DNA of 64,000 nt from Anaerorhabdus furcosa. GTDB taxonomy: Bacteria; Bacillota_I; Bacilli_A; Erysipelotrichales; Erysipelotrichaceae. The position numbers were made by a program, and so were the translations under genes. Positions within the stretch are counted from its first letter, which is position 1; the number at the start of each line of letters is the position of its first letter. The notes below the pieces were generated by a model. That model saw only the letters and a program-made list of their open reading frames with translations. It ran no database searches and had not been told where the DNA came from. The stretch spans positions 62,001-126,000 of the forward strand of contig NZ_FUWY01000007.1 of NCBI RefSeq assembly GCF_900167375.1. Reading direction: 5' to 3'. Below, one piece after another: positions 1-64,000 of this stretch.

Positions 1-140
1 GCAGTGTTACGATCAAGACTATTTTCTTTCGTCATTGTTTGTTTCCATTGTTCATAAACAGGATAAGGTAAACGTTCCTTCATGACCTTTTCGCTGAATA
101 CCAATGAACCAAAATCATCAAATACTGTCTCAAATTTCAT
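1..140 (-). CDS. glnN: Glutamine synthetase type III, N-terminal fragment (partial)
   Basis: Reading leftward from an ATG at 138-140, with GGAG at 147-150 as its ribosome binding site, the frame is open to the window edge and gives about 46 residues. The segment FGSLVFSEKVMKERLP, followed by an Asn-Ser-Leu-Asp stretch, matches the start of GS-III (GlnN) enzymes as I remember them. These make glutamine from glutamate and ammonium and are dodecamers of about 700 residues. The active site lies outside the window, so the call rests on the N-terminus alone. The citrate synthase, aconitase and isocitrate dehydrogenase genes in this window could supply its 2-oxoglutarate/glutamate precursor. Confidence 0.72.
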   Translation of the reverse strand, partial: MKFETVFDDFGSLVFSEKVMKERLPYPVYEQWKQTMTKENSLDRNT

Positions 141-260
141 AATTTACTCCTTTTTTCAAAATATAAATCAATTATTCCATATAAATTCGATAAAAAGAAG
201 AAAAAAGTGAAAAAATATTACGAAATTCCAAAATATTTTTATGAAATGTTAAAGAAAATG

Positions 261-290
261 AAAAAAACTAGTATTTTCTACTAGTTTTTA
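261..290 (-). terminator. Rho-independent terminator after the NifU-like gene
   Basis: A perfect 10-bp stem (264-273 with 279-288) closes a 5-nt loop. On the minus strand it is followed by a T-rich run. It overlaps the stop codon of the NifU-like gene and ends the DUF212/NifU operon. Confidence 0.85.
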
Positions 291-527
291 GAATAAATGT
301 TGAGATTCTTCAAGTTTTACTGCGGTTACACCTTCAACTTCTTCAAGTAAGATTGCTTCAATGCCATCAGATAATGTAGCGTCAAGTGACAAACAATCTG
401 CACAAGCACCTAGCATCCGAACAGTAACAACTCCATGTTCATCAACTGAGACAAATTCAACATCTCCACCATCGCGTTGGATGTAGGGGCGAATCTTCTC
501 CAATACTTCAATAATTTTTTCTTTCAT
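288..527 (-). CDS. NifU-like C-terminal domain protein (Fe-S scaffold/carrier)
   Basis: A 79-residue protein that is nothing but the NifU C-terminal domain. It opens with helix EVLEKIRPYIQRDGGDVEFV and has the CxxC of GACADCLSL, then a TLSDGIEAILLEEVEGV segment. In this family the CxxC of a dimer holds an Fe-S cluster for transfer to apo-proteins. The start is the ATG at 525-527, whose ATGA overlaps the stop of the upstream DUF212 gene, implying translational coupling. A longer in-frame extension overlaps that gene's coding region and is unlikely. Family call is firm; the client proteins are unknown. Confidence 0.9.
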   Translation of the reverse strand: MKEKIIEVLEKIRPYIQRDGGDVEFVSVDEHGVVTVRMLGACADCLSLDATLSDGIEAILLEEVEGVTAVKLEESQHLF

Positions 528-1000
528 ATAAAACTTACTCCTAAGAAATAAATAACACCAGCTACAACAATCCCATGGAATATTCCACCGATAACTTCTA
601 TCCATTTATGACCAAGAACTTCTTTTACTTTAGTAAGATAAATTGGATCCTCTAATTTCATTTCTGTTATGACTTGTATATCTCTAATTAGTTGTTGAGT
701 AATCTGTATATTACGTCCAGCATAATAGCGCACATTTGCGGCATCGTAAGTTACGATGAGTGCGAATGCAAGTGAAACAGCAAAAATAGTGCTAGAAAAT
801 TGTTCTTGTAAACCTACAGCTAAACTAAGCGCAGCAACACCTGCGGTATGTGAACTAGGGTAACCACCACTAGCGAATATTTCATCCCATGACCACTCTT
901 TTGTTTTTAAATAAACAAAGATGGGTTTAACGAGTTGAGCAGTAATTATAGCTATTAGGCAAGCCCAAAATGGGTACATGCTACTGAGTGTTTTTATCAT
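524..1000 (-). CDS. DUF212 / divergent PAP2 family membrane protein (YuiD-like)
   Basis: 158 residues with about four hydrophobic segments. The acid phosphatase/vanadium-peroxidase-like signature is seen as GGYPSSHTAGVAAL, with YDAANVRYYAGRNI further on. This is the compact DUF212 (YuiD) family, whose members are integral membrane proteins of unproven activity distantly related to PAP2 lipid phosphatases. It is first gene of a two-gene operon with the NifU-like gene (ATGA overlap). The start at 998-1000 has GAGGTGG upstream on the minus strand. Confidence 0.85.
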   Translation of the reverse strand: MIKTLSSMYPFWACLIAIITAQLVKPIFVYLKTKEWSWDEIFASGGYPSSHTAGVAALSLAVGLQEQFSSTIFAVSLAFALIVTYDAANVRYYAGRNIQITQQLIRDIQVITEMKLEDPIYLTKVKEVLGHKWIEVIGGIFHGIVVAGVIYFLGVSFI

Positions 1001-1076
1001 TCTTCCACCTCGCTATACAGTATAGCATACTTTAAGTTTGTTGTGTTATACTATTAAAAGGTTAAGGGGTGATCAA

Positions 1077-1439
1077 ATGCAATATCATATTGGACAGATA
1101 GTAGAGGGTAAAATTACCGGTATTCAAGCCTATGGAGCATTCGTTTCAATAGATGAAAATACTAAGGGTTTAGTCCATATTTCTGAAATCAGTGATGGTT
1201 ATGTAAAAGATGTTTCTAACTTTGTATCACTCAATGATACAGTACGCTTTAAGATAATTGATTTTGATGAAAAAACTAGTCAAGCCAGATTATCACTTAA
1301 GGCAGTACAGCCAAATCGATTTAGAAAAGAACGTAAACATCAAAAGATGGGAACAGTCCCAGTAATGAGATTAGGGTTTAAATCGATTCAAGACAAGATG
1401 GATCAATGGATTGAAGAAGCCAAGGAGGAAAAAGTATGA
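1077..1439 (+). CDS. S1 RNA-binding domain protein (YugI/CvfD-like)
   Basis: 120 residues. The first 75 or so form a single S1 OB-fold: IGQIVEGKITGIQAYGAFVS, then GLVHISEIS and a later ARLSLK strand. The basic C-terminal tail (KERKHQK) is typical of the general stress protein 13/CvfD group that associates with ribosomes. The ATG at 1077 has AAGGGGTGAT just upstream; an earlier in-frame start at 1038 has no binding site. The stop overlaps the start of pgi (ATGA), so the two are probably co-translated. Confidence 0.88.
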   Translation: MQYHIGQIVEGKITGIQAYGAFVSIDENTKGLVHISEISDGYVKDVSNFVSLNDTVRFKIIDFDEKTSQARLSLKAVQPNRFRKERKHQKMGTVPVMRLGFKSIQDKMDQWIEEAKEEKV

Positions 1440-2710
1440 TTCAATTCGATAGTACACATGCATTTCTAAAAGAAGATATTTTAAGTTACCAAGATAAAGT
1501 AAACCAATGTCATGAAGCACTAATGTCTAAAACAGGTGCAGGGAATGATTATTTAGGTTGGGTTGAATGGCCTTACCAATATGACAAAGAAGAATTTGAA
1601 AGAATTCTTAAAGTCGCAGAAAATGTAAAAGATAAAGCAGAAGTTTTATTAGTTTGTGGGATTGGTGGGTCGTATTTAGGAGCACGTGCTGCAATTGAAA
1701 TGATTCAAGGGTTGTATCCAAAAAATAAAACTGAAGTTATTTTTATTGGGAATACATTCTCTAGTACATACTTTAAACAAGTTGAAGATTATATTAAGGA
1801 TAAAAGTGTTGTATTAAATGTTATCTCTAAATCAGGGACAACAACAGAAACTGCGATGGCATTTAGAATGCTAAAGCAAATTATGGAGAAGAAGTATGGA
1901 AAAGAAGAATGCAAAGTACGTATTATTGCGACTACTGATAAAGCAAGGGGAACATTAAAAGATCTTGCAACAAAAGAAGGTTATGAAACATTTGTAATTC
2001 CTGATGATATTGGTGGAAGATATTCTGTGATTACTGCTGTGGGATTATTACCACTTGCGATTATGGGAATAGATATCAATAGTATAATGCAAGGAACTCA
2101 AAAAGCATATGAAGATTTAAAAGATTCAAGCTTAACAACGAATGCTGCTTATCAATATGCAGTATGTCGTCGTATTTTACAAAATCAAGGTAAAGATGCA
2201 GAAATGTTAGTGACTTATGAACCTCAAATGTCAATGGTTGCGGAATGGTGGAAACAATTATTTGGTGAATCAGAAGGAAAAGATGGTTTGGGTGTACTTC
2301 CTTGTAGCGCAACATTCTCAACTGATTTACACTCACTTGGTCAATTTATCCAAGAGGGTAAAAAAGTATTGTTTGAAACGTTATTATTAGTTGAACATCC
2401 AACAATGGATGGATTATTTCCACATGATGATGACAACATGGATAACATGAATTATCTAGAAAATAAGAGCCTTGATTGGGTAAATAAAATGGCTTGTAAA
2501 GGAACACTTGAAGCTCATGAAATTACAGGGAATGTACCTAACTTAATTTTAACATTACCTGATATGAAGGAATTTACTTTTGGTTACATGTGTTATTTCT
2601 TCTTTAGAGCTTGTGCAATTACTTGTTACTTATTGGATATTAATCCATTTAATCAACCAGGTGTAGAAGTATATAAGAAAAACATGTTTAGATTATTAGG
2701 AAAGGATTAG
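1436..2710 (+). CDS. pgi: Glucose-6-phosphate isomerase
   Basis: 424 residues, the usual length for the short firmicute enzyme, which interconverts glucose 6-phosphate and fructose 6-phosphate in the cytoplasm. Visible landmarks are the sugar-phosphate-binding VCGIGGSYLGARAA, the ISKSGTTTET phosphate loop, the family signature GGRYSVITAVGLLPLA, and the C-terminal QPGVEVYKKNMF with the catalytic-region lysine. The start overlaps the stop of the S1-domain gene by four bases. A strong terminator follows immediately. Confidence 0.97.
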   Translation: MIQFDSTHAFLKEDILSYQDKVNQCHEALMSKTGAGNDYLGWVEWPYQYDKEEFERILKVAENVKDKAEVLLVCGIGGSYLGARAAIEMIQGLYPKNKTEVIFIGNTFSSTYFKQVEDYIKDKSVVLNVISKSGTTTETAMAFRMLKQIMEKKYGKEECKVRIIATTDKARGTLKDLATKEGYETFVIPDDIGGRYSVITAVGLLPLAIMGIDINSIMQGTQKAYEDLKDSSLTTNAAYQYAVCRRILQNQGKDAEMLVTYEPQMSMVAEWWKQLFGESEGKDGLGVLPCSATFSTDLHSLGQFIQEGKKVLFETLLLVEHPTMDGLFPHDDDNMDNMNYLENKSLDWVNKMACKGTLEAHEITGNVPNLILTLPDMKEFTFGYMCYFFFRACAITCYLLDINPFNQPGVEVYKKNMFRLLGKD

Positions 2711-2735
2711 TTGTTGGTTCTCCAACAACTTTTTA
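2709..2735 (+). terminator. Terminator after pgi
   Basis: A 9-bp perfect stem (2709-2717 with 2722-2730) closes a 4-nt loop and is followed by TTTT. It starts within the pgi stop codon. Confidence 0.9.
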
Positions 2736-2745
2736 AAATAAACCG

Positions 2746-3201
2746 ATGTGTGGTGTGTGCGAAAGAATTAAAATGATTCAAGAGGGGAGTAATCCCTTCT
2801 TTGTTTGCCAACTTGAAACAGGCTATGTTGTGATTGGTGATCATCAACGATTTAAAGGATATACTTTGTTTTTATGCAAACAACATGCCAAAGAAATTCA
2901 TGATTTGCCCTATGATTTTCGTTGCCAACATATGCTGGAGGTAGTGCTAGTTGAAGAAGCGGTTTCGAATGTATTTAAACCAGATAAGATGAATATTGAA
3001 TCATTGGGTAATGGGATTGAGCATGTACATTGGCACTATTTTCCTAGATTTAATGGGGATACCCCAGTAAAGGGTCCTGTTTGGTGGCTTCCCAAAGAAG
3101 AGATGTATAATCAACGATATGAAACAACAACAAGTGAATTAGAAGAATATAAAATAAAAATAAGAAATGAGTTAAATCGTTTGCAAGCAAAAAGAGGCTA
3201 A
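2746..3201 (+). CDS. HIT family (histidine triad) hydrolase/nucleotide-binding protein
   Basis: 151 residues with the triad H93-V-H95-W-H97 followed by YFPR, the nucleotidyl hydrolase/transferase motif. An N-terminal CxxC (MCGVCERI) may hold zinc, as in several HIT proteins. The charged C-terminal tail lies beyond the core fold. The start is an ATG 10 nt after the pgi terminator with no strong Shine-Dalgarno sequence visible. Substrate cannot be told from sequence; AMP-lysine or dinucleoside polyphosphates are typical for the family. Confidence 0.88.
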   Translation: MCGVCERIKMIQEGSNPFFVCQLETGYVVIGDHQRFKGYTLFLCKQHAKEIHDLPYDFRCQHMLEVVLVEEAVSNVFKPDKMNIESLGNGIEHVHWHYFPRFNGDTPVKGPVWWLPKEEMYNQRYETTTSELEEYKIKIRNELNRLQAKRG

Positions 3202-3215
3202 TATGCCTCTTTATT
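3191..3215. terminator. Bidirectional terminator between HIT gene and apbE
   Basis: An 8-bp stem (3191-3198 with 3205-3212) has A-rich and T-rich flanks, so it can serve both convergent genes. It overlaps both stop codons. Confidence 0.85.
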
Positions 3216-4320
3216 TTGTAATAACTTCAATTGAACCAATTAAATCATCAGTGTAGACACATAAGTAGTTACCAGCGACAAGTTTGTTATCGGTTTCTAC
3301 TTCGTGATTTGCATCCATTAGCCACACCGCTGAAACTAAAGAATCTGGATGTTCTTGATTGTATTTTGAAAGAAGAGCCAATCCTTCTTCATAAGTCATT
3401 GTAAACAGTGTTGTACTTAATGCATCCGCAACAGCACTATCTGGAGTAATAATGGTTACTGAATGAAAGTGATCTGCTGGGAAATTTGTACGAGGGTCAA
3501 TGATGTGATGGTAAGTATTACCATCTTCTGCAATGTAGTAGCGTTGGTAATCACCACTGGTTACAAAGGATGCGGTACCTTTGCGCTCAACGATAAGAGT
3601 TGAATCTTTTCCCTCAGGATTTTCGATTTGTACTCGCCAAGGTTTATCACCTTGCTTTGTACCGATAGTACGTGTATTACCCCCTGCATTGACAACACCA
3701 GTAGTAACACCTTGACTCTCTAAATCCTTTGCGATGACCTCTGCGGCAAAACCTTTTGCAATACCACCGACATCAAGGGATACACAAGGATTGTTGATAA
3801 ACACAGTATCTTTTTCGTCATCAATTTCTACATATTGCCATCCAGAGCATGCTTTAGCTTCTTCTAATTCTTCTTTTGAAGGAACTCTTCCAAGTTCTCC
3901 CTCACTCATATAAAGCAAACCTTCTTCACGATATTTATGCCATACTTTAAGTAAAGCACCCATCGTGATATCAAGCTCACCATCTGAGTAATCATAGAAT
4001 TCTTTAGCAACATGGAGCATATCAATAATGGATTGATCAACTTGAACAGGAGCAACTCCTGCTTGATCATTTATTACTTTGAGGTTATTTACCCCATCAT
4101 ACGTATGGTAAATATCAAAATATTGGTTTAATTCCTCGAATTTTTTGATGGAACGCTCAAAATATTCATCAAATTTTTCCTTGGATTCGGTTAAAACTTG
4201 GATTGAGATAAAGGTATCAAATCCGGCTGTTACTGATGTATTTGAGAAGGTCTCAAGCTTCTTTGTTTGGCAACCAGCCAATAGAGCTAAAACCATGATA
4301 AATACGACTATTTTCTTCAT
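3211..4320 (-). CDS. apbE: FAD:protein FMN transferase lipoprotein (ApbE)
   Basis: 369 residues. A lipoprotein signal (MALLAGC-type lipobox, seen as LALLAGCQTKK) leads into an ApbE domain with TMGALLKVW, the SLDVGGIAKGFAAE FAD-binding segment, VNAGGNTRTIG and the YHHIIDPRTNFPA motif. ApbE attaches FMN through a phosphoester to Thr/Ser of RnfD, RnfG and other FMN-bind domains outside the membrane. It lies head-to-head with the rnf operon, which holds four candidate acceptor motifs. The start is the ATG at 4318-4320 behind GAGGTGATT; a 43-residue upstream extension is in frame but would hide the signal peptide. Confidence 0.95.
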   Translation of the reverse strand: MKKIVVFIMVLALLAGCQTKKLETFSNTSVTAGFDTFISIQVLTESKEKFDEYFERSIKKFEELNQYFDIYHTYDGVNNLKVINDQAGVAPVQVDQSIIDMLHVAKEFYDYSDGELDITMGALLKVWHKYREEGLLYMSEGELGRVPSKEELEEAKACSGWQYVEIDDEKDTVFINNPCVSLDVGGIAKGFAAEVIAKDLESQGVTTGVVNAGGNTRTIGTKQGDKPWRVQIENPEGKDSTLIVERKGTASFVTSGDYQRYYIAEDGNTYHHIIDPRTNFPADHFHSVTIITPDSAVADALSTTLFTMTYEEGLALLSKYNQEHPDSLVSAVWLMDANHEVETDNKLVAGNYLCVYTDDLIGSIEVITK

Positions 4321-4336
4321 TTTAATCACCTCGGTT

Positions 4337-4342
4337 ATTATA
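4337..4342 (-). promoter_or_regulatory. apbE: Extended -10 promoter for apbE
   Basis: On the minus strand TGC-TATAAT lies about 20 nt upstream of the apbE start. No convincing -35 is seen, which is usual for extended -10 promoters. Confidence 0.55.
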
Positions 4343-4386
4343 GCATAAAGGTCAAAACTTTTATAGAAAATAGTGCCTATTAATGA

Positions 4387-4392
4387 TATAAT
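4387..4392 (+). promoter_or_regulatory. Candidate -10 element for the rnf operon
   Basis: TATAAT about 50 nt before rnfC; the -35 position is weak. A small AAGTC/GACTT stem with a T7 loop (about 4410-4426) lies in the leader. Confidence 0.45.
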
Positions 4393-4442
4393 AGTTGCGA
4401 AGTCTTTTTTTGACTTGATTATAAAGGAAAGGAATAAGGAAA

Positions 4443-5729
4443 ATGTCATTTATTATTGGCCCAATGCGTAAACACGTTGATGGACATAAAGAACTTACAA
4501 GTCATACTGATGTTGTAAATTTAAGTCCAAATACAGTTGCTATTCCATTGGTAAGTGGAGCAATGACTGCTGACTTACTAGTAAAAGAAGGAGATAAAGT
4601 AAAGGTTGGAACTAAAATTGCACAATGCAATGGAAATTTTACAATTCCAATGTTTAGCTCTGTTTCAGGTACAGTTAAGGGTGTACAACAAATCATGCAT
4701 TCATGGTTAAAACCAGTTGATCATTTAGTAATTGAAAATGATCAACAATACACATTTGAAGCACCATTTGCACCAGTAGATTTTGAGAAAGCATCACGTG
4801 AAGAATTAATTGAATTCACAATGAATGCTGGAATTGTTGGTTGTGGAGGTGCAGGATTCCCTACTTATGTGAAATATAAATTTGCTAAAGATATCCAACT
4901 ATTAATTATTAATGCGGTTGAGTGTGAACCATACATTACTGCAGACTACAAAGAAATGAAGGCACATGTGGCTGAATTAGTACTAGGCACTAGAGCATTG
5001 TTAAAAATGTCTGGAGCACAGGTTGCTAAAGTTGCAATTAAAGCAACAAAGAAGGATTTCATTCCTACGCTACAAGAAGCATTTAAGCCTTATTCAAATA
5101 TTGAAGTTGTAGCTGTTCCTGATGTTTATCCTATGGGATGGGAAAGAACATTAGTGTATGAACTTACAAAGAAACGTTATGAAAAATTACCAAGTGAGGT
5201 TGGATGTATTGTTAACAATGCAACAACAGCAATTTCACTTGCTCAAGCTTTAAAAGAAGGTAAACCAATTGTAGAAAAAATCATTACTGTTAGTGGAGAT
5301 GGTATCAAAACACCAAGTAATGTAAAGGTGCCAGTTGGTACAACTGCTCATGAATTAGTTCAAACATGTGGTGGTTATGCTGCAGAAGATGTACTTCTTA
5401 TTGCAGGAGGACCTATGATGGGTAAAACAATTACAAGTGATGCATTTGTAATTGCACCTTATTCAAATGCTTTGACAGTATTTGTAAATAAACCAGTTGA
5501 AGCAATTGCTTGCTTACGTTGTGGTAAATGTTCAGATCATTGCCCAGCAGGTTTACAACCAGTTCGTATTAACAATGCTGCTAAAGTAAATAATACTGCA
5601 TTGCTTGAAAAATTAAATTACGATGCTTGTATCGAATGTGGTATGTGTTCATACATCTGCCCATCTAAAATTGATGTTACAGAAGGTATTCGTAGAGCAA
5701 AACGCTATATGGCGTTAAAGAAGAAATAG
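4443..5729 (+). CDS. rnfC: Rnf complex subunit C (NADH- and Fe-S-binding)
   Basis: 428 residues, the compact firmicute RnfC. It has an N-terminal sandwich-hybrid region, the Gly-rich nucleotide/FMN region NAGIVGCGGAGFPT, then a SLBB-like segment. Two 4Fe-4S motifs follow: CLRCGKCSDHCP and CIECGMCSYICP. RnfC is the peripheral cytoplasmic subunit that exchanges electrons with NAD(H). It is the first gene of an operon in the order C-D-G-E-A-X-B, with its own strong AAGGA ribosome binding site. Because RnfB here lacks its ferredoxin-like part, RnfC holds most of the recognisable cytoplasmic cluster motifs. Confidence 0.96.
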   Translation: MSFIIGPMRKHVDGHKELTSHTDVVNLSPNTVAIPLVSGAMTADLLVKEGDKVKVGTKIAQCNGNFTIPMFSSVSGTVKGVQQIMHSWLKPVDHLVIENDQQYTFEAPFAPVDFEKASREELIEFTMNAGIVGCGGAGFPTYVKYKFAKDIQLLIINAVECEPYITADYKEMKAHVAELVLGTRALLKMSGAQVAKVAIKATKKDFIPTLQEAFKPYSNIEVVAVPDVYPMGWERTLVYELTKKRYEKLPSEVGCIVNNATTAISLAQALKEGKPIVEKIITVSGDGIKTPSNVKVPVGTTAHELVQTCGGYAAEDVLLIAGGPMMGKTITSDAFVIAPYSNALTVFVNKPVEAIACLRCGKCSDHCPAGLQPVRINNAAKVNNTALLEKLNYDACIECGMCSYICPSKIDVTEGIRRAKRYMALKKK

Positions 5730-5745
5730 GGAGGGGAGAATAACG

Positions 5746-7278
5746 ATGAAATTTACTTTTAAACCGTCTCCAAACTATCGCGATAAACAATCAACTCATT
5801 CAATTATGCTTGAATTGATGATTGGTTTATTGGTTGTCTTTGGATTCTCTGTATATTATTACTTTACAGAGTTTGGTTCACAATATGGGATTCGTGCTAT
5901 CGGCTTACTTGCAACTGCAATGGTAGCAGCATTTGGTACTGAAGCAGTTTGGTATGCATTCAGTAAGAAAAATGTAGCAAAAGAAATTAAGAATTCATTC
6001 CCAGCTATCACTGCAACGATTCTTACATTAATGGTTTCAATCAACACAAGCTATTATGCATTAGCAATAGCTACAATTGTTGCGATTCTATTTGGTAAGT
6101 TAGTATTTGGTGGTTTTGGACAAAATATTTTCAATCCTGCAGCTTTAGGGCGTGCAGTCATCATGGCAAGTTTTGCTGGTTCAGTTGCAGCAGACTTTGC
6201 AACAGGTGCAACTCCAACAGCAGCATACGCTTCAGCAGGTTGGATGAGTACATCAGCAAGTGCATTTGATGCATTTGTAGCTAACTTTGGTGGTATGAGC
6301 AATATGTTTGTTGGTATGTATCCGGGAGCATTAGGAGAAACTAGCGCATTAGTTATCATCTTGGTTGGTGTTTATTTAGCAATTAGAAAAGTAATTGACT
6401 GGAGAGTTCCAGTTGTCTATGTAACAACAATGTTTGTCTTAACATTCATGGTTGGTGCAATGCATGGTCAAGGATTGTATTATCCTTTATTCCACCTATT
6501 ATCTGGTGGTGCGTTATTTGGAGCTGTATTTATGATGACAGATCCAGTAACAAATCCAACAAGTGCAGCAGGCAGAATTATCTTTGCGATGGGATGTGCA
6601 ATCTTAACGGTTGTTATCCGTCTTAAAGCAAATCTTCCTGAAGGGGTATTGTATTCAATTCTATTAATGAATATGTTAACTCCTGCAATTGAAAGATTAA
6701 CAGATGGTCAACAAATTAAAATGATGAAGAAAAATCTTCTTACAATTGGAATTGTTGGTGTTGTAGGTATTGCTTCAGTTGCTGCTTGCTCACTAGGAGT
6801 AACTGCAAAAGAAAGTACAGGTAGTGATGCTGGTACTGGTGAGTCAACAGAAGGTGGATCATCTACTGATGCCCCTGCATTAGCATTAGGTAATCCAGTT
6901 GCATTGGATGCTGATTTTGCTAAATTCGATGCTCAAGTTGAATCAAGTGAAGGTGGCGTTTATGTTGTTAAAGTTAAGGGTTATGGACTAATTGATCCAG
7001 AAGGTCACGCAGGTGAATCTGGAATTGATTATGCAAGAAACGTATTTGAAGTTCAAATTAATCCTGAAACAAATGAAATTATGAGTATTAAAAACACAAC
7101 ATTTGGAGATACTCCAGGTATTGGGGATAAAGGTGTTAGTGAAGCATATTTAGAAACATTTGTTGGTTTAAATACAACAGATGTTACACAAGAAGTTGAT
7201 ACAGTAACAAGTGCTACTTGGACAAGTGAATCAGTTGTTGCTGCAATACAAGCTGCTATTAATGCAGTAAATGAATAA
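5746..7278 (+). CDS. rnfD: Rnf subunit D fused to a C-terminal FMN-bind domain
   Basis: 510 residues against about 300-350 for ordinary RnfD. Residues 1-330 are a normal polytopic RnfD with NPAALGRA and the covalent-FMN site TGATPT (Thr156 candidate). An added hydrophobic segment (about 331-350), a Gly/Ser/Thr-rich linker (355-375) and an FMN-bind domain (376-510) follow. That domain carries DTVTSATWTSES, the ApbE-type acceptor motif (Thr493 candidate), with Ser in place of the usual Gly. It is very close in sequence to the C-terminus of RnfG. The extra membrane helix would place the domain outside the cell, where ApbE acts. Ribosome binding site is GGAGGGGAG. Confidence 0.93.
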   Translation: MKFTFKPSPNYRDKQSTHSIMLELMIGLLVVFGFSVYYYFTEFGSQYGIRAIGLLATAMVAAFGTEAVWYAFSKKNVAKEIKNSFPAITATILTLMVSINTSYYALAIATIVAILFGKLVFGGFGQNIFNPAALGRAVIMASFAGSVAADFATGATPTAAYASAGWMSTSASAFDAFVANFGGMSNMFVGMYPGALGETSALVIILVGVYLAIRKVIDWRVPVVYVTTMFVLTFMVGAMHGQGLYYPLFHLLSGGALFGAVFMMTDPVTNPTSAAGRIIFAMGCAILTVVIRLKANLPEGVLYSILLMNMLTPAIERLTDGQQIKMMKKNLLTIGIVGVVGIASVAACSLGVTAKESTGSDAGTGESTEGGSSTDAPALALGNPVALDADFAKFDAQVESSEGGVYVVKVKGYGLIDPEGHAGESGIDYARNVFEVQINPETNEIMSIKNTTFGDTPGIGDKGVSEAYLETFVGLNTTDVTQEVDTVTSATWTSESVVAAIQAAINAVNE

Positions 7279-7292
7279 GGAGGGGACAAACA

Positions 7293-8240
7293 ATGAAGAA
7301 AATACTTTATTTAGCTTGTTTCCTAGCTATTATTAGTGCTGTAGCGGGTGGTGCTTTATCTTATGTTAATGGCATCACTGCTCCTATTATTAAAGAAATG
7401 GGAATTGCAGCTGAAAAGGAAAATCTTGAATTAATGTTCCCAGGTGCAGACTTTGCAGAAATTGAATATGTTGATGAAACAGGTTTAGTTAAAGGTGCAT
7501 ATGAAGCAACTGGTGAAGGTTATATTTACAAAGTAGAAACAAATGGTTATAGCTCTACACCTATTATCTTCATGATTGCATTTGATAATGATGGTAAGGT
7601 AGTTGGATTTACACCATTACAACAACAAGAAACTAGTGGATTTGGTACACGTGTATTTGAAGAAGGATACACAAGTCAAGTTATTGGAAAAACATCTGCT
7701 GATGGATTCCCATTACTATCAGGAGCTACTGTTACAAGTACTGCTGTAGTAAACGGTATTAATGCAGCGAAAACAGTATTTAATGATATGAAGGGCATTA
7801 CCGCTGATCCAAATGCACCAGTTGAAGAAATTAAACCGGAACTAGCATTAGGTAATCCAATTAAGCTAAGTGAAGACTTTGCAAGATTTGATGCTCAAGT
7901 AGAAGAAACTGCTGATGGTGTGTATACAGTTAAAGTTAAAGGTTATGGATTAATTGATCCAGAAGGACATGCAGGAGAGAGTGGAACAGAATATGCAAGA
8001 AACGTATTCGAAGTCACAATCGACAAAGCAAACAATAAAGTCGTAAGTGTTGTAAATACAACATTTGGAGATACTAAAGGATTTGGTGATAAAGCAACTG
8101 GTGAAGATTATTTAGCATTATTCACTGATTTAGATTCAACAAATCTTGATCAAGAAATTGATACAGTAACAAGCGCAACATGGACAAGTAAGTCTGTATT
8201 GGCTGCTGTACAAGCTGCAATGAATGCAGCGAATCAATAA
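7293..8240 (+). CDS. rnfG: Rnf subunit G with two tandem FMN-bind domains
   Basis: 315 residues against about 180-210 for usual RnfG. An N-terminal membrane anchor (about 5-25) precedes a first FMN-bind domain with SGATVTST (Thr148 candidate). A second FMN-bind domain (about 184-315) has DTVTSATWTSKS (Thr298 candidate). The second domain is a close copy of the RnfD tail: both share long identical blocks such as KVKGYGLIDPEGHAGESG and YARNVFEV. RnfG relays electrons on the outer face of the membrane. Spacing from rnfD is 14 nt with GGAGGGG. Confidence 0.94.
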   Translation: MKKILYLACFLAIISAVAGGALSYVNGITAPIIKEMGIAAEKENLELMFPGADFAEIEYVDETGLVKGAYEATGEGYIYKVETNGYSSTPIIFMIAFDNDGKVVGFTPLQQQETSGFGTRVFEEGYTSQVIGKTSADGFPLLSGATVTSTAVVNGINAAKTVFNDMKGITADPNAPVEEIKPELALGNPIKLSEDFARFDAQVEETADGVYTVKVKGYGLIDPEGHAGESGTEYARNVFEVTIDKANNKVVSVVNTTFGDTKGFGDKATGEDYLALFTDLDSTNLDQEIDTVTSATWTSKSVLAAVQAAMNAANQ

Positions 8241-8253
8241 GGGGGAAAACAGA

Positions 8254-8901
8254 ATGAATAGAATGAAAAATTTCACAGCTGGATTCCTTCGTGAAAATCC
8301 AGTATTCGGATTGTATCTTGGTTTATGTTCAGTACTTGCAATTTCTACAACATTAAACAATGCTATTGGTATGGGTGTTGCAGTTATCGCAGTATTGGTT
8401 ATGTCAAATGTGATTATTTCAGCTTTACGTAAAATCATTCCAGATGAAATTCGTATTCCAGTGTATATCGTAATTATTGCAACACTTGTTACAATCGTTG
8501 AAATGCTTATTCATGCATATGCTCCAAGTTTATATTCAGCATTAGGTGCATTCATTAACTTGATTGTAGTTAACTGTATTATCTTAGGACGTGCAGAAGC
8601 ATTCGCTAATAAAAATGGTATATTTGATTCAGCTTTAGATGGATTAGGCATGGGACTTGGTTATACTGCAAGTTTGACTTGTATTGCATTAATTCGTCAA
8701 TTACTTGGTACAGGAGCTCTTAGCTTCTCAAATCCATTTACAAATGAAATCATATTTAACATTCAAATTATTCCAGTTGGATATGAAATCCCATTGTTTA
8801 CTACAGCTACAGGAGCATTCATTACCTTTGCTTTATTAGCTGCAGCATTATCTGCTTATAACAACAAAAAAGCAGAAAAAGCTAAAAAGGAGGCTAAATA
8901 A
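8254..8901 (+). CDS. rnfE: Rnf subunit E, integral membrane
   Basis: 215 residues, six hydrophobic segments. It shows the RnfE start FLRENPVFGLYLGLCSVLA, a conserved Cys in NCIILGRAEAFA, and FDSALDGLGMGLGYT. RnfE and RnfA form the antiporter-like core that holds a membrane-buried Fe-S centre and takes part in ion translocation. The ATG at 8254 follows GGGGG by 8 nt; a start 30 nt upstream overlaps the end of rnfG and lacks a site. Confidence 0.96.
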   Translation: MNRMKNFTAGFLRENPVFGLYLGLCSVLAISTTLNNAIGMGVAVIAVLVMSNVIISALRKIIPDEIRIPVYIVIIATLVTIVEMLIHAYAPSLYSALGAFINLIVVNCIILGRAEAFANKNGIFDSALDGLGMGLGYTASLTCIALIRQLLGTGALSFSNPFTNEIIFNIQIIPVGYEIPLFTTATGAFITFALLAAALSAYNNKKAEKAKKEAK

Positions 8902-8903
8902 TT

Positions 8904-9479
8904 ATGGCTGAAATGTTCTCAATGTTTTTAGCTGCTGTGCTTATTAATAACATCGTATTATCAAAATTCTTAGGTATGTGTCCTTTCTTAGGTGTTTCTA
9001 AGAAGTTAAGTTCTGCAATTGGTATGGGTGCAGCGGTTATCTTTGTTATTTTCGGAGCATCAATCTTCACTTATGGTATTTACTATTTAGTACTTGAACC
9101 AAATGGCTTAGACTATATGAAATTAATTGTATTCATCTTAGTTATTGCAGCATTTGTTCAATTTACAGAAATGGTTATTAAAAAATACTCACCAAGCTTA
9201 TATAAAGCTCTAGGTATTTATCTACCATTAATCACAACAAACTGTGCAGTATTATTCGTTGCACTAGACAACATCACTTCTAAATTCACATTTACAGAAA
9301 TGTTAGTAAATTCAATTGCTGTTCCAGCAGGATTCATGTTAGTGTTGGTCATCTTCTCAACTATTCGCGAGCGTTTAGATACAGCAGATGTTCCAAATTC
9401 ATTTAAAGGAAACCCAATTGCATTAATTGTTGCTGCTGTTATGGCATTAGCATTCAGTGCATTTGCAGGTCTAGTATAG
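8904..9479 (+). CDS. rnfA: Rnf subunit A, integral membrane
   Basis: 191 residues, six membrane spans. Typical RnfA features are NNIVLSKFLGMCPFLGVSKK with its conserved Cys, and LPLITTNCAVLFVALDN with the second Cys that shares the buried Fe-S centre with RnfE. AAGGAGG upstream. The stop codon is directly followed by the ATG of the small cysteine protein. Confidence 0.97.
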   Translation: MAEMFSMFLAAVLINNIVLSKFLGMCPFLGVSKKLSSAIGMGAAVIFVIFGASIFTYGIYYLVLEPNGLDYMKLIVFILVIAAFVQFTEMVIKKYSPSLYKALGIYLPLITTNCAVLFVALDNITSKFTFTEMLVNSIAVPAGFMLVLVIFSTIRERLDTADVPNSFKGNPIALIVAAVMALAFSAFAGLV

Positions 9480-9668
9480 ATGTTAGTTGCACTTCTTGTC
9501 TTTGTTGCATTAGCAGCAGGCTACGGAGTACTCTACTATATGAATCACAAAACACCAGTCCCTGAGGGCTGTGAGAATTTAAAAGCAGAGTGTGAAGGAT
9601 GTAAAGTCACATCATGTGAAATGCATCCTGTTCACGATACAAGTAAAGGAGAAAACGAAAATGATTGA
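9480..9668 (+). CDS. Small membrane protein with a four-cysteine cluster, inside the rnf operon
   Basis: 62 residues. A single N-terminal membrane helix (about 2-21) is followed by a short tail holding C31, C38, C41 and C46 (C-x6-C-x2-C-x4-C) and an acidic end. Its ATG abuts the rnfA stop and its own stop overlaps the start of rnfB by 8 nt, so it is translated with them. I do not recognise a characterised family; it loosely resembles FeoB-associated cysteine-rich membrane proteins. Its place directly before a truncated RnfB invites the idea that it supplies a metal or Fe-S site to the complex. Real gene by context; function is open. Confidence 0.8.
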   Translation: MLVALLVFVALAAGYGVLYYMNHKTPVPEGCENLKAECEGCKVTSCEMHPVHDTSKGENEND

Positions 9669-9927
9669 AGCAATCATAATGATGTTAGTTGTTGGAGCAG
9701 TCTTAGGTGCTGCACTCGGTGTTGCAAATAAAGTTTTCTATGTAGCAACCGATACACGTGTTGAAGATGTAACTGCAATGCTTCCAGGTTATAACTGCGG
9801 AGGTTGTGGATACCCTGGGTGTTCTGGTCTTGCTCAAGCTTTAGTAGATGGTGAAGCAGATGTTGTAGATTGCAAACCTTCTAAACAAGAAGCTAGAGAT
9901 CAAATCAAAGAATATCTTGCAAAATAA
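9661..9927 (+). CDS. rnfB: Rnf subunit B, short form lacking the ferredoxin domains
   Basis: 88 residues against roughly 170-330 in other Rnf complexes. An N-terminal hydrophobic helix is followed by the first Fe-S motif, NCGGCGYPGCSG, with the later Cys of VVDC. The protein then stops at KEYLAK, and a terminator follows six bases later, so nothing hints at a recent frameshift. The usual C-terminal 2[4Fe-4S] ferredoxin-like domain, thought to accept electrons from ferredoxin, is absent. The ATG at 9661 follows GGAG; the start overlaps the small cysteine protein. Confidence 0.9.
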   Translation: MIEAIIMMLVVGAVLGAALGVANKVFYVATDTRVEDVTAMLPGYNCGGCGYPGCSGLAQALVDGEADVVDCKPSKQEARDQIKEYLAK

Positions 9928-9932
9928 ATATG

Positions 9933-9965
9933 AAAGAAGAGCCAATAAAGCTCTTCTTTTTTTTA
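9933..9965 (+). terminator. Terminator of the rnf operon
   Basis: A 10-bp perfect stem (9933-9942 with 9950-9959), a 7-nt loop, then a T run. Confidence 0.92.
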
Positions 9966-10008
9966 GGCAAAATACAAAATTTGCATATTAATAAGTAGGA
10001 GGTAATGC

Positions 10009-10704
10009 ATGAAAAGAATACTTTTATCTTTAATATGTTTAATTTTGATCTGTATAAGTTTATATTTTGGCGTGGATTATTTATCAACAAAAAAGATAGA
10101 TTTAATTGAAGTAATTGTAGCAAGCAGAGATATTGGACCTCGGGAAATTATCGAGGTAAATGATATAAAGACAATCTTTATTCCAAGAGATTATGTACTA
10201 GAAAACGCAATAAATAAACCAGAAGAAATCATTGGGAAAATAACTTCACTTCAAGGGTTGATTCCAAAGGATTCACTATTTTATAAAACGCAATTGGATT
10301 CAATAAATAAAATTCCAGATGCAGCAGTACCATTACTTCAAAGGAATGAAGTTGCTTTTCATATTACAAATGATTCAGGTGGACTTGATTTATCTACTTT
10401 TATCATAGGACAGACCGTGGATATATATGGAACAATAAATCAAAGAAATGAAACACCTATATTTGATTTACTGTTATCATCAGTACGAGTTGTATCCATT
10501 AAGGATCGCAAAGGAATAGAAATTGGAAAAGAAAGTACAGGATCTCCATACTCAATAACACTAGCGATTAATCAAGACCACATTAGTATTTTATCAATGA
10601 TTCGTAAAACAGGTACTTTAGAACTATATGCTACAAGTAAAAGCTATAGTGGTAAGGAATCAAAACTAAATGAAGATTCAAAAATATTAGAATTTATAAA
10701 ATAG
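10009..10704 (+). CDS. SAF-domain membrane-anchored protein (CpaB/FlgA-like)
   Basis: 231 residues. One N-terminal membrane helix (about 4-24) precedes a SAF domain, seen as VIVASRDIGPREIIEVNDIKT and later GLIPKDSLFYKTQL. The C-terminal half has RcpC/CpaB-like features (GQTVDIYGTI, VRVVSIKDRKG). CpaB proteins help assemble Flp/Tad pili, but no other tad gene is nearby, so a pilus role is not shown. AGGAGG ribosome binding site; it appears to be a single-gene unit after the rnf terminator. Confidence 0.75.
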   Translation: MKRILLSLICLILICISLYFGVDYLSTKKIDLIEVIVASRDIGPREIIEVNDIKTIFIPRDYVLENAINKPEEIIGKITSLQGLIPKDSLFYKTQLDSINKIPDAAVPLLQRNEVAFHITNDSGGLDLSTFIIGQTVDIYGTINQRNETPIFDLLLSSVRVVSIKDRKGIEIGKESTGSPYSITLAINQDHISILSMIRKTGTLELYATSKSYSGKESKLNEDSKILEFIK

Positions 10705-10769
10705 TCAACATTGCTAGATATCCCCTTTAAAAAGAAGTATACTATTTTTAAGTTGTAGGAGGATAAGGA

Positions 10770-12026
10770 ATGTTTAATCAAAGGAAAACGAGTACATTAT
10801 TAAAAGAAATGTCATTTGAAAGATTCGGTGGAACTGCTGAAGAACTTAAAGCGGCTAAACTAATTCAAGATGCTTTAAGTAAACTAAAGTTAAAAACAAA
10901 ATTAGAATCTTTTCCAGTTCAAATGGGAAAAATTAAGAAAGCAAAACTAGAAGTCATTGAACCAGTTAAAATGGAAATTGAGTGTACAGCTTATATGTGC
11001 TGTGCAAATACTCCAGCAAAGGGAATTGAAGCAGAGTTTTACTACTATGAACAAGTCAATGATGTCAATTGTAAGCAAGCTAAAAATAAGATTTGCTTAG
11101 TGAATGGCTACGTAAATAAGAAGTTGTATAAAGAATTTGTTAAAGCAGGAGCACTTGCACTTATTTCTTTTAATGGAAATATTGATTTTCCAGATGCATA
11201 TGATTTAGATTGTAGAGAAATGAGACCAACATTATCAGAAATCAAAGCGTTACCAGCAGTCAACATTCTTGTAAAAGATGCAATGAAACTTATTGAAATG
11301 AATGTGACTAAAGTGAAAATGACAACGATTCAAGACATCACAACTGCAAAATCGCACAATGTCATTTGTGATATTAAGGGTAGTGATAGTAATGATGTAA
11401 TTGTATTAACAGCTCATTATGATTCAGTAAGATTTTCTAAAGGTGCATATGATAACGCAACAGGTTCTGTTTGTCTTTATGCATTAGCGGATTACTTCAG
11501 TAAGAATCAACCTAAACATAATCTAAGATTTATTTGGTGTGGCTCTGAGGAAAGAGGACTACTTGGATCAAAAGCTTATGTAGAAAAACACAAGAAAGAA
11601 TTAGATGATATTAAACTATGTATTAATATTGATATGATTGGTTCTACTCTTGGAAAAAGAATTGCAGTATGTACTGCCGATATGAGTTTGGTGCATTGCA
11701 TTGATTATCTTGGTAAAGTTGTAGGTTTTCCTATCAGTGCTTCTCAAGATGTTTATTCTAGTGATTCAACACCATTTGCGGATGTTGATATTCCAGCACT
11801 ATCCTTTGCACGTATTACACCAAGTGGTGCAGGCGATATTCATCATCGCTATGATGTATTGGAACATTTATCAGATAAATACCTATTTGAAGATATTAAT
11901 TTCATTCTTGAGTTTACAAAACGTATGGCAACTGCTTATATTATCCCAGTGCCACGTAGCATTCCTCAAAATATGAAGGATGCAATTGATGCGTACTTTG
12001 CTAGAGAAAAAGAGGTAAAGAAATAA
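10770..12026 (+). CDS. M28-family zinc aminopeptidase
   Basis: 418 residues, no signal peptide, so cytoplasmic. A PA-like insert spans roughly 70-190. The di-zinc peptidase domain then shows H216 and D218 (TAHYDS), D228 (YDNATG), the catalytic Glu pair E260-E261 (SEERGLLGS), D288 (NIDMIG) and a final His in IHHRYD. All metal ligands are present. The stop overlaps the next start by one base (TAATG), so the two form an operon. Substrate unknown. Confidence 0.92.
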   Translation: MFNQRKTSTLLKEMSFERFGGTAEELKAAKLIQDALSKLKLKTKLESFPVQMGKIKKAKLEVIEPVKMEIECTAYMCCANTPAKGIEAEFYYYEQVNDVNCKQAKNKICLVNGYVNKKLYKEFVKAGALALISFNGNIDFPDAYDLDCREMRPTLSEIKALPAVNILVKDAMKLIEMNVTKVKMTTIQDITTAKSHNVICDIKGSDSNDVIVLTAHYDSVRFSKGAYDNATGSVCLYALADYFSKNQPKHNLRFIWCGSEERGLLGSKAYVEKHKKELDDIKLCINIDMIGSTLGKRIAVCTADMSLVHCIDYLGKVVGFPISASQDVYSSDSTPFADVDIPALSFARITPSGAGDIHHRYDVLEHLSDKYLFEDINFILEFTKRMATAYIIPVPRSIPQNMKDAIDAYFAREKEVKK

Positions 12027-12517
12027 TGTTTAGAGAACTTCGAAGAAATAAACAAATTCTATCACATGGTGAATGTATAGAAATACTACAAAATGCAACT
12101 TCTGGTGTACTTGCAGTATTGGGCGATGATGATTATCCATATGCTGTCCCATTAAGTTTTGCTTATGATGAAGATAGAATAATATTCCATTGCGCGAAAG
12201 CTGGGCATAAATTAGATGCAATACTGAAGCATGAGAAAGTATCATTTTGTGTTATTGACAAAGATGATGTTGTTCCCCATGAATTCACGACTTACTTTAG
12301 AAGTGTAGTCTTGTTTGGCAAAGCACAACTTATTGAAAAAGAAGATGCAAAAAGAAAAGCAACAGAAATTCTATGTAAGAAATATCAACCTACGGGTGAG
12401 GGGATTGAAGAAGAAATAAATAAATCAATTGATCACATGCAAGTAGTTCAAATAAATATTGAACACATGAGTGGTAAGGAAGCAAAAGAACTTGTAATGC
12501 GAAGAGGAACTGAATAA
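12026..12517 (+). CDS. Pyridoxamine 5'-phosphate oxidase-fold flavoprotein (NimA-like)
   Basis: 163 residues. The split-barrel FMN-binding fold of the NimA/PNPOx-like group is recognisable from RRNKQILSHGECIEIL, GVLAVLGDDDYPYAVPLSF and the FHCAKAGHKLDAI segment. Members reduce varied substrates or bind flavin/haem; nitroimidazole reduction has been claimed for some Nim proteins, but resistance cannot be inferred here. Second gene of a unit with the M28 peptidase. Confidence 0.88.
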   Translation: MFRELRRNKQILSHGECIEILQNATSGVLAVLGDDDYPYAVPLSFAYDEDRIIFHCAKAGHKLDAILKHEKVSFCVIDKDDVVPHEFTTYFRSVVLFGKAQLIEKEDAKRKATEILCKKYQPTGEGIEEEINKSIDHMQVVQINIEHMSGKEAKELVMRRGTE

Positions 12518-12528
12518 GTTCCTTTTTC
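12503..12528 (+). terminator. Terminator after the NimA-like gene
   Basis: A 7-bp stem (12504-12510 with 12516-12522) is followed by TTTTT; it straddles the stop codon. Confidence 0.85.
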
Positions 12529-12553
12529 TATGAAAGAGCGTCAAAAAATAGAA

Positions 12554-12582
12554 TTGAGTGAATTATGATAAAATAATACTAT
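12554..12582 (+). promoter_or_regulatory. Promoter of the cation/proton antiporter
   Basis: TTGAGT, a 17-nt spacer, then TACTAT, about 45 nt before the start codon. Confidence 0.6.
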
Positions 12583-12624
12583 ATTATTTTTATCTGTTCA
12601 TGAAAAGTAAGGGAGGGATTTTTA

Positions 12625-14229
12625 TTGATTAAAGAATTATTAGTTGTTGGTATCATTATCATTATTTGTGTACTTAGTAATAAGTTATCCAATAAAATAG
12701 GTATGCCGGTATTGTTTGCATTTATTGTTTTAGGAATGTTATTTGGAACTGATGGTATAGGGAAAATTCATTTTGATAATTATGTTATTGCCGAACAAGT
12801 TTGTTCTATTGCTTTAATTTTTATTATGTTTTATGGTGGATTTGGTACAAAATGGAGTGAAGCAAAACCAGTTGCAATAAAAGGAATTGTTTTATCATCA
12901 GTAGGTACATTACTTACTGCATTCATAGTAGGTTTATTTTGTTATTTTATATTAAAAATTGATTTGTTGGAGAGCTTCTTAATAGGATCTGTAATTAGTT
13001 CTACAGATGCTGCATCAGTATTTTCGATTCTTCGATCAAAACATTTAAATTTAAAAGATAATACCGCATCGCTTTTAGAGATAGAAAGTGGAAGTAATGA
13101 CCCATTTTCATATATGTTGACCATCATCGTTTTATCACTCATGAATGGACAAGGATCATCACAAGATACATTTGTATTAATTGCAACGCAAATAATTTTT
13201 GGAATTTTATTCGGTGTTATCATTGCAGTTTTAGCTAAACAATTTCTTAAATTTGTTAAAATTACTTCTTCAGGATTTACTGCGATTTTTATGGTAGGTA
13301 TTGCAATTGTTGCGTATGCATTGCCCTCACTTTTTAATGGTAATGGTTATCTAAGCGTTTATATTGCAGGAATTATTTTAGGTAATAGTAAATTACTAAA
13401 TATGAAAGAATTAGTACATTTCTTTGATGGAGTAACAGGATTAATGCAAATGGTTTTGTTCTTCTTACTTGGGCTTTTATCATTTCCATCATCTTTACCA
13501 GGAGTTGCTTTTGTAGCGTTGTGTATTGCAATATTTTTAACATTTGTTGCAAGACCAATAGCTGTATTTTTAATTCTTTCATTCTTTAGGAGTAGTTTAA
13601 ATCAAAAACTCCTAGTTTCTTGGGCGGGGATGCGAGGTGCTGCATCAATTGTTTTTGCAATTATGGCAGTAATTAATCCTGCTTCAACTAATAATGATAT
13701 TTTCCATGTTGTTTTCTTTATTGTTTTATTTTCTATTTTATTTCAAGGTACATTCATTCCGTTAGTAGCAAAGAAATTATCCATGATTGATGAACATGTG
13801 GATGTTATGAAAACATTTACGGATTACATTGAAGAAATACCTGTTCAATTCATACAATTTAGAATACCTAGTTTGCATAATTGGCTTGGAAAAACGATAA
13901 GTGAAATTGAATTACCACCTCGAACCATAATTACTTTAGTTAAAAGGAATGGTGAGAAATTAATTCCAAAAGGTGAAACAATTATTCAGGAGAATGATTT
14001 ATTAGTCCTTGGTGGTATAGCGATGAATGAAAACAATGAAGTTCAGCTGTTTGAAAAGAATATAAGTGAAAATAGTTCATGGGCTAATAAAAAAATTAGT
14101 GAAATTGATTTAAAGAAAGATTTTATTGTTTTGATAAAAAGGACAGATCAAGTCTTGATTCCAACAGGAGAAACACTATTAAAACAAGGGGACACCGTTG
14201 TTTTAACAAATAAAGAGAATCTTAAGTAA
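12625..14229 (+). CDS. CPA1-type K+ or Na+/H+ antiporter with two RCK-C domains
   Basis: 534 residues. About 12 membrane spans cover residues 1-385 with the CPA1 features STDAASVFSILRS, IESGSNDPFSYM and a conserved SWAGMRGAASIVFA. Two RCK_C (TrkA-C) domains follow at roughly 405-465 and 470-534, the layout of NhaP2/CvrA-like potassium/proton antiporters. The frame opens with TTG, placed 7 nt after AGGGAGGGA; no ATG nearby fits better. It has its own promoter and stands alone. Confidence 0.9.
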   Translation: MIKELLVVGIIIIICVLSNKLSNKIGMPVLFAFIVLGMLFGTDGIGKIHFDNYVIAEQVCSIALIFIMFYGGFGTKWSEAKPVAIKGIVLSSVGTLLTAFIVGLFCYFILKIDLLESFLIGSVISSTDAASVFSILRSKHLNLKDNTASLLEIESGSNDPFSYMLTIIVLSLMNGQGSSQDTFVLIATQIIFGILFGVIIAVLAKQFLKFVKITSSGFTAIFMVGIAIVAYALPSLFNGNGYLSVYIAGIILGNSKLLNMKELVHFFDGVTGLMQMVLFFLLGLLSFPSSLPGVAFVALCIAIFLTFVARPIAVFLILSFFRSSLNQKLLVSWAGMRGAASIVFAIMAVINPASTNNDIFHVVFFIVLFSILFQGTFIPLVAKKLSMIDEHVDVMKTFTDYIEEIPVQFIQFRIPSLHNWLGKTISEIELPPRTIITLVKRNGEKLIPKGETIIQENDLLVLGGIAMNENNEVQLFEKNISENSSWANKKISEIDLKKDFIVLIKRTDQVLIPTGETLLKQGDTVVLTNKENLK

Positions 14230-14292
14230 GTTTTATCTTCTCATTTTTAATTTTGAGTTTATAATAAAGAAAACAATGGGGAGATTAAGAAA

Positions 14293-15048
14293 ATGGGTAC
14301 GATAGAATTAAAAAAATGGTCAAAGAAGTATAAGAAAGATTTGATGAAGATTTGTAATCAAGCAAATAGAGAATATCTAGCAAACCGTTTACCCTATCCC
14401 TACAAGGAAAGCGATGCAGATTGGTGGCTAGATATGATAAGTAAGTTAGAAGGAAAAGAAGGTATATTCCGTGCGATTTTCTTTGATAACCAATGTGTTG
14501 GAAATATTACGATTGAAAAAAAGAGTGATGTATTTTCGAAAGATGCAGAAATTGGTTATCTTCTAATTGATGAAGTAAAGGGAAAAGGTATCATGAGTCA
14601 AGCAGTGAAGACAATATGTGAAATTGCATTTGATGAACTAGATATTACAAGAATAAGTGGCTCTGTATTTAAACCAAATATCGGTTCCATCAAAGTATTG
14701 AAAAAGAATGGATTTGTTGTTGAGGGTACAATGAAAGAAGCAGTATATAAAAATAATAATTTCTATGATCTAGTCATACTAGGTTTGAGAAAAGATAAAA
14801 AAATTGAAATCACAGTTTCAAAAAAAGAACTAGCAAAGAAACTTCACACAACCAAACTAGGTGAACAACGATGCAAAGCGAATCTAGAAATATCAGATGA
14901 AGATGTGATTGAATATTGTAAGAAAGTAATTTTGGATAAAAAGAGTAAAGTTATGCAAGAAGGCAAGAATTATTATGTACAATTGTATGATGTTAAACTT
15001 GCAATTAATGCAAAGAGTTTTACATTAATTACTGCACATAGAAAATAG
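14293..15048 (+). CDS. GNAT acetyltransferase fused to a DUF3781 domain
   Basis: 251 residues in two parts. Residues 1-170 are a RimJ/RimL-type GNAT domain (IGYLLIDEVKGKGIMSQAVK contains the acetyl-CoA loop, SGSVFKPNIGSIKVLKKNGF the second signature). Residues about 175-251 (KELAKKLHTTKLGEQR, then a C-terminal AINAKSFTLITAHRK) match DUF3781 as I recall it, a small domain of unknown function normally found alone. Start at 14293 follows GGGGAG. Acceptor substrate unknown. Confidence 0.82.
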   Translation: MGTIELKKWSKKYKKDLMKICNQANREYLANRLPYPYKESDADWWLDMISKLEGKEGIFRAIFFDNQCVGNITIEKKSDVFSKDAEIGYLLIDEVKGKGIMSQAVKTICEIAFDELDITRISGSVFKPNIGSIKVLKKNGFVVEGTMKEAVYKNNNFYDLVILGLRKDKKIEITVSKKELAKKLHTTKLGEQRCKANLEISDEDVIEYCKKVILDKKSKVMQEGKNYYVQLYDVKLAINAKSFTLITAHRK

Positions 15049-15057
15049 GTAGAGGAC

Positions 15058-15498
15058 ATGCAAGCTAAGGAATTATGGCAAAGGTTTAAAATAGAAAAAA
15101 ACATTGAAACTGATGTATATGAAGCATGGGCATTTGGTGCTAGTCCAGATAAGCTTTTGGATTTAGTGCTTCAAGGAAAGAAAATTGCAACAGCTTCTGC
15201 TTATCGTTTATATGAATTAGAAAAAGAGCCATCTCCAGTAGTAGGTGGATATAGCGTTCTTTTGGATTCTAGGGGTGATGCTAAATGTATTATTGAAACA
15301 ACGGTGTTAAATCAAGTTCCTTTTAATGAAGTAAGTGCAGAGTTCGCTGCAAAAGAAGGTGAAGGTGACTTATCACTACAATATTGGAGGGAAGTTCATC
15401 AAGAATTCTTTACAGATTGCCTACAAGAAATTGGAGAAGTCTTTACTGAAGATATGATTGTTGTATGTGAAGAATTCAGACTTGTTTATCAAATATAA
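15058..15498 (+). CDS. ASCH-domain protein
   Basis: 146 residues, the YhfF-like ASCH group. It shows W-F-G near AWAFGASPDKL, the GKKIATASAYRLYE motif, VVGGYSVLLDSRGDAKCIIETT and EGEGDLSLQYWREVHQEFF. ASCH domains are beta-barrels related to PUA and are thought to bind RNA or nucleotides; some act as amidohydrolases on N4-acetylcytidine. Gap of 9 nt to the GNAT gene, GTAGAGG as ribosome binding site, so probably co-transcribed. Confidence 0.85.
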   Translation: MQAKELWQRFKIEKNIETDVYEAWAFGASPDKLLDLVLQGKKIATASAYRLYELEKEPSPVVGGYSVLLDSRGDAKCIIETTVLNQVPFNEVSAEFAAKEGEGDLSLQYWREVHQEFFTDCLQEIGEVFTEDMIVVCEEFRLVYQI

Positions 15499-15515
15499 CT
15501 TAGGAGAAATCGAAT

Positions 15516-15945
15516 ATGTTTTGCGAGTATGAAATTAATGTACTATGTTGCAAAACAGTTAATGAATGCTCAAAAATCATTTGTTCTTGAGAATAACTTT
15601 GAAAATGTTTCTATACAAGATTTACTCTCTTTGATTAAAGAGACATCTTATAGCGTAATTCACATTCGTGTAATGGGAGATTATCATATAATCTATGAAC
15701 GATTTATCAATCGTGACCAAAGTGAAGAGCGTCATTTGGGGCATTTTTTGAACTCGAAATATCCATGTGTGGATATGCATGAGTATAAAAAGCTAACATT
15801 TGAAGAGTTTGTTGAATCAATTCAATTAAGAGGAATGGATAGCTTTGAAATTACTGAACATAAGATTTTAATTGATAACACAGATTTTTCAAAAGTTAAT
15901 CTTGATGGTATCATGCAAGAGATAAATTCTATGATAGAAAATTAA
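15516..15945 (+). pseudogene. Remnant of a P-loop (AAA/kinase-like) protein, N-terminus lost
   Basis: The open frame from 15529 gives 138 residues that look like the middle and C-terminal parts of a small P-loop ATPase/kinase (LMYYVAKQLMNAQKSFVLENNF, then VIHIRVMGDYHIIYERFINRD). The Walker A loop that should come about 40 residues earlier is missing. The only good ribosome binding site (AGGAG at 15502-15506) serves an ATG at 15516 in another frame, which reads 24 codons and stops; a +1 shift would join the two. I infer a truncated, decayed gene. A recoded or re-purposed short protein is possible. Confidence 0.6.
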
Positions 15946-15967
15946 GTCAGTTGGACTAAAGTTACAA

Positions 15968-15996
15968 TTGACTTTTATTATGCAAAATAATAAAAT
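15968..15996 (+). promoter_or_regulatory. Promoter of the flavodoxin-fold lipoprotein gene
   Basis: TTGACT, 17-nt spacer, TAAAAT: the best consensus match in this part of the window. It predicts a leader of about 105 nt before the start at 16108. Confidence 0.7.
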
Positions 15997-16014
15997 AGTC
16001 CTAGTTTGTTTAAA

Positions 16015-16096
16015 CTCCATCGAGCTTATGCTTTTGCTCGTAAAACTCGAAAGTAGAGCTTATGCTTTTTGCTCATAAAACTCGAAGCACATGGAG
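16015..16096 (+). promoter_or_regulatory. Structured, repeat-containing 5' leader that can sequester the ribosome binding site
   Basis: CTCCAT at 16015-16020 is complementary to ATGGAG at 16091-16096, which contains the ribosome binding site of the lipoprotein gene. The pairing can continue as CGAG/CTCG. The enclosed part is a tandem repeat of about 30 nt (16022-16051 and 16056-16086) in which each copy has a GAGC...GCTC mini-hairpin. This could be a cis-acting control RNA. I recognise no known riboswitch class. Confidence 0.5.
16022..16086 (+). repeat. Tandem direct repeat, two units of 30-31 bp
   Basis: Units 16022-16051 and 16056-16086 differ only by one inserted T and one G/A change. They lie in the leader of the lipoprotein gene. 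Confidence 0.85.
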
Positions 16097-16107
16097 GGAA
16101 TAAGATA

Positions 16108-16968
16108 ATGAAGAAGATTTTATTAAGTGTACTTGCTTTAGTCATGCTTGCAGGCTGTGCAACAACACCAACAACACCTGAAACAACACCTACACCAAGT
16201 GTACAACCTACAGCGCCAGCAGACGCTGAAACAGGGGCTACTAGTGATGCAACTACATCAGCATCAATTGTTGTAGATGAACTTGTAAAAGAATACACAC
16301 CAAAAGGATTTACTGATGCAGAGGTTGAAAAAGTATTATTTGTCGTTGGAGATCCACGTCACAACAGTGTAACTTGGGATTTAGCGAATACAGCAATGGC
16401 TTATTTTGAAGAAAAAGGGATGGAAGTAGAATTACGAGATTTATATGCAATGAATTTCAATCCAGTATTATCTGTTGAAAATTTCTACTATGCGAAAGAC
16501 GGAGCAGGGGAACCAACTACAGAAATAAAAGCTGAACAAGAATTAGTTAAAGCTGCTGACCACATTATCTTTGTATATCCAAATTGGCATGATTCTGAAA
16601 TCGCAATTGTTAAAGGATACAAAGAAGAAGTATTTGCGAAGAAATTTGCATATCAAGATTCTGAAAGTGGTTTAGAAGGATTATTAAAAGATAAGTCAAT
16701 TTATACAATCATGAACTGTGGTTACTTAGGTGGTGGTCGTGGTTGGATTGGCGATGGAATCATCGACACAGAAACATGGGATAAATACATGAATGCATTC
16801 GATGTATTTGATCAAGATACAGCTGCATTCTGGGGAGTTACTAGTTATGGTCGTTATGTAAATGATAGAACACCAGCTAATACTTCTGAAAACTACGCAG
16901 AAGAATTAAAAGAATTAGAAGATAATTTAATTACTCATTTAGACAAAGTTTACTTTTCTAAAAACTAA
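16108..16968 (+). CDS. Extracellular lipoprotein with NAD(P)H:quinone reductase/flavodoxin-like fold
   Basis: 286 residues. The signal peptide with lipobox MLAGC (Cys at residue 15 region) and a Thr/Pro-rich linker (to about residue 55) lead into a flavodoxin_2-type domain. Its marks are VLFVVGDPRHNSVTWDLA (flavin phosphate loop), ELRDLYAMNFNPVL, the HIIFVYPNWHDSEIA stretch and NCGYLGGGRGWIGDG. Most MdaB/KefF-like quinone reductases are cytoplasmic, so export as a lipoprotein is unusual. Start at 16108 follows GGAGGG. A role with surface flavins or quinones is inference. Confidence 0.85.
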   Translation: MKKILLSVLALVMLAGCATTPTTPETTPTPSVQPTAPADAETGATSDATTSASIVVDELVKEYTPKGFTDAEVEKVLFVVGDPRHNSVTWDLANTAMAYFEEKGMEVELRDLYAMNFNPVLSVENFYYAKDGAGEPTTEIKAEQELVKAADHIIFVYPNWHDSEIAIVKGYKEEVFAKKFAYQDSESGLEGLLKDKSIYTIMNCGYLGGGRGWIGDGIIDTETWDKYMNAFDVFDQDTAAFWGVTSYGRYVNDRTPANTSENYAEELKELEDNLITHLDKVYFSKN

Positions 16969-16971
16969 TGA

Positions 16972-17006
16972 TGAAGATAGGCTTACCGGTGTAGGTCTAT
17001 CTTTTA
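16972..17006 (+). terminator. Probable terminator after the flavodoxin-fold lipoprotein
   Basis: An AGATAG...CTATCT stem with an inner partly paired loop is followed by TTTTATT. Confidence 0.6.
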
Positions 17007-17142
17007 TTGTGCTCATTTGTTATGATTAAAATATAAAACTCATAATTAATAAGAGGAAGAGTCAACGTTCATTGAGGCAACAGATTTTGTGTGGATACAA
17101 TAAGATCAGCTTAGTTACAGTTGTAGAAAGTGGTAAATCGAT

Positions 17143-17745
17143 ATGGAATTTCAATATAAGTTGCAAGAGCTTAGAAAACAAAAAGGTTTAACGCAGGAAG
17201 AACTATCAGAAGTATTGTATGTTTCTCGCACTGCAATATCGAAATGGGAATCTGGACGTGGTTATCCAAGTATTGATTCCCTAAAGGCAATATCAGAATA
17301 TTTTTCAATTTCAATTGATGAATTGTTATCAAATAAGGAGTTAATTCGATTTGCTGAAAAGGATAGTAACCAAAAAATACAAAGACAGCGTGATTTAGTA
17401 TTTGGTTTATTAGATTGTTCAATAGCTATGTTGTATTTCATACCAATTTTTAGTTATAGAGTAGATGATTTTGTAAAACAAGTCTCCTTATTCTCAATAG
17501 AGAATAAACCGGATTTCATTTTAATTAGTTTTGTTTCAATTATTACACTAACTGTATTGTGTGGAATTACTATTTTAGCAATGCAAAGTTCTACAAATGA
17601 AGTATGGAATAAGATTAAGTTAAATTTATCTTTAGTGCTTAGTATTATTAGTGTTGTTGTATTTTTAGCAACATTGCAAAGTTATCCTACATTTTATACC
17701 TTTGTCCTTCTTATAATTAAGGGAGCATTGCTCATAAAACAGTAA
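17143..17745 (+). CDS. XRE-family regulator with C-terminal membrane segments
   Basis: 200 residues. The N-terminal 65 form a Cro/CI-type helix-turn-helix (KLQELRKQKGLTQEELSEVL, then SRTAISKWESGRGYPS). Residues about 85-200 contain four hydrophobic segments. Membrane-tethered XRE proteins of this kind are common in firmicutes and their signals are mostly unknown. The ribosome binding site (GTGGT) is weak. It lies alone, upstream of a PAP2 gene on the same strand. Confidence 0.85.
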   Translation: MEFQYKLQELRKQKGLTQEELSEVLYVSRTAISKWESGRGYPSIDSLKAISEYFSISIDELLSNKELIRFAEKDSNQKIQRQRDLVFGLLDCSIAMLYFIPIFSYRVDDFVKQVSLFSIENKPDFILISFVSIITLTVLCGITILAMQSSTNEVWNKIKLNLSLVLSIISVVVFLATLQSYPTFYTFVLLIIKGALLIKQ

Positions 17746-17849
17746 GACACGAAGCGTATCATCAATGTGACTCCTCGTTTCTTTAACGAATAGCTTATCT
17801 AAGTTAATTTTGACTTAGGCATGAGCCGTAAAGAAAAAGGAGTTTTTAT

Positions 17850-18521
17850 ATGAAATTAAAAAGAATTAACTTAAGTCTTATTACATCATTTTGTTTGCTT
17901 ATTTTATTTATTGCCTATACATGGATGGTGATGAAATTTGATCAAGCAGCAATAGGCCCACAGGGATCAATTGTAGGATTTTCAAAACTGAATCAATATG
18001 TACATGATTTATTTGGAGTAAACATGATGCTTTACAATTTAACGGATATCCTTGGTTTTGTGGTACTTCTTTTGATGGGAATCTTTGCACTTATAGGGGT
18101 TACTCAATTAATCAAGAGAAAAAATATCAACATGGTCGATAAAAATATTATTTTATTGGGCGTATACTATGTGCTTGTTTTCTCTGTGTATCTTTTTTTT
18201 GAGACATTTGTAGTAAATTATAGACCAATTCTTATTGAAGGGGTATTAGAAGCATCTTATCCTTCTTCTACCACTATGTTAGCTCTTTGTGTAATTCCTG
18301 CTACAATGATGCAATTTAAATACTACATTATCAATAAAAAAGTAAGATACGCATTAAATGTTGTTTGTTCTATTTTCTTAAGTTTCATGGTATTTGGTAG
18401 AATTTTATCAGGTGTTCATTGGTTTACAGATATCTTTGGAGGTATCTTAATTAGTGGTGTCCTAGTCTGCTTATATGTTTACTTTGAGCAACAAATAAAC
18501 AGAAAAAAAGCCTTTAAATAA
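17850..18521 (+). CDS. PAP2-family membrane phosphatase
   Basis: 223 residues, six hydrophobic segments. The phosphatase motifs are present in divergent form: NYRPILIEG, SYPSSTTMLAL (usual His of SxxxH replaced by T-M) and SGVHWFTDIFGG. Such proteins dephosphorylate undecaprenyl pyrophosphate or phosphatidate at the membrane. The altered central motif leaves activity uncertain. GGAG site at 17840; terminator directly after the stop. Confidence 0.82.
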   Translation: MKLKRINLSLITSFCLLILFIAYTWMVMKFDQAAIGPQGSIVGFSKLNQYVHDLFGVNMMLYNLTDILGFVVLLLMGIFALIGVTQLIKRKNINMVDKNIILLGVYYVLVFSVYLFFETFVVNYRPILIEGVLEASYPSSTTMLALCVIPATMMQFKYYIINKKVRYALNVVCSIFLSFMVFGRILSGVHWFTDIFGGILISGVLVCLYVYFEQQINRKKAFK

Positions 18522-18532
18522 AGGCTTTTAAA
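18503..18532 (+). terminator. Terminator after the PAP2 gene
   Basis: AAAAGCCTTTA pairs with TAAAGGCTTTT across a 2-4 nt loop and overlaps the stop codon. Confidence 0.88.
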
Positions 18533-18539
18533 TTGCAAA

Positions 18540-18616
18540 TGGGGCGACTGAGGGGAATCGAACCCCCGAATGTCAGAGCCACAATCTGATGTGTTAACCA
18601 CTTCACCACAACCGCC
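18540..18616 (-). tRNA. tRNA-His (GTG)
   Basis: On the minus strand a full cloverleaf reads from the extra G(-1) at 18616, pairing with discriminator C73, to an encoded CCA at 18540-18542. Anticodon loop TTGTGGC gives anticodon GTG; the T-arm GGGGGTTCGATTCCCC is intact. Confidence 0.97.
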
Positions 18617-18747
18617 ATGTGCATTACTTATATTACCTTATTTGGGTGCTTTTGTAAAGGAAAAAAGTGCAAAAAATGCATCTAGTTATCATGACGACAT
18701 GGTATAGATAAAGAACTATGATATAATTTATACTCGAGGTGGAATTT

Positions 18748-19587
18748 ATGAATAAAATTGCAATCCTAGTTGATTCATCTGCAGACATTACAAATGAAGA
18801 AGCTAAAGCTTTAGGTATACATGTAATTCGTATGCCATTAACTATCAATGGCGAAGATATAATGGAAACTGATGGCATTTCAGATGAGGAATTTATCCAA
18901 AAGATGAAAAATGGAGCTACAGTTAAAACATCACAACCACTGTTGGGGAATCTTGTGATGAAATGGAAAGAATTATTAGAAGAGTACGATGCAGTGCTAT
19001 TTTTGCCAATCTCTTCTAAATTAAGTGGTACATATAACAGTGCCGTACTTGCTAGTCAAGATTTTGATGGGAAAGTAGTAGTAGTCGATACAGAAATGGC
19101 ATGTTGCCCATTACAATTTACTGCTATGGATGCAAAGAAAATGGCTGAAAAAGGTTATTCTCTTGAAGAGATAAAGAATAAGATTGAGAATGAAACCTAT
19201 ATGTTTGCGTGCATTGTACCTGAAACACTAACTTATTTAAAAAATGGTGGAAGAATATCACCAGCTGCTGCAGCTTTAGGAAACTTATTAAAAATTATTC
19301 CAATTCTTAAAGTTGAAGAAGGATATATTGATGTAAGTGATAAAGTACGTACGACAAAAAAAGCTTATTTAGCCGCAATTGAAAAAACAATCGATGTACC
19401 AAACAAAGAAGATTATTATTGGTTTGTTGTTCATTCTGATTGTGAGGAATTAGCAAAAGAGTATAAAACGATTGTAGAAGAAAAAGTGAATCAAGATGTA
19501 CAAGTTATGCCAATTCGTGCTATTATTATGGCACACACAGGGCCAGGTACTCTTGGAGTAGGAAGATTAAAGAAATTATATTATTAA
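18748..19587 (+). CDS. DegV-family fatty acid-binding protein
   Basis: 279 residues with the DegV hallmarks: ILVDSSADI at the start, TSQPL, ISSKLSGTYNSAV (fatty-acid carboxylate loop), TLTYLKNGGRIS and the C-terminal GPGTLGVG. Family members (FakB) bind fatty acids for phosphorylation by FakA so that host or exogenous fatty acids enter phospholipid synthesis. No fakA is nearby. The ATG at 18748 has GAGGTGG upstream; an ATG 9 nt earlier sits within that site. Confidence 0.93.
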   Translation: MNKIAILVDSSADITNEEAKALGIHVIRMPLTINGEDIMETDGISDEEFIQKMKNGATVKTSQPLLGNLVMKWKELLEEYDAVLFLPISSKLSGTYNSAVLASQDFDGKVVVVDTEMACCPLQFTAMDAKKMAEKGYSLEEIKNKIENETYMFACIVPETLTYLKNGGRISPAAAALGNLLKIIPILKVEEGYIDVSDKVRTTKKAYLAAIEKTIDVPNKEDYYWFVVHSDCEELAKEYKTIVEEKVNQDVQVMPIRAIIMAHTGPGTLGVGRLKKLYY

Positions 19588-19612
19588 TTCAGCCGAGTGC
19601 TGAATTTTTATT
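19584..19612 (+). terminator. Terminator after the DegV gene
   Basis: An 8-bp stem (19586-19593 with 19599-19606) is followed by TTTTTATT. Confidence 0.82.
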
Positions 19613-19621
19613 AGGTGAGAG

Positions 19622-20302
19622 ATGAAAATTAATTTAGATGATTTAGAATTTAATGTAGAAATTGAAAGAAAAAGGATCAAGAACATGTATTTGCGTGTTC
19701 GTTTAGATAGAACACTTTTTATTACTGCTCATCCTTCTGTTCCTCAACATCAAATAGAAGCTTTCATTCAATCTCGTAAAGAGTGGATAATCAAAACACT
19801 TAAAAAAGAAGCAGCGAGAGAATTACAAAATAGAAAAGGAATTAATGGTCCAATTCTGTATTTATTGGGTGAGAAGAAATATGTAAAATATGAAATATCA
19901 AAGAAGAGTCATGTCTTATTAGATGATGATATTATTACTTTTTATGTGCCTGAGATTAATGATAGAGAGATTATGAAAGCATTTCAAAACTTTGCGAAAC
20001 CTTATTTAATGAAAATCCTTGAAATTCAAAGAGTTCGTTGGGATCGTATAATGGAGATGTATCGTGTAGAACTACCTTCAATTAAAATTAAAATGCTGAC
20101 TTCTAAATGGGGTAGTTGCCTAGTTGAGAGATCAGAGATTACAATGAATTTATCACTTATCCATTATCCTCTTGAGTGCATTGACTATGTCTTGTGGCAT
20201 GAGTATGTTCATTTGATTGTCCCTAATCATTCAAAGCGCTTTTATGATTTGCTTAGTCATCATATGCCAGAGTATAAAAAAGCCAAAGATAGGTTAATAT
20301 GA
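19622..20302 (+). CDS. YgjP-like (DUF45) zinc metallopeptidase
   Basis: 226 residues. The N-terminal beta-rich half (RKRIKNMYLRVRLD) is followed by the minigluzincin core: TSKWGSC, then the zinc motif HEYVHLIVPNHSKRF with H-E-x-x-H and the downstream His. This matches the YgjP/WLM-type single-domain metalloproteases often linked to DNA-repair or restriction loci, though nothing of that kind lies beside it here. Short GTGAGAG leader; probably co-transcribed with the MscS gene. Confidence 0.88.
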   Translation: MKINLDDLEFNVEIERKRIKNMYLRVRLDRTLFITAHPSVPQHQIEAFIQSRKEWIIKTLKKEAARELQNRKGINGPILYLLGEKKYVKYEISKKSHVLLDDDIITFYVPEINDREIMKAFQNFAKPYLMKILEIQRVRWDRIMEMYRVELPSIKIKMLTSKWGSCLVERSEITMNLSLIHYPLECIDYVLWHEYVHLIVPNHSKRFYDLLSHHMPEYKKAKDRLI

Positions 20303-20329
20303 TAAACTAAATTTAAGGAGATTTGAACT

Positions 20330-21196
20330 ATGAAAGAAATAATGAATCTAGGTACTGATTATTTTACCAATGGATTAGTTGGATCGTTTATATATTGCGT
20401 TATTGTGTATATCTTAGGTGCAATTATAAAAAAATATGCATATAGCTTCTTTAATCATAAAATTGAGAAATATGGGAAAGCTCAAGCTACATCTTATACT
20501 TTTGCGAAAAATACTGTCAAAGGAATTGTGAATATAGTTATTATCTTTTTATGCTTAATGGAAATCAAAGCTTTTCATCGTTTAGGAACTGCAATGTTAG
20601 GTGCCTCAGGTGTAGTTGCCGTGGTAATTGGTTTTGCAGCACAAGAATCAATGTCCAATTTTATAGGTGGTTTTTTATTATCATTTTATAAACCATTTAA
20701 AGTTGGCGATTTGATTAGTATATCGGAAAAAAATTTAGTAGGAACAGTAGAGGACATTGGACTAAGGCATACAATAATAAGAACATTTTCAAATTCAAAA
20801 ATTGTTGTACCAAATAGTGTTATGAATTCTGCAATCATCGAGAATAAAAATAATGATAATAATAAATTCTGTAATTTTATTTACTTTACGATTTCTTATC
20901 AAAGTGATATAGATAAAGCAATGTCATTAATTCAAGAGATTGCGACAAAACATCCAGATTGCATTGATGTAAGAAATTCAAAAGACAAAGCGAAGAATGC
21001 ACCAATTGTTACTGTATATGTAACTGCATTAAAAGAATATTCTGTAGAACTGCGTGCTTCAGTTTATAGTAAGGATGCAAATGTTGGATTTTCTATGTCA
21101 TGTGAACTAAGAAAAGAAATCAAAGAAACATTTGATAAAGTAGGTATTGTAATTCCATATCCTACGCAATTAATCTATACACAAAAAAATAACTGA
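20330..21196 (+). CDS. Small-conductance mechanosensitive channel (MscS family)
   Basis: 288 residues. Three N-terminal spans precede the pore helix region GASGVVAVVIGFAAQESMSNFIGG, then the beta domain FKVGDLI, VGTVEDIGLRHTIIRTFSN and the VPNSVMNSAIIEN segment. The channel releases solutes on osmotic downshock. AAGGAG site 11 nt before the ATG; 27 nt after the metallopeptidase. Confidence 0.93.
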   Translation: MKEIMNLGTDYFTNGLVGSFIYCVIVYILGAIIKKYAYSFFNHKIEKYGKAQATSYTFAKNTVKGIVNIVIIFLCLMEIKAFHRLGTAMLGASGVVAVVIGFAAQESMSNFIGGFLLSFYKPFKVGDLISISEKNLVGTVEDIGLRHTIIRTFSNSKIVVPNSVMNSAIIENKNNDNNKFCNFIYFTISYQSDIDKAMSLIQEIATKHPDCIDVRNSKDKAKNAPIVTVYVTALKEYSVELRASVYSKDANVGFSMSCELRKEIKETFDKVGIVIPYPTQLIYTQKNN

Positions 21197-21257
21197 AAAT
21201 ATTTTCATGATTTTGAGTGAATACTTCGTGAAATTTCAAGAAAATGTCAAAAGACTA

Positions 21258-21285
21258 TTGATAATAAAAATTAATGATTTAAAAT
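21258..21285 (+). promoter_or_regulatory. Promoter of the 35-codon small ORF
   Basis: TTGATA, 16-nt spacer, TAAAAT, about 36 nt before the small ORF start. Confidence 0.55.
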
Positions 21286-21321
21286 GAAAGTATAAAGAAC
21301 CTTTGAATGGAGTGAAAGATC

Positions 21322-21429
21322 ATGAGAAAACAAGTACAACCTGTTTTCATTGTTCAAAAGATGAATGATTATGATGTGAAAAAACCTGTTTTCAACGGGG
21401 TTCAAGGGAAAATTGTGTATCATTTTTAA
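21322..21429 (+). CDS. Small ORF of 35 codons with its own promoter, ribosome binding site and terminator
   Basis: The ATG at 21322 follows GGAGTG by 7 nt. It encodes a basic 35-residue peptide with an internal imperfect repeat (QPVFIVQK and KPVFNGVQGK), mirrored in the DNA. There is no signal peptide or membrane helix. A -35/-10 pair lies upstream and a terminator overlaps the stop. I know no family for it. It might instead be a structured small RNA with an incidental ORF, but the well-spaced ribosome binding site argues for translation. Confidence 0.55.
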   Translation: MRKQVQPVFIVQKMNDYDVKKPVFNGVQGKIVYHF

Positions 21430-21458
21430 GATGGGCTTAATTGTGTCCATCTTTTTTG
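21428..21458 (+). terminator. Terminator of the small ORF unit
   Basis: AAGATGG (21428-21434) pairs with CCATCTT (21447-21453), followed by a run of six T. Confidence 0.8.
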
Positions 21459-21496
21459 TTACACAGTTGTTTGAGAAATAAAAGGAGGAAAATATT

Positions 21497-22165
21497 ATGG
21501 ATCAAACAAACAAAGATTTTTTCGAAGCAGCAGCTAGCGGTGATTTTGCTAAAGTATGTGCTGCAGTATCAAAAGGTGCTAATGTTAATATTAGTAATGG
21601 TGATGGCAGAACAGCGCTTATGCGTGCTTCAAAACGTGGTTATGAAGATATCGTACGTTTCTTATTAGATAATGGTGCGGACACAAGAGCGAGAGATAAA
21701 AATAATAAAACGGCATTAATGGGAGCAGCAAAGAAAGGACATTTAGAAATCGTAAAGATGTTAGTTGAAGCTGGTGCTGATCCTAATTCTCATGATAATA
21801 AAGGTCGTACAGCGCTTATGCGTGCAGCGTTCCTTGGTCAATTGGATGTTGCTGAATACTTAGTAAGTAAGGGTGCAGATATTAATAAAACAGATGATGA
21901 AGGAAGAACTGCTTTAATGGAAGCAGTGAATGCATTTAAAGTAGAATGCATTAAATATTTAATTGATCATGGTGCTACTTTGAATGTCCAAGATAATAAA
22001 GGATGTACAGCACTTATGCGTGCAAGTTATGGTGGGTATTTGGATTTGATTAAATACTTATTGGATCATGGAGCAGATAAAGAATTACTAGATAATGAAG
22101 GTAACAAAGCAATTCACTATGTTCGTAAAGAAAACTTCGAAGAATTGAAAGAATATTTGAAGTAG
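21497..22165 (+). CDS. Ankyrin-repeat protein
   Basis: 222 residues without a signal peptide, built of about six ankyrin repeats. Each shows the x-G-x-TALMRAxxxGxxxIVxxLLxxGAD pattern, for example at residues 35-65, 68-98, 101-131, 134-164 and 167-197. Ankyrin arrays bind other proteins; the partner cannot be read from the sequence. AAGGAGG lies upstream. It ends 8 nt before the EF-G2 gene with no terminator between, so the two are likely co-transcribed. Confidence 0.92.
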   Translation: MDQTNKDFFEAAASGDFAKVCAAVSKGANVNISNGDGRTALMRASKRGYEDIVRFLLDNGADTRARDKNNKTALMGAAKKGHLEIVKMLVEAGADPNSHDNKGRTALMRAAFLGQLDVAEYLVSKGADINKTDDEGRTALMEAVNAFKVECIKYLIDHGATLNVQDNKGCTALMRASYGGYLDLIKYLLDHGADKELLDNEGNKAIHYVRKENFEELKEYLK

Positions 22166-22173
22166 GTGAAATT

Positions 22174-24249
22174 ATGAGAGACTATCTAGCGAATGAAGTA
22201 AGAAATATCGTATTATTAGGACATAGTGGTGCAGGGAAAACAAGTGTTGTTGAAGCTGCATTGTATTACACAAAAAATACCGATCGTATGGGATCAACAA
22301 TAGATGGAACAAGTACACTTGATTATGATGCAGAAGAAGTGAAACGTGGTTTATCTGTTTATACTTCACTAGCACCAATTGAATGGAAGAATTGTAAAAT
22401 CAATTTTATTGATACACCAGGTTACCTTGATTATGAAGGTGAAATGTTAAGTGGACTTACAGTAGGTGATAATGCACTAATTGTAGTAGGTGCAAAAGAC
22501 GGTGTTCAATCAGGAACTGAAAGAGCATGGAAACAAATTACAAAACGTAAACTTCCTACAATTTTCTTTATTAATAAAATCGATGAAGAAAATGCTTCCT
22601 TCGATAACACATACAATCAATTACGTGATACATTTGGTAAAACTGTTATTCCATTTGAAGTACCAATTACTGAAAATGGTAAAGTAGTAGGTAGTATAAA
22701 TATTTTAAGAAATAAAGCTTGGTATCATGATGATAAAGTAGAACCAAAAGAAGTACCAGATGATATGAAAGATATTGTTGAAGAGTACTACAATCAAATT
22801 GCTGAAGCAATTGCAATGACAGATGATGCATTGATGGAAAAATTCTTCTCTGGTGAGCGTTTCGACGAAGATGAAGTAGCTAAAGGACTTCGCATTGGTG
22901 TTCGTAATGGAGATATTCGCCCAGTATATTGTGGTAGTGCAGTAAATCAAACAGGAATTGAACGTTTAATGGATTTAATTACTGAATATTTCCCAAGTTA
23001 TGCTGAAATAGGACATATCCATGCATACAATGAAAAGGGAGAAGTCATTGATTTAGAAACAAATGAACAAGAAGCAATGTCAGCAATGGTATTTAAAACA
23101 ATTGTTGACCCATTTGTTGGAAAGATTTCATTTATCAAAGTATTAACGGGAGTTATGAGTAGTGATTCGCAAGTCTTAAATGCACAAAAGGGTGAAACTG
23201 AAAAAATTGCTCAAATCTTCGTTATTAAAGGAAAATATCAAGTTGCGATTGGTAAATTATTTACTGGAGATATTGGTGCTGTGGTTAAACTACAATACAC
23301 TGATACAAACGATACATTGTGTACGAAGAATAAAGTTGTTACTTACAGTGCAATTGAATTTCCACAACCAATGTTGGGTGTAGCGATATGGCCAAAAACA
23401 AAAGCGGATGAAGATAAACTAAGTTTTGGTCTTCAAAAGATGACTGAAGAAGATCCATCTGTTCGTATCGTAAAGAATGCTGAAACAAAAGAAACAATTC
23501 TATATGGTATGGGAGATCAACATATCAATGTAATTCTTAGTAAACTAAAATCGAAATACAAAGTAGATGTTGAAACAACAAAGCCAAAAGTACAATATCG
23601 TGAAACGATTCGTTCTAAAGCTGAAGCAGAAGGAAAACATAAGAAACAATCTGGTGGTGCTGGACAATATGGACATGTAAAGATTCGTTTTGAACCATGT
23701 GAAAGTGAAGAAATGGTTTTTGAGGAAGATGTATTTGGAGGTGCAGTACCTCGTCAATACTTCCCAGCAGTTGAAGCAGGTCTTCGCGAATGCATGGAAA
23801 AAGGTGTTCTTGCAGGATATAAAGTTGTAGGTGTTAAAGCAGTACTTTATGATGGATCTTATCATGAAGTAGATTCAAAAGAAATTGCATTTAAATCTGC
23901 AGCACGTCTTGCTTACAAAGATGGTATGCCAAAAGCAAAACCAATCATTCTTGAACCAATTGGTAAAGTAGATGTTATAGCTCCAGAAGAGTATACAGGT
24001 ACAATTATTGGTGATTTCAACAAACGTCGTGGTATTATCGTTGATACAGCAATGGTTGATGAGAAAGATCAAAAGATTACTGCTGAGGTACCAATGGCAG
24101 AAATGCAAGTATATGCTACAGAACTTCGTAGTATGACACAAGGTAGAGGAACATATATCATTGAATTTGATCGTTATGAACCAGCACCTCAACCAGTAGC
24201 TGATAAAGTAATTAAAGAAACAGTATTAGCAAAAGAGGAAGAAGAATAA
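22174..24249 (+). CDS. EF-G paralogue (EF-G2-type translational GTPase)
   Basis: 691 residues with all EF-G domains. GTPase motifs are G1 GHSGAGKTS, G3 DTPGYLDY and G4 INKID; switch regions are less canonical than in FusA (DYDAEEVKRGLSVYTSLAP, where housekeeping EF-G has RGITI). Domain IV (GGAGQYGHVKIRFEP) and domain V are intact. Such lone EF-G2 paralogues usually lie outside the str operon; their role is debated. GTAGGTGA as ribosome binding site, 8 nt behind the ankyrin gene. Not a TetM-type protein by its motifs. Confidence 0.92.
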   Translation: MRDYLANEVRNIVLLGHSGAGKTSVVEAALYYTKNTDRMGSTIDGTSTLDYDAEEVKRGLSVYTSLAPIEWKNCKINFIDTPGYLDYEGEMLSGLTVGDNALIVVGAKDGVQSGTERAWKQITKRKLPTIFFINKIDEENASFDNTYNQLRDTFGKTVIPFEVPITENGKVVGSINILRNKAWYHDDKVEPKEVPDDMKDIVEEYYNQIAEAIAMTDDALMEKFFSGERFDEDEVAKGLRIGVRNGDIRPVYCGSAVNQTGIERLMDLITEYFPSYAEIGHIHAYNEKGEVIDLETNEQEAMSAMVFKTIVDPFVGKISFIKVLTGVMSSDSQVLNAQKGETEKIAQIFVIKGKYQVAIGKLFTGDIGAVVKLQYTDTNDTLCTKNKVVTYSAIEFPQPMLGVAIWPKTKADEDKLSFGLQKMTEEDPSVRIVKNAETKETILYGMGDQHINVILSKLKSKYKVDVETTKPKVQYRETIRSKAEAEGKHKKQSGGAGQYGHVKIRFEPCESEEMVFEEDVFGGAVPRQYFPAVEAGLRECMEKGVLAGYKVVGVKAVLYDGSYHEVDSKEIAFKSAARLAYKDGMPKAKPIILEPIGKVDVIAPEEYTGTIIGDFNKRRGIIVDTAMVDEKDQKITAEVPMAEMQVYATELRSMTQGRGTYIIEFDRYEPAPQPVADKVIKETVLAKEEEE

Positions 24250-24255
24250 TTTAAT

Positions 24256-24295
24256 ATTAGGGATATCGTTTCCATGATATCCCTAATTATTTATT
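24256..24295 (+). terminator. Terminator after the EF-G2 gene
   Basis: A perfect 12-bp stem (24256-24267 with 24276-24287), 8-nt loop, then TATTTATTT. Confidence 0.88.
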
Positions 24296-24309
24296 TGTAG
24301 GAGGAATGG

Positions 24310-25095
24310 ATGAAATTATTTGTAACAGATTTGGATGGAACACTTTATCCTAAAAAAGAAGTAAGTAACCCGAATCAATTCGAAGATAATTTAAAAGCAG
24401 TTCACAAATGGATAGAACAAGGTAATAAATTTGCAGTTGCAACTGCTCGAGGTGTTCACCATTATGAAGTATTGTGCAAGAAAATAGGATTAACTCCAAT
24501 TTTTATAGGTGCTAATGGTGCACAAATACGCTATGAAAATGGCGAGGTCATAGCGAAAACAATTCCTATCAGTATATTCATCGATTTATGTAAGTTGATA
24601 ACACAGCATAAGATAAACGCAAGTGTTGCAACAGGTATCAATAAGCAGTGGGTATGGTCAAGTAAAGATTGTTACCCTTTGGATTGTGAAGTAAAACCAC
24701 CATACATCAATGATGTAGTTGTGATGGATGTTGAAGATATTGATATCACACTGGGAACAGAGAGAATACAAATATTTGTATCGAAAGAAAAAAGAGATGA
24801 GTTAAGAGCGTTTCTTGAATCAAAAAATTATCCAGTTACCATTACAACAAGTGATGTCGATTTAATTGATATTGGTCCACTTAATTCATCAAAGGGAATT
24901 GCAATAGAAGAAATTTGTAATCACTATGGTATTGCGAAAGAAAATCTTGTGGTTGCTGGTGATTCAGAAAATGATATCACGATGTTTGAAGTAACAGATC
25001 ATAGTTATTGTATTGATCATGCAGAACCAGATGTATTAAACAGTGCAAAACATACTGTTGCATCTGTTGAAGAAATCATTAAATTAGAAATATAA
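24310..25095 (+). CDS. Cof-type HAD-family phosphatase
   Basis: 261 residues. HAD motif I is DLDGTLYP, motif II is ATARG, the C2-type cap lies in the middle, motif III is the Lys of NSSKGIAIEEI and motif IV is GDSENDITMF. This matches the Cof/YwpJ-like sugar- or cofactor-phosphate phosphatases. AGGAGG lies 6-8 nt before the chosen ATG. Convergent with the lipid kinase gene through a shared terminator. Confidence 0.93.
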   Translation: MKLFVTDLDGTLYPKKEVSNPNQFEDNLKAVHKWIEQGNKFAVATARGVHHYEVLCKKIGLTPIFIGANGAQIRYENGEVIAKTIPISIFIDLCKLITQHKINASVATGINKQWVWSSKDCYPLDCEVKPPYINDVVVMDVEDIDITLGTERIQIFVSKEKRDELRAFLESKNYPVTITTSDVDLIDIGPLNSSKGIAIEEICNHYGIAKENLVVAGDSENDITMFEVTDHSYCIDHAEPDVLNSAKHTVASVEEIIKLEI

Positions 25096-25123
25096 AAGAG
25101 TTCACAGTGATGTGAACTCTTTT
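25094..25123. terminator. Bidirectional terminator between HAD and lipid kinase genes
   Basis: A perfect 13-bp stem (25094-25106 with 25111-25123) closes a 4-nt loop. It includes the stop codons of both convergent genes. Confidence 0.9.
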
Positions 25124-26001
25124 GCTGACTTGGGTATTCTTAATTGCAATGCTTTGTTTTGAAGTGTGATATGTAATTCTCGCTGCATGAAATTTTCGCC
25201 ATCGGATTGAATATGAACAGGCCGATTTACTTTTATGTGAATATCTTTTCCATGCAAGTGAGAGACTTCCTTAATGTTCTCGGTATTGCCTTTAAAGTAT
25301 TTTGGTAATAGGTACAACATTTTTACAATCGGTGTTGTATGGACAATACAAATATCAAACAGTCCATCTTGAATATCTGCGTACTTTGTGGGAGAAAACC
25401 CATTTCCATAATACTTTCCATTCATAATTGCGATAAGGATACTGCTTATTTTTGTTTCTTTTCCATCAACCGTGATTGTTGCTTCAAAAGGTTGTGGATT
25501 GAAGATGTTAACAATTGCAGCAATACCATAAAGTAGGAATTTTGGTAAAGGTGATTTCTTCAGTAATTCACACACCATATTGTTCACCCTGGCATCAAGA
25601 CCAAGTGTGGTGGTATTAAGAAATACTTTATCATTGCATAATCCATAATCAATCGAAATTGTTTTTCCTTCAATTGTTTCTTGAATGATTTCGTGAATAT
25701 CTTTGTCTTTGACTTCTAGCATTCGAAAGAAGTCATTACTTGTTCCAGCTGGAATTATAGCCATAGAACATTCCTTTTGTAATCCATTTGCGATTTCATA
25801 AGCTGTGCCATCACCACCAACACTATAGATACAGGTATCTTTTTTATATTGTTTGGTGATATCAGTAGCATGTCCCACATAATCAGTTTTAATTATTTTG
25901 TGATCAAGATGCAATGTAGAACAAAGGAATTGTATCGTTTCGATTAATTCATTTGTTTTATCCTTACATGTAAATGGATTAACGATAAAAACATGCTGCA
26001 T
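25102..26001 (-). CDS. Diacylglycerol/lipid kinase (DagK/YegS family)
   Basis: 299 residues. The catalytic loop is VGGDGTAYEIANG, the substrate region AIIPAGTSNDFFRML, and the C-terminal half ends with HIQSDGE and HITLQNKALQLRIP. These enzymes phosphorylate diacylglycerol or other lipids at the membrane and recycle head-group turnover products. The ATG at 25999-26001 stands 8 nt after GGGGAGG; a GTG three codons earlier falls inside that site and is rejected. Confidence 0.92.
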   Translation of the reverse strand: MQHVFIVNPFTCKDKTNELIETIQFLCSTLHLDHKIIKTDYVGHATDITKQYKKDTCIYSVGGDGTAYEIANGLQKECSMAIIPAGTSNDFFRMLEVKDKDIHEIIQETIEGKTISIDYGLCNDKVFLNTTTLGLDARVNNMVCELLKKSPLPKFLLYGIAAIVNIFNPQPFEATITVDGKETKISSILIAIMNGKYYGNGFSPTKYADIQDGLFDICIVHTTPIVKMLYLLPKYFKGNTENIKEVSHLHGKDIHIKVNRPVHIQSDGENFMQRELHITLQNKALQLRIPKSAKEFTSL

Positions 26002-26029
26002 TTCACTCACCTCCCCTAGATTGTGATGA

Positions 26030-27025
26030 TCAAAGATTATTTATTATTGCTTGTGTATAGTCTGTTGTTGAAGATTTACCACCAATATCTTTTGTACATT
26101 GATCAATGTTTTCTAAAGTCTTGTTGATTGCATTTCGAATTTGAGTGGCTTCTGTTTGGAATCCTAAATAGTCTAACATCATGCATGCACTTAATAGTAA
26201 TGCAGTAGGATTAGCTATATTTTTACCTGCGATATCTGGTGCTGATCCATGTACTGCTTCAAACACTGCATATTCATCATTCCATTGAGCACTTGGTAGT
26301 AAACCTAAACCACCAATTAAACCACTTGTTAAATCAGATAAGATATCACCATAAAGATTTGGCATAACAAGGATATCAAATTGTTCAGGTTTCATTACAA
26401 GTTGCATACATGCGTTATCAACAATTAAATCATTAGCTTCAATTTGTGGATACTCTTCTTTTATTTGATTGAATATCTCTAAGAATAAACCATCACTTTT
26501 TTTAAGAATGTTTGCCTTATGAACACATGTTACTTTATTGCGATGATGATCTGCAGCATATTCAAATGCAGAACGAATAATTCTTTCTGAACTTTTACGA
26601 GTAATTTTTTTGATAGCGTGTACTTCATCAGGGCTAATCACTGTTTCTTCACCGATATATAAATCTTCTGTATTTTCTCTGAAGACGATAAGATCAATAT
26701 TTTCATATCTACTTTTGATATTTGGTAAAAGTTTTGCGGGTCTTACATTCGCATACAAATCAAAAATCATACGAAGTTGAACATTTACACTTCTAAACCC
26801 TTTACCAATAGGTGTTGTTACAGGAGCTTTAAGTGCAACTTTATTTCTTTTAATTGATTCGATGGATTCATTTGGAATAAGTTCTCCACATTTTTCATAA
26901 GCAGTTTGACCAATATCATATTTTTCGAATTGTAAAGGTAGTTTACAAGCTTCTAGAATTTGAATAACTGATGAAGTGATTTCTGGCCCAATGCCATCAC
27001 CTTCAAATAGTGTTATTGTTTTCAT
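26030..27025 (-). CDS. icd: NAD(P)-dependent isocitrate dehydrogenase (short isocitrate/isopropylmalate dehydrogenase type)
   Basis: 331 residues of the beta-decarboxylating dehydrogenase family: LFEGDGIGPEI, the substrate loop GKGFRSVNVQLRMIFDLYANVRP, FRENTEDLYIGEE, VHKANILKKSDGLF, the NLYGDILSDL metal site and EAVHGSAPDIAGK. The short length and the Ser-x-Asn-x-x-x-Arg loop fit NAD-type isocitrate dehydrogenase, and the citrate synthase overlapping it (ATGA) and the divergent aconitase support isocitrate over isopropylmalate. Together they make 2-oxoglutarate, presumably for glutamate. Confidence 0.9.
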   Translation of the reverse strand: MKTITLFEGDGIGPEITSSVIQILEACKLPLQFEKYDIGQTAYEKCGELIPNESIESIKRNKVALKAPVTTPIGKGFRSVNVQLRMIFDLYANVRPAKLLPNIKSRYENIDLIVFRENTEDLYIGEETVISPDEVHAIKKITRKSSERIIRSAFEYAADHHRNKVTCVHKANILKKSDGLFLEIFNQIKEEYPQIEANDLIVDNACMQLVMKPEQFDILVMPNLYGDILSDLTSGLIGGLGLLPSAQWNDEYAVFEAVHGSAPDIAGKNIANPTALLLSACMMLDYLGFQTEATQIRNAINKTLENIDQCTKDIGGKSSTTDYTQAIINNL

Positions 27026-28347
27026 TTTATTCTCTCCTTTTTCTTTCCTACATATAAACCTGCAGGTCTAATGATTCGATTGCAGTATAGTTTTTCTTCA
27101 ATATTATGTGCTAACCAACCAACACTTCTACTTGTTACAAAGAGTGGTGAATATAAATCTTCTGGTATTTGTAACATGTCATAAATAAGTCCACTGTAGA
27201 AATCAACATTTGCACAAATATTTTTCCCTTTATTTACTTTAAAGTAACTGACAACCAATTCTTCAAAACGTTCATAAAAAGCAAGTCGCTTAGTTTCACC
27301 ACAAGCTAAAGCTAACTCTCTTGCTTGATCTTTAAGTAAGATGCAACGAGGATCAGATAGTGTATAAACAGCATGTCCAAAACCATAAATAAGACCTTGT
27401 TTATCAAAGAAATCTTTTTGATGCAAACGTGTAATAATTGTATTAATTTCATCATCACTAGCATCCTCACCGATTTCTGCAATGATGGTATCCATCATTT
27501 GTTTGCATGTTATGTTTGCACCACCATGTCGTGGACCTTTAAGTGATCCAATGGATGCGGAGAAAGCAGAGTAAATATCTGTTCCAGTTGATGCTACAAC
27601 AAGATTAGAGAATGTTGAGTTATTTCCTGAACCATGATCTGCATGCATGATTAATAATAAATCAAGAATCTTAGCTTCTTCTTTTGTAAAGTGTGAATCA
27701 GGACGAAGCAAGTGAAGAATATTTTCAGCAATACCATAGTCTTTATTTACAGGGTGAATCATTAAACTTTTATTATCGATAAAATGTGCTTTAGCTTGAT
27801 ATGAATAAATCATCATTTCTGGAAGTTTTGCGATGATTGATAATCCTTGTTTTAAAGTATTGGTAACACTTGTATCATCTGCTTTTTCATCTTCGTTATA
27901 TAAATTAAGTAAGTCTTTTTGTAATTCATTCATAATACTATTCGAAGGGCGTTTTAAAATGTTTGTAGTTAAGAAATCTTTTGGTAATTCATAACCTTGT
28001 TGAAGTTCGTGTTTGAAAAGATCCAATTCTGCTTTGTTTGGTAAATAACCAAAAAGGATTAAGAAGCAAGTTCTTTCAAAACCATCAACTTGTTCACTTT
28101 CAACTTGCTTTAGTAAATCAGCAAGTTCAATACCACGATAATATAATTCACCTTCAGCATCAATTTTTGTACCATTTTCTAGTTTTTGATAGCCAACAAC
28201 ATCGGCAATTCTAGTTAGACCAATTAATACACCAGTTCCATCTTCATTACGCAAGCCCTTTTTTACATTATATGTCGAATATAAATCATGAGAGATATCG
28301 TTATCTACAATCGATTTATCAAAGATTTCAAGTATTTTTTTGTCCAT
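27022..28347 (-). CDS. Citrate synthase
   Basis: 441 residues, longer than the usual firmicute 370 because of an N-terminal extension. Core motifs are IGLTRIADVVGYQ, LYYRGIELADL, the catalytic His regions LLIMHADHGSGNNSTF and GFGHAVYTLSDPR, and the GSLKGPRHGGAN loop. It condenses oxaloacetate and acetyl-CoA. The start is the ATG at 28345-28347 behind AGGAGG; a 30-codon upstream extension crosses the promoter region. It is first gene of a two-gene operon with icd and divergent from aconitase. Confidence 0.95.
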   Translation of the reverse strand: MDKKILEIFDKSIVDNDISHDLYSTYNVKKGLRNEDGTGVLIGLTRIADVVGYQKLENGTKIDAEGELYYRGIELADLLKQVESEQVDGFERTCFLILFGYLPNKAELDLFKHELQQGYELPKDFLTTNILKRPSNSIMNELQKDLLNLYNEDEKADDTSVTNTLKQGLSIIAKLPEMMIYSYQAKAHFIDNKSLMIHPVNKDYGIAENILHLLRPDSHFTKEEAKILDLLLIMHADHGSGNNSTFSNLVVASTGTDIYSAFSASIGSLKGPRHGGANITCKQMMDTIIAEIGEDASDDEINTIITRLHQKDFFDKQGLIYGFGHAVYTLSDPRCILLKDQARELALACGETKRLAFYERFEELVVSYFKVNKGKNICANVDFYSGLIYDMLQIPEDLYSPLFVTSRSVGWLAHNIEEKLYCNRIIRPAGLYVGKKKERIK

Positions 28348-28362
28348 AAAAAAACCTCCTAA

Positions 28363-28382
28363 TTGTGTATAGTTTAACACAA
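28363..28382. promoter_or_regulatory. Candidate operator in the citrate synthase/aconitase divergent region
   Basis: An inverted repeat TTGTGT-N8-ACACAA lies just upstream of the citrate synthase ribosome binding site. It is similar to, but two bases longer than, a Rex-type (NADH-sensing) operator; the factor is unknown. Confidence 0.4.
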
Positions 28383-28439
28383 AGTGAGATAAATGTGCAT
28401 TCTTTGGCAGGTGGAAATGGATATTTATAAAAATCATGA

Positions 28440-28445
28440 TATAAT
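28440..28445 (+). promoter_or_regulatory. -10 element for the aconitase gene
   Basis: TATAAT about 22 nt before the start codon; the -35 region is poor. Confidence 0.5.
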
Positions 28446-28467
28446 TTTTTCTAGCTGGAGGTAAATC

Positions 28468-30384
28468 ATGAAAAGTGTAGCTTATAAAATATTAGAAAAA
28501 CACCTTGTAGAAGGTCAAATGATACAGGGAGAACCAATAAAAATACATATTGATACAACCCTAACACAAGATGCAACAGGGACAATGACCTATCTGCAAC
28601 TTGAAAAAATGGGAATTGATAAGGTGAAAACAGATTGTTCTGTTAGTTATATTGATCATAATACCCTTCAAAATGGTTTTATGAATGCAGATGATCATCG
28701 TTATTTACAAACTGTGGCTGATGCTTATGGAGTTTACTATTCAAAAGCAGGGAATGGAATTTGTCACCAAGTTCAATTGGAACGATTTGATAAGCCAGGT
28801 CAAACATTACTTGGATCAGACTCTCATACACCAACGGGTGGTGCAATGGGAATGATTGCAATAGGTGCAGGTGGTTTAGATGTAGCTTGTGCAATGGCAG
28901 GAATTCCATTTTCACTAAAAATGCCAAAGATTATAAATATTAAATTAACCGGGAAATTAAAACATGGAGTTGCAGCAAAAGACATCATCTTAAAAGTACT
29001 TGAAATTTTGAGTGTAAAAGGTGGAGTTGGAAATATTTTAGAATACAGTGGTGAAGGCATTGATACACTCTCTGTACCTGAAAGAAGTACAATTACCAAC
29101 ATGGGAGCAGAACTAGGTGCTACAACCTCTCTTTTCCCATCAGATAACCAAACAAAGATATTCTTAGAGAAGCAAGGACGTGGGCAAGATTATATTGAAA
29201 TTGTAGCGGATGAAGATGCAATATATGATGAAGTCATTGAAATTAATCTTAATGAACTTGAACCATTAGTAGCGGCACCTCATTCTCCTGATAATATTGA
29301 GACGGTAACAAGTTTAGTTGGAAAGAAAGTGGATCAAATTTGTATTGGTTCATGTACAAATAGTTCATTCACTGATTTATGTACAGTTGCGAATATTTTA
29401 AAGGGAAAGAAAGTTCATTCAGATGTATCTTTATCCATTTCATTTGGTTCTAAACAAGTTTTAGAAATGCTTGCGAAATGTGGTGCACTTAATGATATTT
29501 TATCAAGTGGTGCACGTGTATTAGAAGCAACTTGTGGTCCATGTATCGGTATGGGACAATCACCTAAATCAGATGCAGTGTCACTGCGTACATTTAATCG
29601 CAACTTCTATGGACGAAGTGGTACGATGAGTGCAGGGGTATATCTAGTTTCACCAGAGGTTGCAGCTGTTTCAGCAATTGCAGGTGTTATTACAAATCCA
29701 ATGGACATAGAATTTGAAAAAGCACAGATGCCAGCGACATACATCATTGATGATTCAATGATTCTTGTTCCAACCCGTGATAAGTCAAAAGTTATTGAAA
29801 AAGGTCCCAATATTAAGGACTTACCTTCAAAAGAACCTTTATCTACAATTGATAAAAAAGTGATGATAAAAGTCGAGGACAATATAACGACTGACCATAT
29901 TATGCCAGCTGGTGCTAAAGTTTTGCCATACAGAAGCAACATTGAGAAAATTAGTGAATTCTGCTTTAGCCAAATTGATGAGAATTTCTATTCTCGTTGT
30001 AAGGCAAATGATGGGGGTATTATTGTTGCAGGTGATAATTATGGTCAAGGATCATCAAGAGAGCATGCGGCACTAGCTCCTATGTACTTAGGTATAGATG
30101 CAGTTATTGCAAAAAGCTATGCAAGAATACATCAACAAAATCTAATTAATTCTGGAATTATTCCAACAGTGTTTGAAAATCCACACGATATGGATGCAAT
30201 TGATTTATTGGATGAATTGGAATTTGTAGATGTTGCAAATTTAGAAGTGGATCAACCTCTTGTCGTTAACAATAAAACAAAAGGAACATCATTTAAAGTT
30301 TTGCATAACTTAACAAGTGAACAAATAGATACTATTAAAAATGGTGGATTACTTAATACAATAAAAAAATCAGTTATGAATTAA
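28468..30384 (+). CDS. Aconitate hydratase (short type)
   Basis: 638 residues, the compact anaerobe-type aconitase rather than the 900-residue AcnA. It has DHNTLQN, LGSDSHTPTGGAMG, the cluster cysteines in GSCTNSSFTDL and ATCGPCIGMG, and the swivel-domain active-site segment GDNYGQGSSREHAAL. It isomerises citrate to isocitrate through a labile 4Fe-4S cluster. GGAGG site. It ends tail-to-tail with the flavoprotein gene, four bases overlapping. Confidence 0.95.
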   Translation: MKSVAYKILEKHLVEGQMIQGEPIKIHIDTTLTQDATGTMTYLQLEKMGIDKVKTDCSVSYIDHNTLQNGFMNADDHRYLQTVADAYGVYYSKAGNGICHQVQLERFDKPGQTLLGSDSHTPTGGAMGMIAIGAGGLDVACAMAGIPFSLKMPKIINIKLTGKLKHGVAAKDIILKVLEILSVKGGVGNILEYSGEGIDTLSVPERSTITNMGAELGATTSLFPSDNQTKIFLEKQGRGQDYIEIVADEDAIYDEVIEINLNELEPLVAAPHSPDNIETVTSLVGKKVDQICIGSCTNSSFTDLCTVANILKGKKVHSDVSLSISFGSKQVLEMLAKCGALNDILSSGARVLEATCGPCIGMGQSPKSDAVSLRTFNRNFYGRSGTMSAGVYLVSPEVAAVSAIAGVITNPMDIEFEKAQMPATYIIDDSMILVPTRDKSKVIEKGPNIKDLPSKEPLSTIDKKVMIKVEDNITTDHIMPAGAKVLPYRSNIEKISEFCFSQIDENFYSRCKANDGGIIVAGDNYGQGSSREHAALAPMYLGIDAVIAKSYARIHQQNLINSGIIPTVFENPHDMDAIDLLDELEFVDVANLEVDQPLVVNNKTKGTSFKVLHNLTSEQIDTIKNGGLLNTIKKSVMN

Positions 30385-30396
30385 TAACTGATTTTT
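30365..30396. terminator. Bidirectional terminator inside two overlapping 3' ends
   Basis: A perfect 13-bp stem (30365-30377 with 30384-30396) closes a 6-nt loop with A and T flanks. It lies within the last codons of both the aconitase gene and the convergent flavoprotein gene. Confidence 0.9.
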
Positions 30397-31949
30397 CTTA
30401 TGAATTGTTCTGCGCAACGTAATCCATCAACAGCACTAGATACAATACCACCTGCATAGCCTGCACCTTCACCACATGGGTAGAGGTTTGGTGTACTTGT
30501 ACTTTCTAATTGGGCATTGCGTAATACACGGATTGGACTACTTGATCTTGTTTCCACACCAGTGAAGACTGCATCACCAGAAGAAAATCCAGGCATTCTT
30601 TTTTCAAAATAGGTTAATGCTTCAACCATAGCTTCATTTATCTCAGAACTAAATAACTCCTGAAGATTAGCGAATGTTGTTCCTAATGAATAGGATGGAG
30701 TGACTCCTTTTAATTCTGTTGTGACTTTGTTTTCTAAATAATCGGAAACAAGTTGAATTGGAGCTTTGTATTGTCCGTTACCTAATTGGAATGCTTTTGC
30801 TTCTAATTCGTGTTGGTAGTTAAAACCATCAAAAGGAGAATTTTTATAAAAGTCTTCTTGATGAACTTGAACAAGAAGAGCACTATTTGCGTTTTCTTGA
30901 TTACGATCATGTTCACTCATTCCATTAATCACAATCGTATTCTCATTGTTTGAACTAGAGATTACATAGCCACCAGGGCACATACAGAAACTATAAACAC
31001 CACGGCCATTATTTGCAGTATGAGTAATACGATACTCGGCAGTTTTTAGTCGAGGATGATTAGCATGGCTACCATATTGCATGTGATTGATGAAGTCTTG
31101 TTTATGCTCAACCCTTAACCCAACTGCAAAACCTTTAGGTTCAATATAAACTGATTGATTATAAAGAGATTCATATGTATCTTTAGCACTATGTCCTGCA
31201 CATAAGAAGACAGTATCTGTATCATACGTTATGCCACCTGCTTGAACACCTACAATTTGATTGTCAGATAGAATGAGATTTTCAAATTTTGTATTAAAGT
31301 GAATTTCACCACCTAATTGAATAATCTTGTTTCGAATGTTTTTTACAATACCACGAAGTTGATCTGTACCAATATGCGGATGAGCCACATAAGCGATATC
31401 TTCATCAGCACCAGCTTCGATTAATTCTTCGATTACTTTAGTAACACGAGGATCTTTGATGCGTGTTGTTAGTTTACCATCAGAAAATGTACCTGCACCA
31501 CCTTCACCAAATTGAACGTTGCTTTCAGTATTAAGAATTCCTTCATTCCAAAAAGCGTCTACATCATGTATACGGTTTTCAATTGCACTACCACGTTCAA
31601 AGATGATTGGCTTGCAACCAGCTTCTGCAAGGTATAATCCTGCAAACATGCCTGAGGGACCAAATCCTACAACAATAGGACGATGCGTTATCGGTTTATC
31701 TAGTGTAGGAAAAACATAAGGTGTAGGCTCATAGAGGCTTACATCTTTACGTTTGATATATCTTGATTCATTTTTAACATCTGCTTGGACTGTATATACA
31801 AAATGGATTTCATCTTTACGTGCATCAATAGATTCTTTATTGATTTTGAAAGAAATGATATCTTGTATTGGACAACCAATTTTTCTTGAAATTGTTTCTT
31901 TAGTGCATTCATCATCTAAGGTGCACTTGATTTGATTTATTAAAAGCAT
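30381..31949 (-). CDS. FAD-dependent dehydrogenase-like protein (COG2509 type)
   Basis: 522 residues. Dinucleotide-binding loop VVGFGPSGMFAGLYLAEAG, then ESNVQFGEGGAGTFSDGKL, PHIGTDQLRGIVKNIR, and a C-terminal second FAD loop LYPCGEGAGYAGGIVSSAVDG. The N-terminal 80 residues form the domain typical of this widespread but uncharacterised flavoprotein group. The ATG at 31949 lies 7 nt after GGGTGA; a TTG four codons earlier overlaps that site. Promoter is an extended -10 at 31965-31970. Confidence 0.9.
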   Translation of the reverse strand: MLLINQIKCTLDDECTKETISRKIGCPIQDIISFKINKESIDARKDEIHFVYTVQADVKNESRYIKRKDVSLYEPTPYVFPTLDKPITHRPIVVGFGPSGMFAGLYLAEAGCKPIIFERGSAIENRIHDVDAFWNEGILNTESNVQFGEGGAGTFSDGKLTTRIKDPRVTKVIEELIEAGADEDIAYVAHPHIGTDQLRGIVKNIRNKIIQLGGEIHFNTKFENLILSDNQIVGVQAGGITYDTDTVFLCAGHSAKDTYESLYNQSVYIEPKGFAVGLRVEHKQDFINHMQYGSHANHPRLKTAEYRITHTANNGRGVYSFCMCPGGYVISSSNNENTIVINGMSEHDRNQENANSALLVQVHQEDFYKNSPFDGFNYQHELEAKAFQLGNGQYKAPIQLVSDYLENKVTTELKGVTPSYSLGTTFANLQELFSSEINEAMVEALTYFEKRMPGFSSGDAVFTGVETRSSSPIRVLRNAQLESTSTPNLYPCGEGAGYAGGIVSSAVDGLRCAEQFIRKISY

Positions 31950-31964
31950 ATTATCACCCAAAAC

Positions 31965-31982
31965 ATTATAGCATGGTATAAT
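31965..31982. promoter_or_regulatory. Divergent pair of extended -10 promoters sharing one palindrome
   Basis: ATTATAGCATGGTATAAT reads as TGC-TATAAT leftward (31965-31970) and TGG-TATAAT rightward (31977-31982). It is symmetric but for one base pair, and serves the flavoprotein gene and the lipoprotein gene. Confidence 0.65.
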
Positions 31983-32006
31983 AACAATAGATATGGAGGA
32001 ATTTAT

Positions 32007-32498
32007 ATGAAGAAGACATTTCTAATATTATTATCGCTTATAGTATTGGGTGTTGCTGGATGTAGCAGTAAACCTGAAGAAAATAAAACTACCCCAACGC
32101 CTACCCCAGCGGTAACTTCGACTGAGAAGCCAATGGAAGGACCATCGGCAACACCAAAGCCTGAGGAAACAATGATGCCGAAAGAAGATCTTGAAATTGG
32201 AGATACTTATATTCAAGGTACATTTATCGAAAATACAGATAACTCACCTACAACTCTAACTTTTATGAAAGATGGTAATTTCACATCCAATGTGAATGCT
32301 TGTACAGGTATGGTGTTTGTTGAAGGTACTTACTTAAAGGATGGAGATACAATATCACTTTCTATTCCTGCTGAAACAGGCGTGTACTATATTGATCATG
32401 ATCAACCATTCTACCTAACAGTTGAAGGTAAAACATTAAAAGATAAAGATGATGGTGGTTTCTCATGCGCTGATGTTGGCGAATACATACCAGAGTAA
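32007..32498 (+). CDS. Lipoprotein of unknown function
   Basis: 163 residues: signal peptide with lipobox GVAGC (Cys at 19), a Thr/Pro/Glu-rich linker (about 22-62), then a compact beta-rich domain of about 100 residues with two cysteines (NACTGMVF, GFSCADVG) that could form a disulfide outside the cell. I recognise no family. Strong GGAGG site, transcribed from the right-hand half of the divergent promoter. Confidence 0.88.
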   Translation: MKKTFLILLSLIVLGVAGCSSKPEENKTTPTPTPAVTSTEKPMEGPSATPKPEETMMPKEDLEIGDTYIQGTFIENTDNSPTTLTFMKDGNFTSNVNACTGMVFVEGTYLKDGDTISLSIPAETGVYYIDHDQPFYLTVEGKTLKDKDDGGFSCADVGEYIPE

Positions 32499-32502
32499 AA
32501 AA

Positions 32503-32530
32503 ACAAAGCTATCGTAAGATAGCTTTACTT
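32503..32530. terminator. Bidirectional terminator between lipoprotein and HAD genes
   Basis: AAAGCTATC (32505-32513) pairs with GATAGCTTT (32518-32526) around a GTAA tetraloop, with an A-rich left flank. Confidence 0.82.
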
Positions 32531-33244
32531 ATGTAAAAATTCAAGGATTGTATTGTATAAATCAGTATCTCTAGAATAATCTGCAACAAAGGCGTGATCC
32601 ACAATGCCTTTGTTTTTTAATTCATTGAATGCATCTAAGTTTTCATGAGGTTGATAAACAAAGATAGGTAATCCACCGTGTTCTTTTACAAAACTCATTG
32701 CATAAGCATCAGTTAAACCATCACCAATATAGATTACATTTTCTAAATTCAAATCATCTAAATGATTCAATGCACAAATTTCTTTAATCTTATCAACTTT
32801 ACGACGATCATTCATTGCATAAGCAATACCAGTTGCTGTTTTGTTTTCATCATAGCTAAATACAGTACCATAAATTTCATCAAAATATTTCGCAACTCCT
32901 GAATGTTGTAAAGGTACTTTAAATCCAGAACTTACTAAATAGTTTTTCGTAAGATTTTTTATGTCTTCAAAATATTCAATAACACCAGGATTATAATCGT
33001 TAAGATTACCACCCATAGCAAATGTTTCATCAGTTAATGGGTAACCATACTCCTTTAAAACATTTAGGAAAGTTATATAGTAAGCATCAAAAACATCTTT
33101 GGTTGGATTCAATGCTAGCCAAGCTTTCATCTTTTCTTCGTATTCTTGAGCAGTACAACCAATTTTATCCATCAGTTCAATTTTTGGAACTGAATAAGGG
33201 GTAAGCGTTCCGTCAAAATCATAGATTACAATTTTATTCTTCAT
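32525..33244 (-). CDS. HAD-family phosphatase (SerB-like fold)
   Basis: 239 residues. Motif I is YDFDGTLTP, a helical cap follows, motif II Ser is in YLVSSGF, motif III Lys in NDRRKVDKI and motif IV YIGDGLTDAYAM. This is the phosphoserine phosphatase-like subgroup; substrate unknown. Two adjacent ATG codons exist; the second (33242-33244) is better spaced from AGGA. Confidence 0.88.
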   Translation of the reverse strand: MKNKIVIYDFDGTLTPYSVPKIELMDKIGCTAQEYEEKMKAWLALNPTKDVFDAYYITFLNVLKEYGYPLTDETFAMGGNLNDYNPGVIEYFEDIKNLTKNYLVSSGFKVPLQHSGVAKYFDEIYGTVFSYDENKTATGIAYAMNDRRKVDKIKEICALNHLDDLNLENVIYIGDGLTDAYAMSFVKEHGGLPIFVYQPHENLDAFNELKNKGIVDHAFVADYSRDTDLYNTILEFLHK

Positions 33245-33352
33245 CATCTTCCTCGCTTCTATGTAATTATTATATCGAGAAAATAAGCTTTACTCAATGA
33301 AAACATAGTCTTCCTTTTAGGAACATGCTAAAATAAAAAAGGAGATATGACT

Positions 33353-34819
33353 ATGATTGTGACTGTAAATACAATGAAACAATGTGAACAAAATTCAGGC
33401 TTATCCAATTTCGAATTAATGGAGCAAGTTGGTTTTAAACTCGCAATTGAAATCATGAATCGTCACAAACAACATGAAAATATAGTGATTGTATGTGGTA
33501 AAGGAAACAATGCAGGAGATGGATTTGTCTTAGCAAGATATCTTTTGGATTCTAACTATCATGTAAGTGTAATTGCTTTGTATTCAGAGCTAACAACACC
33601 TGAATCACAAGAAAATATGAAAAAGTTACCAAAGAAAATCTTTGTTAAGAAGAATGATATTTTTAATAGTATTGAAAATGCAAATGTTCTTGTGGATGCA
33701 GTGTTTGGATTTGGTTTTAAGTTTGAAATACCAAGTGAATGTAAAGAAGTGTTTGTTCAATATAATCAGTCAAAAGCAGTTAAGTATTCAATTGATATCA
33801 ACAGTGGTGCAGAGGCAGATACTGGACACATTGCTTGTGATGCACTCAAATCGCATATTACATTTGCACTGGGATATAAAAAAATTATACATGTTTTGCG
33901 TAAAGATCATCACTTGTTTGATGAATGCATTGTTATCCCCATCGACATAAAAGAATGTGATCACTCTGAACTTGTTGAAATGACACAAGAGCAGTTTGTA
34001 AAAGAGTTTCCAAGAATTCAAGAAGATGCCTACAAAGGTCAAGAAGGCATACCTTTGATTGTGGGTGGATGTTATGGCATGGCAGGAGCTACTTGTCTTA
34101 ACATATTGGGAGCAAAAGCAAGCGGAATAAGTTATCTTCATGTTGCTTGTGATGAGAAAATTTATCCAATTCTTGCGACGAAGGAAATAACACCTGTATT
34201 TCATCCTTTTACACTAGATACGGTTGGCTCTGTATTAAAAGAAGTATTGCCCAAAGTAAAATGCATTGCTTTTGGAAGTGGTGCAACTTATCTAGATAGT
34301 AAAAAAGTAATATTGGAATTACTTCTTCAACAATCCACATGTCCTGTTGTATTGGATGCTGAAGGAATACGTTGTCTTCAAAACAATCTTTATATTTTAA
34401 AACTTGTAAGAACCCAAGTCATTTTGACACCACATTTAAAAGAATTTGCGGATTTAATTGGAATGTCACTTGAATCATTAAAAACAAACAAACTAGAAAT
34501 TGCAAAAGAATTTGCAAAGGAATATCATGTAACACTTGTATTAAAGGGACCACATACTTTAGTTGTATCAAGCCAAGGTGAAGTCTATATAAATCAAACA
34601 GGAAATGCAGGTCTTGCAAAAGCGGGTAGTGGGGATTTCCTTACAGGTTTAATCACAGGGTTTATAGCACAGAAGAGAGATGTTTTTATGGCGGTTATCC
34701 TAGCTGTATGGTTACATGGTCACGCAGCAGATCTAGCGCTTAAAAATCATCATCAACGTATGATTCAAATTGAAGATTTAAAACAAGAAATTGAACAATT
34801 TTATTTTGATCAATGTTAG
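33353..34819 (+). CDS. nnr: Bifunctional NAD(P)HX epimerase/dehydratase
   Basis: 488 residues: an N-terminal YjeF-N epimerase domain (about 1-200, VVCGKGNNAGDGFVLARYL) and a C-terminal ADP/ATP-dependent dehydratase of the ribokinase-like fold (about 215-488). The latter shows VGGCYGMAGA, LTPHLKEFADL, VLKGPHTLV and the catalytic NAGLAKAGSGDFLTGLI. It repairs hydrated NAD(P)H. The ATG at 33353 stands 8 nt behind GGAG; one two codons earlier is too close. Confidence 0.94.
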   Translation: MIVTVNTMKQCEQNSGLSNFELMEQVGFKLAIEIMNRHKQHENIVIVCGKGNNAGDGFVLARYLLDSNYHVSVIALYSELTTPESQENMKKLPKKIFVKKNDIFNSIENANVLVDAVFGFGFKFEIPSECKEVFVQYNQSKAVKYSIDINSGAEADTGHIACDALKSHITFALGYKKIIHVLRKDHHLFDECIVIPIDIKECDHSELVEMTQEQFVKEFPRIQEDAYKGQEGIPLIVGGCYGMAGATCLNILGAKASGISYLHVACDEKIYPILATKEITPVFHPFTLDTVGSVLKEVLPKVKCIAFGSGATYLDSKKVILELLLQQSTCPVVLDAEGIRCLQNNLYILKLVRTQVILTPHLKEFADLIGMSLESLKTNKLEIAKEFAKEYHVTLVLKGPHTLVVSSQGEVYINQTGNAGLAKAGSGDFLTGLITGFIAQKRDVFMAVILAVWLHGHAADLALKNHHQRMIQIEDLKQEIEQFYFDQC

Positions 34820-34862
34820 TCATGACATAGAGGAACTCTTCATGTATAATATATAGGCAAAC

Positions 34863-34950
34863 GAAGAGCTGGCCGAGCGGTCGAAGGCACCATCTTGGAA
34901 AGGTGGCGTAGTGCAAGCTACCGTGGGTTCGAATCCCACGCTCTTCGCCA
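34863..34950 (+). tRNA. tRNA-Ser (GGA)
   Basis: The acceptor GAAGAGC pairs with GCTCTTC; the anticodon loop TTGGAAA gives GGA; a long variable arm typical of serine, an intact T-arm and an encoded CCA (34948-34950) are present. Confidence 0.97.
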
Positions 34951-35049
34951 ACAAATCGTCAAGGCTTCTTGCTTTGATGTTTTTTTTGTTGTATTCTAAG
35001 CGAGATGGTAGATAGTCTGCTTATATTTACCACAGTTAGGAGGCACCCT

Positions 35050-36012
35050 ATGAGTTGTATTGATTTCATCCTCGAAAATGGTGAAACGTGGTTAAAATAT
35101 GCGGTCAAAATAAATGTTTTACAAGAAAACAAGGATAGCTTAAAAGAGCTAAGACAGCAGGCGTTATGTGACCCGAAAATCAAGGAATATCTTACAGATG
35201 TTTCGAATTTTCATAGCTGTCTTGTAAGTAATCATAAAAACCCTGACTTAACTATGCACAAACTGCTGTTTTTATTAGAGCTTGGGTTTGACACGGACGT
35301 TGTGGAGATACAGGCGGGTGTGGATGAAATTTTGGCACATATTGATGAAAACGGTGTTTATCAGTCACTGACTAATATTCCTAAACATTACGGCGGTAGT
35401 GGAGACAATACCTTTGGCTGGTGTTTGTGTGATGCGCCTCTGTTACTTCTTTTATTGCTAAAAGCAGGTGTTGACTACGATAAACATATTAAGCCAGGTG
35501 TTGAGTATCTTCTGAATTTTCACACACAGGACGGCTTCCCCTGTACTGTTTCCAAAGAACATGGAAAATTTAGAGGGCCGGGTCGAAAAGACGATTGCTG
35601 TCCCTTTGCTACACTGATGATGCTAAAACTACTTTCTAATATTGAGCAGTATAAAAATAGTAAGATTGCTGAAGAAATAGCGTTGAGTTTTCTTTCTTTG
35701 TGGGAAAACAGCTTGGAAAAGCATCCCTATATGTTTTATATGGGGACAGACTTTAGAAAGCTGAAAGCCCCGGCTATGTGGTATGATATTGTGAGTGTTG
35801 TTGATGTTTTAAGTCGCTTTGAAAATATAAAAAATGACAAGCGCTTTATTGAAATGGTTATGATTATAAAATCCAAACAGGATGAGAACGGTTTATTTAC
35901 ACCTGAATCTGTATATCAAAAGTTTAAGGGTTGGGATTTTGGGCAAAAGAAACAACCATCCCCATACCTAACCTATCTTTGTAGCCAAATTTTATTGCGG
36001 GCAGGCATATGA
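35050..36012 (+). CDS. Terpenoid cyclase/prenyltransferase-fold repeat protein, compositionally atypical
   Basis: 320 residues without signal peptide. The alpha-toroid repeats of squalene-hopene cyclase/prenyltransferase beta-type proteins are seen as DENGVYQSLTNIP, VEYLLNFHTQDGFPC and SKQDENGLFTPESV. The DxDD cyclase acid motif is not visible, so a cyclase activity is doubtful. The gene looks richer in G and C and uses codons such as GCG, GCC and CGG more than its neighbours. It begins 99 nt after tRNA-Ser, a common integration target. AGGAGG lies 6 nt before the chosen ATG. Confidence 0.75.
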   Translation: MSCIDFILENGETWLKYAVKINVLQENKDSLKELRQQALCDPKIKEYLTDVSNFHSCLVSNHKNPDLTMHKLLFLLELGFDTDVVEIQAGVDEILAHIDENGVYQSLTNIPKHYGGSGDNTFGWCLCDAPLLLLLLLKAGVDYDKHIKPGVEYLLNFHTQDGFPCTVSKEHGKFRGPGRKDDCCPFATLMMLKLLSNIEQYKNSKIAEEIALSFLSLWENSLEKHPYMFYMGTDFRKLKAPAMWYDIVSVVDVLSRFENIKNDKRFIEMVMIIKSKQDENGLFTPESVYQKFKGWDFGQKKQPSPYLTYLCSQILLRAGI

Positions 36013-36104
36013 GCCTTTTGCGCCTTTGCCCCATTGGGCCAAGACATACGAATTGAGTAGAATCTTACTCTAATTCAAAATAGCATTTTTGTATCGCTTT
36101 TTCA

Positions 36105-36148
36105 AAAAAGACATATTTTTTCCACTTAGAAAATGGTATGTCTTTTTC
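36105..36148 (+). terminator. Terminator after the cyclase-fold gene
   Basis: AAAAAGACATA (36105-36115) pairs perfectly with TATGTCTTTTT (36137-36147) across a 21-nt loop. Confidence 0.7.
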
Positions 36149-36207
36149 TGTATCTAAAACTATGATATATTGTAAATTAGATTATATTTGCTTGGGAGGT
36201 ATAGAGC

Positions 36208-36738
36208 ATGGAATTATGGGATGTATATCACAGTGACCGAACAAAGACAAATAAAACGATGATTCGAGGAGATGAATTTGAAAATGATTCCTATCATTTA
36301 GTAGTTCATGCCTGTATTTTTAATTCAAAAAATGAAATGTTAATTCAACAAAGACAACCATTTAAATCAGGATGGTCAAATATGTGGGACATAACTGTTG
36401 GAGGAAGTGCTGTATCAGGTGAAAGTAGTCAAAGGGCAATAGAAAGAGAGCTATTTGAAGAAATCGGGTTAGAAATTGATTTGCAAAATATCCGTCCTCA
36501 CTTAACAATCAATTTTGATCAAGGTTTTGACGATGTATACTTGATTGAAAAAGAAGTTGATACTGAAAAGTTAAAATTACAATATGAAGAAGTTCAGCGA
36601 GTAAAATGGTCTTCTATAGATGAAATATATCAAAAGATAGATGAAGGTACATTTATTCCCTACTATAAAAGTTTCATTCAATTGCTTTTTGATATAAGAA
36701 AACAATATGGATGTCAGCAAACAGTCGATCATCAGTAG
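36208..36738 (+). CDS. Nudix hydrolase
   Basis: 176 residues. A Nudix box is present (GSAVSGESSQRAIEREL then FEEIGL, matching GX5EX7REUXEEXGU). The opening MELWDVYHSDRTKTNKT and HLVVHACIFN resemble the isopentenyl-diphosphate isomerase-like Nudix subgroup (YfcD-like). Substrate unknown. GGGAGG site; followed 50 nt later by the cytidine deaminase-like gene. Confidence 0.9.
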   Translation: MELWDVYHSDRTKTNKTMIRGDEFENDSYHLVVHACIFNSKNEMLIQQRQPFKSGWSNMWDITVGGSAVSGESSQRAIERELFEEIGLEIDLQNIRPHLTINFDQGFDDVYLIEKEVDTEKLKLQYEEVQRVKWSSIDEIYQKIDEGTFIPYYKSFIQLLFDIRKQYGCQQTVDHQ

Positions 36739-36788
36739 ATTGAATTAGAAATCATTTTTATGATTCAATTCAAGCAGAAAGGATTATC

Positions 36789-37223
36789 ATGGAAAACATA
36801 GCAATTGAGAATAAAATGTATCAAATGGCGATTGAACTGATTGAAAGTCGCTATCCTGTTGGATGGGGTGGTGCTGCCGTCATCCATACTGCTAACGATA
36901 ATTATTATTCAAGTGTTGCATTAGAAACAGCAAATGGAAGTGCACAGTTATGTATAGAAGTCGGTGCAATGTGCGATGCTCATAAATTTAATGAGAAAGT
37001 AACTCATTGTTTATGTGTTGTACGTGATGATGAAAAGTCATCCTTCAAAGTTTTATCTCCTTGTGGTATTTGCCAAGAGAGATTGCGCTATTGGGGAAAA
37101 GATGTTTTGGTGGGTGTTACTACAAGTGACCATCAACTTAAATTCATAGAATTATCAAAACTTCAACCTCATCATTGGTCAGATGCTTATCCAGCAGAAG
37201 AATTAGAGCATTTTGAAGAATAA
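36789..37223 (+). CDS. Cytidine deaminase-like (blasticidin-S deaminase group) protein
   Basis: 144 residues. The zinc site is C-x-E (LCIEVGAM) with PCGICQERL, the arrangement Cys-Glu...PCxxC of tetrameric cytidine deaminases. The final DAYPAEELEHF tail and the substrate loop resemble blasticidin-S deaminase-type members. It probably deaminates a cytidine or related nucleoside; which one is not decidable here. Confidence 0.85.
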   Translation: MENIAIENKMYQMAIELIESRYPVGWGGAAVIHTANDNYYSSVALETANGSAQLCIEVGAMCDAHKFNEKVTHCLCVVRDDEKSSFKVLSPCGICQERLRYWGKDVLVGVTTSDHQLKFIELSKLQPHHWSDAYPAEELEHFEE

Positions 37224-37300
37224 CAGATGGAAATACATCAAAGGAAGTTAAGTATAGTGGGTGGACAAACCTACTTAAAAACCATAGGTAATATAAGACA

Positions 37301-37855
37301 ATGATAACTCAAATTGATTTACAAATTATGGAATGGATTCAAAATCATCTACAATCGGAGATGATGACTTTTATTATGAAGTTTTTTACTCATGTGGGTG
37401 ATTTGATGTTGCTGTGGGCAATATTGTTGATCATCTATTTTTTATTTAAGAAAGATAAAATGAGATCAAAAAAAATATTCTTTTCTTTACTTTTAACATT
37501 TATTATCAGTGAAATTATTTTGAAGAATATTGTAAAACGACCAAGACCATTTGTTGAGAATAAACATTTGCAATCACTTATACACGATCCAACATCATAT
37601 TCATTTCCATCAAGCCATAGTGCTACCTCATTTGCAGTAGCCTCATCACTTACAAAGATTAAGCCATGGGTTACTATAGGTTCCTATGTGTTAGCTGCAT
37701 GTATTGCATTTTCAAGAGTATATTTGAATGTTCATCATCCAAGCGATATTCTCATAGGTGCTCTTATCGGTATTTGTGCATCTAAGTTTATAGATTATGT
37801 GCTAAAGAAAATTGATTTGAATAAATCTAAAAAGAGTGAGGAAATTAACTTATGA
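37301..37855 (+). CDS. PAP2-family phosphatase (undecaprenyl-diphosphatase/BcrC-like)
   Basis: 184 residues, about five spans, with all three catalytic motifs: KRPRPFV, SFPSSHSATSFA and SRVYLNVHHPSDILIG. It likely dephosphorylates a lipid phosphate such as undecaprenyl pyrophosphate on the outer membrane face. The ribosome binding site is weak (AGGT 11 nt off). Stop overlaps the next gene by ATGA. Confidence 0.92.
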   Translation: MITQIDLQIMEWIQNHLQSEMMTFIMKFFTHVGDLMLLWAILLIIYFLFKKDKMRSKKIFFSLLLTFIISEIILKNIVKRPRPFVENKHLQSLIHDPTSYSFPSSHSATSFAVASSLTKIKPWVTIGSYVLAACIAFSRVYLNVHHPSDILIGALIGICASKFIDYVLKKIDLNKSKKSEEINL

Positions 37856-38244
37856 AAAAAATGATGAAGATCTTGATTTGTATTGTCCTTGTTAGCCAAC
37901 TCTTTGGATGCGAATCAAGTCCAACTAATTTAAAGAAAGTAATCACTTTGGATATAGAAAACATGAAAGTTGATTTCTATGTTGATAAGACCGACAAAAC
38001 CTTAAAATTTACAAGTGATAAAAAAGCATATTATAATGCAGATGATGCGAAGCAAGAACTTATTATTGACAAGGAGTACTTTATTTATTGTGACTCATTG
38101 TCCACTGATTCGATTATCTACAATGGAGAAATTATCTTGCCATTGGATACTTTTGAGTGGTCAGATGATGAATCAACTTCTAATATAGCTTCGGTCTATG
38201 TATTGAATAAAAATATTGAATACCAATTTATACCTAATAAATAA
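37852..38244 (+). CDS. Small lipoprotein of unknown function
   Basis: 130 residues: signal peptide with lipobox SQLFGC (Cys about residue 20), then a beta-rich, acidic domain of about 105 residues with no family I recognise. The start overlaps the PAP2 stop, so it is translationally coupled to the phosphatase and may act with it at the membrane surface. Confidence 0.82.
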   Translation: MKKMMKILICIVLVSQLFGCESSPTNLKKVITLDIENMKVDFYVDKTDKTLKFTSDKKAYYNADDAKQELIIDKEYFIYCDSLSTDSIIYNGEIILPLDTFEWSDDESTSNIASVYVLNKNIEYQFIPNK

Positions 38245-38289
38245 GTAAAAGAAAAACCTGCATCAATCGATACAGGTTGAAGTACAAAA

Positions 38290-38376
38290 TGGTGCCCCAG
38301 GCCGGACTCGAACCGGCACAGTATTGCTACCGACGGATTTTGAGTCCGTTGCGTCTACCAATTTCACCACTAGGGC
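38290..38376 (-). tRNA. tRNA-Leu (CAA)
   Basis: Minus strand, GCCCTAG acceptor through encoded CCA (38290-38292). Anticodon stem ACGGA/TCCGT holds loop CTCAAAA, anticodon CAA. A long variable arm and an intact T-arm are present. Confidence 0.96.
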
Positions 38377-38457
38377 ATGTGCTTTAATATTGTACCTTAT
38401 GAAATCATAAAAATCAACTTGAAATCGTTGCAATAAAGTAGCGAAAGGAGTGAAAAG

Positions 38458-38970
38458 ATGAAGATTGCTTTCTTAGACCGTGATGGAACAATTAATTTAG
38501 ATTATCCTAATCAAATGTGGGCAAAAGTGAAGGAACCAGAATTTCTTGAAGGAAGTTTTGAGGGGCTGAAATTTATTTTAAGCCAAGGTTATCAGATTAT
38601 CATCATTACAAATCAATACATTATCCAAGATGGAATTATTACAGAGAAGCAGTATCATGAATTTCATAATCTATTTTTAAATCGATTAAAAAAAGAAGGG
38701 ATAACAATTTTAGATACGTTTTATTGTCCTCATAATGATAGTGAAGCTTGTAGTTGCAAAAAACCAAAAGATGGATTGATTAGGCAAGCACTACAAAAAT
38801 ATCCAAGTATTGATTTATCAAACTCATTTTATGTAGGTGATAGTCTTTGTGATAAACAATTAGCGAATACAATGAAATTACCATTCTATACAAATAACTT
38901 AGCCTTAAAGGAAGATTCATTTTATATCAAGAATTTGAATGATTTAAGAAATTATATCAAGAAGAAATAG
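38458..38970 (+). CDS. HAD-IIIA phosphatase (GmhB/histidinol-phosphatase-like)
   Basis: 170 residues. FLDRDGTIN (motif I), ITNQ (motif II), the zinc loop CPHNDSEACSCKKP with the Cys-His-Cys-Cys pattern, and YVGDSLCDKQLA (motif IV). This is the family of heptose-1,7-bisphosphate and histidinol phosphatases; no heptose or his genes are adjacent, so the substrate is open. AAAGGAG site; 10 nt before the Nudix gene. Confidence 0.9.
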   Translation: MKIAFLDRDGTINLDYPNQMWAKVKEPEFLEGSFEGLKFILSQGYQIIIITNQYIIQDGIITEKQYHEFHNLFLNRLKKEGITILDTFYCPHNDSEACSCKKPKDGLIRQALQKYPSIDLSNSFYVGDSLCDKQLANTMKLPFYTNNLALKEDSFYIKNLNDLRNYIKKK

Positions 38971-38980
38971 AGGTATATTT

Positions 38981-39481
38981 ATGGAGAAATGGGATGGCTA
39001 TGATTGTGTGTGTAATCCTCTAAACTTAACATTAATACGGGGAGAGCCAATACCAGTAGGTGTGTATCATATAGAAGTCATTGTAATTGTTGCGTCGAAT
39101 GATGGAGAATTTTTACTAATGCAAAGGTCATTGGATAAGAAAGAGTTTCCGGGTTATTATGAGCCAGGGGCATCCGGTAGTGTGCTTCAAGGGGAAACAA
39201 TTTTAGAGGGAGCATTTAGAGAACTAGAGGAAGAAACTGGGATCGTCGCTCATAATATGATATTTATTGAAAGATCAGTAAGAATTGAATATAAAACAAT
39301 ATACTATGTCTATTACACAATTTACGAGGGTGATAAAAATAAAATATCACTACAAGAAACTGAAACGATTAGCTTCAAATGGTTAAGCAAAGAAGAGATG
39401 AGAAAATCCTTTGATGAAGAGTGGTTACTTCTTATGTTTAAAGAGGCAATGGATTTTGTGATAAAGAAGATGTTGGTGTAA
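38981..39481 (+). CDS. Nudix hydrolase
   Basis: 166 residues with Nudix box GSVLQGETILEGAFRELEEE followed by TGI. The N-terminus carries the RGEPIPVGVYHIEVIVIV pattern of YfcD/IPP isomerase-like Nudix proteins. AGAGG site. Probably co-transcribed with the HAD-IIIA phosphatase. Confidence 0.9.
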   Translation: MEKWDGYDCVCNPLNLTLIRGEPIPVGVYHIEVIVIVASNDGEFLLMQRSLDKKEFPGYYEPGASGSVLQGETILEGAFRELEEETGIVAHNMIFIERSVRIEYKTIYYVYYTIYEGDKNKISLQETETISFKWLSKEEMRKSFDEEWLLLMFKEAMDFVIKKMLV

Positions 39482-39578
39482 CTTACTGCTCTTGATTAAT
39501 ACCTCTACAATTCTCAAAAAAAGAATGATATAATATAACTAATCACAGAGGCATCGTGATGGGAAAGGGGTACTTAGA

Positions 39579-40010
39579 ATGGCAGAAAAAAAAGAAGTTA
39601 AAAAAGCAAAAGCAACTACTAAGAAAGAACCTACTAAAAAGGCAGCGAAGGTGACAGAAAAGAAGGTTGCAGAAAAGAAAGTTACAGAAAAGAAAGCGCC
39701 AGCTAAAAAAGCTGCACAAAAAGAAAAAGTAACTAAAAAAACGATGCAAGATTACATCGATGTAATTAACTGGAAGAAATGGGAAGCACATCACATGAAT
39801 TGGCTTTATATTGAAGTGAATGCAGGTGACTTGTTGACTGAGTGTGAAGCAGGTGTAAACAACATTCAAGCATGTTGTAAAGCAATTTTAGATTGTATGC
39901 TTGAAGGTGATGCATTTATTGTTGAACCAACTGTAAAAACTAAAATAGCTGATTCATTAACTGTTCGCTATTATGTAGATAATTTAAGTCCTGAACGTAA
40001 CAAATACTAA
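39579..40010 (+). CDS. Lys/Ala-rich tail protein with a C-terminal domain of unknown function
   Basis: 143 residues in two parts. Residues 1-55 are almost only Lys, Ala, Thr, Glu and Val in KKA/EKK repeats, like histone H1-type bacterial tails. Residues 56-143 are an ordinary globular sequence (MQDYIDVINWKKWEAHHMNW, then ECEAGVNNIQACCKAILDCM) that I do not recognise. A basic tail may bind DNA, RNA or ribosomes. The preceding leader has GGGG; stop lies in a bidirectional terminator. Confidence 0.82.
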   Translation: MAEKKEVKKAKATTKKEPTKKAAKVTEKKVAEKKVTEKKAPAKKAAQKEKVTKKTMQDYIDVINWKKWEAHHMNWLYIEVNAGDLLTECEAGVNNIQACCKAILDCMLEGDAFIVEPTVKTKIADSLTVRYYVDNLSPERNKY

Positions 40011-40588
40011 GTCGCCTTGGCGACTTTTCTTTTTATTAAATAGAGTAGAATGGGTGTTGTTACACAAAATATGACTTCAACTAATCCATTAATACTTCCA
40101 TAATACATGGTGATAGAAAAACAGATTCCAATCATTACAAGATAGAGACTGTACAAAATAGAAAGTTGTTTGATTGCGTAAAAACTAGTCATGGAAGCAA
40201 TTTTATATAAACAAAGATTATATAAAATAAAAGCTAGATAGGCAGTGGCAACATGAAGAAATCCCATCAATGAAATTCCCTTTTCATAAGGAATAAGAGC
40301 GGATATCAACATCGTTATAAATGTTATAAGGATAAGTTGAGGCTTTAATTTTATAATCTTGTATAGTGTATAAAGTAAGTAAGCGTGTGTTAGTATGGAA
40401 ACCAAGAGCCAAACCATAAATAAGGGTTGAGTAAGTGGCTGATTAGCAAGATAAGTAAAATTATTTGTTAGCATATTGGCTTTAGAACCAAGAAATATTG
40501 TCAATCCGGGTACAATAAAACAGCTACTTAGACAAAGTAGAAATGAAATTAATTTTTGATTTAATTTAGATTTACTTGATTTTTGCAT
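40007..40588 (-). CDS. Polytopic membrane protein of unknown function, probably leaderless mRNA
   Basis: 193 residues with about six hydrophobic segments and a short basic N-terminus (MQKSSKSKLNQK). No family recognised. The chosen ATG (40586-40588) has no Shine-Dalgarno sequence; instead an extended -10 (TGC-TACAAT, minus strand 40600-40595) lies 7 nt upstream, so transcription would start at the start codon. A longer form with 28 extra residues would overlap pheA and is rejected. Confidence 0.75.
   Translation of the reverse strand: MQKSSKSKLNQKLISFLLCLSSCFIVPGLTIFLGSKANMLTNNFTYLANQPLTQPLFMVWLLVSILTHAYLLYTLYKIIKLKPQLILITFITMLISALIPYEKGISLMGFLHVATAYLAFILYNLCLYKIASMTSFYAIKQLSILYSLYLVMIGICFSITMYYGSINGLVEVIFCVTTPILLYLIKRKVAKAT
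40009..40032. terminator. Bidirectional terminator between convergent genes
   Basis: AAGTCGCC (40009-40016) pairs with GGCGACTT (40019-40026), followed by a T-rich tail. It covers both stop codons. Confidence 0.8.
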
Positions 40589-40603
40589 GGTACAATTGTA
40601 GCA
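40586..40603. promoter_or_regulatory. Overlapping face-to-face extended -10 promoters for pheA and the membrane gene
   Basis: CATGGTACAATTGTAGCATG is symmetric except one pair. It reads TGG-TACAAT rightward (-10 at 40591-40596) and TGC-TACAAT leftward (-10 at 40600-40595), so the two -10 hexamers share two bases. Confidence 0.6.
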
Positions 40604-40629
40604 TGAATTTATATTTTGGGAGACAGAGA

Positions 40630-41463
40630 ATGGAAAAATTAAAAGTTGGATATCAAGGAGAACATGGTACATTTAGTGAAATTGCCGTATGTCAGTATTA
40701 CAAGAATATAGAAATTGAACAAAGAAGTTATAAGAATTTTATTGATATTTTAAATGATTTAGAAAGCGGTGTTTTAGATACAGCACTTTTACCTGTTGAG
40801 AATAGTACAACGGGAATTATTTATCGTACCTATGATTTACTTGCGAGTCGTGATGTTTTTGCGATTGGTGAGCAAAACGTTAGAATACAAGAAAACTTAA
40901 TTGGTATACAGGGTTCAAAAATAGAAGAGATTAAAGAAGTTTATAGTCATCCAGAAGCTTTAGGACAATGTACTGGTTTCTTTAATACGCATCCATGGAT
41001 GAAACCAGTTTCTTATCAAGATACTGCAAAGAGTGTTGAATTTATTAAGGAGTGTAATGATCCAACTAAAGGGGCACTCGCAAGTTATTTAGCGGCAGAA
41101 TATTATGATTGCCCTATTCTTGAAAAGAATGTGAACGATAATGCATTAAACACAACTCGCTTTCTTTGCGTATGTAAGGGCGAAAGAATTGTAGAGAATG
41201 CAAATAAAATAAGTATGTACTTTGTTGTAAACCATGAACCAGGTGCACTTTATGAGGTGATTAAAATATTCGCAGAGAATCACCTAAATATGTTAAAATT
41301 AGAGTCTAGACCAATTCAAGGTCGATTGTTTGAGTATTGTTTCTATATTGATTTTGATGGTAGCCTTGATAATCCTGTTGTTCAAGAAGTCATTGCGAAA
41401 GTTAAAGGTCATTGTGTAGAAATGAAATGTTTAGGTTCATATCGAAAATCGATGGAGGATTAA
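40630..41463 (+). CDS. pheA: Prephenate dehydratase
   Basis: 277 residues. The dehydratase domain shows GYQGEHGTFSEIA, LLPVENSTTGI, and the essential NTTRFLCV; a C-terminal ACT domain (about 195-277) has EPGALYEVI and LESRPIQGRLFEY, the phenylalanine-binding motifs for feedback control. No chorismate mutase domain is present. It makes phenylpyruvate. The ATG at 40630 follows GGGAGA. It starts the aromatic region and is followed after one base by the thioredoxin-like lipoprotein. Confidence 0.96.
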   Translation: MEKLKVGYQGEHGTFSEIAVCQYYKNIEIEQRSYKNFIDILNDLESGVLDTALLPVENSTTGIIYRTYDLLASRDVFAIGEQNVRIQENLIGIQGSKIEEIKEVYSHPEALGQCTGFFNTHPWMKPVSYQDTAKSVEFIKECNDPTKGALASYLAAEYYDCPILEKNVNDNALNTTRFLCVCKGERIVENANKISMYFVVNHEPGALYEVIKIFAENHLNMLKLESRPIQGRLFEYCFYIDFDGSLDNPVVQEVIAKVKGHCVEMKCLGSYRKSMED

Positions 41464-41464
41464 T

Positions 41465-42097
41465 ATGAAAAAAATAGTTTGTTTATTATTGGCTTTACTG
41501 CTTGTGGGATGTGCGACAACAACTGCACCTACACCAACACCTGAAGAAACAGGAAAGCCAAGTAGTAATGTTGGTTGTGATGTAACAAGTCAGTGTGAAG
41601 AGGGAGAAAAAGCAGATATGAGTGCTTATGAAAACTTTATGGATACCGATCACGTTTTCCGTTCAATTTCTATGCAAGAAGGAAATGAACTGTTAGAGAG
41701 TGATAAAACTTTTGTTTTATACTATGGTTTTTCTACATGTCCTTGGTGTATTGAATTATTACCAATACTAAATGATATAGCGAAAGAAAATGAGTATGCT
41801 GTGCATTATGTAAATGTGCGACCTGAAGGAACAGATTCAAGTTTCGATATTCGTGTGGATACCAATCCAGATTATGTTAAGCTTACAGAAATCGTGAGTG
41901 ATTATCTTCCAGTAAACGATGAAGGGGTTAAAAGATTATCCGTTCCTTTTGTCTTCTTTGTAAAAGATGGTGAAATAGTAGAAACTCATATTGGTACCTT
42001 AGATACCCACGATGCTAAGGAAAGAGTCATGACAGAAGATGAAAAAGCAGAATTAACTACAATTTTGCAACAAGATTTTCAAAAAATGAAAAAATAG
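41465..42097 (+). CDS. Thioredoxin-fold lipoprotein with CPWC motif
   Basis: 210 residues: signal peptide with lipobox LLVGC (Cys about 16), Thr/Pro linker, then a thioredoxin-like domain with YYGFSTCPWCIELLP and the cis-proline region SVPFVFFVKDGEIV. CPWC is an active dithiol pair. Two more cysteines lie in the linker (GCDVTSQC). It would act as an extracytoplasmic thiol-disulfide enzyme. Its place one base after pheA is odd and no link to aromatic synthesis is evident. Confidence 0.9.
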   Translation: MKKIVCLLLALLLVGCATTTAPTPTPEETGKPSSNVGCDVTSQCEEGEKADMSAYENFMDTDHVFRSISMQEGNELLESDKTFVLYYGFSTCPWCIELLPILNDIAKENEYAVHYVNVRPEGTDSSFDIRVDTNPDYVKLTEIVSDYLPVNDEGVKRLSVPFVFFVKDGEIVETHIGTLDTHDAKERVMTEDEKAELTTILQQDFQKMKK

Positions 42098-42118
42098 TAA
42101 ATAATTTTCAGAAAAATA

Positions 42119-42146
42119 TTGAAAATATATTCATGTATGTTAAAAT
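42119..42146 (+). promoter_or_regulatory. Promoter of the aro operon
   Basis: TTGAAA, 16-nt spacer, TAAAAT preceded by TG (extended -10). Predicted start near 42153, 18 nt before the leader peptide ORF. Confidence 0.65.
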
Positions 42147-42170
42147 AGGACTATATTCGAGGTAAAGATT

Positions 42171-42218
42171 ATGAAACAAAACAATATTTTGAAAGGATTC
42201 TTTTATTACTTTAGATAG
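42171..42218 (+). CDS. Phe/Tyr-rich leader peptide (MKQNNILKGFFYYFR)
   Basis: A 15-codon ORF with GAGG 8 nt before its ATG. Five of its last six residues are Phe or Tyr (codons 42198-42212). It precedes mutually exclusive hairpins and the aro operon, so it has the form of an attenuation leader that senses charged tRNA-Phe and tRNA-Tyr. Translation is not shown directly. Confidence 0.75.
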   Translation: MKQNNILKGFFYYFR

Positions 42219-42232
42219 CAGGGTGATGTCAA

Positions 42233-42320
42233 TAGATATTGCCCATTTCTTGTGACTTGGCATATCTATGGTAAATATACTTAATAAAACCATATAGATT
42301 GCCTATATGGTTTTTATTTT
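42233..42320 (+). promoter_or_regulatory. Attenuator: alternative hairpins and terminator before aroB
   Basis: Segment 1 (42233-42243, TAGATATTGCC) pairs with segment 2 (42259-42268, GGCATATCTA). Segment 2 extended to 42272 can instead pair with segment 3 (42289-42303), which removes the terminator stem formed by 42286-42296 with 42304-42314 plus its T tail. The 1:2 pairing frees the terminator and the 2:3 pairing blocks it. Segment 1 starts 14 nt after the leader stop, farther than in the E. coli trp leader, so the exact mode of ribosome control is unclear. Confidence 0.75.
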
Positions 42321-42339
42321 AGACTGGTGAGGGAAAAGT

Positions 42340-43353
42340 ATGAAAATGCATTGTAATTTAGGTGAAAAAGGTTATGACATTCTACTGGAAAGAGGATGTT
42401 TAGACAAGTTGAGTAAGGTAATGGATACCACGAGGCGCTATTTTATAATTAGTGATGATGGAGTACCTACTGAACTTATCATGAAGGTTCGCAATCAACT
42501 ACAAGATGCGAATATGGTAATACTAAAACAAGGTGAAGCATCCAAGAGTATGGAGAATTATGAACATTGTTTAAAAATGATGTTGCAAAAGAAATTTACT
42601 CGCCGTGATTGTGTCTTAGCAATTGGTGGAGGCGTTGTAGGTGACTTAGCAGGCTTTGTTGCTGCAACTTATATGCGTGGAGTAGATTTTATTAATATCC
42701 CAACGACAACACTTTCTCAAATTGATAGTAGTATTGGAGGTAAGGTTGCGATTGATATGATGGGTATTAAGAATTGTGTGGGTGCATTTTGGCAACCACA
42801 ACTCGTTCTTATTGATCCAAACGTATTGACTACATTACCAACCCGTCATTTCTATAATGGCTTAGTAGAAGCGTTAAAAGCGGGTTTAATTCAAGATAAA
42901 ATCTTGTTTGAACTCTTTGAAAGAGATGATTATTTAGATCATCTTGATGAAATTCTAGAACGCTCTCTTGAAGTGAAACGAAAAGTCGTTGAAGAAGATG
43001 AAAAAGAAATGGGTCTAAGAAAAATATTAAACTTTGGACATACAGTAGGTCATGGTATTGAAAGTGCACTTCACTTTGAAGGGTATTATCATGGTGAATG
43101 CGTAGGATTAGGAATGATTGCGATTTTAGATAATCAAGAGATACAAGATCGTACTAGGAAAATACTTATTAAAATGGGTTGTCCAACGCATGCAAAAGTA
43201 AAAAGTGAAGAAGTAGGAAAATATATTGCAAGTGATAAAAAATCGAAAGGTGAATTAATTACTGTAATACGAGTTCCTCGAATTGGAGAAGCCATCTTGG
43301 AAGATATTCCGATTCAAGATGTAGAGAAAATAGCAAAGGAGGTTTGCGAATGA
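42340..43353 (+). CDS. aroB: 3-dehydroquinate synthase
   Basis: 337 residues. NAD-binding GGGVVGDLAGFVAATYMRGV, IPTTTLSQIDSSIGGK, the metal ligand regions LVEALKAG and LNFGHTVGHGIE with HGECVGLGM. It closes DAHP to 3-dehydroquinate, step two of the shikimate pathway. GGTGAGGG lies upstream of the ATG, which sits 20 nt beyond the attenuator terminator. Stop overlaps aroC by ATGA. Confidence 0.96.
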   Translation: MKMHCNLGEKGYDILLERGCLDKLSKVMDTTRRYFIISDDGVPTELIMKVRNQLQDANMVILKQGEASKSMENYEHCLKMMLQKKFTRRDCVLAIGGGVVGDLAGFVAATYMRGVDFINIPTTTLSQIDSSIGGKVAIDMMGIKNCVGAFWQPQLVLIDPNVLTTLPTRHFYNGLVEALKAGLIQDKILFELFERDDYLDHLDEILERSLEVKRKVVEEDEKEMGLRKILNFGHTVGHGIESALHFEGYYHGECVGLGMIAILDNQEIQDRTRKILIKMGCPTHAKVKSEEVGKYIASDKKSKGELITVIRVPRIGEAILEDIPIQDVEKIAKEVCE

Positions 43354-44462
43354 AAAATACAATAGGAAATTTATTTAGAGTCACACTTTTTGGTGAATCT
43401 CATGGAGAAGCTATCGGTGTTGTTTTGGATGGTGTACCTGCAGGAATTGAAATTGATAAAGAATTATTTGATCATCAAATGTTTCTAAGAAAACCAAAAG
43501 GAACTATCTCAACACAGCGACGTGAAAAAGATGAAGTCAACTTTGTAAGTGGACTCTTTGAAGATAAAACAACAGGAGCACCATGTTGCATGTTGATTTA
43601 CAATGGAGATCAACATTCTCAAGATTACTTAAAGATTAAAGATGTTGCACGACCATCTCATGCAGATTATGCCGCAAATGTAAAATATGGAGGATTCCAA
43701 GACTATCGTGGTGGTGGTCATTTCTCAGGAAGACTTACAGCACCACTGGTTGCAGCAGGAGCTATCGCTATTCAAATACTTAAAGAAAAAGGAATTACAA
43801 TTGGAACACATGTTAAACAACTACATACGATTGTTGATGATTCCTTCTCAACAGAGATTGAAGAGTGTAAAAAACAAATTGAAGAAATTAATCAAAAAGA
43901 ATTTTCCATAATAAATGAAGATAAAAAAGAAGATATGATTCAAAGAATTGATGAAGCTCGAATGAGTCTTGATGCAGTTGGTGGTGTACTTGAAACCTGT
44001 GTAATTGGAATGCCTGCCGGAATAGGTGAACCAGCATTTGATTCAATTGAAAGTCGATTATCACATGCGATATTCAGTATAGGTGCTGTGAAAGGAATTG
44101 AATTTGGATTGGGATTTGGATTTAAAGATAAAATGTCGTCTGAGGTCAATGATGAATTTGAAGTAATCGATGGCAATATAGTAACCAAAACAAATAACAA
44201 TGGTGGTATCAATGGTGGTATTTCAAATGGTATGCCAATTTTGTTTAAGACAGTAGTTAAACCGACTTCATCGATTGCGAAGCATCAAAAGTCAGTGAAT
44301 TTTAATACAAAAGAAAATGTTGATTTAGAAATAAAAGGACGTCATGATCCTGCAATTATTCACCGTGCACGTGTTGTCGTTGATAGTATGGCAGCTATTA
44401 CACTTGTGGATTGTTTGATGGAAAGATATGGCATGGTATGGTTTCAAGGAGAAAAGAAATGA
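43350..44462 (+). CDS. aroC: Chorismate synthase
   Basis: 370 residues. GESHGEAIGVVLDGVPAG, QRREKDEVNFVSGLF, DYRGGGHFSGRLTAPLVAAG, and C-terminal RHDPAIIHRARVVVDSM are the flavin- and substrate-binding signatures. It makes chorismate from EPSP. The ATG at 43350 sits behind AAGGAGG and overlaps the aroB stop; a TTG two codons upstream is rejected. Confidence 0.96.
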   Translation: MKNTIGNLFRVTLFGESHGEAIGVVLDGVPAGIEIDKELFDHQMFLRKPKGTISTQRREKDEVNFVSGLFEDKTTGAPCCMLIYNGDQHSQDYLKIKDVARPSHADYAANVKYGGFQDYRGGGHFSGRLTAPLVAAGAIAIQILKEKGITIGTHVKQLHTIVDDSFSTEIEECKKQIEEINQKEFSIINEDKKEDMIQRIDEARMSLDAVGGVLETCVIGMPAGIGEPAFDSIESRLSHAIFSIGAVKGIEFGLGFGFKDKMSSEVNDEFEVIDGNIVTKTNNNGGINGGISNGMPILFKTVVKPTSSIAKHQKSVNFNTKENVDLEIKGRHDPAIIHRARVVVDSMAAITLVDCLMERYGMVWFQGEKK

Positions 44463-45709
44463 AGCGTGGATTAATTGGTTACCCTTTAGGGCATAGTTAT
44501 TCAAAACCAATTCATGAAAAATTGGGTGGTTATCCATTTGAAATCGTTGAGCTTCATCCTGATAACTTTGATTCATTTATGAAAGAAAAAAACTTTGTAT
44601 CAATCAATGTGACTATTCCCTATAAACAACAAATCATTCCTTATCTTGATGAACTGGATGAGAAAGCTAAGAAAATAGGAGCAGTGAACACAGTAATCAA
44701 TCAAGATGGAAAATTAATTGGATACAATACGGATTATTATGGATTCTGGTGGATGTTGAATCATCACAAAGTCATGATTGAAAATAAAAAAGTTGCGATA
44801 CTTGGAAATGGTGGTGCAACGCAAGCAGTCAAGGTAGTCATAGAAGATATGGGTGCAAAAGAAATCATCATTGTATCAAGAAAAAGTTCTGATGAATCCA
44901 TATCGTATGAAGAGTTATACAAACAACATAACGACATTGAAGTTTTAATCAATGCAACCCCTGTAGGCATGTCACCAAAACATGATGCAAGTCCAATTGA
45001 ACTTGAAAACTTCAAACACTTAGAAAGTGTTGTGGATATTGTGTACAATCCACTAAGAACTAAATTAATGATTGATGCAGAAAAGTTAAATCTTCAAACG
45101 GTGGGTGGATTAGAGATGCTAGTTGCCCAAGCAAAACAAGCTGTTGAAATCTTTGTTGATAAAACTCTGAGTGATCAGGATATAGAAAATGTACATCACA
45201 TGATTAAAAGCAAAAAAGAGAATCTAGTATTTATTGGAATGCCTTCTTCGGGTAAAACGACAATCGCTAAAATATTAAGTGAAGAACTTGATTTGCCTTT
45301 TGTGGATTTGGATGAAGAAATCGTTAGAAAATCAGGTAAAACAATAAAAGAAATTTTTGCAGAAAGTGGAGAGGATAAATTCAGAGAAATTGAAGCTGAA
45401 TGTGTACTTGATCATTGCATGGATGAGGGTCGTGTTATCTCATGTGGGGGTGGCGTTATCAAAAATAGTAAAAATATTGAGCATCTTAAAAAGAAGGGGT
45501 ATCTTATTTGGATTGATCGTGACTTAGAATTTCTTAAATCAGATCAAAATAGACCACTATGTAAAGATGATGAAACAATGAAAAGACTTTATTTAGAGCG
45601 ATATCCGATCTATAAAGAAGCAGCGGATTGTAGAATTGAAAACAACAACTCTGTTGAAGAGATAGTAAATAAAATAAGAACCCATTTAGAAAGTAGGAAA
45701 ACAAAATGA
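44459..45709 (+). CDS. aroEK: Fused shikimate dehydrogenase-shikimate kinase
   Basis: 416 residues in one frame. Residues 1-245 are shikimate dehydrogenase: GYPLGHSYSKPIHE, NVTIPYK with the catalytic Lys, GAVNTV, NTDYYGF, and NADP loop LGNGGATQAV. Residues about 255-416 are shikimate kinase: Walker A GMPSSGKT (260-267), VDLDEEI, GEDKFREIE, CGGGVI and NRPL lid Arg. The two consecutive reactions dehydroshikimate to shikimate to shikimate 3-phosphate are thus joined. Starts in the aroC stop (ATGA). Confidence 0.95.
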   Translation: MKRGLIGYPLGHSYSKPIHEKLGGYPFEIVELHPDNFDSFMKEKNFVSINVTIPYKQQIIPYLDELDEKAKKIGAVNTVINQDGKLIGYNTDYYGFWWMLNHHKVMIENKKVAILGNGGATQAVKVVIEDMGAKEIIIVSRKSSDESISYEELYKQHNDIEVLINATPVGMSPKHDASPIELENFKHLESVVDIVYNPLRTKLMIDAEKLNLQTVGGLEMLVAQAKQAVEIFVDKTLSDQDIENVHHMIKSKKENLVFIGMPSSGKTTIAKILSEELDLPFVDLDEEIVRKSGKTIKEIFAESGEDKFREIEAECVLDHCMDEGRVISCGGGVIKNSKNIEHLKKKGYLIWIDRDLEFLKSDQNRPLCKDDETMKRLYLERYPIYKEAADCRIENNNSVEEIVNKIRTHLESRKTK

Positions 45710-46731
45710 TAATAACATTAAAAAAAGGTGCTCCGGAGCACGAAATAAATAAATTAATTCACCAATTTGAAACACAAGGTTTACAAGTAAATATGATTAC
45801 TGGACAAAATTTCAATGTGTTCGGTTTAGTAGGCGATACGGCAAAGTTAGATGAAAAACGCATTCAAGCAAATGAATGGGTAGAAAATGTTCAACGTATC
45901 GCCGCACCCTATAAACTTTCTAATAGAATGTTTCACCCAGAGGACACTGTTGTGGATGTAAATGGAATCCAAGTAGGTGGAGAAAATCCAATTGTTATTA
46001 TTGGTGGACCATGTTCTGTTGAGGGTGAATCAATGATGGTTGAAGTAGCAGAAAAAGTAAAAGAAGCAGGTGGATGTATGATGCGAGGCGGTGCATACAA
46101 ACCAAGAACATCACCTTATGCTTTCCAAGGTATGGGTGAAGAAGGATTAATCTGCATGGATAAAGCACGTGCAAAAACAGGATTACCTATCGTATCTGAA
46201 TTAATGAGTGCAGATAAAATTGATGAGTTTGTTAAGTATGTCGATATTATTCAAATTGGTGCACGTAATATGCAAAACTTTGATTTATTAAAAGCAGTAG
46301 GAAAACTAGATAAACCAATTTTATTAAAAAGAGGTTTAGCGAATACGATTGAAGAGTGGATTATGTCAGCAGAATACATTATGGCAGGTGGCAATAAAAA
46401 TGTAATTCTTTGCGAACGTGGTATTCGTACATTTGAAAAATATACACGCAATACACTTGATTTAAGTGTTGTTCCTATTATTAAACAAAAAACACATTTA
46501 CCGATTATTATTGATCCCTCTCATGCAACAGGAGACTGGAAATTAATTGAGAGTATGTCACTTGCAGCAATTGCAGCAGGGGCTGATGGATTAATTATCG
46601 AAGTTCATCAAAATCCAGAATGTGCATGGTCAGATGGCCAACAATCACTTAAACCAGAAAAATTTAAACAAGTTGTAGAAAAATGCAAGAAGGTCGCGGA
46701 AGCAATTGGTCGCTCTGTTTATGAAGGTTAA
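45706..46731 (+). CDS. aroF: DAHP synthase (type I beta)
   Basis: 341 residues. The N-terminal 70 form the ferredoxin-like regulatory domain of the Thermotoga/AroF-I-beta type (MIITLKKGAPEHEINKLI). The TIM barrel has GGPCSVEGESMM, GGAYKPRTSPYAFQGMG, IGARNMQNF, LLKRG and DPSHATGDW. It makes DAHP from PEP and erythrose 4-phosphate, the pathway entry. No chorismate mutase domain is attached. Overlaps aroEK by four bases and aroA by eleven. Confidence 0.96.
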   Translation: MIITLKKGAPEHEINKLIHQFETQGLQVNMITGQNFNVFGLVGDTAKLDEKRIQANEWVENVQRIAAPYKLSNRMFHPEDTVVDVNGIQVGGENPIVIIGGPCSVEGESMMVEVAEKVKEAGGCMMRGGAYKPRTSPYAFQGMGEEGLICMDKARAKTGLPIVSELMSADKIDEFVKYVDIIQIGARNMQNFDLLKAVGKLDKPILLKRGLANTIEEWIMSAEYIMAGGNKNVILCERGIRTFEKYTRNTLDLSVVPIIKQKTHLPIIIDPSHATGDWKLIESMSLAAIAAGADGLIIEVHQNPECAWSDGQQSLKPEKFKQVVEKCKKVAEAIGRSVYEG

Positions 46732-47995
46732 AGTAACTCCGTCCAATCTCACAAATAGAGTCATTGAAATACCTCCTAGTAAATCAATGGCTCATCGTGC
46801 GATTGTGTGTGCATCACTTGCAAAAGGTAAAAGTGTCATCACGAATGTTGATTATAGTGTTGATATTCAAACAACATTAGATGGAATGAAAAAGTTAGGT
46901 GCTAAGATTCAACAATTTGATGATTATGTTGAAATTGAAGGAATTGAAGATTTAGGGAAAATCACAAATACAGAAATTGAATGCAATGAATCAGGTTCTA
47001 CATTGCGATTCTTTATTCCTATTTTTTCATTAACAAATAAGAAAATTATTTTTACCGGTACAAAGCGTTTAATGGAAAGACCACAAGATATCTATCAACA
47101 AATCTTTGATGAACAAGGTCTTCATTTTAGACAAGATACAGGGAAAATAGAAGTAGAAGGTTCAATCCAAAGTAAACGTTATAAATTAAAGGGAAATGTT
47201 TCCTCACAATTTATATCAGGATTATTATTTTCATTGCCTTTATTAAAAATGGATTCAGTAATTGAAATTGAACCACCTTTCGAAAGTAGATCTTATGTGG
47301 ATTTGACATTGCAAATGATGAAGCATTTTAATGTGTACGCGCATTTCGTAAATGATACAACCATCCATATTCCGGGTAATCAATCTTATCTTGCAAAAGA
47401 CACACGCGTTGAAGGTGATTTTTCACAACTTGGTTTTTATGCCGTTTTAGGAGCTCTGCAAGGTCCTCTTGATTGTATTGGGTTAAATACCAATTCACTA
47501 CAAGGAGATAAGCAAATCGTCTCTATACTAAAAGATATGGGAGTTAAGATAGATGTGCTTGAAGATGGCTATCGTTTCCATAAAGCTGATTTAAAAGGAT
47601 GTATGATTGATTTAAATAACTGCCCTGACTTAGGTCCAATCTTATCAACATGTGCAAGTTTTGCGCAAGGTGAGACAAATATTGTCAATGCAGGCCGTTT
47701 AAGAATTAAAGAGAGTGATCGTATCCAAGCAATGGAAGATGAATTGTTGAAGTGTGGTGTTGATTTCTCTTCGACAAAAAATACGATGACAATTAAAGGA
47801 CCATGCGCTTTTGAATGTAACAGTGAACTACATGGTCACAATGATCATCGCATTGTTATGGCATTATCGATTGCAGCTACGTGTGCAAAACAACCTCTAC
47901 TCATTGATGATGCACAATCAATTAGAAAGTCATATCCAGGATTCTTTGAAGATTTAATGTCACTAGGAATCCAGGTAGAGAAAATCGATGATTAG
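46721..47995 (+). CDS. aroA: EPSP synthase
   Basis: 424 residues. IPPSKSMAHRAIVCASLA (PEP/shikimate phosphate site), NESGSTLRFFIPI, SSQFISGLLFSLPL, DCPDLGPIL-like segment NNCPDLGPILSTCA, RLRIKESDRIQAMEDEL, and HGHNDHRIVMAL. The catalytic-loop residues are all present. The chosen ATG overlaps the aroF end; a start five codons earlier also exists but neither has a strong site, so coupled translation is likely. Confidence 0.95.
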   Translation: MKVKVTPSNLTNRVIEIPPSKSMAHRAIVCASLAKGKSVITNVDYSVDIQTTLDGMKKLGAKIQQFDDYVEIEGIEDLGKITNTEIECNESGSTLRFFIPIFSLTNKKIIFTGTKRLMERPQDIYQQIFDEQGLHFRQDTGKIEVEGSIQSKRYKLKGNVSSQFISGLLFSLPLLKMDSVIEIEPPFESRSYVDLTLQMMKHFNVYAHFVNDTTIHIPGNQSYLAKDTRVEGDFSQLGFYAVLGALQGPLDCIGLNTNSLQGDKQIVSILKDMGVKIDVLEDGYRFHKADLKGCMIDLNNCPDLGPILSTCASFAQGETNIVNAGRLRIKESDRIQAMEDELLKCGVDFSSTKNTMTIKGPCAFECNSELHGHNDHRIVMALSIAATCAKQPLLIDDAQSIRKSYPGFFEDLMSLGIQVEKIDD

Positions 47996-48836
47996 TAAGG
48001 ACACACGATTTTGTATTGTAGGATTAGGTTTATTGGGAGGATCTTATGCCCAAGGTTTAAAAGCAAATGGATTTTATGTCACAGCGATTGATATCAATGA
48101 AGAGAGTATAGATTATGCACTCAATCAAGGCTGGATAGATGAGGGTGGTGTTACACCGACAAATCAACTTCTCGATGTAGATTGCATTGTACTTGGACTT
48201 TATCCCAATGTCGTTGTTAAGTGGATGAAGCAGTACCAAGATAAAATTAAGTCAGGTTGTATCATTACCGATGTAACGGGAGTAAAACGCGGAATTGTAC
48301 CTGAGATTCAATCAATTCTTCGTCCTGATTTAGAATTTGTTGCAAGTCACCCAATGGCAGGAAGAGAAGTAAGTGGTGTTCAATATAGTGATCCTAATAT
48401 TTTCAAACCTGCAAATTTCATCGTAACACCAACCGATAAAAATACAGATACAGCAATTGAGTTTGTAAAGGATTTATCCAAAGAACTAAGTTTCAATCGC
48501 ACAACTGAGTTATCACTGAGTCAACATGATGAAATGATTGCGTTTTTATCACAGTTAACCCATGTTATTGCGGTGAGTTTAATGAATACCAATGACAATA
48601 CACATCTTGTTGATTATACAGGAGATAGCTTTAGAGATTTAACTCGTATTGCTAAAATCAATGAAAATTTGTGGAGTGAGTTATTTATCATGAATAAAGA
48701 TTACTTACTCAAAGAAATTGATGATTTTCTAGATGAAATGAAACGCTTTCGTGATACACTAGAAACTGAAGATATCGAGGAAATGAAAAGATTGTTTATT
48801 CAATCAACAACGAGAAGAAAATTATTCGATAAATAG
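47988..48836 (+). CDS. tyrA: Prephenate dehydrogenase
   Basis: 282 residues. Rossmann loop IVGLGLLGGSYAQGLK, IDIN for NAD preference, the catalytic His region FVASHPMAGREVSGV, and C-terminal FLSQLTHVIAVSLM. No chorismate mutase or ACT domain is attached. It makes 4-hydroxyphenylpyruvate for tyrosine. Overlaps aroA by eight bases. Confidence 0.95.
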   Translation: MISKDTRFCIVGLGLLGGSYAQGLKANGFYVTAIDINEESIDYALNQGWIDEGGVTPTNQLLDVDCIVLGLYPNVVVKWMKQYQDKIKSGCIITDVTGVKRGIVPEIQSILRPDLEFVASHPMAGREVSGVQYSDPNIFKPANFIVTPTDKNTDTAIEFVKDLSKELSFNRTTELSLSQHDEMIAFLSQLTHVIAVSLMNTNDNTHLVDYTGDSFRDLTRIAKINENLWSELFIMNKDYLLKEIDDFLDEMKRFRDTLETEDIEEMKRLFIQSTTRRKLFDK

Positions 48837-48845
48837 GAGGTAAGT

Positions 48846-49292
48846 ATGAAGTTCTATATCATCAATGGTCCCAATATTAACATGGTTGGTATTCGTGAGA
48901 AACAAATTTATGGCACAATGGATTTCAATCAAGTGATTGAATTAATTCAAAGTGAATCGATTCAACGAGGAATCGAAGTAGAATGTTTCCAAAGTAATCA
49001 TGAAGGAACATTGGTTGATATAATTCAAGATGCTTATTTTAAGAATATTGATGGTATTGTGATTAACCCTGCTGCATATACACATACAAGTGTTGCCATA
49101 GCAGATGCAATTAAAGCAATTGCACCTATTCCTGTTGTAGAAGTTCATCTCTCAGATATAAAAGAAAGAGAAGCGTTTAGGCACCACTCTTATTGTGCTC
49201 CTTATTGTATAGAGCAAATTAAGGGACATGGTCCACAAGGGTACATCATGGCAATGGATGTCCTCATTAAAGCAATTGGTGAAAAACAATGA
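48846..49292 (+). CDS. aroQ: 3-dehydroquinate dehydratase, type II
   Basis: 148 residues. INGPNINMVGIREKQIYG carries the flexible-loop Arg and Tyr; FQSNHEGTLVDIIQDA, NPAAYTHTSVAIADA and VEVHLSDIKEREAFRHHSY give the remaining active-site Asn, His and Arg residues. It completes the set of shikimate pathway enzymes in this operon. AGGAGG site; stop overlaps the next gene. Confidence 0.96.
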   Translation: MKFYIINGPNINMVGIREKQIYGTMDFNQVIELIQSESIQRGIEVECFQSNHEGTLVDIIQDAYFKNIDGIVINPAAYTHTSVAIADAIKAIAPIPVVEVHLSDIKEREAFRHHSYCAPYCIEQIKGHGPQGYIMAMDVLIKAIGEKQ

Positions 49293-50221
49293 TCTATTTT
49301 GGAATAATTGGTCCAGGTAAAATTTCACATCGATTTATTTTGGGAATGAAAGATGTAGTTGGTGCTAAAATCATTGCGGTAGCATCGCGAAATGAGGAAA
49401 GAGCAAAGACAGTGAAAGAACAGTATAATTTTGAAAAATATTATACTTCATACATTGATTTATTGAAGGATGAAAAAATTGATGCAGTTTATATTGCAAC
49501 ACCACCCCATACCCATGATGAACTTATTCGTTTATGTTTATCTTATGGAAAACATGTACTGTGTGAAAAACCACTGATGGGAAGTAGTGAAAAAGCTAAG
49601 CAATGCTTTGTTTATGCTAAAGAAAAACAATTACTTCTTATGGAAGCAAATAAAGCACCTTTTACACCAGTATTTAATCAAGCTAAAGAATGGATTGAAT
49701 TCAATGCAATTGGTAAAGTACAATACATTGATGCAAGTTATAGCTACCGTCAACTCTTTGGTGAAGACCATTGGGTTTATTGGAAAGATGAAGCAGGTGG
49801 AGGTATGTTTGATGTAGGAGTCTATCCTTTAGCGTTTGTTACATGTTTAATGAATTCACCAGTAGTTGAAAAGAAAAGCATGAGTATTGATCACAATGGC
49901 TTATGTGATGGTTTTGAACAAATTCTACTTCGCTTCGAAAACGGAGTTATGGCAAGCGTACGAGGCGGTATCGATGTACAAACTGAGAATAAAGTAATGA
50001 TTTATGGTGAAGATGGTTTTATTGAATCAAACAATTTTTGGAAAAGTCATGAGATTCAACTTGTCAAAGGAAATGAAGTAGTAAAAAAGCATTTCGATTT
50101 CACCAGTGAATTTACATTTGAGATTCAACATTTCGTTGATTGTATAAATCAAAAATTAAGTGAAAGCCCTGTTTTATCTGCAAATAGAAGTATTGAAATG
50201 ATACAAATTATAGAAAAATAA
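49289..50221 (+). CDS. Gfo/Idh/MocA-family oxidoreductase
   Basis: 310 residues: Rossmann domain (IIGPGKISHRFILGM, VASRNEERAKTV) and the catalytic EKP of CEKPLMGS, then the alpha/beta C-terminal domain with GGGMFDVGVYPLAF. Substrates of this family are mostly sugars or trans-dihydrodiols. It overlaps aroQ by ATGA and ends the aromatic operon, so a role on a shikimate-like or quinate-like compound is conceivable, but only context suggests it. Confidence 0.9.
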   Translation: MIYFGIIGPGKISHRFILGMKDVVGAKIIAVASRNEERAKTVKEQYNFEKYYTSYIDLLKDEKIDAVYIATPPHTHDELIRLCLSYGKHVLCEKPLMGSSEKAKQCFVYAKEKQLLLMEANKAPFTPVFNQAKEWIEFNAIGKVQYIDASYSYRQLFGEDHWVYWKDEAGGGMFDVGVYPLAFVTCLMNSPVVEKKSMSIDHNGLCDGFEQILLRFENGVMASVRGGIDVQTENKVMIYGEDGFIESNNFWKSHEIQLVKGNEVVKKHFDFTSEFTFEIQHFVDCINQKLSESPVLSANRSIEMIQIIEK

Positions 50222-50241
50222 CTCGAGTGGGTTATTTTTTG
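50214..50241 (+). terminator. Terminator at the end of the aromatic operon
   Basis: AAAATAAC pairs with GTTATTTT across TCGAGTGG; a T run closes it and the stem includes the stop codon. Confidence 0.75.
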
Positions 50242-50261
50242 AACATTAGGGGGTATGTAGA

Positions 50262-51632
50262 ATGAAAGAGTTTTTTAAGAAATACATTGGTCCAAAAGCG
50301 TTTTATTTAAAGACTGCAAAAATTGCGATACCATTATCACTACAAAATCTATTATCAAGTTGTATGGGTATTGTGGATACACTCATGGTTTCATGGATTG
50401 GTATGGTAACTGCAGTAGGTACTGCTGCACAAATTGACACACTATGTTCAATGATCGCCTATGGATCAATTGGAGGAACAAGTATGTTTTCTTCACAATT
50501 TTATGGTGCAAAAGATTATAAAAATTTGAAGAAAACATTTGGTTTGAGTTTATTATTAGCATTAGGTAACGCATTATTTTGGTTTTTAGTCGCAACTTTT
50601 TTTGGACAACAAATTCTTTTGTTTTATATGCCAGATGCAGAAATTGTTAAGTTTAGTCTTCAATATTTAGATGTTGCGAAATTTGGTTTAGTTGTGGGTA
50701 GTATCAACTTTGCGTTTAGTTATATGTATCGTAGTATCCAAAATGCTAAAGTATCTTTATTAGTTAGTATTATTACGATTTCATCCAATGCAATACTCAA
50801 CGCTTGTCTTATTTTTGGGTTTGGTATCTTCCCAAAATTAGGAGTTGTTGGAGCAGCATTAGGTACTGTAATTGCACAATCAATTGGTTTAGTAATTTAT
50901 TTAAGCCATGCGATTATCACAAAACAACCATTCTTTGGAACATTCTCTGAAATGTTTAAGATTGATAAAGTATTCGCATTTCCTATCTTAAAAAAAGTAG
51001 TACCATTAATTTTCAATGAAACATTGTTTGGTTTAGGCTCTACACTCTTTATCAAAGCCTTTGGACAACTTGGTAAATCAAGTATGGATGCTTATTATGT
51101 AGGAAACCAAATTTATAATACTTTCTTATTCATTGTTTATGGTTATGGTAGTACCATTGCGATCTTACTTGGGGTTAAACTTGGCTCAGGTAAAATTGAA
51201 GAAGCAAAGCAAGATGCCAATTATCATTTGGGATTATCATTTATTCTGTCTATCATCTTAGTTCTTGGTATGGTTATCTTCGCAAACCCAATGGTATCTA
51301 TATTTAAACTTGATGATCCAATTGTACAACTTTTAGCAGTCCAAATTGTTTGGGTACTGGCAGTTAAGGTATCCATGCGTCTATTTAATTTCATTATTTT
51401 CTCTATTTTAAAGTCTGGTGGCGAATCAAAAGTAATCCAAATTCTCGATTCAGGTATTCTATGGGTTATTGGGTTGCCTAGCGCGTTTATTTGTGTTAAT
51501 CTACTACACATGAGTAGTATCGTACTTGTTTTATTAATTACTCAGCTTGAACAATTAATTCGATTTGTCTTTGGAATTATCTACGTACGTAAGGAAAAAT
51601 GGGCAAACGACATGACAGTTTTGGTAGATTAG
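50262..51632 (+). CDS. MATE-family efflux transporter
   Basis: 456 residues with about 12 spans in two six-helix halves. It opens with the MATE pattern IAIPLSLQNLLSSCMGIVDT, followed by YGSIGGTSMFSSQFYGAKDY, and repeats the motif in the second half (VPLIFNETLFGLGSTLFIKAFG). Such transporters export drugs or metabolites with Na+ or H+. GGGGG site. Substrate unknown. Confidence 0.93.
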   Translation: MKEFFKKYIGPKAFYLKTAKIAIPLSLQNLLSSCMGIVDTLMVSWIGMVTAVGTAAQIDTLCSMIAYGSIGGTSMFSSQFYGAKDYKNLKKTFGLSLLLALGNALFWFLVATFFGQQILLFYMPDAEIVKFSLQYLDVAKFGLVVGSINFAFSYMYRSIQNAKVSLLVSIITISSNAILNACLIFGFGIFPKLGVVGAALGTVIAQSIGLVIYLSHAIITKQPFFGTFSEMFKIDKVFAFPILKKVVPLIFNETLFGLGSTLFIKAFGQLGKSSMDAYYVGNQIYNTFLFIVYGYGSTIAILLGVKLGSGKIEEAKQDANYHLGLSFILSIILVLGMVIFANPMVSIFKLDDPIVQLLAVQIVWVLAVKVSMRLFNFIIFSILKSGGESKVIQILDSGILWVIGLPSAFICVNLLHMSSIVLVLLITQLEQLIRFVFGIIYVRKEKWANDMTVLVD

Positions 51633-51670
51633 TAAAATTTTGATATAATACTCCTGTTAGGTGGTAAAAA

Positions 51671-52006
51671 ATGAAGAAAAAAGAAATGATGATGATTCTT
51701 GGCGTAGTAGTGATTGCAGCAGTAATTTTCATTGCTGTTCAATTCATGAATACGCAGAAAAATAAAGATGTAGTTCGTGTTATTTACAAAAGTGATACCG
51801 TATTGGAATTTGATCCAAATAAAGATGCAGAATATTGGTTTGATGGCAGTTATGGAAAGCTCATGGTTGAAGTAAAAGAGGGTCAGTGGCGTGTAACAAA
51901 TGAAGAATGCCCAAACCATGTATGTAGTTCTACAGGTTGGGTATCAGCAGATAGTTATTTACCCATTATTTGTTTGCCAAACGAAATATCTGTTGAATTA
52001 AAATAG
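51671..52006 (+). CDS. NusG domain II membrane-anchored protein (EetA-like)
   Basis: 111 residues: one N-terminal membrane helix (about 6-26), then a NusG-II-type beta domain on the outer face. Two cysteines in ECPNHVCSSTGW and a third in IICLPNEI are characteristic of this family. In flavin-based extracellular electron transfer loci of Listeria and lactobacilli a protein of this type (EetA) precedes a Gx-type membrane protein (EetB), as here. AGGTGG sites precede both genes. No direct proof of function. Confidence 0.88.
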   Translation: MKKKEMMMILGVVVIAAVIFIAVQFMNTQKNKDVVRVIYKSDTVLEFDPNKDAEYWFDGSYGKLMVEVKEGQWRVTNEECPNHVCSSTGWVSADSYLPIICLPNEISVELK

Positions 52007-52014
52007 GTGGCAAT

Positions 52015-52509
52015 ATGAAAACTAATTCTACAAAACGTTTTGTGTACATTACACTCTTAAGTGCAATGGCAATTACAATTAATATTCTTGAATCAACACT
52101 AATTCCCCCCTTACCATTTGGAATACGATTTGGTTTAGCTAATATCATTGCCCTAATCACAATTGAAATCTTAGGTGTTAAGGAAATGATTATTGTGAAC
52201 ATCATGCGTGTTGTGATTGGTAATCTACTTAGAGGATTAATCTTTGGAACAACTTTCTGGATAGCATTTGGTGGTGTGGCATTAAGTAGTATTGTATTAA
52301 TCTTATGTAAGAAAATGAATTCTTCGCTCTTATTTACATCAACGTTAAGTTCGATTGGACATACTGTTGGTCAAGTTTTTGTGGTGATGTTTATCTACCA
52401 ACAAGCAAGTATGATTGCGATTGTACCTTATTTATTGATTGCAGCAATTCCTACAGGTATTCTTACAGGTATTGTAGCGAAAGAAGCGTTAAAAAGAGTA
52501 AAAGTATAG
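52015..52509 (+). CDS. Gx transporter family membrane protein (EetB-like)
   Basis: 164 residues with about five spans; the Gx-family signature appears as LESTLIPPLPFGIRFGLANIIAL. Annotated at times as heptaprenyl diphosphate synthase component I, it is an S-component-like integral protein. It lies 8 nt after the EetA-like gene, and the pair recurs near ApbE, Rnf and demethylmenaquinone genes in other firmicutes. Terminator follows. Confidence 0.88.
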   Translation: MKTNSTKRFVYITLLSAMAITINILESTLIPPLPFGIRFGLANIIALITIEILGVKEMIIVNIMRVVIGNLLRGLIFGTTFWIAFGGVALSSIVLILCKKMNSSLLFTSTLSSIGHTVGQVFVVMFIYQQASMIAIVPYLLIAAIPTGILTGIVAKEALKRVKV

Positions 52510-52517
52510 TAAATCTA

Positions 52518-52544
52518 GAACAAACTAAATGGTTTGTTCTTTTT
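52518..52544 (+). terminator. Terminator after the Gx gene
   Basis: An 8-bp stem (52518-52525 with 52532-52539), 6-nt loop, TTTTT tail. Confidence 0.88.
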
Positions 52545-52587
52545 CTTGGATTATGTAGTAAATAAAGAAATAAAAACCCTGAAATAC

Positions 52588-52616
52588 TTGAAAAAACAAG
52601 TGAAATACGATATAAG
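52588..52616 (+). promoter_or_regulatory. Promoter of the uORF-amidohydrolase unit
   Basis: TTGAAA, 17-nt spacer, TATAAG, 32 nt before the upstream ORF. Confidence 0.6.
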
Positions 52617-52648
52617 GTACTAAGGGATTGTTTTAAGGGAGATGCAAA

Positions 52649-52702
52649 ATGAATAGGATTAATTGTAGTGTAAAGAAAGTAATAATCTTTCTAGGTTACT
52701 AA
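52649..52702 (+). CDS. 17-codon upstream ORF (MNRINCSVKKVIIFLGY)
   Basis: The ATG at 52649 follows AAGGGAG by 6-7 nt. The 17-residue peptide stops at 52700-52702 with one base before the amidohydrolase ATG. The downstream gene has almost no ribosome binding site of its own (only AGG), so its translation probably depends on reinitiation after this ORF. Confidence 0.6.
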   Translation: MNRINCSVKKVIIFLGY

Positions 52703-52703
52703 T

Positions 52704-53786
52704 ATGAAAGAATTATTATTAAAAGATTATAAGCCCGAATTAGAATGTGTGAGAAAACTTACTGAAATTAAAAAAGCAAGATTCCCAGTCATTGATATTC
52801 ATACGCATTTAGGTAAGTTAGGCTTAGGAGAAGAGTATCAGTCAAAATATGATTTAAAGAAATATTTAGATAAATTAGTTAAATTAAATGTAAAGCATAT
52901 TGTGAATATGGATGGTTTATATCAAGATGATTTTGATAAGATGATGAAGTTTACCACAAATTACAATCACTACATTACAACTTTTATGTCCATTGATTTT
53001 TCTAATTTTGGTTCCAAAACATTTGAAGAGGAAACTACAGATCATATATTAGCTTGCTATCATAGAGGTTCTAGAGGAATAAGACTAGAACATCAGATTT
53101 CTTTTACTTATAAAGATAAGAAGGGTAATTATCTTCGCTTGGACGATGAGAGGTTAAAGTTTATCTACAAATTAGCGAGGAAATTTGATATTCCTGTATA
53201 TATCAGAGTAGGAGATAGTAAAGCTTATTTCAAAGCTATAAATGAAAATAACGAACAAATTGAAACCTTAATAAATAATCCAAAACAATCACATTATAAT
53301 AATGGAAGCCCATCCTTTGAAGAATTATTAGAGATGCAAGAAAACGTAATTAAAGGAAATAAACAAACCAAATTCATTGTAGGACACTTTGGTTCCTATG
53401 TTGAGAATTTAAGTTATGTGGCAAAACAGCTTGATGCTTGCTCTAATATGTTTATTGATATGGCGGGATGTGTTGCTGAGCTGGGAAGAGTTCCCTATGC
53501 AGCGCGTAAATTTTTTATTAAATATCAAAATAGAATTCTATTTGGAACAGATAGTACACCATTAAATGATCAAGATTTCATCACTTCAGTACGTTTCTTA
53601 GAAACATTTGATGAATGTTTTGAACATCATCGACAAGGTCGTTGGTATATTTATGGTATTGAATTACCTAATCGTGTACTGAAAAAAGTGTATTATCAAA
53701 ATGCATGTTTGTTACTAAAAATCCCAAATGAGTTATTATATATTAATGATATAATTATTAAAGATTTAAAAAGCAATGAAGAGTAA
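52704..53786 (+). CDS. Amidohydrolase-family (TIM-barrel) protein
   Basis: 360 residues of the amidohydrolase-2 type: metal-binding VIDIHTHLG near the N-terminus, a GSRGIRLEH segment, KFIVGHFGSY (His), and LFGTDSTP with the final Asp. Members hydrolyse or decarboxylate cyclic acids; substrate unknown. It is expressed behind a 17-codon ORF and ends before a strong terminator. Confidence 0.87.
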   Translation: MKELLLKDYKPELECVRKLTEIKKARFPVIDIHTHLGKLGLGEEYQSKYDLKKYLDKLVKLNVKHIVNMDGLYQDDFDKMMKFTTNYNHYITTFMSIDFSNFGSKTFEEETTDHILACYHRGSRGIRLEHQISFTYKDKKGNYLRLDDERLKFIYKLARKFDIPVYIRVGDSKAYFKAINENNEQIETLINNPKQSHYNNGSPSFEELLEMQENVIKGNKQTKFIVGHFGSYVENLSYVAKQLDACSNMFIDMAGCVAELGRVPYAARKFFIKYQNRILFGTDSTPLNDQDFITSVRFLETFDECFEHHRQGRWYIYGIELPNRVLKKVYYQNACLLLKIPNELLYINDIIIKDLKSNEE

Positions 53787-53825
53787 TAAGTTCTAAATTA
53801 AATATGTAAAAAGCAGGACATAGTT

Positions 53826-53870
53826 ATAGTGGTAATCATTCATAGATTGGATGATTACCACTATTTTTTA
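53826..53870 (+). terminator. Strong terminator after the amidohydrolase gene
   Basis: A perfect 14-bp stem (53826-53839 with 53851-53864), then TTTTTTATT. Confidence 0.92.
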
Positions 53871-53958
53871 TTAGTCCCAGATTTTAAATGCTAACTTTTG
53901 ATAAGAAATTACTTTAAAGAAATTTTAAAATATTTGTTTAAATAATAATCATATACAC

Positions 53959-53974
53959 CATACAATATTGTATG
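53959..53974. promoter_or_regulatory. Perfect 16-bp palindrome upstream of the recombinase gene
   Basis: CATACAATATTGTATG lies 32 nt before the recombinase start and overlaps TACAAT and TATGAT -10-like hexamers. It could be an operator for autoregulation; no factor is identified. Confidence 0.45.
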
Positions 53975-54005
53975 ATATTCAGTAAATAGTGTAGTAGGAG
54001 GAAAA

Positions 54006-54839
54006 ATGGAAAAGCAATTGAATCAATTTTGTGAATTACTTAAGAATGAAGAAAAAAGTGAAAATACGATACAAAAATACAGAAGAGATATTCAAAAATA
54101 TCTGGATTACTTAACTGCAAACAACATGGATATTTCAAAAGAAAGTGTGATCGGGTTTAAAAAAAATCTTTTATTAAGCTACAGTGTAACGAGTTCAAAT
54201 TCAATGATTGTTGCAGTTAATAACTATCTTAAATTTATAGGTAGAGCAGAATACTGTGTCAAAATCTACAAACATCAAGAACAGATCTATAGGAAAGAAG
54301 AAAGAAGTTTAGAACTTAATGACTATAAGTTATTATTAAAAGAAGCAAGATTACTTCATGATGAACGTACAAAGAATGTTGTTTGTACTTTTGCAGAAAC
54401 AGGTATAAGAGTAAGTGAACTTAAAAGTATTACCGTGGATTCATTAAATAAAAGGCAGGTTGTCATTAACAACAAAGGAAAGATAAGAACGATTATTTTA
54501 ACTGAAAATCTAACAAAAAGATTAAAAAAATATTGTGAGAATCGAAATATCAAATCTGGTGCAGTCTTTATTACAAAAAGTGGGAAGCCAATTGACCGCT
54601 TCTATATCTGGCGACTTATGAAAAATCTGGCATTAAAAGCAAAAGTACTTCAAAGTAAAGTATTTCCCCACAATTTCAGACATTTGTTTGCTAAACAGTA
54701 TTATAAAAAGCAAAGAGATATTGCACGTTTAGCCGACTTTTTAGGACATAGTAGTATAGAAACAACAAGAATTTACATCTCAACAAGCAACCTAAATGAG
54801 TGTAGATTACAATTGGAAAAACTATTTTCTATAAATTAA
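54006..54839 (+). CDS. Tyrosine recombinase (XerC/D-like), candidate invertase
   Basis: 277 residues: N-terminal SAM-like core-binding domain (about 1-90, SENTIQKYRRDIQKYLDYL) and catalytic domain with R135 (TGIRVSEL), a beta-strand Lys near 158, H222-x-x-R225 (PHNFRHLF), H248 (FLGHSS) and nucleophile Y257 (TTRIYIS). The full catalytic set is intact. No phage genes are nearby. Its stop is one base before the left inverted repeat of the 240-bp segment, so it most likely inverts that segment. AGGAGG site. Confidence 0.93.
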   Translation: MEKQLNQFCELLKNEEKSENTIQKYRRDIQKYLDYLTANNMDISKESVIGFKKNLLLSYSVTSSNSMIVAVNNYLKFIGRAEYCVKIYKHQEQIYRKEERSLELNDYKLLLKEARLLHDERTKNVVCTFAETGIRVSELKSITVDSLNKRQVVINNKGKIRTIILTENLTKRLKKYCENRNIKSGAVFITKSGKPIDRFYIWRLMKNLALKAKVLQSKVFPHNFRHLFAKQYYKKQRDIARLADFLGHSSIETTRIYISTSNLNECRLQLEKLFSIN

Positions 54840-54840
54840 A

Positions 54841-54866
54841 ACAACATAATTCGCATTATGTTGTAT
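54841..54866 (+). repeat. Left inverted repeat (IRL), recombination site
   Basis: 26 bp, itself nearly palindromic: arms ACAACATAAT and ATTATGTTGT around an asymmetric core TCGC (54851-54854). Exact reverse complement of IRR. The arms resemble Xer-type half-sites. Confidence 0.88.
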
Positions 54867-54895
54867 TGAAATATTCCTCGCTTATCATTTACACC

Positions 54896-54924
54896 ATTTT
54901 ATCACCTAAATTTAACTAATACAA
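54896..54924 (-). promoter_or_regulatory. Promoter inside the invertible segment, facing left
   Basis: On the minus strand TTGTAT (54924-54919), 17-nt spacer, TAAAAT (54901-54896) with an extended TG. After inversion the -10 would lie at 55019-55024 facing the coiled-coil gene, start near 55031. Confidence 0.72.
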
Positions 54925-54946
54925 TTTTTTTTATGTAGCACAAAAC

Positions 54947-54980
54947 AATTAAGTTCTTTATTTCTAGACTTAATTTTTTT
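54947..54980 (+). terminator. Hairpin with T-run inside the invertible segment
   Basis: AATTAAGT (54947-54954) pairs with ACTTAATT (54968-54975) around a 13-nt loop, ending in seven T. It could block read-through from the recombinase into the coiled-coil gene in this orientation. Confidence 0.6.
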
Positions 54981-55053
54981 GTGGTTTTCGATTTTCAATT
55001 TCAGTTCTGCCCACCCATAAAATATAGTTTTCCTTTTAAATTAGTTATTTATG

Positions 55054-55079
55054 ATACAACATAATGCGAATTATGTTGT
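55054..55079 (-). repeat. Right inverted repeat (IRR), recombination site
   Basis: Exact reverse complement of IRL; core GCGA at 55066-55069. It ends 13 nt before the coiled-coil gene's AGGGGG site, so after inversion its palindrome would also form a hairpin in that gene's 5' leader. Confidence 0.88.
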
Positions 55080-55107
55080 ATTGGTCCAAAATAGGGGGAA
55101 TAATAAC

Positions 55108-58100
55108 ATGAGTAGATTAAATATATTTGGGATAGGTAAGAAAACTAAAGAGCTAAAGCCTAGCGATATTCAGTTAGAAATTGATAAAAAGGAAAAGAGT
55201 ATAAATCAGATAGAAAAAGAGTTAAAAAAAGCTGATGATTTAATCGAGAAAAACGAAGTGATTCAGGAAAAGGAATATAATGCAAAAAAGAAACAAATCA
55301 ATCAAAATAAGAAAAAACTGAATACTCTAATTAAGGGTGTTAAAGAAGAGACCTCACTTTTGGAAGGCAAAATAGAAAATCTATCTAAGAAAGCTGTTAT
55401 TGCAGATGAAAAAATAAGCAAGAAGAAAACTTCTATTAGGAATAATTCAAATAAATCAAAAGAGAAAGTCAAAGAAAAATTAATTGATAAAGAAGAGAAA
55501 ATAAATGAAGAATTATTGAAAAATAAAGCCGTTCAAAAAGAGAAATATTTAGTTGAAAAAGAGAAACTGATGCATGAATTAGATGCTGTAAAAGACAATA
55601 CAGAATCTGAGGCATTGATACGCTTAGAAGAGAAAAAAAGGGATATTAAAAATATAGAGGACCAAATAGAAGAAGCAGAAAAAAAGTATTCAAGAACTCT
55701 TCTAGAATTAGAAAATGAGTTAAGTGTTCTATTACAAAATAAGGAAATAACAATCGATAATTATAATGATCAAATTCAGCAATATAAACACAATCAAAAT
55801 GCTGAGTTGGAAAGTAAAAAAGTAGACCTTAGAAATAGAATAAAACTATGGGCTTTTGACTTCGATGAATATGCTTTAAAGAACAAAGCATTTTATGATT
55901 CCAAGAAAGCAGAATTAGAATTACTAAATCGACAAGAAGAAGATTTAAATAACTTATTAAAACAGAAACAAGACCAATATGAATTAGAGCGAAGAAATTC
56001 ATTACAAGCGCATTCAATGAAAATTAAGGAATTAGAAGTAGCTGAAGATGAGTTGAAAAACAGGTTAGATGAGATTCAACAAGAATATCGTGTAATAAGT
56101 GATACGTATAATCAAGAAGTCGAATATTTTAAGAGTAAACGAGATCATGAACAAGATGAAATTCAAGACTTTATATCAAAACTGAATCTTGAATATGAAC
56201 AGTACCAACAAGAAATAACAAGAAAAACTAATGAACTTGATGACAAACTTAAAATAGAGGTGGATGCTCTCTATTGTTTTTATCGTGATTTACTCAAAGA
56301 CGAAGAAGAAAAGTTCAATCGCCATCTAGACTTTGTTAAGGAAGAAATACGAAGAAAAGATACGAAATTAGAACTAGATAAACAACAAATAGAAACAAAA
56401 AAAGGAATGATTGAGAATGAGTACTATCAAAAGATCAATGATCTAAAAGATAGAATTATGACTTGTGAAGCAGATATGAAAAATGTTGAATCTGTTCATC
56501 ATGCACAATTGTCTAACATAAAGCAAGAGTATGAGAGAAAAATTGTGGAAATTCAAGAACAACTCAAATCGGAAGAAACAGAATTCAAGAAGAAAAAAGC
56601 AAAACTGGATGAAGAAACAAATCATTGTATTCAACAAGCAGACGAGAATAAGAAAATAGTACAAACTCTAAGAAAAGAAAATGATACAAAGATCGCAATA
56701 TTTGAGAAAGAAATCAAAGAATTAGAGAAATCGCAACAAGTTACAGTTGATGAGAAAAAATCAATTATTACACAGTTGAATAAAGAACTACTTTCAATTT
56801 CCAAAAATATTGAAGCAATAGAAGAAAAAAGGTTAATTGAACAAGGTAAGCATGAAGAAAGTTTAAAATCTTTAGAGAAAAAACGACAAGATTTATTGTT
56901 GAATCATCAAGAGAAAATCCAAAAATCAAAAGATAAGTTTCAATTGAGTATTGAAAAATTTGAACAAGAAGTTTTAAAGAAAAAAGAAGAAATGCAAGAA
57001 TACTATGAAGATAGTATCCAAAAACTACAAAGTGATCATGAACAACGAATTATTGAATTAAATAAAAATAGTGAAGAACTCGCAAAGAAGATCACAGAAG
57101 AAATTAGAGAAAGTCAATCAAAGTTGGAATTCTTAGAAGAAGAATACAAACTGAAAATTGATCATGAACAAAGTCAATTAAAAGATTCGCTAGCTAGATT
57201 AAGTGATTATAGAGAAAATTGCAATGAAGCGTTAAATAAAATCAAATTAGATAATAACAATAAACTTTCATTAATAAATGATAATGCACAGAAGAATATC
57301 CAAGAAATAGCAAATGAATTCAATAAACAAGCAATTGATCTAAATCAAAAAATCAGAGTATTATCAATTGATTTAGAACGTATGGCAGAAGAAGAAAATG
57401 AATTGGTTTTTCATATGAGCCAGGTACAAGAAGAATTCGAATCTAAGAAAAATGAGTTAATCAGCAAGAATACAAATGATTTAGAAGGATATTTAAATGA
57501 AGTTAATCAATTAGAGGAAGAAATTAGTTTAAAACGAGAAGAAATTAAACACTCAGAAGTAGCACTTGATGAATTAGTCAATCATTATCAGTTAATTCAA
57601 CAAGATGAAAATCAAAAATTAAACGAGTTAAAACGCGCATTGAATGAAGAATTCAACAACCAAAATCATGAGATTGATGATTCAATAGCACAACTTGAAA
57701 CATCAAAAGAAGAACGCATTAATTATTTAAAGACAGAGTATGAAATATCTAGAAGAAACTACTCCAATCAATTAAATGCTGAGCTTTTAAGTATTCAAAA
57801 TAAAATAGAAGATGAAAAGAACAGAGTACTAAGAGAGCAAAAAGAATTAGAATCTAGATATGCATTGAGTTTAGAAGAAAACAATCGCATTTTAAATAAA
57901 ATAAGAGATGAAATAAAAGAAACAACGTTAGAATTTGATAGAGAAAAGCAAAAATACGATGATGAAATTACTATATTGCAACAAGAATTTGAGCAAAGAA
58001 AGAATCAACTCGAAGAAGAAGCAGAACTTTCAAGAGAGAATAGTATTAAGCAATACAATGAATTTAAGAATGATTTGGTGGCAAAAGCAAATGCATTGGA

Positions 58101-60018
58101 GCTAGATAAGATTCAAGTTAAAAATTCAATTGATGCAAAGATAAAGCAGCAAGAGAAAAAGAAGGAAGTTATTGATAAATTCATTGAAGATTACAAGCGA
58201 AATCAAAAGATATACGAAGATGACAAAGAAAGAGAAATATCAAATTACAAAGTGATGATCAATCATCTAGATGAAGATATCCAGCATCTTCATGATGAAC
58301 TTACATCCGCAAAATTGAGTAATGAAGAAAAACTAAATGAGTTGTATACAGTTCAAAAACAAGTTGAAGAGCAAATTAATCAATTGACATCAAATCGTTC
58401 AGAAAAATTCCAAGAAGCAATTGATAAAGTAAAAGCAGAGCATGAGCAAGTTATTCAAAAATTCATTGAAGAGCAAGAAGAAAAGAAAAAGACAATTACT
58501 ATACAAAATGAAGAAATACTTCATAATTTCATTGCGGACTTTGAAGATTATAAGGAAAAATTAAATGAGCAATTAGATGCTAAAAAAATGGAAATTGATG
58601 AATCGATTCGAGTAGGCGAAGAAAATCTTGCGTTAGAAAAAACTAAACTTGAAAACATTATAACTACTTTACAAGAAGAAGAGAATAAACGAATAGAGCA
58701 ACGTAACAAAGAAAAAGCTGACTTTGAAAACTACTGGAATAGATCACTTGAAGAAATACGTCTACGGATTAAACAATCTGAAGAAAGAATGCAATTACAA
58801 AAAGATGAAATCTATAATCAATATAATCCGGAAATAGAAAAACTAAGTTTAGAATTCACAGAACTACAAAAGCAAGAAGAGAGTATAGTTCAAAATATTC
58901 AAGAGTTAGAAGAAAAATTCCAACAACGTAAATACGAAAAAGAACAAAAGCAGTATCAATATGAGAGTGAATGCAAACAAAATGTCTTAAATCTTGAAAA
59001 TGAAATAAATCAAAAACAAGAGAAGATTATTTTATTGCGTCAAGAATTAGAGCAAGAAGAAATTCGCTATAGTGATATTCGTCAAAAAGAAGAGAATCAA
59101 CTAAAGGCAAATGTCCAAGCAAAAGAAGATTTATTAGCAGAAGAGAAAGAAAAAATAGATAGAATAATTGGAAAGCAAAAGAAGATTTTTGATAAGCTAT
59201 CTGCAAAGAAAATAGCAATGATAGAAGAAGAAAATAAACGTAAGTACAAGATATTAGAAAAAGAATTAAGAAGAATTGAAAAGGAAAAGGCAAGTGTGGG
59301 TGAAAGCTTTGAATTAACAATGGATGAGCTTGAAAGAATGGTTAATGAAAAAGAACAACTCTATGAATCTTTATTAAATGAGCAAATTGCAAAGAACAAT
59401 GTTTATATTCAAGAATACAAAGAAAGAATTCATAAACATCAAGCAAGTGATGAACAAGAAGATGTAATTGAATTGAATAAGATGGAAAACTTACGCAGTC
59501 AATTACTAAATGAAGAAGAAGTGAGTAATGAAGAAATGGATGCGAATTTGCTAAGAATCAAAAATGAGTTCATGAACAATATCGCGGCCTTAAAAGAGAA
59601 AAACAGTCTTGTTTCAAAGGGAATAAGTAAGTTGCATAATGAATATGAACTGTTGGATATGAAATATTTCTCAGAAGATGAAATAGTAGATTATGAAGAG
59701 ATATTTAAATCATTTGAAAATGAATTAAACAGACGCAAAGCACAATTAAAGAAGTTGGAAGAGGAAGAGTACGATATCCACCAAATTAAATTAAGTAGTC
59801 AAGATAAGCAATCTGAACTCTATCAAAAAATGATAAACAAATATCAAAAAATAATAGAATCGCTTGATAATGAAATCGATGATGAACAACTACGCCTAGT
59901 AGAATTTGAGAAACAAATAAGTGAAGAACGTCGTCTTCAAAAGGAAATGGAAATTGACAACAAAAACTTATTTAATAAGAAGTTAAGTTTCTTAAAAGAG
60001 AAGAGGTATGACAACTAG
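55108..60018 (+). CDS. Giant coiled-coil protein (1636 residues), candidate phase-variable
   Basis: After about 25 non-helical residues (MSRLNIFGIGKKTKELK) nearly the whole protein is Glu/Lys/Gln/Asn/Leu-rich heptad sequence, with very few Pro or Gly and a short aromatic island near residue 250 (IKLWAFDFDEYALKNKAFY). No signal peptide, membrane helix, LPxTG anchor or nucleotide-binding motif is visible, so it should be cytoplasmic and lacks an SMC-type ATPase head. As one continuous coiled coil it would be about 240 nm long. The ATG at 55108 follows AGGGGG by 9 nt; an earlier in-frame ATG at 55051 lies in the inverted repeat and has no site. I recognise no family. Confidence 0.88.
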   Translation: MSRLNIFGIGKKTKELKPSDIQLEIDKKEKSINQIEKELKKADDLIEKNEVIQEKEYNAKKKQINQNKKKLNTLIKGVKEETSLLEGKIENLSKKAVIADEKISKKKTSIRNNSNKSKEKVKEKLIDKEEKINEELLKNKAVQKEKYLVEKEKLMHELDAVKDNTESEALIRLEEKKRDIKNIEDQIEEAEKKYSRTLLELENELSVLLQNKEITIDNYNDQIQQYKHNQNAELESKKVDLRNRIKLWAFDFDEYALKNKAFYDSKKAELELLNRQEEDLNNLLKQKQDQYELERRNSLQAHSMKIKELEVAEDELKNRLDEIQQEYRVISDTYNQEVEYFKSKRDHEQDEIQDFISKLNLEYEQYQQEITRKTNELDDKLKIEVDALYCFYRDLLKDEEEKFNRHLDFVKEEIRRKDTKLELDKQQIETKKGMIENEYYQKINDLKDRIMTCEADMKNVESVHHAQLSNIKQEYERKIVEIQEQLKSEETEFKKKKAKLDEETNHCIQQADENKKIVQTLRKENDTKIAIFEKEIKELEKSQQVTVDEKKSIITQLNKELLSISKNIEAIEEKRLIEQGKHEESLKSLEKKRQDLLLNHQEKIQKSKDKFQLSIEKFEQEVLKKKEEMQEYYEDSIQKLQSDHEQRIIELNKNSEELAKKITEEIRESQSKLEFLEEEYKLKIDHEQSQLKDSLARLSDYRENCNEALNKIKLDNNNKLSLINDNAQKNIQEIANEFNKQAIDLNQKIRVLSIDLERMAEEENELVFHMSQVQEEFESKKNELISKNTNDLEGYLNEVNQLEEEISLKREEIKHSEVALDELVNHYQLIQQDENQKLNELKRALNEEFNNQNHEIDDSIAQLETSKEERINYLKTEYEISRRNYSNQLNAELLSIQNKIEDEKNRVLREQKELESRYALSLEENNRILNKIRDEIKETTLEFDREKQKYDDEITILQQEFEQRKNQLEEEAELSRENSIKQYNEFKNDLVAKANALELDKIQVKNSIDAKIKQQEKKKEVIDKFIEDYKRNQKIYEDDKEREISNYKVMINHLDEDIQHLHDELTSAKLSNEEKLNELYTVQKQVEEQINQLTSNRSEKFQEAIDKVKAEHEQVIQKFIEEQEEKKKTITIQNEEILHNFIADFEDYKEKLNEQLDAKKMEIDESIRVGEENLALEKTKLENIITTLQEEENKRIEQRNKEKADFENYWNRSLEEIRLRIKQSEERMQLQKDEIYNQYNPEIEKLSLEFTELQKQEESIVQNIQELEEKFQQRKYEKEQKQYQYESECKQNVLNLENEINQKQEKIILLRQELEQEEIRYSDIRQKEENQLKANVQAKEDLLAEEKEKIDRIIGKQKKIFDKLSAKKIAMIEEENKRKYKILEKELRRIEKEKASVGESFELTMDELERMVNEKEQLYESLLNEQIAKNNVYIQEYKERIHKHQASDEQEDVIELNKMENLRSQLLNEEEVSNEEMDANLLRIKNEFMNNIAALKEKNSLVSKGISKLHNEYELLDMKYFSEDEIVDYEEIFKSFENELNRRKAQLKKLEEEEYDIHQIKLSSQDKQSELYQKMINKYQKIIESLDNEIDDEQLRLVEFEKQISEERRLQKEMEIDNKNLFNKKLSFLKEKRYDN

Positions 60019-60038
60019 GATTTCTAAGCACAGTAATA

Positions 60039-60082
60039 AAAAAGAAAGTTTTGAAGTTATTAAACTTCTAGCTTTCTTTTTG
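60039..60082 (+). terminator. Terminator after the coiled-coil gene
   Basis: AAAAAGAAAG pairs with CTTTCTTTTT, with an inner GAAGT/ACTTC stem; T run at the end. Confidence 0.82.
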
Positions 60083-60086
60083 TTTG

Positions 60087-60674
60087 TTAGTAGATATGTG
60101 TTTTGGAATTCGTGAATAAATCAATTGATTCTATATGTTGACATGTAGTACCATCAAAAGTCATTTTTACAACCCAAGGCATGATATCCACAATATGCCA
60201 AAATGCATCAAATTCAAATGAGGGTTGGTAATAATTGATGATAGTTGATAGAGCAGTTCCATGAGTGGCAATTGCAAATGTTTTTCCTTGCTGATCTATT
60301 AGAAGTTGTTGTAGTGCACTGATATTTCTATCTTGAACTTCTTTTAAGGTCTCACCATTATTCAATTTATAATGAAAATCCTCCCATTGATTCTTTGCAA
60401 AAGTTTTAAAGTCATCAATCCAACCTGAATCTACTTTACGTTCTCTAAAGTCCTCAATTTCTTGAATATTTAACTGCTTTGTATCAGCAAAATCTTGAAT
60501 TGTTAATAATGAACGGCGATAAGGACTAGAGAAAAGTAAATCAATTCCCTTATCCATTAAATAATCCGTTACAAGTTTACAATCGTTTAATCCTTTTTCA
60601 GTTAATCCACGCTTTCTTTCATCATGATTTTCATGATCAGATGTAGCGTGGCGAATAAAATAAATAATTGTCAT
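60087..60674 (-). CDS. Histidine phosphatase (phosphoglycerate mutase-like)
   Basis: 195 residues. The RHATSDHE motif (phospho-histidine), LLFSSPYRRSLLT, the acidic E of RERKVDSG and the second catalytic His in IATHGTALSTI are present. Substrate unknown; such enzymes act on sugar phosphates, cobalamin or nucleotide phosphates. It begins right at the stop of the uridine phosphorylase gene, so the two form an operon. Confidence 0.92.
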   Translation of the reverse strand: MTIIYFIRHATSDHENHDERKRGLTEKGLNDCKLVTDYLMDKGIDLLFSSPYRRSLLTIQDFADTKQLNIQEIEDFRERKVDSGWIDDFKTFAKNQWEDFHYKLNNGETLKEVQDRNISALQQLLIDQQGKTFAIATHGTALSTIINYYQPSFEFDAFWHIVDIMPWVVKMTFDGTTCQHIESIDLFTNSKTHIY

Positions 60675-61451
60675 TTATTTTTTATCTTGTTCAATAATAT
60701 CTCTCAATGCTTCAATCGCAACCTTAATAGCAATTTCAGTATCATGACATTGTGGGTTTTCTAATCCTTGTTTTTCTCTTTCTTGGTTTGCTACGACTAA
60801 GAAACAAGAACCACAACGAACACGCAAATAACTTGCAACAATAAACAATGCAGCTGATTCCATTTCAGATGCCTTGCATCCTAATTTACACCAAGCATCC
60901 CATTTACGAAGCAACTCAACAGAGTTAGGGAGAGTTTCAGGACGATGTTGGCCATAGAATGCATCTTTGCATTGAACAACACCAGCATGACATGTTTGTC
61001 CTAGTTTTCCTGCTGCTTGAACTAAAGCGTTGGTAATTTGTAAATCAGCTACTGCTGGGTATTCGATAGGTGCATATTCTTTTGATGTTCCTTCAAATCG
61101 TACGGCAGCTTGTGCTACAACAACATCGCTACCTTTAACATCAATATCCATACCTCCACAAGTACCCACACGAATGAATGTATCTGCACCACAAGCAACT
61201 AGTTCTTCCATAGCAATACTAGCTGAAGGTCCTCCAATACCTGTAGATGTAACAGATACTTTAACGCCATTTAATTCACCAGTATAAGTTACATATTCTC
61301 TTGAATCGGCAACGAGTACAGGGTTATCGAAATATTTCGCAATTTTCTCACATCGCTTAGGATCTCCAGGTAATAAAACATAGCGTCCAACTTCGCCTTT
61401 TGCAACGCCAATATGATATTGTTTTCCTGTGCCTTCTGAGTAATCTATCAT
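60675..61451 (-). CDS. udp: Uridine phosphorylase
   Basis: 258 residues of the nucleoside phosphorylase-I family: [42 protein letters not shown], and the base/ribose site [17 protein letters not shown]. The [15 protein letters not shown] and CKDAFYGQH segments favour uridine over purine substrates. The ATG at 61449-61451 stands 8 nt after AAAGGTGG; a GTG four codons upstream lies in that site. Confidence 0.88.
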
Positions 61452-61499
61452 GATAAAATCCACCTTTCAATTGTTGTAACATCATTATATTAGATTTGT

Positions 61500-61530
61500 A
61501 TAAAAAAAGAAACGATGTAAATCGTTTCTA
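61500..61530 (-). terminator. Terminator after the 61.5-63.6 kb operon
   Basis: A 9-bp stem (61509-61517 with 61522-61530), GTAA loop, and seven T on the minus strand; it includes the stop codon. Confidence 0.88.
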
Positions 61531-62598
61531 CCAAATTTTTGTCTTTGGATTCATTTCGTTATCGATTGCAAATCCAGCAATCTTCCAAGTTCCTCTTACA
61601 TTTAAGAAACTAATTTGATACCCAATATGATACTCCTTAGAAGTACTACCAGAAGCAATGTAATAATCAAAGATAACATTCGCAATCATTGAATTCTCAT
61701 CTTGTTGAACAATGGATAAGACTTCTTCATTTGAGAATTGTGATGTACCATGAGCAGCATACCATTGGTTATCCATTGTTTTAATACGATCATAGAAATC
61801 ACTACCTGTAATTGTAATAGCACCAATTGCACCAAGTGTACCATCTTTTGTTGGATAACGAGCAACTGTTTTACCAGCATTAATAATTGTTTCTTCTAAA
61901 TCGGAATCAGTTGTTTCTTTTCCAATAAAGTAAGTGTTGCTTAATGCATCTTTTATTGTTGTATAGCCTGAATTGTCTGTTGTAATGACAGGTTCAGAAA
62001 TTAAATTGTTTAATTCATAACGTACAACCTTTGGTGCATCACTTTGATCATCAAGACCGCTAAAGTTAGTAGCAGTTACATTTTTGTTTGATATATAATC
62101 ATTAGTGACTTCAACACCATTAACTTTAAAAATAACACCAGCTGGAGCTTCAACTATACTTGAATGATCTCCTTGGAACACAGTAGAGGCAAGCCACTTA
62201 CCATCTGTTCCCTTAACGAGTTTAATTACCGCTACTTTTACGTTACCATCATATAAACCATAGAGTAAATCATCGGATGCACTCTTTTCTTCTTGATAGA
62301 TTAATTTATCTAAACTAACACCATCATAGATATTTTTAATGGCTTGATCATAATCTTCTTTTGAATTTAAATGTGGATCGATTAATAATGAGTTTTCATA
62401 GATTCCATTGAAATCATTATTTTTAATTTGTTTTAAATATAAGCTAATAGCACTTTCAGGAAGTTTTGCTTCTTGTTTTGCTAAATTTGTTTTTGTAAAT
62501 AATACAAATGCAGTAGCAGTACCAATACAAATGAGTAGAACAAGAACTAAGATTGTAATTCCAGCACTCGCTTTAATTCCTTTTTTTCTTTTACTCAT
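61528..62598 (-). CDS. Membrane-anchored extracellular protein of unknown function
   Basis: 356 residues: basic N-terminus, one membrane helix (about 12-36), then a large outer domain. The first part (LPESAISLYLKQIKNNDFNGIYEN) resembles NTF2-like domains found before penicillin-binding modules, but no transpeptidase SxxK motif is visible. The C-terminal third (YHIGYQISFLNVRGTWKIAGF) looks like a second NTF2-like fold. The ATG at 62596-62598 lies behind GGGTGA. One base from the upstream glycosidase gene, so one operon. Confidence 0.78.
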   Translation of the reverse strand: MSKRKKGIKASAGITILVLVLLICIGTATAFVLFTKTNLAKQEAKLPESAISLYLKQIKNNDFNGIYENSLLIDPHLNSKEDYDQAIKNIYDGVSLDKLIYQEEKSASDDLLYGLYDGNVKVAVIKLVKGTDGKWLASTVFQGDHSSIVEAPAGVIFKVNGVEVTNDYISNKNVTATNFSGLDDQSDAPKVVRYELNNLISEPVITTDNSGYTTIKDALSNTYFIGKETTDSDLEETIINAGKTVARYPTKDGTLGAIGAITITGSDFYDRIKTMDNQWYAAHGTSQFSNEEVLSIVQQDENSMIANVIFDYYIASGSTSKEYHIGYQISFLNVRGTWKIAGFAIDNEMNPKTKIW

Positions 62599-62599
62599 C

Positions 62600-63574
62600 T
62601 TATTCACCCGCCTTTACTACAAATGCCGTAGGTAAATTACGAGCACCATAGATAGAAACCGTACTGTTGACTGTTTCATTTTCATATACCATGACAGTAG
62701 AGTTACCACCATCAAGATTAGCTGCAGTCATAGCACCATAATCTTGCATAATTTGAATAATATCTGGATATAATGCTCCAAATGATAAAGGTTGACGACC
62801 ATCCATTACAAGAAGTAGGAATGAGCCATCAGCTCTTTGTCCAATTGCAGTTCTCGGATTTAAACCAGCAAGACGAGCACTATCAAATACATTTTGATAT
62901 TGTTTAATAAAGATAGGACCAAATGTTACAGCATCACGAACACCCCAATCAAGTGCTTGTTGAGCTGACATATCACCAACAACAAGTTGATTTTGACCAT
63001 TAATACCAATGACTGGACCATATTCACTAGGGTAACCACTAACAAGTTCTCCCTCAGAGATAACAATACCCCAAGCTTGACCTCCATTACCTTTACCACC
63101 AGCATCTTCAAATCCACCAGCGTTAATACCTGCAATACCATCATACATTTCAATATATTCTTCTAATGATGGACCAGGTGCACCTGAATCAAGATATGGA
63201 TTTACCGCAACCATCAAATCTTCAGGATTTTTCACAATCATCATAAATGCTTGATAAGTAGATCCTTTTAGTGCGTGAATCTCAATGCCATCAGGACTTT
63301 CTACTTCTTCACTCTTTACAATGACTTGAGATTCATCAATACCATTTTTAATTGATTTGATTTCTTCATCACTATAAAAGAATTTAGCGATTGTGTGGTC
63401 TAAACCACTACTAGGTAAATCTTTTATGAGTTGGTTGCTATAAGCAACAGCGGACCCCTTATATGTTTCCTTTAAGACTAGATAAGTAGTTATTCCAGCT
63501 GTGACTAGTATCATGACAATGCACAATGAAACAACTAGACCAACAGACATGGTTTTAGTTCGTTTATTCGACAT
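62600..63574 (-). CDS. Phosphodiester glycosidase (NAGPA-domain) membrane-anchored protein
   Basis: 324 residues: an N-terminal membrane helix (about 10-32) and an extracellular NAGPA/DUF2233 domain with GINAGGFEDAGG, GPVIGINGQNQLVVGD, NPRTAIGQRADGSFLLLVMDG and the catalytic-type NLDGGNSTVM. The family removes sugar 1-phosphodiester caps and occurs in exopolysaccharide loci. GAGGAAA site. It forms a unit with the following anchored protein, probably working on surface glycans. Confidence 0.9.
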   Translation of the reverse strand: MSNKRTKTMSVGLVVSLCIVMILVTAGITTYLVLKETYKGSAVAYSNQLIKDLPSSGLDHTIAKFFYSDEEIKSIKNGIDESQVIVKSEEVESPDGIEIHALKGSTYQAFMMIVKNPEDLMVAVNPYLDSGAPGPSLEEYIEMYDGIAGINAGGFEDAGGKGNGGQAWGIVISEGELVSGYPSEYGPVIGINGQNQLVVGDMSAQQALDWGVRDAVTFGPIFIKQYQNVFDSARLAGLNPRTAIGQRADGSFLLLVMDGRQPLSFGALYPDIIQIMQDYGAMTAANLDGGNSTVMVYENETVNSTVSIYGARNLPTAFVVKAGE

Positions 63575-63693
63575 ATTTTCCTCATTTCTATACTCTTATA
63601 AATTAATTATAGTAGCAGAGGCGTCATCTCGCAACTTAAACTACAAAAAGCAACCATGAAATTTTCTGTGTTAGTAAACAATCAAATCACAAG

Positions 63694-63728
63694 TTTAAGT
63701 ATTTTGTCTTTAATTAGCAAAACTTAAA
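63694..63728. repeat. Imperfect inverted repeat in the divergent region
   Basis: TTTAAG-TA-TTTTG pairs with CAAAA-CTTAAA around an 11-nt loop. Lies between divergent genes; could be an operator. Nothing else is evident in 63575-63750. Confidence 0.4.
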
Positions 63729-63779
63729 TAAATTTTCCTCAATAAGAAGTCTATAATCAAATTAAGTTAAGGGGGAAAG

Positions 63780-64000
63780 ATGATGAAATTATTTTATGAA
63801 ATTGATATGAAAAGAAATCTAGTGATTGAAAAACCATTCATGAACTATTGTTTGTTCATTTTAGGAGCGAGTTCTTTAATTTCATGTGTATTCAATTATT
63901 TTTATATTGCACTCTTTTTACTAGTTTTGTATTTAGTCCTCATCCTTTACAAAACCTATTATTTTAGAAAGATATGCAAGAAATCTCGTAAATTAACAAG
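63780..64000 (+). CDS. Membrane protein, N-terminal part (runs off the window)
   Basis: Two adjacent ATG codons (63780, 63783) follow AAGGGGG; the second is better spaced. The visible 73 or so residues start MKLFYEIDMKRNLVIEKPF and include two hydrophobic segments (about 22-58) and a basic loop (YYFRKICKKSRK). TATAAT at 63752-63757 may be its -10. Family not recognisable from this part. Confidence 0.7.
   Translation, partial: MMKLFYEIDMKRNLVIEKPFMNYCLFILGASSLISCVFNYFYIALFLLVLYLVLILYKTYYFRKICKKSRKLT

Follow-up and report, generated by a model that had tools for sequence, protein, structure and literature searches.

The aro–tyrA operon of Anaerorhabdus furcosa is very probably controlled by a ribosome-position transcription attenuator, in which the supply of Phe-tRNA and Tyr-tRNA would be read through a short leader peptide and would set read-through into the operon. 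Leader-peptide attenuation had been proposed in an earlier note on the window (the whole 64,000-nucleotide stretch of DNA analysed, to which all coordinates refer unless a locus is named), and the proposal is now supported by the anatomy of the locus, the conservation of the peptide, the covariation of the helices and the folding of the window's leader around a masked ribosome; the kinetics, the response to Phe and Tyr, and the sign of the regulation we infer.

Organization of the leader and the operon

The leader runs for some 200 nt from promoter to terminator, between the end of an ORF at 42097 and the start of aroB at 42340 (Table 1). All of the elements that the earlier note had placed ahead of the aro genes, namely, a GAGG, an ORF rich in Phe and Tyr codons and a terminator, are present in the sequence: the Shine–Dalgarno motif precedes a short, putatively translated ORF whose conserved F/Y codons fit those of an attenuator, and the intrinsic terminator lies between this ORF and the structural genes. 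The regulatory codons of the peptide are F10, F11, Y12, Y13 and F14. The promoter that the note had called good looks sigma-70-like but is less secure: its TTGAAA (42119–42124) and TAAAAT (42141–42146) boxes, 16 nt apart, are certainly there and match the consensus at 10 of 12 positions, but promoter-like sites in the region are near chance level (12 found versus 8.9 in shuffles).

Table 1. Features of the leader, the operon and the neighbouring pheA gene
Feature	Position	Strand	Basis
pheA, prephenate dehydratase (upstream of attenuator, another ORF between)	~40630–41460		Pfam
Candidate promoter TTGAAA-16-TAAAAT, TG before –10	42119–42146	+	Consensus scan alone
Shine–Dalgarno GAGG of leader ORF	42159–42162	+	Sequence
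Leader peptide MKQNNILKGFFYYFR, including stop TAG	42171–42218	+	Conserved F/Y-rich ORF, frame-specific F/Y codons
Segment A (last codons and stop), partner of D	42206–42219	+	Minimum-energy fold, covariation
Segment B, inner hairpin 5' arm	42221–42230	+	Fold; hairpin –11.9 kcal/mol
Segment C, inner hairpin 3' arm, alternative D partner	42232–42244	+	Covariation; C:D duplex –12.7 kcal/mol
Segment D, antiterminator 5' strand; A, C and E compete for it	42259–42274	+	Alignment, covariation
Segment E, terminator 5' arm and loop, antiterminator with D	42289–42303	+	Covariation; D:E duplex –14.2 kcal/mol
Intrinsic terminator stem-loop E:F	42286–42314	+	12 pairs, –12.5 kcal/mol, T-rich tail to ~42321
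aroB, first controlled gene	42340–43353	+	Pfam DHQ_synthase, DHQS_C
aroC, chorismate synthase	43350–44462	+	Pfam Chorismate_synt
aroE–aroK fusion (shikimate dehydrogenase and shikimate kinase, one ORF)	44459–45709	+	Pfam Shikimate_dh_N, SKI
DAHP synthase	45706–46731	+	Pfam DAHP_synth_1
aroA, EPSP synthase	46724–47995	+	Pfam EPSP_synthase
tyrA, prephenate dehydrogenase	47988–48836	+	Pfam PDH_N, PDH_C
aroQ, type II dehydroquinase	48846–49292	+	Pfam DHquinase_II

Downstream of the terminator lie seven shikimate and tyrosine genes. The codons of the peptide had been matched to the products of pheA and tyrA; pheA, however, lies upstream of the attenuator and is, therefore, not behind the terminator. 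The ORF that separates pheA from the attenuator (41465–42097, 210 aa) has a lipoprotein-like start and a CPWC motif, and by eye it is thioredoxin-like; a Pfam search with it gave no match.

The region 42152–42325 folds with –39.5 kcal/mol, compared with –28.4 kcal/mol in shuffles (z –3.1), and beats 198 of 200 dinucleotide-shuffled sequences. Its minimum-energy fold pairs 42206–42219 with 42260–42274, thereby enclosing an inner hairpin, B:C, that spans 42221–42244. The competing pairings described in the earlier note are real, although its first segment (TAGATATTGCC, 42233–42243) proves to be the 3' half of this inner hairpin, and what it had offered as an alternative first segment, at the last codons, is a genuine second partner of D.

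Conservation of the leader peptide

We matched aroB in 127 of the 244 genomes of the window's family, and examined the upstream regions of 111 family aroB loci, with eight more (L175–L182) added later. Kept outside the counts were G129, which has too little upstream DNA, G092, G172 and G238, which have split or partial genes, G251, G259, G265 and G266, which gave very weak matches, and the loci L184–L187 from a search of the order. A blind test called for an ORF of 7–40 codons that begins with ATG, lies at –240 to –60 and has F or Y at four or more of its last seven codons. It is positive in 60 of the 111 loci, whereas dinucleotide shuffles lead one to expect 1.4 and the reverse strand yields none; none of the eight added loci is positive (60 of 119 in total), so that by this test about half of the family loci, 59 of 119, have no such leader. 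Hand curation, in which a start other than ATG and a shorter ORF are also allowed, recognizes 62 leaders among the 111 loci: 37 of type A, from 11 genera, and 25 of type B, from 15 genera. Taking blind test and curation together, 27 of the 41 genera have an F/Y leader.

Within the curated leaders, each of codons –2 to –6 is F or Y in 44–59 of 61–62 cases, compared with 4 of 62 for codon –1. Moreover, the preference is confined to one frame: the last eight codons of 54 distinct leader ends hold on average 4.98 F/Y codons in frame, versus 1.07 and 0.93 in the other two frames and 2.01 in base shuffles. The earlier note had named loss of the codons or of the pairing in relatives as the observation that would speak against its proposal; relatives were searched accordingly, and the proposal withstood the comparison.

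These counts also bear on the idea of a constitutive, partial terminator preceded by a chance ORF and subject to no regulation. The T-rich DNA makes F/Y codons cheap, and the near-background promoter matches would suit such a site, but neither the excess of F/Y leaders over the shuffled expectation nor the covariation of mutually exclusive helices (see below) is accommodated, and we give this explanation next to no chance.

Four loci of genus g63 (L058, L060, L065 and L076) retain the aroB terminator, and two of genus g20 (L088 and L093) retain both the terminator and a D-like strand, whereas the F/Y leader is lost or shortened in all six; possibly, the switch is decaying there.

Competing helices and their covariation

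In an alignment of 30 type-A leaders made from sequence alone (A1), the single strand D is complementary to three partners, A, C and E. The proportions of cells that are paired are 78.5% for A:D, 91.2% for C:D, 87.3% for D:E and 88.9% for B:C together with the terminator, whereas slid controls pair 24–50% of cells. Cells with changes on both sides of a pair number, respectively, 28, 20, 23 and 51, against 14.2, 6.4, 7.7 and 11.3 in column shuffles, and in each case the observed number is reached by none of 500 shuffles, which is not to be read as a probability, since the column shuffle ignores relatedness and many rows of A1 come from a single genus (g32). The covariation score of every one of these helices lies above all 500 shuffles and all slid controls, which is how the check for covariation in related genomes, suggested in the earlier note, turned out. 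The helices are not independent witnesses, because C:D and D:E share D, and because A, C and E look alike. The inner hairpin by itself reaches 76.1% of cells paired in A1, because its 5' arm is aligned out of register. A second alignment, A2, made from a wider set of 37 leaders, with the near-duplicates L055, L092, L103 and L109 left out, still gives a clear excess: 25 two-sided-change cells for D:E (10.5 shuffled) and 32 for A:D (18.7 shuffled).

RNAalifold, applied to A1, returns A:D (~0.57) and C:D (~0.43) as alternatives. A:D is the weakest of the helices: its mean duplex z is –2.0, and in 8 of the 30 leaders it is equalled by at least 28 of 200 shuffles. The duplex of the terminator arm with the spacer has a mean z of –1.86 across the 37 type-A leaders, 16 of which are below –2, and a terminator strand longer by three bases has a mean z of –3.6 against the spacer in 30 leaders. 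Judged by covariation in the sets of both 30 and 37 leaders, the predicted antiterminator D:E is mutually exclusive with the terminator.

Conservation within the leader is strongest in the terminator and in the inner hairpin, which has a GCCC-rTTTy flank, as might be expected of an attenuator that binds a ligand or a protein in the manner of a riboswitch or of TRAP, and for which the short ORF would be incidental or would merely tune the response. TRAP leaders carry repeated GAG/UAG triplets that are bound by TRAP. An Rfam scan of the site finds no family that matches. Such an attenuator would leave unexplained why, in 62 curated leaders, the F/Y codons are confined to one frame and keep a fixed distance to the stop; moreover, the peptide is kept in a second and unrelated RNA architecture (the 25 type-B leaders), and the coding end itself supplies segment A, one of D's three partners. 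We consider ligand or protein binding highly improbable as the basis of the switch, and return to the ribosome-position attenuator.

Ribosome-masked folding and proposed mechanism

The nascent RNA was folded at equilibrium with a ribosome footprint, which we chose to extend from P site –15 to A site +12, held unpaired. With the window's terminator yet to emerge, the D:A pairing is 0.72 without a ribosome and falls to 0.39 with F10 in the A site and to 0.02–0.06 with F11, Y12 or Y13 there, at which positions the pairing of D with the inner-hairpin strand is 0.10–0.16; with the ribosome at F14 or at the stop, D is paired with the inner-hairpin strand instead (0.69 and 0.75, respectively). Once E has emerged, D:E is 0.77 at F10 to Y13, 0.59 at F14 and 0.09 at the stop, compared with 0.75 without a ribosome. 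In these models, the stall and stop states of the window's leader are cleanly separated. Over the 37 type-A leaders, the mean D:E is 0.64 without a ribosome, 0.72 when stalled and 0.52 at the stop: the trend is the same but the margin is small, and at equilibrium the modelled states are only partly separated. With the terminator unemerged, D is still occupied by more than 0.3 in 12 of 27 leaders stalled at codon –3, in 20 of 35 at codon –4 and in 19 of 34 at codon –5. In masked folding, an effect of ribosome position on the choice of helix is clear for the window and partial over 37 relatives.

When Phe or Tyr is short, a ribosome with F11, Y12 or Y13 in its A site would cover segment A; B:C would then form, leaving D free to pair with E, and in the absence of a terminator the operon would be transcribed. 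When Phe and Tyr are sufficient, the ribosome would proceed to the stop, where it would cover both A and B; C, now released, would take D, E:F would form and transcription would end. On a leader that is free of ribosomes, whether before translation or after release, segment A would serve as a protector, pairing with D around B:C and again allowing E:F to form. Since D:E reaches 0.75 at equilibrium without a ribosome, termination in this last state would need A:D to form first and to last, which is a matter of kinetics. An upstream stall could make itself felt beyond the stop codon because it would let B hold C, whereas a ribosome at the stop would lift B off C. This largely answers, for the window, the concern of the earlier note that, with its first segment beginning 14 nt after the stop codon, it was not obvious how a stalled ribosome would prevent the pairing of that segment; among the relatives, the answer is only partial. 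A strand with three partners would also predict opposite effects of neighbouring codons, with stalling at F11 to Y13 giving read-through and stalling at F14 giving termination.

A narrower version of the ribosome-position attenuator would sense one amino acid, in effect Tyr, and the Phe codons would be passengers. In some leaders Tyr is the only, or almost the only, one of the two (MHNKGYYYYR, MKTFRSYYYYYVG and MRMSKMYYYYE), tyrA lies inside the operon and pheA does not lie behind the terminator, and masked folding of the window makes F11, Y12 and Y13 effective, F10 partially so and F14 terminating. Phe codons are, however, frequent, with 107 F to 162 Y in the 54 distinct leader ends, and F-rich leaders exist (MKTQMFFFYYFR, and SFFFFFR and SFFFFFS before transporters); we regard sensing of Tyr alone as unlikely, and favour an attenuator that would respond to both amino acids.

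Type-B leaders

The 25 type-B leaders (e.g. MHNKGYYYYR, MRKNAYFYYYE and MNMKANASYFYFYR; loci L007:1357–1481, L067:1337–1464 and L101) present a Phe/Tyr peptide before aroB in an RNA that differs from type A. A hairpin lies directly 3' of the leader, with an outer stem (z –2.8) and an AACCA..TGGTT-like apex, and is followed by a terminator that is mostly of the form GCATC..GATGC. Duplex energies of the terminator arm disclosed no antiterminator in these 25 leaders, the mean z being –0.27 against the leader, –0.29 against the post-stop region and 0.11 against the spacer. After the hairpin near the stop codon, TTNTTT occurs in 22 of the 25, versus 4.1 in base shuffles. This is the sequence described as the NusG pause motif of B. 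subtilis (PMC12288461), and in the B. subtilis tlrB leader a leader peptide, a pause hairpin and attenuation are reported to be combined (PMC6851288). The motif is found in none of the 37 type-A leaders (3.6 expected), so that the idea of a pause is not carried over to the window.

It is conceivable, though in our judgement doubtful, that, in the window's family, the aromatic regulon has largely moved from T-box to ribosome sensing by way of at least two RNA architectures, type A being a three-partner attenuator and type B a programmed-pause attenuator. If that were true, the contested strand of type A would tell apart 'no ribosome', 'stalled' and 'at stop', whereas in type B the leader-peptide attenuator would work through a programmed pause of the polymerase in place of antiterminator helices that compete.

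Distribution and putative regulon of the type-A RNA

RNA model R1 finds matches in 48 of the 244 family genomes; model R2 finds them in 54 of 244 genomes of the order and 3 of 295 of the phylum, all of which belong to the window's family, the absence outside it being provisional because the order and phylum sets hold many family members and the filters were strict. A few of the weakest matches to R1 and R2 look like chance, as do L166, L171 and L174, which have no aromatic gene behind them. Elsewhere, type-A RNA, mostly with F/Y leaders, precedes a DAHP synthase–tyrA operon (L164, leader MIKLDKKGFYYFYYR), an SBP_bac_3 amino-acid transporter (L165 and L168) and PF04392-type ABC transporters (L167, L170, L173 and L190–L193), the leaders of the latter including SFFFFFR, AYYFYFYFR and SANYYYFYYS; additionally, it stands before an aroC operon at L169 and L172, where there is no clear leader. 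The Pfam search covered L165, L167 and L170, and the other loci are named by likeness. Together, the biosynthesis and transport genes form an apparent small regulon behind type-A leaders.

The transporter-linked elements (L165, L167, L168, L170, L173 and L190–L193) come from genera g22, g26, g61 and g73, and some of their leaders also contain Trp (QWSCYYYFS and KWQFYFLGL). The TrpX protein of Streptococcus suis is presumably of the same kind as the PF04392-type transporters. TrpX is described as a putative tryptophan/tyrosine transport protein under T-box control (PMC9382623).

T-boxes and tryptophan

In the sister family, which belongs to the same order, T-boxes precede aroB at five of eight loci (L024, L025, L028, L029 and L030); of the three without, two (L026 and L183) have less than 1 kb of upstream DNA. 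In the window's family, 52 loci were scanned upstream of aroB, of which 48 lack a curated leader and four (L001, L002, L003 and L022) have one; no T-box (RF00230) was found at any of them, at an Rfam cut-off so high that weak T-boxes may escape. A T-box had been considered for the window's own aroB locus and was ruled out, as RF00230 has no match either there or in L001. In the window's genome (G000, 2.4 Mb), 17 T-boxes score above the Rfam cut-off and a further one scores below it; none lies at the aro operon. A PF04392 (TrpX-like) gene of this genome lies behind a T-box (L196:654–897, C6) with a UGG near the specifier position, although the alignment does not settle the specifier.

No indole-glycerol-phosphate synthase was detected in G000, which is 95.7% complete, and the enzyme is found in 3 of the 23 family genomes searched. 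The organism is probably a Trp auxotroph; lack of this enzyme would explain why the leader contains Phe and Tyr codons and no Trp codons.

Comparison with known systems

Firmicutes are mostly regarded as users of T-boxes and TRAP, and B. subtilis as a bacterium whose RNA polymerase runs ahead of its ribosomes. If many genera of a single Firmicutes family retain a switch that depends on ribosome position, ahead of both biosynthesis and transport genes, the timing of ribosome and polymerase would have to be dependable there. Moreover, the same operon offers a natural side-by-side comparison, with T-boxes in the sister family and peptide leaders in the window's family: the RF00230 leader precedes the same genes in the same order of bacteria, but binds tRNA directly and has no leader peptide.

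The hisL leader of E. coli and Salmonella comprises six segments, A–F: free of ribosomes, it forms A:B and C:D; a stall gives B:C and D:E, and thereby read-through; once the ribosome has reached the stop, A and B are masked, which allows C:D and E:F to form and transcription to terminate. The window's attenuator shares B:C, C:D, D:E and E:F, but its codons are for Phe and Tyr, and its segment A pairs with D around B:C rather than with B; it is, therefore, not of the his type, but would work alike with a different layout. With pheL–pheA of E. coli it has in common a Phe-rich leader, an intrinsic terminator and the aromatic pathway, but the codons are mixed Phe/Tyr, the genes controlled are shikimate genes and tyrA, not pheA, and the RNA is different.

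Closer to the window in lineage are the His-leader attenuators reported before the his operons of six Erysipelotrichales species, in genomes without a his T-box (PMC9413887). These come from the same order and likewise combine leader peptide, terminator and antiterminator, but have His codons and control the his operon; aro operons do not appear in the passages of that paper that concern them. The uORFC-13-1 motif before aroF of Acholeplasma (24 sequences from one genus and the environment, with at least one Phe codon) similarly places a Phe-coding uORF and a terminator ahead of a gene of the shikimate pathway, in a Gram-positive relative of low GC content, but the gene is another and Tyr goes unmentioned in its description (PMC8632094). 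Leader-peptide attenuation in Firmicutes is also described for the Leu-rich attenuator of S. aureus ilv-leu (PMC5794164) and for the hisS/hisZ leaders of Bacilli (PMC2965389), which serve other amino acids and operons. We found no paper on Phe/Tyr leaders before the aro operons of the window's family, in a literature search with most subscription journals outside its full-text reach. Overall, the principle is known in Firmicutes; what is new is the operon, the lineage, the dual Phe/Tyr codons, the A:D layout and the apparent small regulon.

Follow-up and report, generated by a model that had tools for sequence, protein, structure and literature searches.

A probable recombinase-linked invertible promoter before a giant coiled-coil gene, and a family of spacer-matched switches in gut bacteria

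Switches in which a piece of promoter DNA is flipped by an enzyme encoded next to it are already known, and their usual target is a surface protein. For the hCom2 gut community, one study describes an inverton group (group 139) of 33 invertons, 32 of them in Clostridia, which is tied to a tyrosine recombinase; one of its members, with 26-bp repeats 205 bp apart, showed read-based shifts of orientation over passages (PMC11892184). Here we describe a locus with a similar layout in a window of 64,000 nucleotides, to which all positions refer unless another contig is named. The best explanation of this locus is, with high likelihood, a recombinase-linked invertible promoter (inverton) that phase-varies the gene of a giant coiled-coil protein.

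The presumed invertase is a tyrosine recombinase of 277 aa (54006-54839, forward strand) with an intact reading frame, a match to PF00589 (E = 2.6e-27) and a complete catalytic set (R135, K157/K159, H222, R225, H248 and Y257); its top match in PDB was the XerA-like 4a8e (E = 6.6e-23). The initial annotation had it ending one base before a 26-bp exact inverted repeat, which proved right to the base: the left recombination site (54841-54866) begins one base past the stop codon, so that the cognate recombinase is directly adjacent, and the right site (55054-55079) is its exact reverse complement over 26 bp (97% match when extended to 29 nt). Each site is a dyad with arms ATACAACATAAT / ATTATGTTGTAT flanking a 4-nt spacer. 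The cores, ACATAAT-TCGC-ATTATGT at 54844-54861 and ACATAAT-GCGA-ATTATGT at 55059-55076, carry spacers that are asymmetric and mutually inverted, as in an inverton and as already noticed in the initial annotation, and they are seen within the exact repeats. The whole putative invertible segment (54841-55079) is noncoding and measures 239 bp counting both sites, with about 190 bp of noncoding DNA between the repeats. The start codon of the coiled-coil gene (55108) is located 28 bp downstream of the right repeat; its frame is open in the 5' direction to 55051, through the repeat, and the start with a likely ribosome-binding site (AGGGGG, 55093-55098, forward strand, 9 nt ahead of the ATG) is that at 55108.

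The same core, ACATAATNNNNATTATGT (ACATAAT-NNNN-ATTATGT), occurs without mismatch exactly six times in the 2.41-Mb source genome, all of the copies falling into three pairs 214-217 bp apart. Spacers are reverse-complementary within each pair: TCGC/GCGA in the window (contig C9), TATC/GATA at C4:196113 and 196330, and GTAA/TTAC at C7:123125 and 123339. The three closest recombinase paralogs are distributed one to each of these paired-site loci. Because of how tyrosine recombinases work, no recombination is expected between pairs whose spacers differ. The C4 cassette (C4:195269-196590; L027:7270-8584) has a window-like layout, its sole nearby target being a 71-aa ORF of no known family. In the C7 cassette (C7:120505-126700; L028:4506-10684), a LuxR/MalT-like regulator separates the recombinase from the invertible segment; the segment fronts a BspA-like leucine-rich surface protein as its target, with a GGDEF-EAL protein after it.

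Within the window segment, a candidate promoter (TTGTAT-N17-TAAAAT with a TG extended -10; 54896-54924, reverse strand) faces the recombinase. The leftward extended -10 promoter proposed in the initial annotation stood when scored with a family promoter model of 40 positions, trained on 46 promoters of other cassettes with the window's own promoter excluded, and did not stand out by a generic sigma-70 matrix, with which shuffled versions of the segment scored as well. Its score with the family-trained model was 9.3, where the best-of-segment null reached 6.2 at the 95% and 10.7 at the 99% level; the best rightward site in the segment scored just -3.0. It is placed 34 nt from a site, inside the family's 33-39 nt cluster; score and distance together support a promoter inside the segment, on which the generic matrix was indecisive. 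Next to it, at about 54936-54985 on the forward strand, a terminator-like hairpin with a T7 run in its 3' side (fold -14.1 kcal/mol, z = -5.4) is best placed to halt rightward transcription in the assembled orientation, as the initial annotation had suggested; a simple terminator scan of the window did not list the hairpin (54939-54983). Because the family model points the promoter leftward and the hairpin opposes rightward transcription, the present orientation is probably OFF for the coiled-coil gene, in line with the state first assigned to it. Terminator polarity as a general marker of switch state was dropped as too noisy, since across the family it tracks promoter polarity only loosely.

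Inversion of the segment would carry the promoter to 54996-55024 on the forward strand, with its -10 at 55019-55024, about 76 nt upstream of the ATG at 55108; these recomputed coordinates agree with those originally proposed. In the mechanism that we favour, the recombinase would bind each site at its 12-bp dyad arms, and strand exchange inside the asymmetric 4-nt spacer would flip the 239-bp segment. As assembled, the promoter would fire leftward, antisense to the recombinase, and the T-run hairpin would end rightward transcription, leaving the target OFF; after inversion, transcription would begin about 76 nt ahead of the coiled-coil start codon and the target would be ON. Most likely, some of the cells would then produce one more subunit for a stiff rod inside the cell, in addition to the two paralogs encoded at fixed loci. 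This course of events is one that we infer, from inversion of the window copy and the rate of flipping to the start of transcription and the consequences for the cell.

Alternatively, the family may invert while the window copy is locked or nearly so, with the coiled-coil gene silent or expressed from elsewhere. The window orientation is known from one assembly and its promoter is near the detection limit by the generic matrix, which would suit a locked copy; however, the recombinase frame and catalytic residues are intact, the sites are perfect over 26 bp, and the coiled-coil start and its ribosome-binding site are preserved, all of which makes this reading unlikely.

The arrangement recurs in other genomes. 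One genome from each of 84,980 species was searched for two cores at a distance of 182-212 bp, with the spacers left free; this gave 104 two-site pairs, nearly all in Clostridia of the animal gut. Spacers were exact reverse complements in 101 of these pairs (chance expectation 1 in 256 per pair) and comprised 53 distinct sequences; they match inside a pair yet vary freely from pair to pair. When the two-site pattern was reversed as a control, there were 0 matches among the genomes listed, of 273 searched. Bases directly outside the searched core were conserved too (ACnACATAATnnnnATTATGTnGTAA). A recombinase homolog accompanied 82 of the 104 pairs; its 3' end pointed at the segment, usually from at most 100 bp away. 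For 12 of the 22 pairs lacking one, less than 700 bp of sequence was available on one side. At L063, L087, L095, L100, L109, L131, L140, L145, L147 and L149, paired sites with flanks present had no recombinase nearby; such pairs may be served by a recombinase elsewhere, and L140 may be a chance match. Three further recombinases were encountered on large plasmid records, two of them (L166 and L167) with the core and inverted spacers alongside and one (L165) with a different repeat. We make no claim that distinct spacers are selected for in a genome, since L055/L066 and L097/L115, each couple from one MAG, share spacers. A literature search on the site motif returned nothing relevant.

Homologous segments exist in both orientations beside colinear recombinases. 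Within MAG SIG626, the L097 segment reached 87% identity with L151 and 81% with L115 once these were inverted, compared with 48% and 50% for the uninverted sequences, while the 300 bp on the recombinase side of these three loci were colinear and 94-95% identical. Similarly, L088 and L103, which come from different MAGs, agreed at 75% of positions when one was inverted and at 54% otherwise. Same-genus genomes of two relatives yielded no near-identical inverted cassette. Sigma-70-like promoters (score of 11 or more) were present in 57% of segments versus 4.7% of shuffles, the strong ones mostly 24-39 nt from one site, and where direction was clear, 36 cassettes had the promoter pointing away from the target (OFF) and 11 towards it (ON). 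Taken together, recurrence, spacer matching and the occurrence of both orientations indicate a real family of recombinase-linked invertible promoters. The original claim of a phase switch is thereby strengthened, the combination of recombinase, paired sites and promoter recurring in about 100 places.

The same observations bear on a second alternative, in which the sites are mere operators, bound by the recombinase or another protein for transcription control and involving no inversion. Taken singly, the sites are near-perfect palindromes, which would suit an operator, but asymmetric spacers matched inversely in nearly all pairs would be superfluous for an operator, and homologous segments would not be expected in both orientations; we consider this highly improbable. 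In a tree with midpoint rooting and some long branches, the cassette recombinases group as a single clade (99/91), with Xer-like sequences and PsrA outside it. The window enzyme is under every NCBIfam Xer cut-off (XerD model, 114.6 versus 329.6 bits; XerC, 108 versus 335), which argues against Xer membership. That recombinase and repeats are a remnant of an integrative mobile element or a dif/Xer site is the least credible reading of all, the recombinase being Xer-like in sequence but below those cut-offs and in a separate clade, the repeats inverted rather than direct around a short noncoding interval, and the two-site pattern unmatched in 2.9 million viral contigs.

The target of the probable inverton (55108-60018, forward strand) encodes a 1636-aa uninterrupted alpha-helical rod protein without a signal peptide or Pfam family and with two prolines. 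Its hydrophobic period is 3.604 residues, which differs from the usual 3.5-residue heptad, with the phase kept along most of the chain, and autocorrelation at lags of 7, 11, 18, 36 and 54 is seen in this protein and in both of its paralogs. The pattern fits an 18-residue (7+11) repeat forming an almost straight bundle of helices; the rod would be about 240 nm long if fully helical, and it could co-assemble with its paralogs. The latter are full length and are encoded at C5:135092-139999 (46% identity; L159), adjoining tig-lon-engB, and C5:145027-149931 (26% identity; L160), about 5 kb apart; neither adjoins a paired site, so that both are non-switched loci. The former aligns to the window protein over 1636 positions with a single 7-residue gap and none that is internal. 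No relatives were detected in 316 genomes of the order outside the source genome, and no Pfam, NCBIfam or PDB sequence match was obtained; this absence of relatives is provisional because coiled-coil sequences are hard to search. A phage tail tape-measure reading was without support, as no match among phages was found. Literature searches returned lamin papers only for 18-residue periodicity, and nothing relevant for phase-variable coiled-coil proteins.

Elsewhere in the family, a crude hydrophobicity test assigned a signal or membrane-like N-terminus to 32 of 56 nearby targets. Cytoplasmic targets of other cassettes include CpsB/CapC, NusG-like, LytTR regulator, SPFH-zinc ribbon, YpsA-like and helicase proteins, and phosphodiesterase genes of C. 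difficile are phase-variable (PMC9286219). The initial annotation suggested that a cytoplasmic coiled-coil target would be new; cytoplasmic targets as such are consequently not new, whereas a structural rod as a target does look new; none of the window protein's kind was seen among the targets inspected. In two Merdimonas MAGs (L057 and L157) a CpsB/CapC capsule gene lies downstream of the switch, with the promoter apparently ON in both, and in two Oscillospiraceae MAGs (L068 and L104) the gene downstream of it encodes an SPFH (band 7) protein that carries zinc ribbons.

It is conceivable, and we put it forward tentatively, that an internal rod is phase-varied here: inversion would add or remove a straight helical subunit of 1636 residues (some 240 nm long when helical throughout), which would assemble in register together with the full-length, non-switched paralogs, generating subpopulations which differ in internal architecture or cell shape and not at the surface. 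If true, phase variation of a rod protein inside the cell would be a novelty. Should the window copy flip, phase variation would extend to a structural protein of the cell interior, past its usual surface and signalling targets. The family itself is a sequence-defined and widespread kind of switch, of gut Clostridia and Erysipelotrichaceae-type bacteria, with a simple rule of fixed arms and a free asymmetric 4-nt spacer; new members are findable from assemblies alone, and unlike-spacer switches within one genome should not cross.

Among described systems, inverton group 139 and invertase group 35 of hCom2 share with the window family both geometry and an adjacent tyrosine-type recombinase (PMC11892184). 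Group 139 is found in Clostridia, whereas the window's organism groups with Erysipelotrichaceae. To judge by geometry and recombinase adjacency, the window family is probably the same as group 139 or overlaps it. The RecV switches of C. difficile (cwpV and flagellar) likewise have short inverted repeats upstream of a gene and a tyrosine recombinase, and by description the same arrangement applies to other phase-variable loci of that species (cmr and pdcB; PMC5903667, PMC9286219). RecV, however, serves several distant switches, while the window family has one recombinase at each switch. PsrA of streptococci is a tyrosine DNA invertase encoded beside its own inverted repeats, as in the window, but it swaps hsdS coding parts and not a promoter (PMC7096588), and it falls outside the clade of cassette recombinases. 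Invertible promoters of Bacteroides (group 131 and others) also carry the promoter within the invertible segment, but with other repeat motifs, another promoter type and mainly capsule and surface genes as targets. As regards the target, the likeness to bacterial coiled-coil cytoskeletal filament proteins is one of shape only, sequence homology to a characterised member not being found. In sum, the promoter switch in the window is real, belongs to a known kind and is probably active; what is unusual is its target.
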